A DNA stretch of 10,000 bases from Desulfarculus sp. (GTDB lineage Bacteria; Desulfobacterota; Desulfarculia; Desulfarculales; Desulfarculaceae): assembly GCA_020216805.1 (NCBI GenBank), contig JAIWNN010000110.1, positions 1-10,000 on the forward strand, written 5' to 3'. The position numbers were made by a program, and so were the translations under genes. Below the pieces are notes generated by a model. The model saw only the letters and a list, made by a program, of their open reading frames with translations. It searched no databases and was not told where the DNA came from. The first letter of the stretch is position 1. Every line of letters begins with the position of its first letter. Below are positions 1-10,000 of this stretch, piece by piece.

Positions 1-157
1 GTGGACCTCCGTGCAAGAGTCTGGGTGACGCTCAATCACCAGTCTCCATGCTCGGAACCATGTGGACAACCTATTTAGCATCTACAGCTAGGGGTAATTG
101 GCGCGTCCCTTGGTCGGGACCAAATCCGAGCCGGATTCACCCCAGCGAGGAGTCGCC
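1..157. other. Left-edge region, no identifiable gene
   Basis: This leader contains no gene I can support. One plus-strand frame is open from base 1 to a TAG at 76-78 and could be the last 25 codons of a gene lying to the left, but the peptide matches no family I recognise. The stretch 71-100 is more AT-rich than its surroundings and could hold the promoter of the cupin gene, but I see no convincing -35/-10 pair. Confidence 0.3.
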
Positions 158-508
158 ATGATCCTGCGCAACCTCTCCCACCCCGAAGTGATGCTCACCC
201 GCTACCGCGCCCACGGCGGCGGCGTTGCCCACATGCTGCTCACCCACCCCCGCCTGGCCAGCCTGATGTTTCTGGCCCACGCCTCGATTCCGCCCGGTCA
301 TCGTCTGGATGGCCACGTCGACCCCATGGAGGAGATCTACATCGTGCTCAAGGGGCGGGGGGTGATGCGAGTGGACGCCGAGGAGCGCCCGGTGGGGCCC
401 GGAGACGCGGTGCACCTGCCCATCGGGGCCTGGCACGAACTGATCAATGACGGCGAGGAGACCCTGGAAATCCACGTGGTGGCCGGCCTGATTCCGGGCG
501 AGGAATAA
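158..508 (+). CDS. Small single-domain cupin protein
   Basis: A 116-residue protein of the cupin_2 type, a single small beta-barrel, probably cytoplasmic because no signal peptide is visible. Both cupin motifs can be read. Motif 1 runs G47-x5-H53-x-D55-x3-E59-x6-G66, with Asp where the canonical second metal-binding His would be. Motif 2 runs G82-x5-P88-x-G90-x2-H93-x3-N97, a perfect match. His53, Glu59 and His93 could still bind a metal, with Asp55 as a possible fourth ligand. The ATG at 158 is chosen because GAGGAG (147-152) lies five bases upstream; an in-frame TTG at 98 would add 20 residues without a comparable site. Small cupins have many roles (sugar or acid isomerases, dioxygenases, regulators), so the substrate cannot be named. 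It faces the cfa gene tail to tail and shares no operon with anything visible. Confidence 0.85.
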   Translation: MILRNLSHPEVMLTRYRAHGGGVAHMLLTHPRLASLMFLAHASIPPGHRLDGHVDPMEEIYIVLKGRGVMRVDAEERPVGPGDAVHLPIGAWHELINDGEETLEIHVVAGLIPGEE

Positions 509-633
509 ACGCGACCCCGCCCTGCGCCAGCCACCACCGGTCGGTGACCAGCTTCTTGCCCGGTCGGGCCGCCGGATCAGGCTAGAACGACCGGCTCAGA
601 CCCAGTCCCAAGCGCGGTTCAGCCCCGGAATCA
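509..633. other. Convergent intergenic spacer
   Basis: This spacer lies between the 3' ends of the cupin and cfa genes. It has short GC dyads, such as CACCG-GT-CGGTG near 535-546 and CCCG-GT-CGGG near 559-568, but none has a usable loop followed by a T-run. No intrinsic terminator can be called in either direction. The word CCGGTCGGTG (537-546) recurs at 1981-1990 on the other side of cfa. Confidence 0.3.
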
Positions 634-1782
634 TCAAGCGATCGTCGGGGCGGGCTGGCGCCAGCGGCGATAGCCCCCCTCCAATCCCCGCGGAGAGAGC
701 ACCACCTGCCAGAGCTGGATGCTGCGGGCCCGGAAGGCCCCGGCGCAGCTCAGGAGATAATATGACCACATCCGCCGGAAGCGTTCGTCGTAGCGGTCCT
801 TGAGGCGGGGCCAGGCCCTTTGGAAATTGTGGTGCCAGGCCATGAGGGTGCGGTCATAGTGGGAACCAAAGCTGTGCCAGTCCTCCAGCACCAGAAGCCC
901 TTCGCAGGCTTGGGCGATCTGCCGGACCGAGGGCAGCATGCCGTTGGGGAAGATGTAGGTGGATATCCAAGGGTCGGCCTGCACCGAAGAGTCGTTGCGT
1001 CCGATGGTGTGCAGGAGCAGGAGGCCGTCCTCCTCCAGGCAATTGACGACGGTGCGCATGAAGGTGCGGTAATTTTTATAGCCGACATGCTCGAACATGC
1101 CCACCGACACCACCCGGTCGAAACGCCCCTCCACGGCGCGGTAATCCTGGAGGCGGATCTCCACCGGCAAACCCTGGCAGCGCTGGCTGGCCAATTCCGC
1201 CTGGGGCTGGCTCACGGTGACCCCCACCACCCGCGCTCCGTATTCTTGGGCCGCGAAGCGGGCCAGCCCTCCCCAACCGCAACCGATGTCCAACAGCCGC
1301 ATCCCCGGCTTGAGCATCAGCTTGTGGCAGATGAGCCGCAACTTGCTTGCTTGCGCCTGGTCCAGGTCCGCGCAGCCATCCTCCCACCAGGCGCAACTGT
1401 AGTTCAGGTCCTGGTCGAGCATCGCCGCGAAGAGATCGTTGCCCAGGTTGTAATGGGCCTTGGCCACCTGATCGGCCCGACTGCGGCTCTGGCGGTTGCT
1501 CAGGCGCGCCACCAACCAGGCCCAGGCCTGGCCGGGGGAGAGCCTGATTTTCTCGTCCAGCCGGGCCCGCAGCAGGCGGTGGAAAAACTGGTCCAGGGCC
1601 TGACAGTCCCACCAGCCATCCATGTAGGACTCCCCCAGGGCCAGGGAGCCACCGGTCAGCACCCGGTAATACCAGCGCTGGTCATGGACCTGGATATCCC
1701 AAGGCCGATCGCCGTCAATCTCCACCTGGGCCTCGGCCAGGGTCCGCCTGGCCAGGCTTTCCAGGGAAGCTTGCCTGGGCAT
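634..1782 (-). CDS. cfa: Cyclopropane-fatty-acyl-phospholipid synthase
   Basis: The enzyme transfers a methylene group from S-adenosylmethionine to the double bond of unsaturated acyl chains in membrane phospholipids, and works at the inner membrane surface. At 382 residues it is the same length as E. coli Cfa as I know it. The small N-terminal domain includes GESYMDGWW (50-58). The SAM-binding loop LLDIGCGWGG is at 163-172. Active-site segments are recognisable by family alignment: NYSC with Cys130, GMFEHVG with Glu231, LLHTIG with His258, SHYDRTLMAW with Tyr309, and the C-terminal CAGAFRAR with Cys346. The ATG at 1782 is supported by a GGAGGAG-type site at about 1790-1797. It sits 243 bases beyond the cytochrome stop, so it probably has its own promoter. 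Cyclopropanation usually protects membranes against acid or other stress; any link to arsenic is only positional. Confidence 0.96.
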   Translation of the reverse strand: MPRQASLESLARRTLAEAQVEIDGDRPWDIQVHDQRWYYRVLTGGSLALGESYMDGWWDCQALDQFFHRLLRARLDEKIRLSPGQAWAWLVARLSNRQSRSRADQVAKAHYNLGNDLFAAMLDQDLNYSCAWWEDGCADLDQAQASKLRLICHKLMLKPGMRLLDIGCGWGGLARFAAQEYGARVVGVTVSQPQAELASQRCQGLPVEIRLQDYRAVEGRFDRVVSVGMFEHVGYKNYRTFMRTVVNCLEEDGLLLLHTIGRNDSSVQADPWISTYIFPNGMLPSVRQIAQACEGLLVLEDWHSFGSHYDRTLMAWHHNFQRAWPRLKDRYDERFRRMWSYYLLSCAGAFRARSIQLWQVVLSPRGLEGGYRRWRQPAPTIA

Positions 1783-2025
1783 GGCTTGCTCTCCTCCCCC
1801 AAACCGCGGCCCGGGAGCGGCGCCGAATCCTGGCGCCTGCGGCTCGCCGGCGCGCCCGCGGCCTTGATGCTTGTCCGATCGACAACGCCCTCAGGGCCTG
1901 CCTCCCACCCTACTTCTTCGAAGCGTCTGCGCGCAAGGCTTTGTCCATCGGAAGGCAGCCGTGGTCAACGCCGCCGCCGACCGGTCGGTGTCGGTGACGG
2001 CTCGGCGAGGTGAGGCATGCCAGGG
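1783..2025. other. Leader of cfa and spacer after the cytochrome gene
   Basis: No gene is visible in this 243-base gap. It holds several dyads. GGCGCC-N7-GGCGCC (1819-1837) can form a 6-bp hairpin in the cfa leader. TTGTC-CGATC-GACAA (1871-1885) is an operator-like interrupted palindrome. CCGACCGGTCGG (1977-1988) is a perfect 12-bp palindrome soon after the cytochrome stop. No T-run follows any of them, so none is called a terminator. No good sigma-70 promoter for cfa was found. Confidence 0.35.
1871..1885. promoter_or_regulatory. Interrupted palindrome upstream of cfa
   Basis: TTGTC and GACAA flank a five-base spacer (CGATC) about 90 bases before the cfa start codon. The arms match perfectly. 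A dimeric regulator could bind here, but I do not recognise the site as belonging to a named regulator, and a 5-bp arm can arise by chance. Confidence 0.25.
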
Positions 2026-3231
2026 TCAGTTGGCGATCAAGCTCGCGGTTCGGGTGATGCGGTGCAGGGGGTAGACGTTGCCCGGTCGGGGTTCATAGCG
2101 CAGGTCGACCTCGACCTTCCCCTGATGCACCCCCGGCGGCAGAGGAATCTCAAAAAGATCCTCCTTGGGCGCAAAGGGTTGGATGCTGGTGTCGCGCAGA
2201 AAACCCAGCTTCTTGTCCGGTCCCAACACCATCTGGCTGCCGCGCGAATCGCCGGCCTGAGGCATATAGATTCTCTCGGCGTGGAAGAAAGGCTTGCCGT
2301 CCGGCGTGTTGGCGGTCACCTCCAGGACCACCTTGGTCTTGGACGGTCAGCCATCCGGGATGCGATGGCCAGCCCGGCTGGTGATCTTGGTCCTGACGAC
2401 CATCATCGGTCTGATGTCACCATCTTTGGGCTGAAAACGATAGGCCATGGCCTGCACTTCCAGGGGCAGGGCTTGGCGCAACCGCTCCGCGGTCTCCGGA
2501 CGGTTGTTGAAATTGGGCGGCATGTAATGGTTGGAGCCCGGCATGTGGCAATCTTGACAGGTCTGACCGCCGCCGCTGGGGATGTAGCCGTGCAGGTAGC
2601 TGCCGTAGAGCGTGGCGCACTGAATGGGCGTCTCGAAATCCAACACCGGCCCCTGGCCATGACACTGGCCGCAGAACAAAGCGCTTTTCATGAAGGGGCT
2701 TTTCTTGATCGGCCGCCCGGGATGGTCGGGGATGTCGCGGCTGCCGTAAAGAACTCCCGGCTCGGGGCGGCCATGCACGATCGCCTTGTCGCCATGGCAG
2801 ACCACGCAGCCAATGTTGAGCTTGCGCACGGTGGCCTTGTCATCGGCCAACACCGCCCGGGCCAGCTCGGCCGCGGCCTGGTCCGAGGCTGGCAGCAGCT
2901 GGGGCAAATGGCACTTGGCGCATGGGAAATTGGCGGCGGCCGAGATCTTGGCCGGGTCCTTGATGGCCAGCGGCCCTCCCTTGAGATAGGGTCCCATGAT
3001 GATCCAGTCATCCATGCCCATCAGAGACCGGGCGTGGTGCGATCCCTCCCATTGCTGGTGAATGTCTTCGTGACACTCGCGGCAATTTGATGAATCATAG
3101 CGGGCGATCAGCCCGGCCAGGTCGTTCGCGGCGGTTTGGGATGCCGGCAACGGCCGTGGTGCGGCCCAGGTCAGCCACATGATGCCGAGCAAGCCCAGCG
3201 CCGACGCGCCGGCTTTTATTGCGCGCGACAT
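2026..3231 (-). CDS. Pentahaem c-type cytochrome with an in-frame TGA at codon 295
   Basis: The reading frame from ATG 3231 has 401 codons, of which codon 295 (2347-2349) is TGA. Before it lie a hydrophobic signal peptide or anchor (about residues 5-24) and five haem-binding CxxCH motifs: CRECH (50-54), CAKCH (104-108), CVVCH (142-146), CGQCH (187-191) and CQDCH (225-229). The protein should be periplasmic or extracytoplasmic and carry electrons, but its partner is unknown. The same frame continues after the TGA for 106 codons to 2026 with ordinary codon use and a beta-rich sequence (KVVLEVTANTPDGK), of the kind that follows GH-x-x-P-x-G in other multihaem cytochromes. The TGA therefore cuts one gene rather than separating two. 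If it acts as a stop, the product is 294 residues and keeps all five haem sites. The start at 3231 gives a sensible signal peptide, with GAAGGGG upstream; the frame is open further but would run through ccdA. It follows ccdA by 13 bases, fitting co-transcription with its likely maturation factors. Confidence 0.8.
2311..2332 (-). promoter_or_regulatory. Hairpin just after the in-frame TGA (possible SECIS-like element)
   Basis: On the minus strand GGTGGTC (2332-2326) and GACCGCC (2317-2311) pair over seven positions, one of them G-U, around the eight-base loop CTGGAGGT. The loop begins 22 bases after the TGA, in the range usual for bacterial SECIS elements. A competing hairpin, TCCAAGACC (2343-2335) with GGTCCTGGA (2329-2321), has one A-C mismatch and loop AAGGT, but sits closer to the TGA than usual. 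Neither loop begins with the G typical of bacterial SECIS elements. GC-rich coding DNA forms such stems by chance, so this is only suggestive. Confidence 0.25.
2347..2349 (-). other. In-frame TGA in the cytochrome gene: stop, error or selenocysteine
   Basis: On the minus strand the codons read GAT GGC TGA CCG TCC AAG. The reading frame is unchanged on both sides, so this is a single-codon interruption and not a frameshift. One base change from TGG or TGC would restore the frame. Hairpins lie directly downstream (see the next entry), so decoding as selenocysteine cannot be dismissed. No selA, selB, selC or selD is in the window. Confidence 0.75.
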
Positions 3232-3244
3232 CTGGTCCGCCCCT

Positions 3245-3949
3245 TCAGCCCTCCAGGAAGGGCATGACCGCGAAGTAAATCCCCAGCACGCCAATGGCCA
3301 CGCCGGCCGCCTTGCGGAACCATATTGACCCCGCCTGCATGGAGCCGTTGTCCAGGATGCGCTGCACCAGGGCGGTGGAGCTTCCCGCCACGGCGATGGG
3401 CAGGCTGTGACCGATGCCGAAGAGCGCAATCAGCAGCAAGCCGGTCATGATCTCCTGCTGCACGGTGATGATGGCCAGAATGGGGGCGATGAAGCCGAAG
3501 GTGCAGGAGCCGGAGAGCAGGCCATAGGCCAGCCCCAGGATGAAAGCTCCGCTGAGGCCCTTCACCTTCAACCTGGCCATCATCCCACCGGAAATGGAGC
3601 ATTGGGCCACCCCCAGCATGTCCAGGGCCACCCAGATCAGGACCGCGCCCACCAGGATGGTCCACCAGGAGCCCACGTCGCCCAGCATGCGCCCCAGCAG
3701 GGTGCAGGCCACCCCCACCGCGGCGATGGTCAGGAACAGGCCGCCGGTGAAGGCGAAGGCGTAGTGCGCTCCCCGCCAATGGTGCGCCGTGTCCCGCTGG
3801 CCGGCCACGTAACCCACCATCAGCGGGATGGAGGCCAAGTGGCAAGGGCTGAAGATCACGCTGACCATTCCCCACAGGAAACAGCCAACGGCGGCCAGGA
3901 AGCTTCCGCTGATCATCCAGGCGTTGAGAGTCAGGAAGAACTGATCCAT
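3245..3949 (-). CDS. ccdA: CcdA/DsbD-type transmembrane thiol-disulfide transporter
   Basis: A 234-residue inner-membrane protein of the CcdA family, which passes reducing equivalents from cytoplasmic thioredoxin to thiol proteins outside the membrane. About six hydrophobic helices are visible. The two family cysteines occur in their expected settings: SPCHLASIP (Cys36) and SGSCTFGFIAP (Cys149), the pair that cycles between dithiol and disulfide. Extra cysteines at 23, 82 and 117 are less conserved in kind. The length is that of a stand-alone CcdA without the periplasmic domains of DsbD. The ATG at 3949 follows the thioredoxin stop by ten bases, and its ribosome site (TAGGAG) overlaps that stop codon, so translation of the two is probably coupled. 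The partner order Trx-CcdA-cytochrome suggests reduction of apocytochrome CxxCH cysteines, though general extracytoplasmic thiol reduction is also possible. Confidence 0.92.
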   Translation of the reverse strand: MDQFFLTLNAWMISGSFLAAVGCFLWGMVSVIFSPCHLASIPLMVGYVAGQRDTAHHWRGAHYAFAFTGGLFLTIAAVGVACTLLGRMLGDVGSWWTILVGAVLIWVALDMLGVAQCSISGGMMARLKVKGLSGAFILGLAYGLLSGSCTFGFIAPILAIITVQQEIMTGLLLIALFGIGHSLPIAVAGSSTALVQRILDNGSMQAGSIWFRKAAGVAIGVLGIYFAVMPFLEG

Positions 3950-3959
3950 GCCGGCGCTC

Positions 3960-4364
3960 CTACTTCACCCCCAGTTTGGCCAAGGCCGCCTTGATGCTCT
4001 CCTTGTCCATGAACCCCAGGTGACGTCCCACTTCATTGCCCTGGGCGTCGTAGAAAATCTGGGTCGGGATGCCACGGACACGATACTTGTCCACTGCGGC
4101 GCGATCATAGCGCACATCGATGTAGGCGATCACCGCCTTGCCCGCGTACTCCTCCTTCAACTCTTCCAGAATGGGAGCCATCATCTTGCAAGGGATGCAG
4201 GCGCCGGCCCCCACGTCCACCAGGTTCACCATGCCCTTGATCGGCAGCTCCTGGCTGCTTCTCGCCGCGAACGGGCCCATGGTCATCATCGCCAGCAGCA
4301 AAAGCGGTACAGTTACAAACTTGGGCAGGGCCCGCATCCGGTTTACTCTTTCGATCAATTGCAT
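3960..4364 (-). CDS. Membrane-anchored thioredoxin-like protein (CIPC active site)
   Basis: A 134-residue thioredoxin-fold protein with an N-terminal hydrophobic segment (about residues 14-31) that should place the domain outside the inner membrane as a signal peptide or anchor. The active site is CIPC (56-59) rather than the usual CGPC. The cis-proline loop GIPTQIFYD (98-106) and the C-terminal GRHLGFMDKES complete the fold. With CcdA directly downstream it most likely forms a ResA/CcmG-like or general extracytoplasmic thiol-reduction pair. I prefer ATG 4364 because AAGGTGG precedes it by about five bases. GTG 4373 adds three residues and ATG 4337 removes nine, which would keep the hydrophobic segment. 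It is separated from pal by 89 bases holding a strong inverted repeat. No symbol is given because resA, ccmG and tlpA cannot be told apart here. Confidence 0.88.
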   Translation of the reverse strand: MQLIERVNRMRALPKFVTVPLLLLAMMTMGPFAARSSQELPIKGMVNLVDVGAGACIPCKMMAPILEELKEEYAGKAVIAYIDVRYDRAAVDKYRVRGIPTQIFYDAQGNEVGRHLGFMDKESIKAALAKLGVK

Positions 4365-4381
4365 GCTTTCCACCTTGGGGG

Positions 4382-4429
4382 CGGGGCATCGGCATGAACT
4401 GGGAAGGAGGGTTCAACGCCGATGCCCCG
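4382..4429. repeat. Perfect 12-bp inverted repeat between pal and the thioredoxin gene
   Basis: CGGGGCATCGGC (4382-4393) and GCCGATGCCCCG (4418-4429) are exact reverse complements around a 24-base loop. Inside the loop GAAC (4396-4399) pairs with GTTC (4411-4414), lengthening the hairpin after a small internal loop. In the transcribed (minus) direction the apical loop reads CCCTCCTTCCCA, which resembles the anti-Shine-Dalgarno tail of 16S rRNA. No T-run follows in either direction, so this is not a standard intrinsic terminator. It could be an mRNA processing or attenuation element, or a regulator site. Confidence 0.7.
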
Positions 4430-4453
4430 ACTAAGGGTGATGGTTTCAGGCTT

Positions 4454-4978
4454 CTACTTGATGACGAAATGGGCGCGGCGATTGGCGGCGTAGGCCTCCT
4501 CGGTGTGGCCCGGCACCAGCGGCCGCTCCTTGCCGTAGCTGACGGTCTCCATCCTCTGGGCGGCCACACCCATGGACTGCAAATAGGCCTTGGCCGCCAA
4601 TGCGCGCTTTTCGCCCAAGGCCAGGTTGTAGGCGGACGAGCCGCGCTCGTCGCAATGGCCCTCGATGATCACCGCCACCCCGGGGCGCTCCGTGAGGTAG
4701 GCCGCCTTGTCATTCAAGATCTGCCGGGCCTCGGGTCGCAGATCGTAGCGATCGAAATCGAAATGAATATCTTGGTTCTCGAACTGGGTCTTGAGTTGCG
4801 CTTCCCGGATCGCCTGCTGCTGGCGCAGGCGTTCGGCCGCGTCATCGGTTGGCGCTGGCGCGGGGGCCGTCGCCTCGGGTGTCGGGGTCGGCGTGCTGGC
4901 GCAACCAGCCAGGCCGAGCAGCAACAAAGCGCAGACGCCAAAGACCATCCATCCCAACTTGCCTTGATACCGTCGCAT
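4454..4978 (-). CDS. pal: Peptidoglycan-associated lipoprotein (Pal, OmpA-like domain)
   Basis: A 174-residue outer-membrane lipoprotein that tethers the outer membrane to peptidoglycan. The lipoprotein signal ends in LAGC with the lipidated Cys at residue 26, followed by a Pro/Thr-rich linker (29-43). A short charged helix (45-68) leads into IHFDFDRYDL (71-80). The OmpA_C domain carries EGHCDERG (106-113), whose Asp110 and Arg112 correspond to the diaminopimelate-binding residues of the family, and ends with ANRRAHFVIK. The length is close to E. coli Pal (173 as I know it). ATG 4978 has a purine-rich site (AAGAGGAAAGAG) directly upstream; a TTG at 5017 would put charged residues ahead of the signal peptide. 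Pal normally sits with tolB and ybgF; none is here, so this is an isolated copy inside an arsenic/redox cluster. A cysteine replaces the usual small residue in the EGHxDERG motif. Confidence 0.93.
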   Translation of the reverse strand: MRRYQGKLGWMVFGVCALLLLGLAGCASTPTPTPEATAPAPAPTDDAAERLRQQQAIREAQLKTQFENQDIHFDFDRYDLRPEARQILNDKAAYLTERPGVAVIIEGHCDERGSSAYNLALGEKRALAAKAYLQSMGVAAQRMETVSYGKERPLVPGHTEEAYAANRRAHFVIK

Positions 4979-5028
4979 CTCTTTCCTCTTTCGTTTTCCA
5001 GACCAAGGGTAAGGCAAGTCCCGGACCT

Positions 5029-6120
5029 TCAGGGCTTGCAGCTCACATGACAGACCCCGGTGGGGGTCTCCACCGCATACGGGAAATACTTGCGTTTGAA
5101 AACGAGGGCCACGTTGACCAGACTGATGAGCACCGGCACTTCCACCAAGGGGCCGATCACCGCCGCGAAGGCCTGGCCCGAATCCAATCCAAAGACCGCC
5201 ACCGCCACCGCGATGGCCAACTCGAAGTTGTTGCTGGCCGCGGTGAAGGACAGCGTGGTGGCTTGCTCATAGGTGGCCTTGGCCTTGATGGACAGCCAGA
5301 AGGAGACCAGGAACATCACCACGAAATAGATGCACAGGGGAATGGCCACCCGCACCACGTCCAGGGGCAGTTCCACGATGTACTCGCCCTTGAGCGAAAA
5401 CATGACCAGAATGGTGAACAAAAGGGCGATCAGGGTGATGGGGCTGATGCGGGGGATGAACTTCTCCTCGTACCACTGACGGCCCTTGGTCTGCAGCCCT
5501 ATGACCCGGCTGAGCACGCCGCCGATGAAGGGAACGCCTAGGTAGATGAAGACGCTCTCGGCGATCTGGCCGATGCCGATGTTCACCACCACTCCCTGCA
5601 GACCAAGCCACTGCGGCGCCAGGGTAATGAAGAACCAGGCGTAGACCGAGAAGAACAGCACCTGGAAGATGCTGTTGAAGGCCACCAGGCCGGCGCAGTA
5701 CTCGCGATCACCGGAGGCTAGGTCGTTCCAGACGATGACCATGGCGATGCAACGGGCCAGGCCGATCAGGATCAAACCCACCATGTATTCGTGGTGGCCG
5801 GAAAGGAAAGTCACGGCCAGGGCGAACATCAGCATGGGGCCGATGACCCAGTTTTGCACCAGGGACAGCGCCAGCACCCGGAAATTGCGAAACACCTGGC
5901 CCAGCTGTTCATACTTCACTTTCGCCAGGGGAGGGTACATCATCAGGATTAGGCCAATGGCGATGGGAATATTGGTGGTGCCGACCGAGAAGTGATTGAT
6001 CACTTCCCGCACCCCTGGGTGCAGCCAACCCCAGCCCACCCCCACCAACATGGCCAGAAAAATCCAAAGCGTCAGGAAACGGTCCAGAAAGGACAGCTTC
6101 TTGATACCTGGTTCAGTCAC
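5029..6120 (-). CDS. acr3: Arsenite efflux transporter, ACR3 family
   Basis: A 363-residue inner-membrane carrier that exports arsenite (and possibly antimonite) using the proton gradient. About ten hydrophobic helices can be traced. The family cysteine is in [18 protein letters not shown] (Cys124), and the essential helix glutamate is in [15 protein letters not shown] (Glu300); these correspond to Cys129 and Glu305 of the Alkaliphilus Acr3. The start is GTG at 6120, with AAGGAGAG about six bases upstream; no ATG fits as well. It follows arsC by 27 bases, the classic arsC-acr3 arrangement that couples arsenate reduction with export. The last ten residues, GVCHVSCKP preceded by Thr, form an unusual cysteine- and histidine-containing tail after the last helix. 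Some genomes label this family arsB, but the sequence is of the ACR3 type and not the unrelated ArsB. Confidence 0.97.
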
Positions 6121-6147
6121 CGCATCTCTCCTTGCCAGGTCTTGACG

Positions 6148-6579
6148 TCAGGAATCCAAGGACTCCGGCAGCCGCTCCACCATGGATCGGATCTCGTCGC
6201 GCACCCGGCGGTAGTGGCCCAGGGCCTCCTCCTCGCTGGCGGCGCCGGCGGCCAAATACGGCGGATCGTCGAAGCCCTTGTGAACCCGCTTGGCCACGCC
6301 GGGAAACAACGGGCAGGACTCGCGGGCGTTGTCGCAGAGAGTCACCACCCAGTCCCAAGGCTGGCCGACGAATGGATCGATGGTTTTGCTGGTCTGGCCG
6401 GAGATGTCAACGCCGATCTCGGCCATGACCTTGACCGCGCGCGGATCCACGGACTTGGGCTCCACCCCGGCGCTGTGGGCCTCGAACTCGGCGCCACGCA
6501 GGGCGTTGGTCAAGCCCTCGGCCATCTGGCTGCGACAGGAGTTGCCGGTGCACAAATAAAGGATGCGACGTTTATTCAT
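6148..6579 (-). CDS. arsC: Arsenate reductase, thioredoxin-coupled (LMW-PTP fold)
   Basis: A 143-residue cytoplasmic enzyme that reduces arsenate to arsenite for export by Acr3. The phosphatase-like P-loop CTGNSCRS starts at Cys10 and includes Cys15 and Arg16. The redox pair Cys82 and Cys89 lies in VVTLCDNARESCPLFPG. These positions are the same as in Staphylococcus aureus pI258 ArsC, in which Cys10, Cys82 and Cys89 relay the disulfide that thioredoxin then reduces. SAGVEPKSVDPRAVKVM is also typical. The ATG at 6579 is the only reasonable start, although its ribosome site (GGCGGG, about nine bases away) is weak. It follows the first arsC-like gene by 24 bases and precedes acr3 by 27, so the three probably share a transcript from the promoter near 7100. 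Confidence 0.96.
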   Translation of the reverse strand: MNKRRILYLCTGNSCRSQMAEGLTNALRGAEFEAHSAGVEPKSVDPRAVKVMAEIGVDISGQTSKTIDPFVGQPWDWVVTLCDNARESCPLFPGVAKRVHKGFDDPPYLAAGAASEEEALGHYRRVRDEIRSMVERLPESLDS

Positions 6580-6603
6580 GACAATTAACCCGCCGAACCT
6601 GAA

Positions 6604-7026
6604 TCATCGCGCCCGCCACCATTGCGTAACCCGCTGCTTGATCTGATCCCGAATGGCCCTGACCGTGGCCAGGCGCTGCTCCTGGTCACCCCCCACCGCG
6701 GCCGGATCGGGAAAGGGCCAGTGCAGGCGGTGCGTGATCCCGGGAAAGATCGGGCATTGATTTTCGGTATCATCGCACACGGTGATCACGTAATCATACA
6801 ACTTTCCCTGTCGATATAGCTCAAAGACGCTCTGCGGCCGTTGCCCGCTGATGTCGATCCCTTCCTCGGCCATCACCTGGACGGCCAAGGGATTGAGCGG
6901 CTCGGGTTTAAAACCGGCGCTGTCCACCTCCAGATCGTCGCCCGCCAGTTGGCGCAGATAGGCCTGGGCCATCTGGCTGCGAGCGCTGTTGTGGACGCAA
7001 ACGAACAACACCCTTGCCTGGGACAT
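6604..7026 (-). CDS. arsC: Second arsenate reductase / LMW-PTP-fold protein
   Basis: A 140-residue protein of the low-molecular-weight phosphatase fold, related to the neighbouring ArsC but clearly divergent. Its P-loop is CVHNSARSQMA with Cys10 and Arg16; Ala15 replaces the extra cysteine of its neighbour. A redox-type cysteine pair is kept at Cys84 and Cys91 in ITVCDDTENQCPIFPG, so an arsenate-reductase triad (10/84/91) is possible and a plain phosphatase less likely. SAGFKPEPLNPLAVQVM matches the ArsC-type segment. I chose ATG 7026 because AAGGAG lies just upstream and it places the catalytic Cys at residue 10 as in the family; the spacing is short, and ATG 7038 adds four residues. It is the first gene after the TATAAT box at 7100-7105, hence probably the leading gene of the arsC-arsC-acr3 operon. 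Confidence 0.92.
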   Translation of the reverse strand: MSQARVLFVCVHNSARSQMAQAYLRQLAGDDLEVDSAGFKPEPLNPLAVQVMAEEGIDISGQRPQSVFELYRQGKLYDYVITVCDDTENQCPIFPGITHRLHWPFPDPAAVGGDQEQRLATVRAIRDQIKQRVTQWWRAR

Positions 7027-7094
7027 GGACTCCTTCATTCAGGGGTTGGCGAACACCATGTCCCTAATCATAACAGAGGCGCTAACCAGTGAAT

Positions 7095-7117
7095 ATGACA
7101 TTATATCGTCATGATAT
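7095..7117. promoter_or_regulatory. AT-rich palindromic operator overlapping the ars promoter
   Basis: ATATC-GTCAT-GATAT (7103-7117) is a perfect 5-bp interrupted palindrome overlapping three bases of the TATAAT box. A second dyad, ATGAC (7095-7099) with GTCAT (7108-7112), overlaps it. Placement on the -10 box is what a repressor of the ArsR/SmtB family would need, and such operators are typically AT-rich dyads. The regulator itself is not in the window, so the assignment to ArsR is inference from the downstream genes. Confidence 0.45.
7100..7105 (-). promoter_or_regulatory. Candidate -10 box (TATAAT) of the arsC-acr3 operon
   Basis: On the minus strand the consensus hexamer TATAAT occurs in an AT-rich patch that stands out from the GC-rich surroundings, roughly 75 bases before the first arsC start. 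The region 16-18 bases upstream offers only a half-matching -35 (for example CTGGCG or TGGCGA), so activation or an AT-rich melting region may compensate. A second, weaker -10 candidate, TATGAT, lies at 7067-7072. Confidence 0.5.
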
Positions 7118-7246
7118 GGCATCGCCAGCGACCTCTGGCCAAGTCTTTTCGCAAGCCCTCGAAAATCCCAACCCACCCCCTGGGCCCAGGCCCCGGACCG
7201 ATCCGTCGGGCCCGGACACGCTGGCTGCCGACGGTCATCCCATCAT
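7118..7246. other. Intergenic stretch with several dyads and a G-quadruplex motif
   Basis: No gene is supported here. From left to right: TTTTCG-N8-CGAAAA (7146-7165) is a perfect 6-bp dyad. C-runs at 7167-7169, 7172-7174, 7176-7180 and 7185-7187 give a four-tract G-quadruplex motif on the minus strand. CCTGGGCCCAGG (7179-7190) is a perfect palindrome. CCGTCGG (7203-7209) and CCGACGG (7228-7234) form a 7-bp stem just after the stop of the 65-residue gene. The last may help end the upstream transcript, but a T-run does not follow directly. Confidence 0.4.
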
Positions 7247-7444
7247 CTATTTCATCATGTTGCGCATCTGGTCCGGGCCCATGCCTCCCCTCCCCATCAT
7301 CGGCATGCACAATGGCATCATCTCCGCCATCATCTTGCCTGGGGTCCGGCCAAAGGTCTCGGCCATGATCGGCATCGCCTGCTGCATGAAGGCCAGCTTT
7401 TCCTCGTCGCTCAATGCCTTGAACTGATCAAGAATGGTTTTCAT
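7247..7444 (-). CDS. Small methionine-rich protein, function unknown
   Basis: A 65-residue protein I do not recognise. The N-terminal half (MKTILDQFKALSDEEKLAFM) looks like a charged amphipathic helix. The C-terminal half is extremely methionine-rich: 15 of 65 residues are Met, 11 of them between 38 and 64, with MMPLCMPMM at 42-50 and a single Cys46. There is no signal peptide. The start at ATG 7444 is well supported by GGAGG six bases upstream; the frame is open further but lacks such a site and would overlap the next gene. It lies 68 bases after another small gene and just before the ars promoter. A soft-metal or metalloid-binding role would suit the Met/Cys content and the location, but that is a guess. 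Confidence 0.7.
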   Translation of the reverse strand: MKTILDQFKALSDEEKLAFMQQAMPIMAETFGRTPGKMMAEMMPLCMPMMGRGGMGPDQMRNMMK

Positions 7445-7512
7445 CTCACGCCTCCGTTCAATTTCAATCGCTTTTGGGTGAGCGTCATCCCTGACCCGCG
7501 AGTCGGCGAAAG

Positions 7513-7728
7513 CTATTCGTCGGCGACGGGATCCTTTTCCCGTGGGTGGTAATTGGCCTCGCAAACCGGCGCGCAATGCGGACGCATGCGATCGCGCAGT
7601 TTCTTTTCCAGGCACTCTTTCATGAAGGCCAGCGCTTCCTGGGCGTCTTCGTCGAGCAGGATGCCCATCATCCTCTGTACCTCGGCTGGCTCCAGCTCCA
7701 ACAGAATCTTGTCCATGTGAGGGCGCAT
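7513..7728 (-). CDS. Small helical protein with a C-terminal cysteine pair, function unknown
   Basis: A 71-residue protein I do not recognise. Residues 5-48 look helical and charged (KILLELEPAEVQRMMGILLD and onward), with Cys39 inside. A short C-terminal tail carries RPHCAPVCEANYH, giving Cys52 and Cys56 next to His51 and His61, a layout that could bind a metal. There is no signal peptide or membrane segment. ATG 7728 has GGGAGG four bases upstream; ATG 7716 is an internal alternative. It follows the MFS-DGC chimera by 45 bases and precedes the Met-rich small gene by 68, so the three are probably co-transcribed. Together with that neighbour it may form a small accessory pair of the locus. Confidence 0.7.
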   Translation of the reverse strand: MRPHMDKILLELEPAEVQRMMGILLDEDAQEALAFMKECLEKKLRDRMRPHCAPVCEANYHPREKDPVADE

Positions 7729-7773
7729 ATGGCCTCCCGCGATTATTCGAGCCTTAGGAGCTCGGGCGCGGTA

Positions 7774-8832
7774 TCAAGCCTGGTTCTTGGCGGCCTGGCG
7801 GGCGGCGTTCTTGACCGTCTCCAGGGTGGCCCGGTCCAGGTTGAAGTCCTTGTTCTTGGCGATGCCGAGGTCGGTCAGGACGACATACCCGCGCAGGGGC
7901 ACCCCGGCCTTCCTGAAGATGGCCTTGGCGCAGCCCACCTCGCAACCATCGAGCACCACCATCCGGGGCACGTCCTTGGCCGAGGCCACGAAGCCGGAAA
8001 GCTCGCCGCCGATGCCGGCCAGGCAATACATCTTGACGACACCATCCTGGGTCAGCTCCACGCAGGCCTGGTTGGCGAGCTGGCCCACGCCGGTCATGAT
8101 CAGGCCGATGACGAGATAGTTGTAGTGGTAGGTCTGGGCGATGTAGGCCCCCAGGTAGGAGAAGCTGCCGATGATGAAGATGCCTTCCAACAGAACCAGG
8201 ACATAGGTGCCCAGGCTTCGCCTGTCCCCGAGAAGCTTGGCGTAGGGGGCCAGCAGGCGGCTTTGAGGGTTGCGGGTGGAGGGAAGGGCCTTGTAGCTCT
8301 TCACCAGCATCAGGGTGGGGATGACCGACAGCAGCGCATACAAGGCGAAGACACCCCGCCAGCTCACGAAGTAGGCGGTTATGCCGCCGATGGCCATGCT
8401 GAGGCCCTGGCCCAGGAAGGCGATGCCCATGAAGGTTCCGATGGCCCCCTGGCGCTCCTGGAGCGGGAAGAGGTCACCGATGAGCGCCAGGGATATGGGC
8501 ATCACGGAGGCGGCGAAGACTCCAGTCAGCCCCCGGTAGAGGCTCAGGTCGAACAGACCGAACCCCAGGGCGCATAATCCCGTGGCCAGGGTGAAGATAA
8601 CCATGGAAAAGGTGATGACCTGTTTCTTGCCGTAACGGTCGGCCAAGGGGCCGAATATTAGCTGGAAAAGGCCGAAAGGGACCATGTAGGCGCTGATGAG
8701 CAGGCCGGCCTTGGTGATGTCCACGTCGAGATTTTCGGCAATGGCTGGCAGGATGGGCGACACCACCCAGTTGTCGGCCATGACCACGAATCCCGCCAAC
8801 CCCAGCAACCCGATAATGCTTTTCTTGTTCAT
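7774..8832 (-). CDS. Chimera: truncated MFS transporter fused to a DGC zinc-binding domain
   Basis: A 352-residue frame made of two unrelated parts. Residues 1 to about 247 are the N-terminal half of a major facilitator transporter: about seven helices and the start of an eighth, with motif A as GPLADRYGKKQV (61-72). A full MFS protein has about 12 helices and 400 residues, so the C-terminal half is missing. From about residue 248 the sequence becomes a DGC-family (putative zinc-binding) protein: VGQLANQACVELTQ, KMYCLAGIGGE (Cys270) and the signature LDGCEVGCAKA (Asp295-Gly296-Cys297, Cys301), then GYVVLTDLGIAKNKDF. The usual DGC N-terminus with its own cysteine is absent. The join is in frame near 8083-8100. 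ATG 8832 has GAGGA five bases upstream. DGC proteins commonly occur in ars/thioredoxin clusters, so that half fits the locus. Neither half is likely to work as its parent did; a deletion between neighbouring genes or an assembly join would both explain it. Confidence 0.75.
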   Translation of the reverse strand: MNKKSIIGLLGLAGFVVMADNWVVSPILPAIAENLDVDITKAGLLISAYMVPFGLFQLIFGPLADRYGKKQVITFSMVIFTLATGLCALGFGLFDLSLYRGLTGVFAASVMPISLALIGDLFPLQERQGAIGTFMGIAFLGQGLSMAIGGITAYFVSWRGVFALYALLSVIPTLMLVKSYKALPSTRNPQSRLLAPYAKLLGDRRSLGTYVLVLLEGIFIIGSFSYLGAYIAQTYHYNYLVIGLIMTGVGQLANQACVELTQDGVVKMYCLAGIGGELSGFVASAKDVPRMVVLDGCEVGCAKAIFRKAGVPLRGYVVLTDLGIAKNKDFNLDRATLETVKNAARQAAKNQA

Positions 8833-8921
8833 GTCGTTCCTCGGCCGGGCGCGCTCGGTTGTTCCGCCTGCTCCTCGTCCGGTATTCCGTCAGTTGTCCG
8901 ACGCGACTCTTCGGCGCCGGT

Positions 8922-9155
8922 TCACTTGCCCAACCAGGCCAGCACTTCCTGCTTGCTGGGCACCTTGCCCACGCTCTTGACCTGGCCGTCGATCACCACC
9001 GCCGGGGTGCCGAACACCCCGTAGGCCGCGATCTCCATGACCCCGGTGACCTTCTCCACCTGGGCATCCGCGCCCGACTCGGCCACCGCCTGCCGGACGA
9101 TCTCCTCGGTCTGCTTGCACTTGGGGCAGCCCGGCCCCAGAACCTTGATGTCCAT
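8922..9155 (-). CDS. Small thioredoxin-fold redox protein (CPKC), permease partner
   Basis: A 77-residue cytoplasmic protein of the short thioredoxin-like family often annotated as redox-active disulfide protein 2 (MTH895/TM0996 type). The active site CPKC is at 10-13 and the cis-proline loop GTPAVVIDG at 49-57; the length is normal for this compact fold. The ATG at 9155 is preceded by GGAGGAAGGAG, a strong ribosome site. It follows the permease gene by 22 bases. Pairing of such a small redox protein with a DUF318/YraQ permease is frequent in archaea and anaerobic bacteria, which suggests the two act together. A role as electron donor to arsenate reductase is possible because ArsC of this type needs a thioredoxin, but this is inference. 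Confidence 0.93.
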   Translation of the reverse strand: MDIKVLGPGCPKCKQTEEIVRQAVAESGADAQVEKVTGVMEIAAYGVFGTPAVVIDGQVKSVGKVPSKQEVLAWLGK

Positions 9156-9177
9156 GCTTAGCTCCTTCCTCCTGGGA

Positions 9178-10000
9178 TTACACGAAAAACGCGCCGTAGA
9201 CCATGCCGGCCACGGTGGAAAGGATCACGATAATCGAGCAGAAGACCACCGTCTTTCTCCAGCCCATCACCCCGCCGATCACCAGCATGTTGGGCAGCGA
9301 CAGGGCCGGACCGGCCAAGAGCAGGGCCAGGGCCGGCCCCTGGCCCATGCCGGAGCCGATCAGCCCCTGCAGGATGGGTATCTCGGTCAGGGTGGCGAAA
9401 TACATCAGCGCCCCGGCCACCGAGGCGAAGAGGTTGGCCCAGAGGGAGTTGCCGCCCACCAGCATCTGGATGTAGCGCTCGGGAATCAGCGCCTCGTGCC
9501 CCGGCCGACCCAGCAGGAAGCCCGCCACCAGCACTCCCGCGCCCAACAAGGGGAAGATCTGCTTCATGAAGCCCCAGGTGGACTGCACCCAGGTTTGCAA
9601 CTCGTCCTTCTGGAACCAGGCTCGCAGAATCAGGCCCAGGACGACCAGCAGGGCCACGGTCAGGTACCACTTGGCCGCGAAGATCATCTGCCACAGGCCG
9701 CCCTCGCCCTCGGCCGGCCTGGCGAAGGCCGCGAAGACCAGGATCAGCACCATGACCAGCATGAACACCGCCTCTTGCCACAAGGCCCGGCCCTTTTCGC
9801 CCTCCTCGGGCAGGTACATCTGCCCGGCGGTGCGCTGGGCGTCATCCTTGCGGAAGATGAATGCCATCAACAGGCCGGTGACCACCGCGAACAACACAGC
9901 GCCCACCGCGCGCGCCAGGCCCAGCTCCCAGCCCAGGATGCGCGCGGTCAGCACGATGGCCAGCACGTTGATGGCCGGGCCGGAGTAGAGAAAGGCCGTG
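9178..10000 (-). CDS. YraQ/DUF318-family permease, N-terminus beyond the window
   Basis: A polytopic inner-membrane protein of the DUF318 (YraQ, ArsP_1) permease family, incomplete because its start lies right of base 10000. The frame stays open to the edge and the edge codons read TAFLYSGPAINVLAIVLTA, the conserved first-half motif of the family, so a GTG at 9966 is not the true start. A second copy of the family pattern follows later: GNSLWANLFASVAGALMYFATLT and the segment LAGPALSLPNMLVIGGVMG near the C-terminus. A hydrophilic loop with FRKDDAQ and YLPEEGEKG separates the two halves. Some members (ArsP) export trivalent organoarsenicals and others have no known substrate. The position at the head of an arsenic/thioredoxin cluster makes a metalloid substrate reasonable but unproven. 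It ends in TAA at 9178, 22 bases before the small thioredoxin gene. Confidence 0.93.
   Translation of the reverse strand, partial: TAFLYSGPAINVLAIVLTARILGWELGLARAVGAVLFAVVTGLLMAFIFRKDDAQRTAGQMYLPEEGEKGRALWQEAVFMLVMVLILVFAAFARPAEGEGGLWQMIFAAKWYLTVALLVVLGLILRAWFQKDELQTWVQSTWGFMKQIFPLLGAGVLVAGFLLGRPGHEALIPERYIQMLVGGNSLWANLFASVAGALMYFATLTEIPILQGLIGSGMGQGPALALLLAGPALSLPNMLVIGGVMGWRKTVVFCSIIVILSTVAGMVYGAFFV

Follow-up and report, generated by a model that had tools for sequence, protein, structure and literature searches.

A conserved in-frame UGA in a pentahaem c-type cytochrome gene of Desulfarculus sp. is almost certainly read as selenocysteine

The stretch of DNA analysed here (the window; 10,000 nucleotides from Desulfarculus sp.) carries a five-haem cytochrome gene whose internal TGA is almost certainly read as selenocysteine. 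We put at about 0.96 the probability that the gene's product is an exported pentahaem c-type cytochrome belonging to the MccSep/ExtKL selenoprotein family, with selenocysteine inserted at UGA-295 through the SelB pathway. Reading-frame translation places the gene at 3231 to 2026 of the minus strand, with 401 codons followed by a terminal TGA. It holds one internal TGA only, at codon 295 (window 2349-2347), with five CxxCH haem motifs upstream (Cys50, 104, 142, 187 and 225) and 106 open codons downstream. The first-pass annotation had described a frame intact on both sides of a single TGA at codon 295 of 401 and all five motifs before it, and its coordinates and codon numbers were right, the minus strand being unmentioned there. 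It had also taken the 106 codons for the natural C-terminal part, and this was borne out by their homology to the C-terminal part of relatives, which is more than chance would give, and by the alignment with MccSep. The features of the window to which we refer below are as follows.

2026 to 3231, minus strand: pentahaem c-type cytochrome selenoprotein (MccSep/ExtKL family), assigned from its frame, the NF040886 match and the MccSep alignment
2347 to 2349, minus strand: in-frame TGA, codon 295, almost certainly read as selenocysteine (conserved TGA, aligned with the non-standard residue X of 9wt8)
2311 to 2332, minus strand: putative SECIS-like hairpin within the coding sequence (third-base conservation, pair counts, window fold)
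2545 to 3084, minus strand: stretch with the five CxxCH motifs (residues 50-54, 104-108, 142-146, 187-191 and 225-229)
2041 to 2463, minus strand: predicted C-terminal beta-sandwich (residues ~257-397), with the TGA between two strands (AlphaFold2 model)
3245 to 3949, minus strand: DsbD/CcdA-type membrane protein (Pfam PF02683), 13 nucleotides upstream of the cytochrome
3960 to 4373, minus strand: thioredoxin-domain protein (Pfam PF00085) whose N-terminus looks like an export signal by eye
4454 to 9966, minus strand: rest of an arsenic-type gene cluster (Pfam)
7247 to 7615, minus strand: unassigned open reading frame (ORF) in the arsenic-type cluster
about 8922 to 9155, minus strand: small thioredoxin-like ORF in the arsenic-type cluster

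The family profile NF040886 of NCBIfam matches residues 27-395 of the 401 (profile positions 25-419 of 423) with 433.1 bits against a cut-off of 250, and its name, multiheme c-type cytochrome (seleno)protein ExtKL, allows for selenocysteine, while Pfam gave general cytochrome domains only. MccSep aligns with residues 30-366 of the window protein (E 8.3e-67), and the residue given as X in 9wt8, which is Ala in the U325A mutant, falls on codon 295 within IPDG-U-P. The codon aligned with Sec325 of MccSep is UGA in the window gene and in those close relatives whose match covers it, and Cys stands there in one homologue (P0004).

Representative genomes were scanned and yielded 112 relatives, from which 80 loci were kept, with codon 295 covered in 71. 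Among the 37 closest loci (L013-L049, down to ~28% identity), all 36 that cover the site have TGA at the homologous codon; the match of the remaining one (L036) ends at residue 278, short of the site. The other 35 covered loci are all distant relatives with a sense codon there, Ser or Asn in 27, and one distant relative (L090) shows TGC in a doubtful alignment. Within the same class, the gene is present in 12 of 63 genomes, the window's own included, with one TGA inside each match, and the TGA occupies the homologous codon in all 11 of the other class relatives, 10 of which are new (L113 lies on the same contig as L013). Altogether, 46 other genomes share the TGA (the 36 close relatives and the 10 further class genomes). 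Five CxxCH motifs precede it in 35 of the 36 relatives, the exception (L033) having a broken frame. A protein search gave 833 matches, of which 120 were listed. In 119 of these, the protein terminates precisely with HR[IVF]PDG, just short of the TGA; the remaining one, P0004, is full length and has Cys at the site. The comparison of homologues that had been proposed earlier thus yields Cys in one homologue, while Trp was seen at the site in none of the relatives examined. In a divergent Nitrospirota-type branch (L044-L048), PHG replaces PDG before a UGA that is kept, and the hairpin is somewhat different (GCGG...CCGT).

In bacteria, the SECIS element is a hairpin just after the UGA, within the coding sequence. 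For the window gene and 36 relatives, simulations based on the codon usage of each gene, in which kinship was ignored, gave the third-base entropy to be expected. The observed entropy was far below this at codons +6 to +11 downstream of the TGA (z of −17.8, −16.1, −9.6, −12.2, −29.2 and −10.5) and at the codon before it (−16.5); the lowest values among the remaining 35 codons tested between −12 and +30 were −6.4 at +22 and −5.9 at +5. The frozen stretch coincides with a hairpin at nucleotides 18-39 counted from the T of TGA, with nucleotides 19-24 and 33-38 taken as the stem for counting. On 47 distinct sequences, 90.1% of the cells were paired, compared with 87.3% (sd 0.4) in shuffles that ignore kinship, and pairing dropped to 24-61% when the partners were slid by 1-3 columns. 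Both sides had changed in 5 cells over 3 pairs (GC to CG 1, GC to AU 1, CG to GC 2, CG to GU 1). Two counts in the slid controls equal or surpass those of the hairpin: a shift of +1 gives 7 doubly changed cells, and a shift of −3 gives 9 further pair types. The outermost pair fails in 17 of the 47 sequences. Taken by itself, the hairpin of the window has no unusual stability (z −0.94, with 35 of 200 shuffles folding as well), and Rfam gave three sub-threshold matches on the window, none to a SECIS family. RNAalifold on 37 sequences missed the hairpin and returned another three-pair structure of negligible energy; we therefore relied on third-base conservation and on the counted pairs. Judged from these aligned sequences, a conserved SECIS-like hairpin appears to follow the UGA closely within the coding sequence, with some compensatory changes.

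The window's genome is a metagenome-type assembly of 1.83 Mb in 171 contigs and is 55% complete. A search of the genome for selA, selB, selC and selD, suggested in the first-pass annotation, turned up SelA, SelB and SelD, each above its profile cut-off, and no selC in this 55%-complete genome, where a repeat search gave the same best match. The four best tRNA-Sec candidates coincide with genes for standard tRNAs (Ser, Trp, Ser and a Thr/Gly pair), none was found on the selA, selB and selD contigs, and tRNA-Sec was not above cut-off in the closest relative. Better-assembled genomes from the same family yielded it above cut-off in 6 of 7 cases, and ARAGORN called all six tRNA-SeC(TCA). SelD is probably a second selenoprotein, since the early part of its own gene has a Gly codon followed by an in-frame TGA (L095 1919-1921, contig C34). 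Of the 37 genomes that contain L013-L049, 32 have SelB above cut-off, and 4 of the other 5 have SelA; within the class, SelB is present in 11 of the 12 genomes that carry the cytochrome versus 32 of the 51 that lack it (Fisher p 0.083; 63 genomes). Genomes where the distant relative shows a sense codon at the site served as controls (32 of the 35 such loci were included), and SelA matched in 29 of 32, one match being weak at 52.9 bits. Since SelA is common in these genomes too, co-occurrence of the machinery is weak evidence. The selenocysteine option raised earlier is supported by the conserved TGA of the relatives, by the Cys of one homologue and by the presence of SelA, SelB and SelD; a genome devoid of selenocysteine machinery, which would have spoken against it, is not what was found.

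An incomplete metagenome-type assembly such as this one (171 contigs, 55% complete) invites the suspicion of a sequencing or assembly error, or of a TGG or TGC codon hit by a recent nonsense mutation, and a change of this kind had been listed as an option beside selenocysteine. However, the same TGA stands in 46 other genomes and the bases downstream of it are under constraint at the RNA level, leaving this explanation a negligible chance; the codon-295 TGA is neither an error nor gene decay. Equally improbable is a reading of UGA as some other amino acid, by reassignment of the code to Trp or Gly or by a suppressor tRNA. Nothing was found in support of reassignment, several window genes end in TGA (e.g. 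5029-6120, 6148-6579, 6604-7038 and the cytochrome itself), so that UGA is a stop in this genome, selenocysteine machinery is present, and the full-length homologue P0004 has Cys.

Slightly less remote, yet still very improbable, is a true stop, in which case the product would be a 294-residue pentahaem protein and the downstream part a relic or a separate gene. The five haem motifs do precede the TGA, and 119 of the 120 database proteins listed end there, although gene finders treat any UGA in this way. By contrast, 36 relatives have an open, homologous frame downstream, the predicted beta-sandwich has strands on either side of the site, P0004 continues past it with Cys, and the PDB entries of MccSep, which carry the name multiheme cytochrome c selenoprotein, have chains that extend beyond it. 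A working truncated product, to which the earlier remark on haem binding points, is slightly disfavoured, given that the TGA lies inside the predicted beta-sandwich and that there would be no point in conserving the downstream bases if translation never went beyond the TGA. On the grounds given, all four alternatives (error, nonsense mutation, true stop and code reassignment) were rejected. Recoding of UGA-295 to selenocysteine is, at the level of sequence, strongly supported.

For the recoded cytochrome, we propose that the UGA at codon 295 would be read as selenocysteine during translation through the SelB pathway, with the hairpin ~15 nucleotides after the UGA, inside the coding sequence, recruiting SelB with Sec-tRNA. 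An AlphaFold2 model built with 36 sequences (mean pLDDT 79.7, pTM 0.77) places residue 295 in a loop; the loop belongs to a C-terminal beta-sandwich, which has strands at 257-266 and 274-283 before the residue and from 300-308 onward after it. Sec295 would accordingly be predicted in the conserved stretch GHxIPDG-U, in the loop of a beta-sandwich behind the five haems of a protein that is presumably exported and haem-loaded. It would most likely act as a catalytic or haem-near redox residue exchanging electrons with the haem chain. Cys205, which lies outside the haem motifs, and His289 are invariant in the 36-row alignment and are candidate partners of Sec295. In this class, the neighbouring thioredoxin and DsbD-type proteins probably serve to mature the apocytochrome or to maintain its Sec/Cys site in the reduced state.

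A Pfam scan of ten ORFs of the window gave DsbD, thioredoxin, OmpA, SBF, LMWPc, MFS-DGC, ArsP_1 and CMAS, with one ORF lacking a match. The stretch at 4454 to 9966 (minus strand) holds an OmpA family protein, an SBF transporter (which we take to be Acr3-like), two LMWPc proteins (presumably ArsC-like), the MFS-DGC ORF and an ArsP_1 permease. In that MFS-DGC ORF (7774-8832, minus strand), residues 11-247 match the first part of an MFS transporter and residues 249-342 a DGC domain; the two matches lie apart in L116, L118 and L120, and L113 has DGC without MFS, so either a fusion by deletion or an assembly chimera would account for the joined form. Acr3-like matches in two class genomes carry one in-frame TGA each (G074:C369:9404-10435 and G087:C81:3072-4109).

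Thioredoxin and DsbD-type genes lie just upstream of the cytochrome in 10 of the 12 class loci, and the same 10 have an ArsP or Acr3-like transporter within the locus (Acr3-like at at least 80% in 7). L115 is without thioredoxin, DsbD, ArsP and Acr3-like genes in 19.9 kb, and L123 has only 338 nucleotides before the contig end. A DsbD protein occurs in 11 of 12 class genomes with the cytochrome versus 7 of 51 without (Fisher p 5e-7, kinship ignored). In three of those seven cytochrome-less genomes (G110, G126 and G127), the DsbD gene is on the same contig as, and near, an Acr3-like gene; for this reason, thioredoxin and DsbD may be components of the arsenic cluster to which the cytochrome was added. 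Acr3-like and DsbD genes are also close by in L013, L014 and L015, while any neighbour gene of the window appears in only 1 of the 34 loci L016-L049 (L030), whose flanks are of unequal length. ORF clustering over the window and L013-L049 brought out no neighbourhood common to the whole family, and the link of the cytochrome with the arsenic cluster is lineage-specific. The placement of the cytochrome just behind thioredoxin/DsbD-type genes in an arsenic cluster, in this class, is possibly new.

Such a recurring thioredoxin, DsbD and arsenic-gene neighbourhood offers a testable lead on the function of these cytochromes, and as regards a role of the cytochrome in arsenic chemistry it is a lead only. 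One tentative reading, which we hold to be rather unlikely, is that in this class the cytochrome is functionally integrated into an arsenic operon and is fed by thioredoxin and a CcdA-type carrier, with Sec295 performing or sensing a redox step on arsenic, or on arsenic-attacked thiols or selenium species, outside the cytoplasm; Cys205 could then be the selenenylsulfide partner. If this held, it would constitute a selenoprotein arsenic module. Selenocysteine in a multihaem cytochrome is unusual chemistry in any event, and the family is mis-annotated as a rule, the 119 of the 120 database homologues listed (of 833) ending one residue before the UGA. The window adds a clear case to the family: conservation at both the protein and the RNA level agrees with most of the selenocysteine machinery.

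Compared with known systems, the best Foldseek match of the model is 5ze8, the pentahaem cytochrome c552 of Thermochromatium tepidum (E 1.8e-14, TM 0.58/0.60, 429 columns), a relative without Sec that is ~20% identical and has Ala at the aligned position (PTGAPF). In Geobacter, rhodanese-type and other ext genes adjoin within the ext cluster, which encodes an outer-membrane electron conduit and whose gene surroundings differ from those of the window gene; no rhodanese was found among the ten window ORFs scanned with Pfam. Elsewhere in the window's genome, an ORF near selA on contig C107 (L093 5079-6398, minus strand) has a C-terminal half that, by eye, resembles an exported rhodanese-type protein. 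The nearest solved chains to the window protein are those of MccSep (PDB 9wt8, 9wta and 9wtb; U325A mutant 9wt9 and 9wtc), whose chain is longer (450 residues, a tag or signal possibly included); relatives of comparable type are ~38-42% identical. With regard to NF040886, the family score, the length coverage and the five CxxCH motifs before the Sec site all fit, and no feature of the window protein would exclude membership. Because the NF040886 score lies far above its cut-off and MccSep has its non-standard residue at the same site, the window protein is a new member of a known, already named selenoprotein family.
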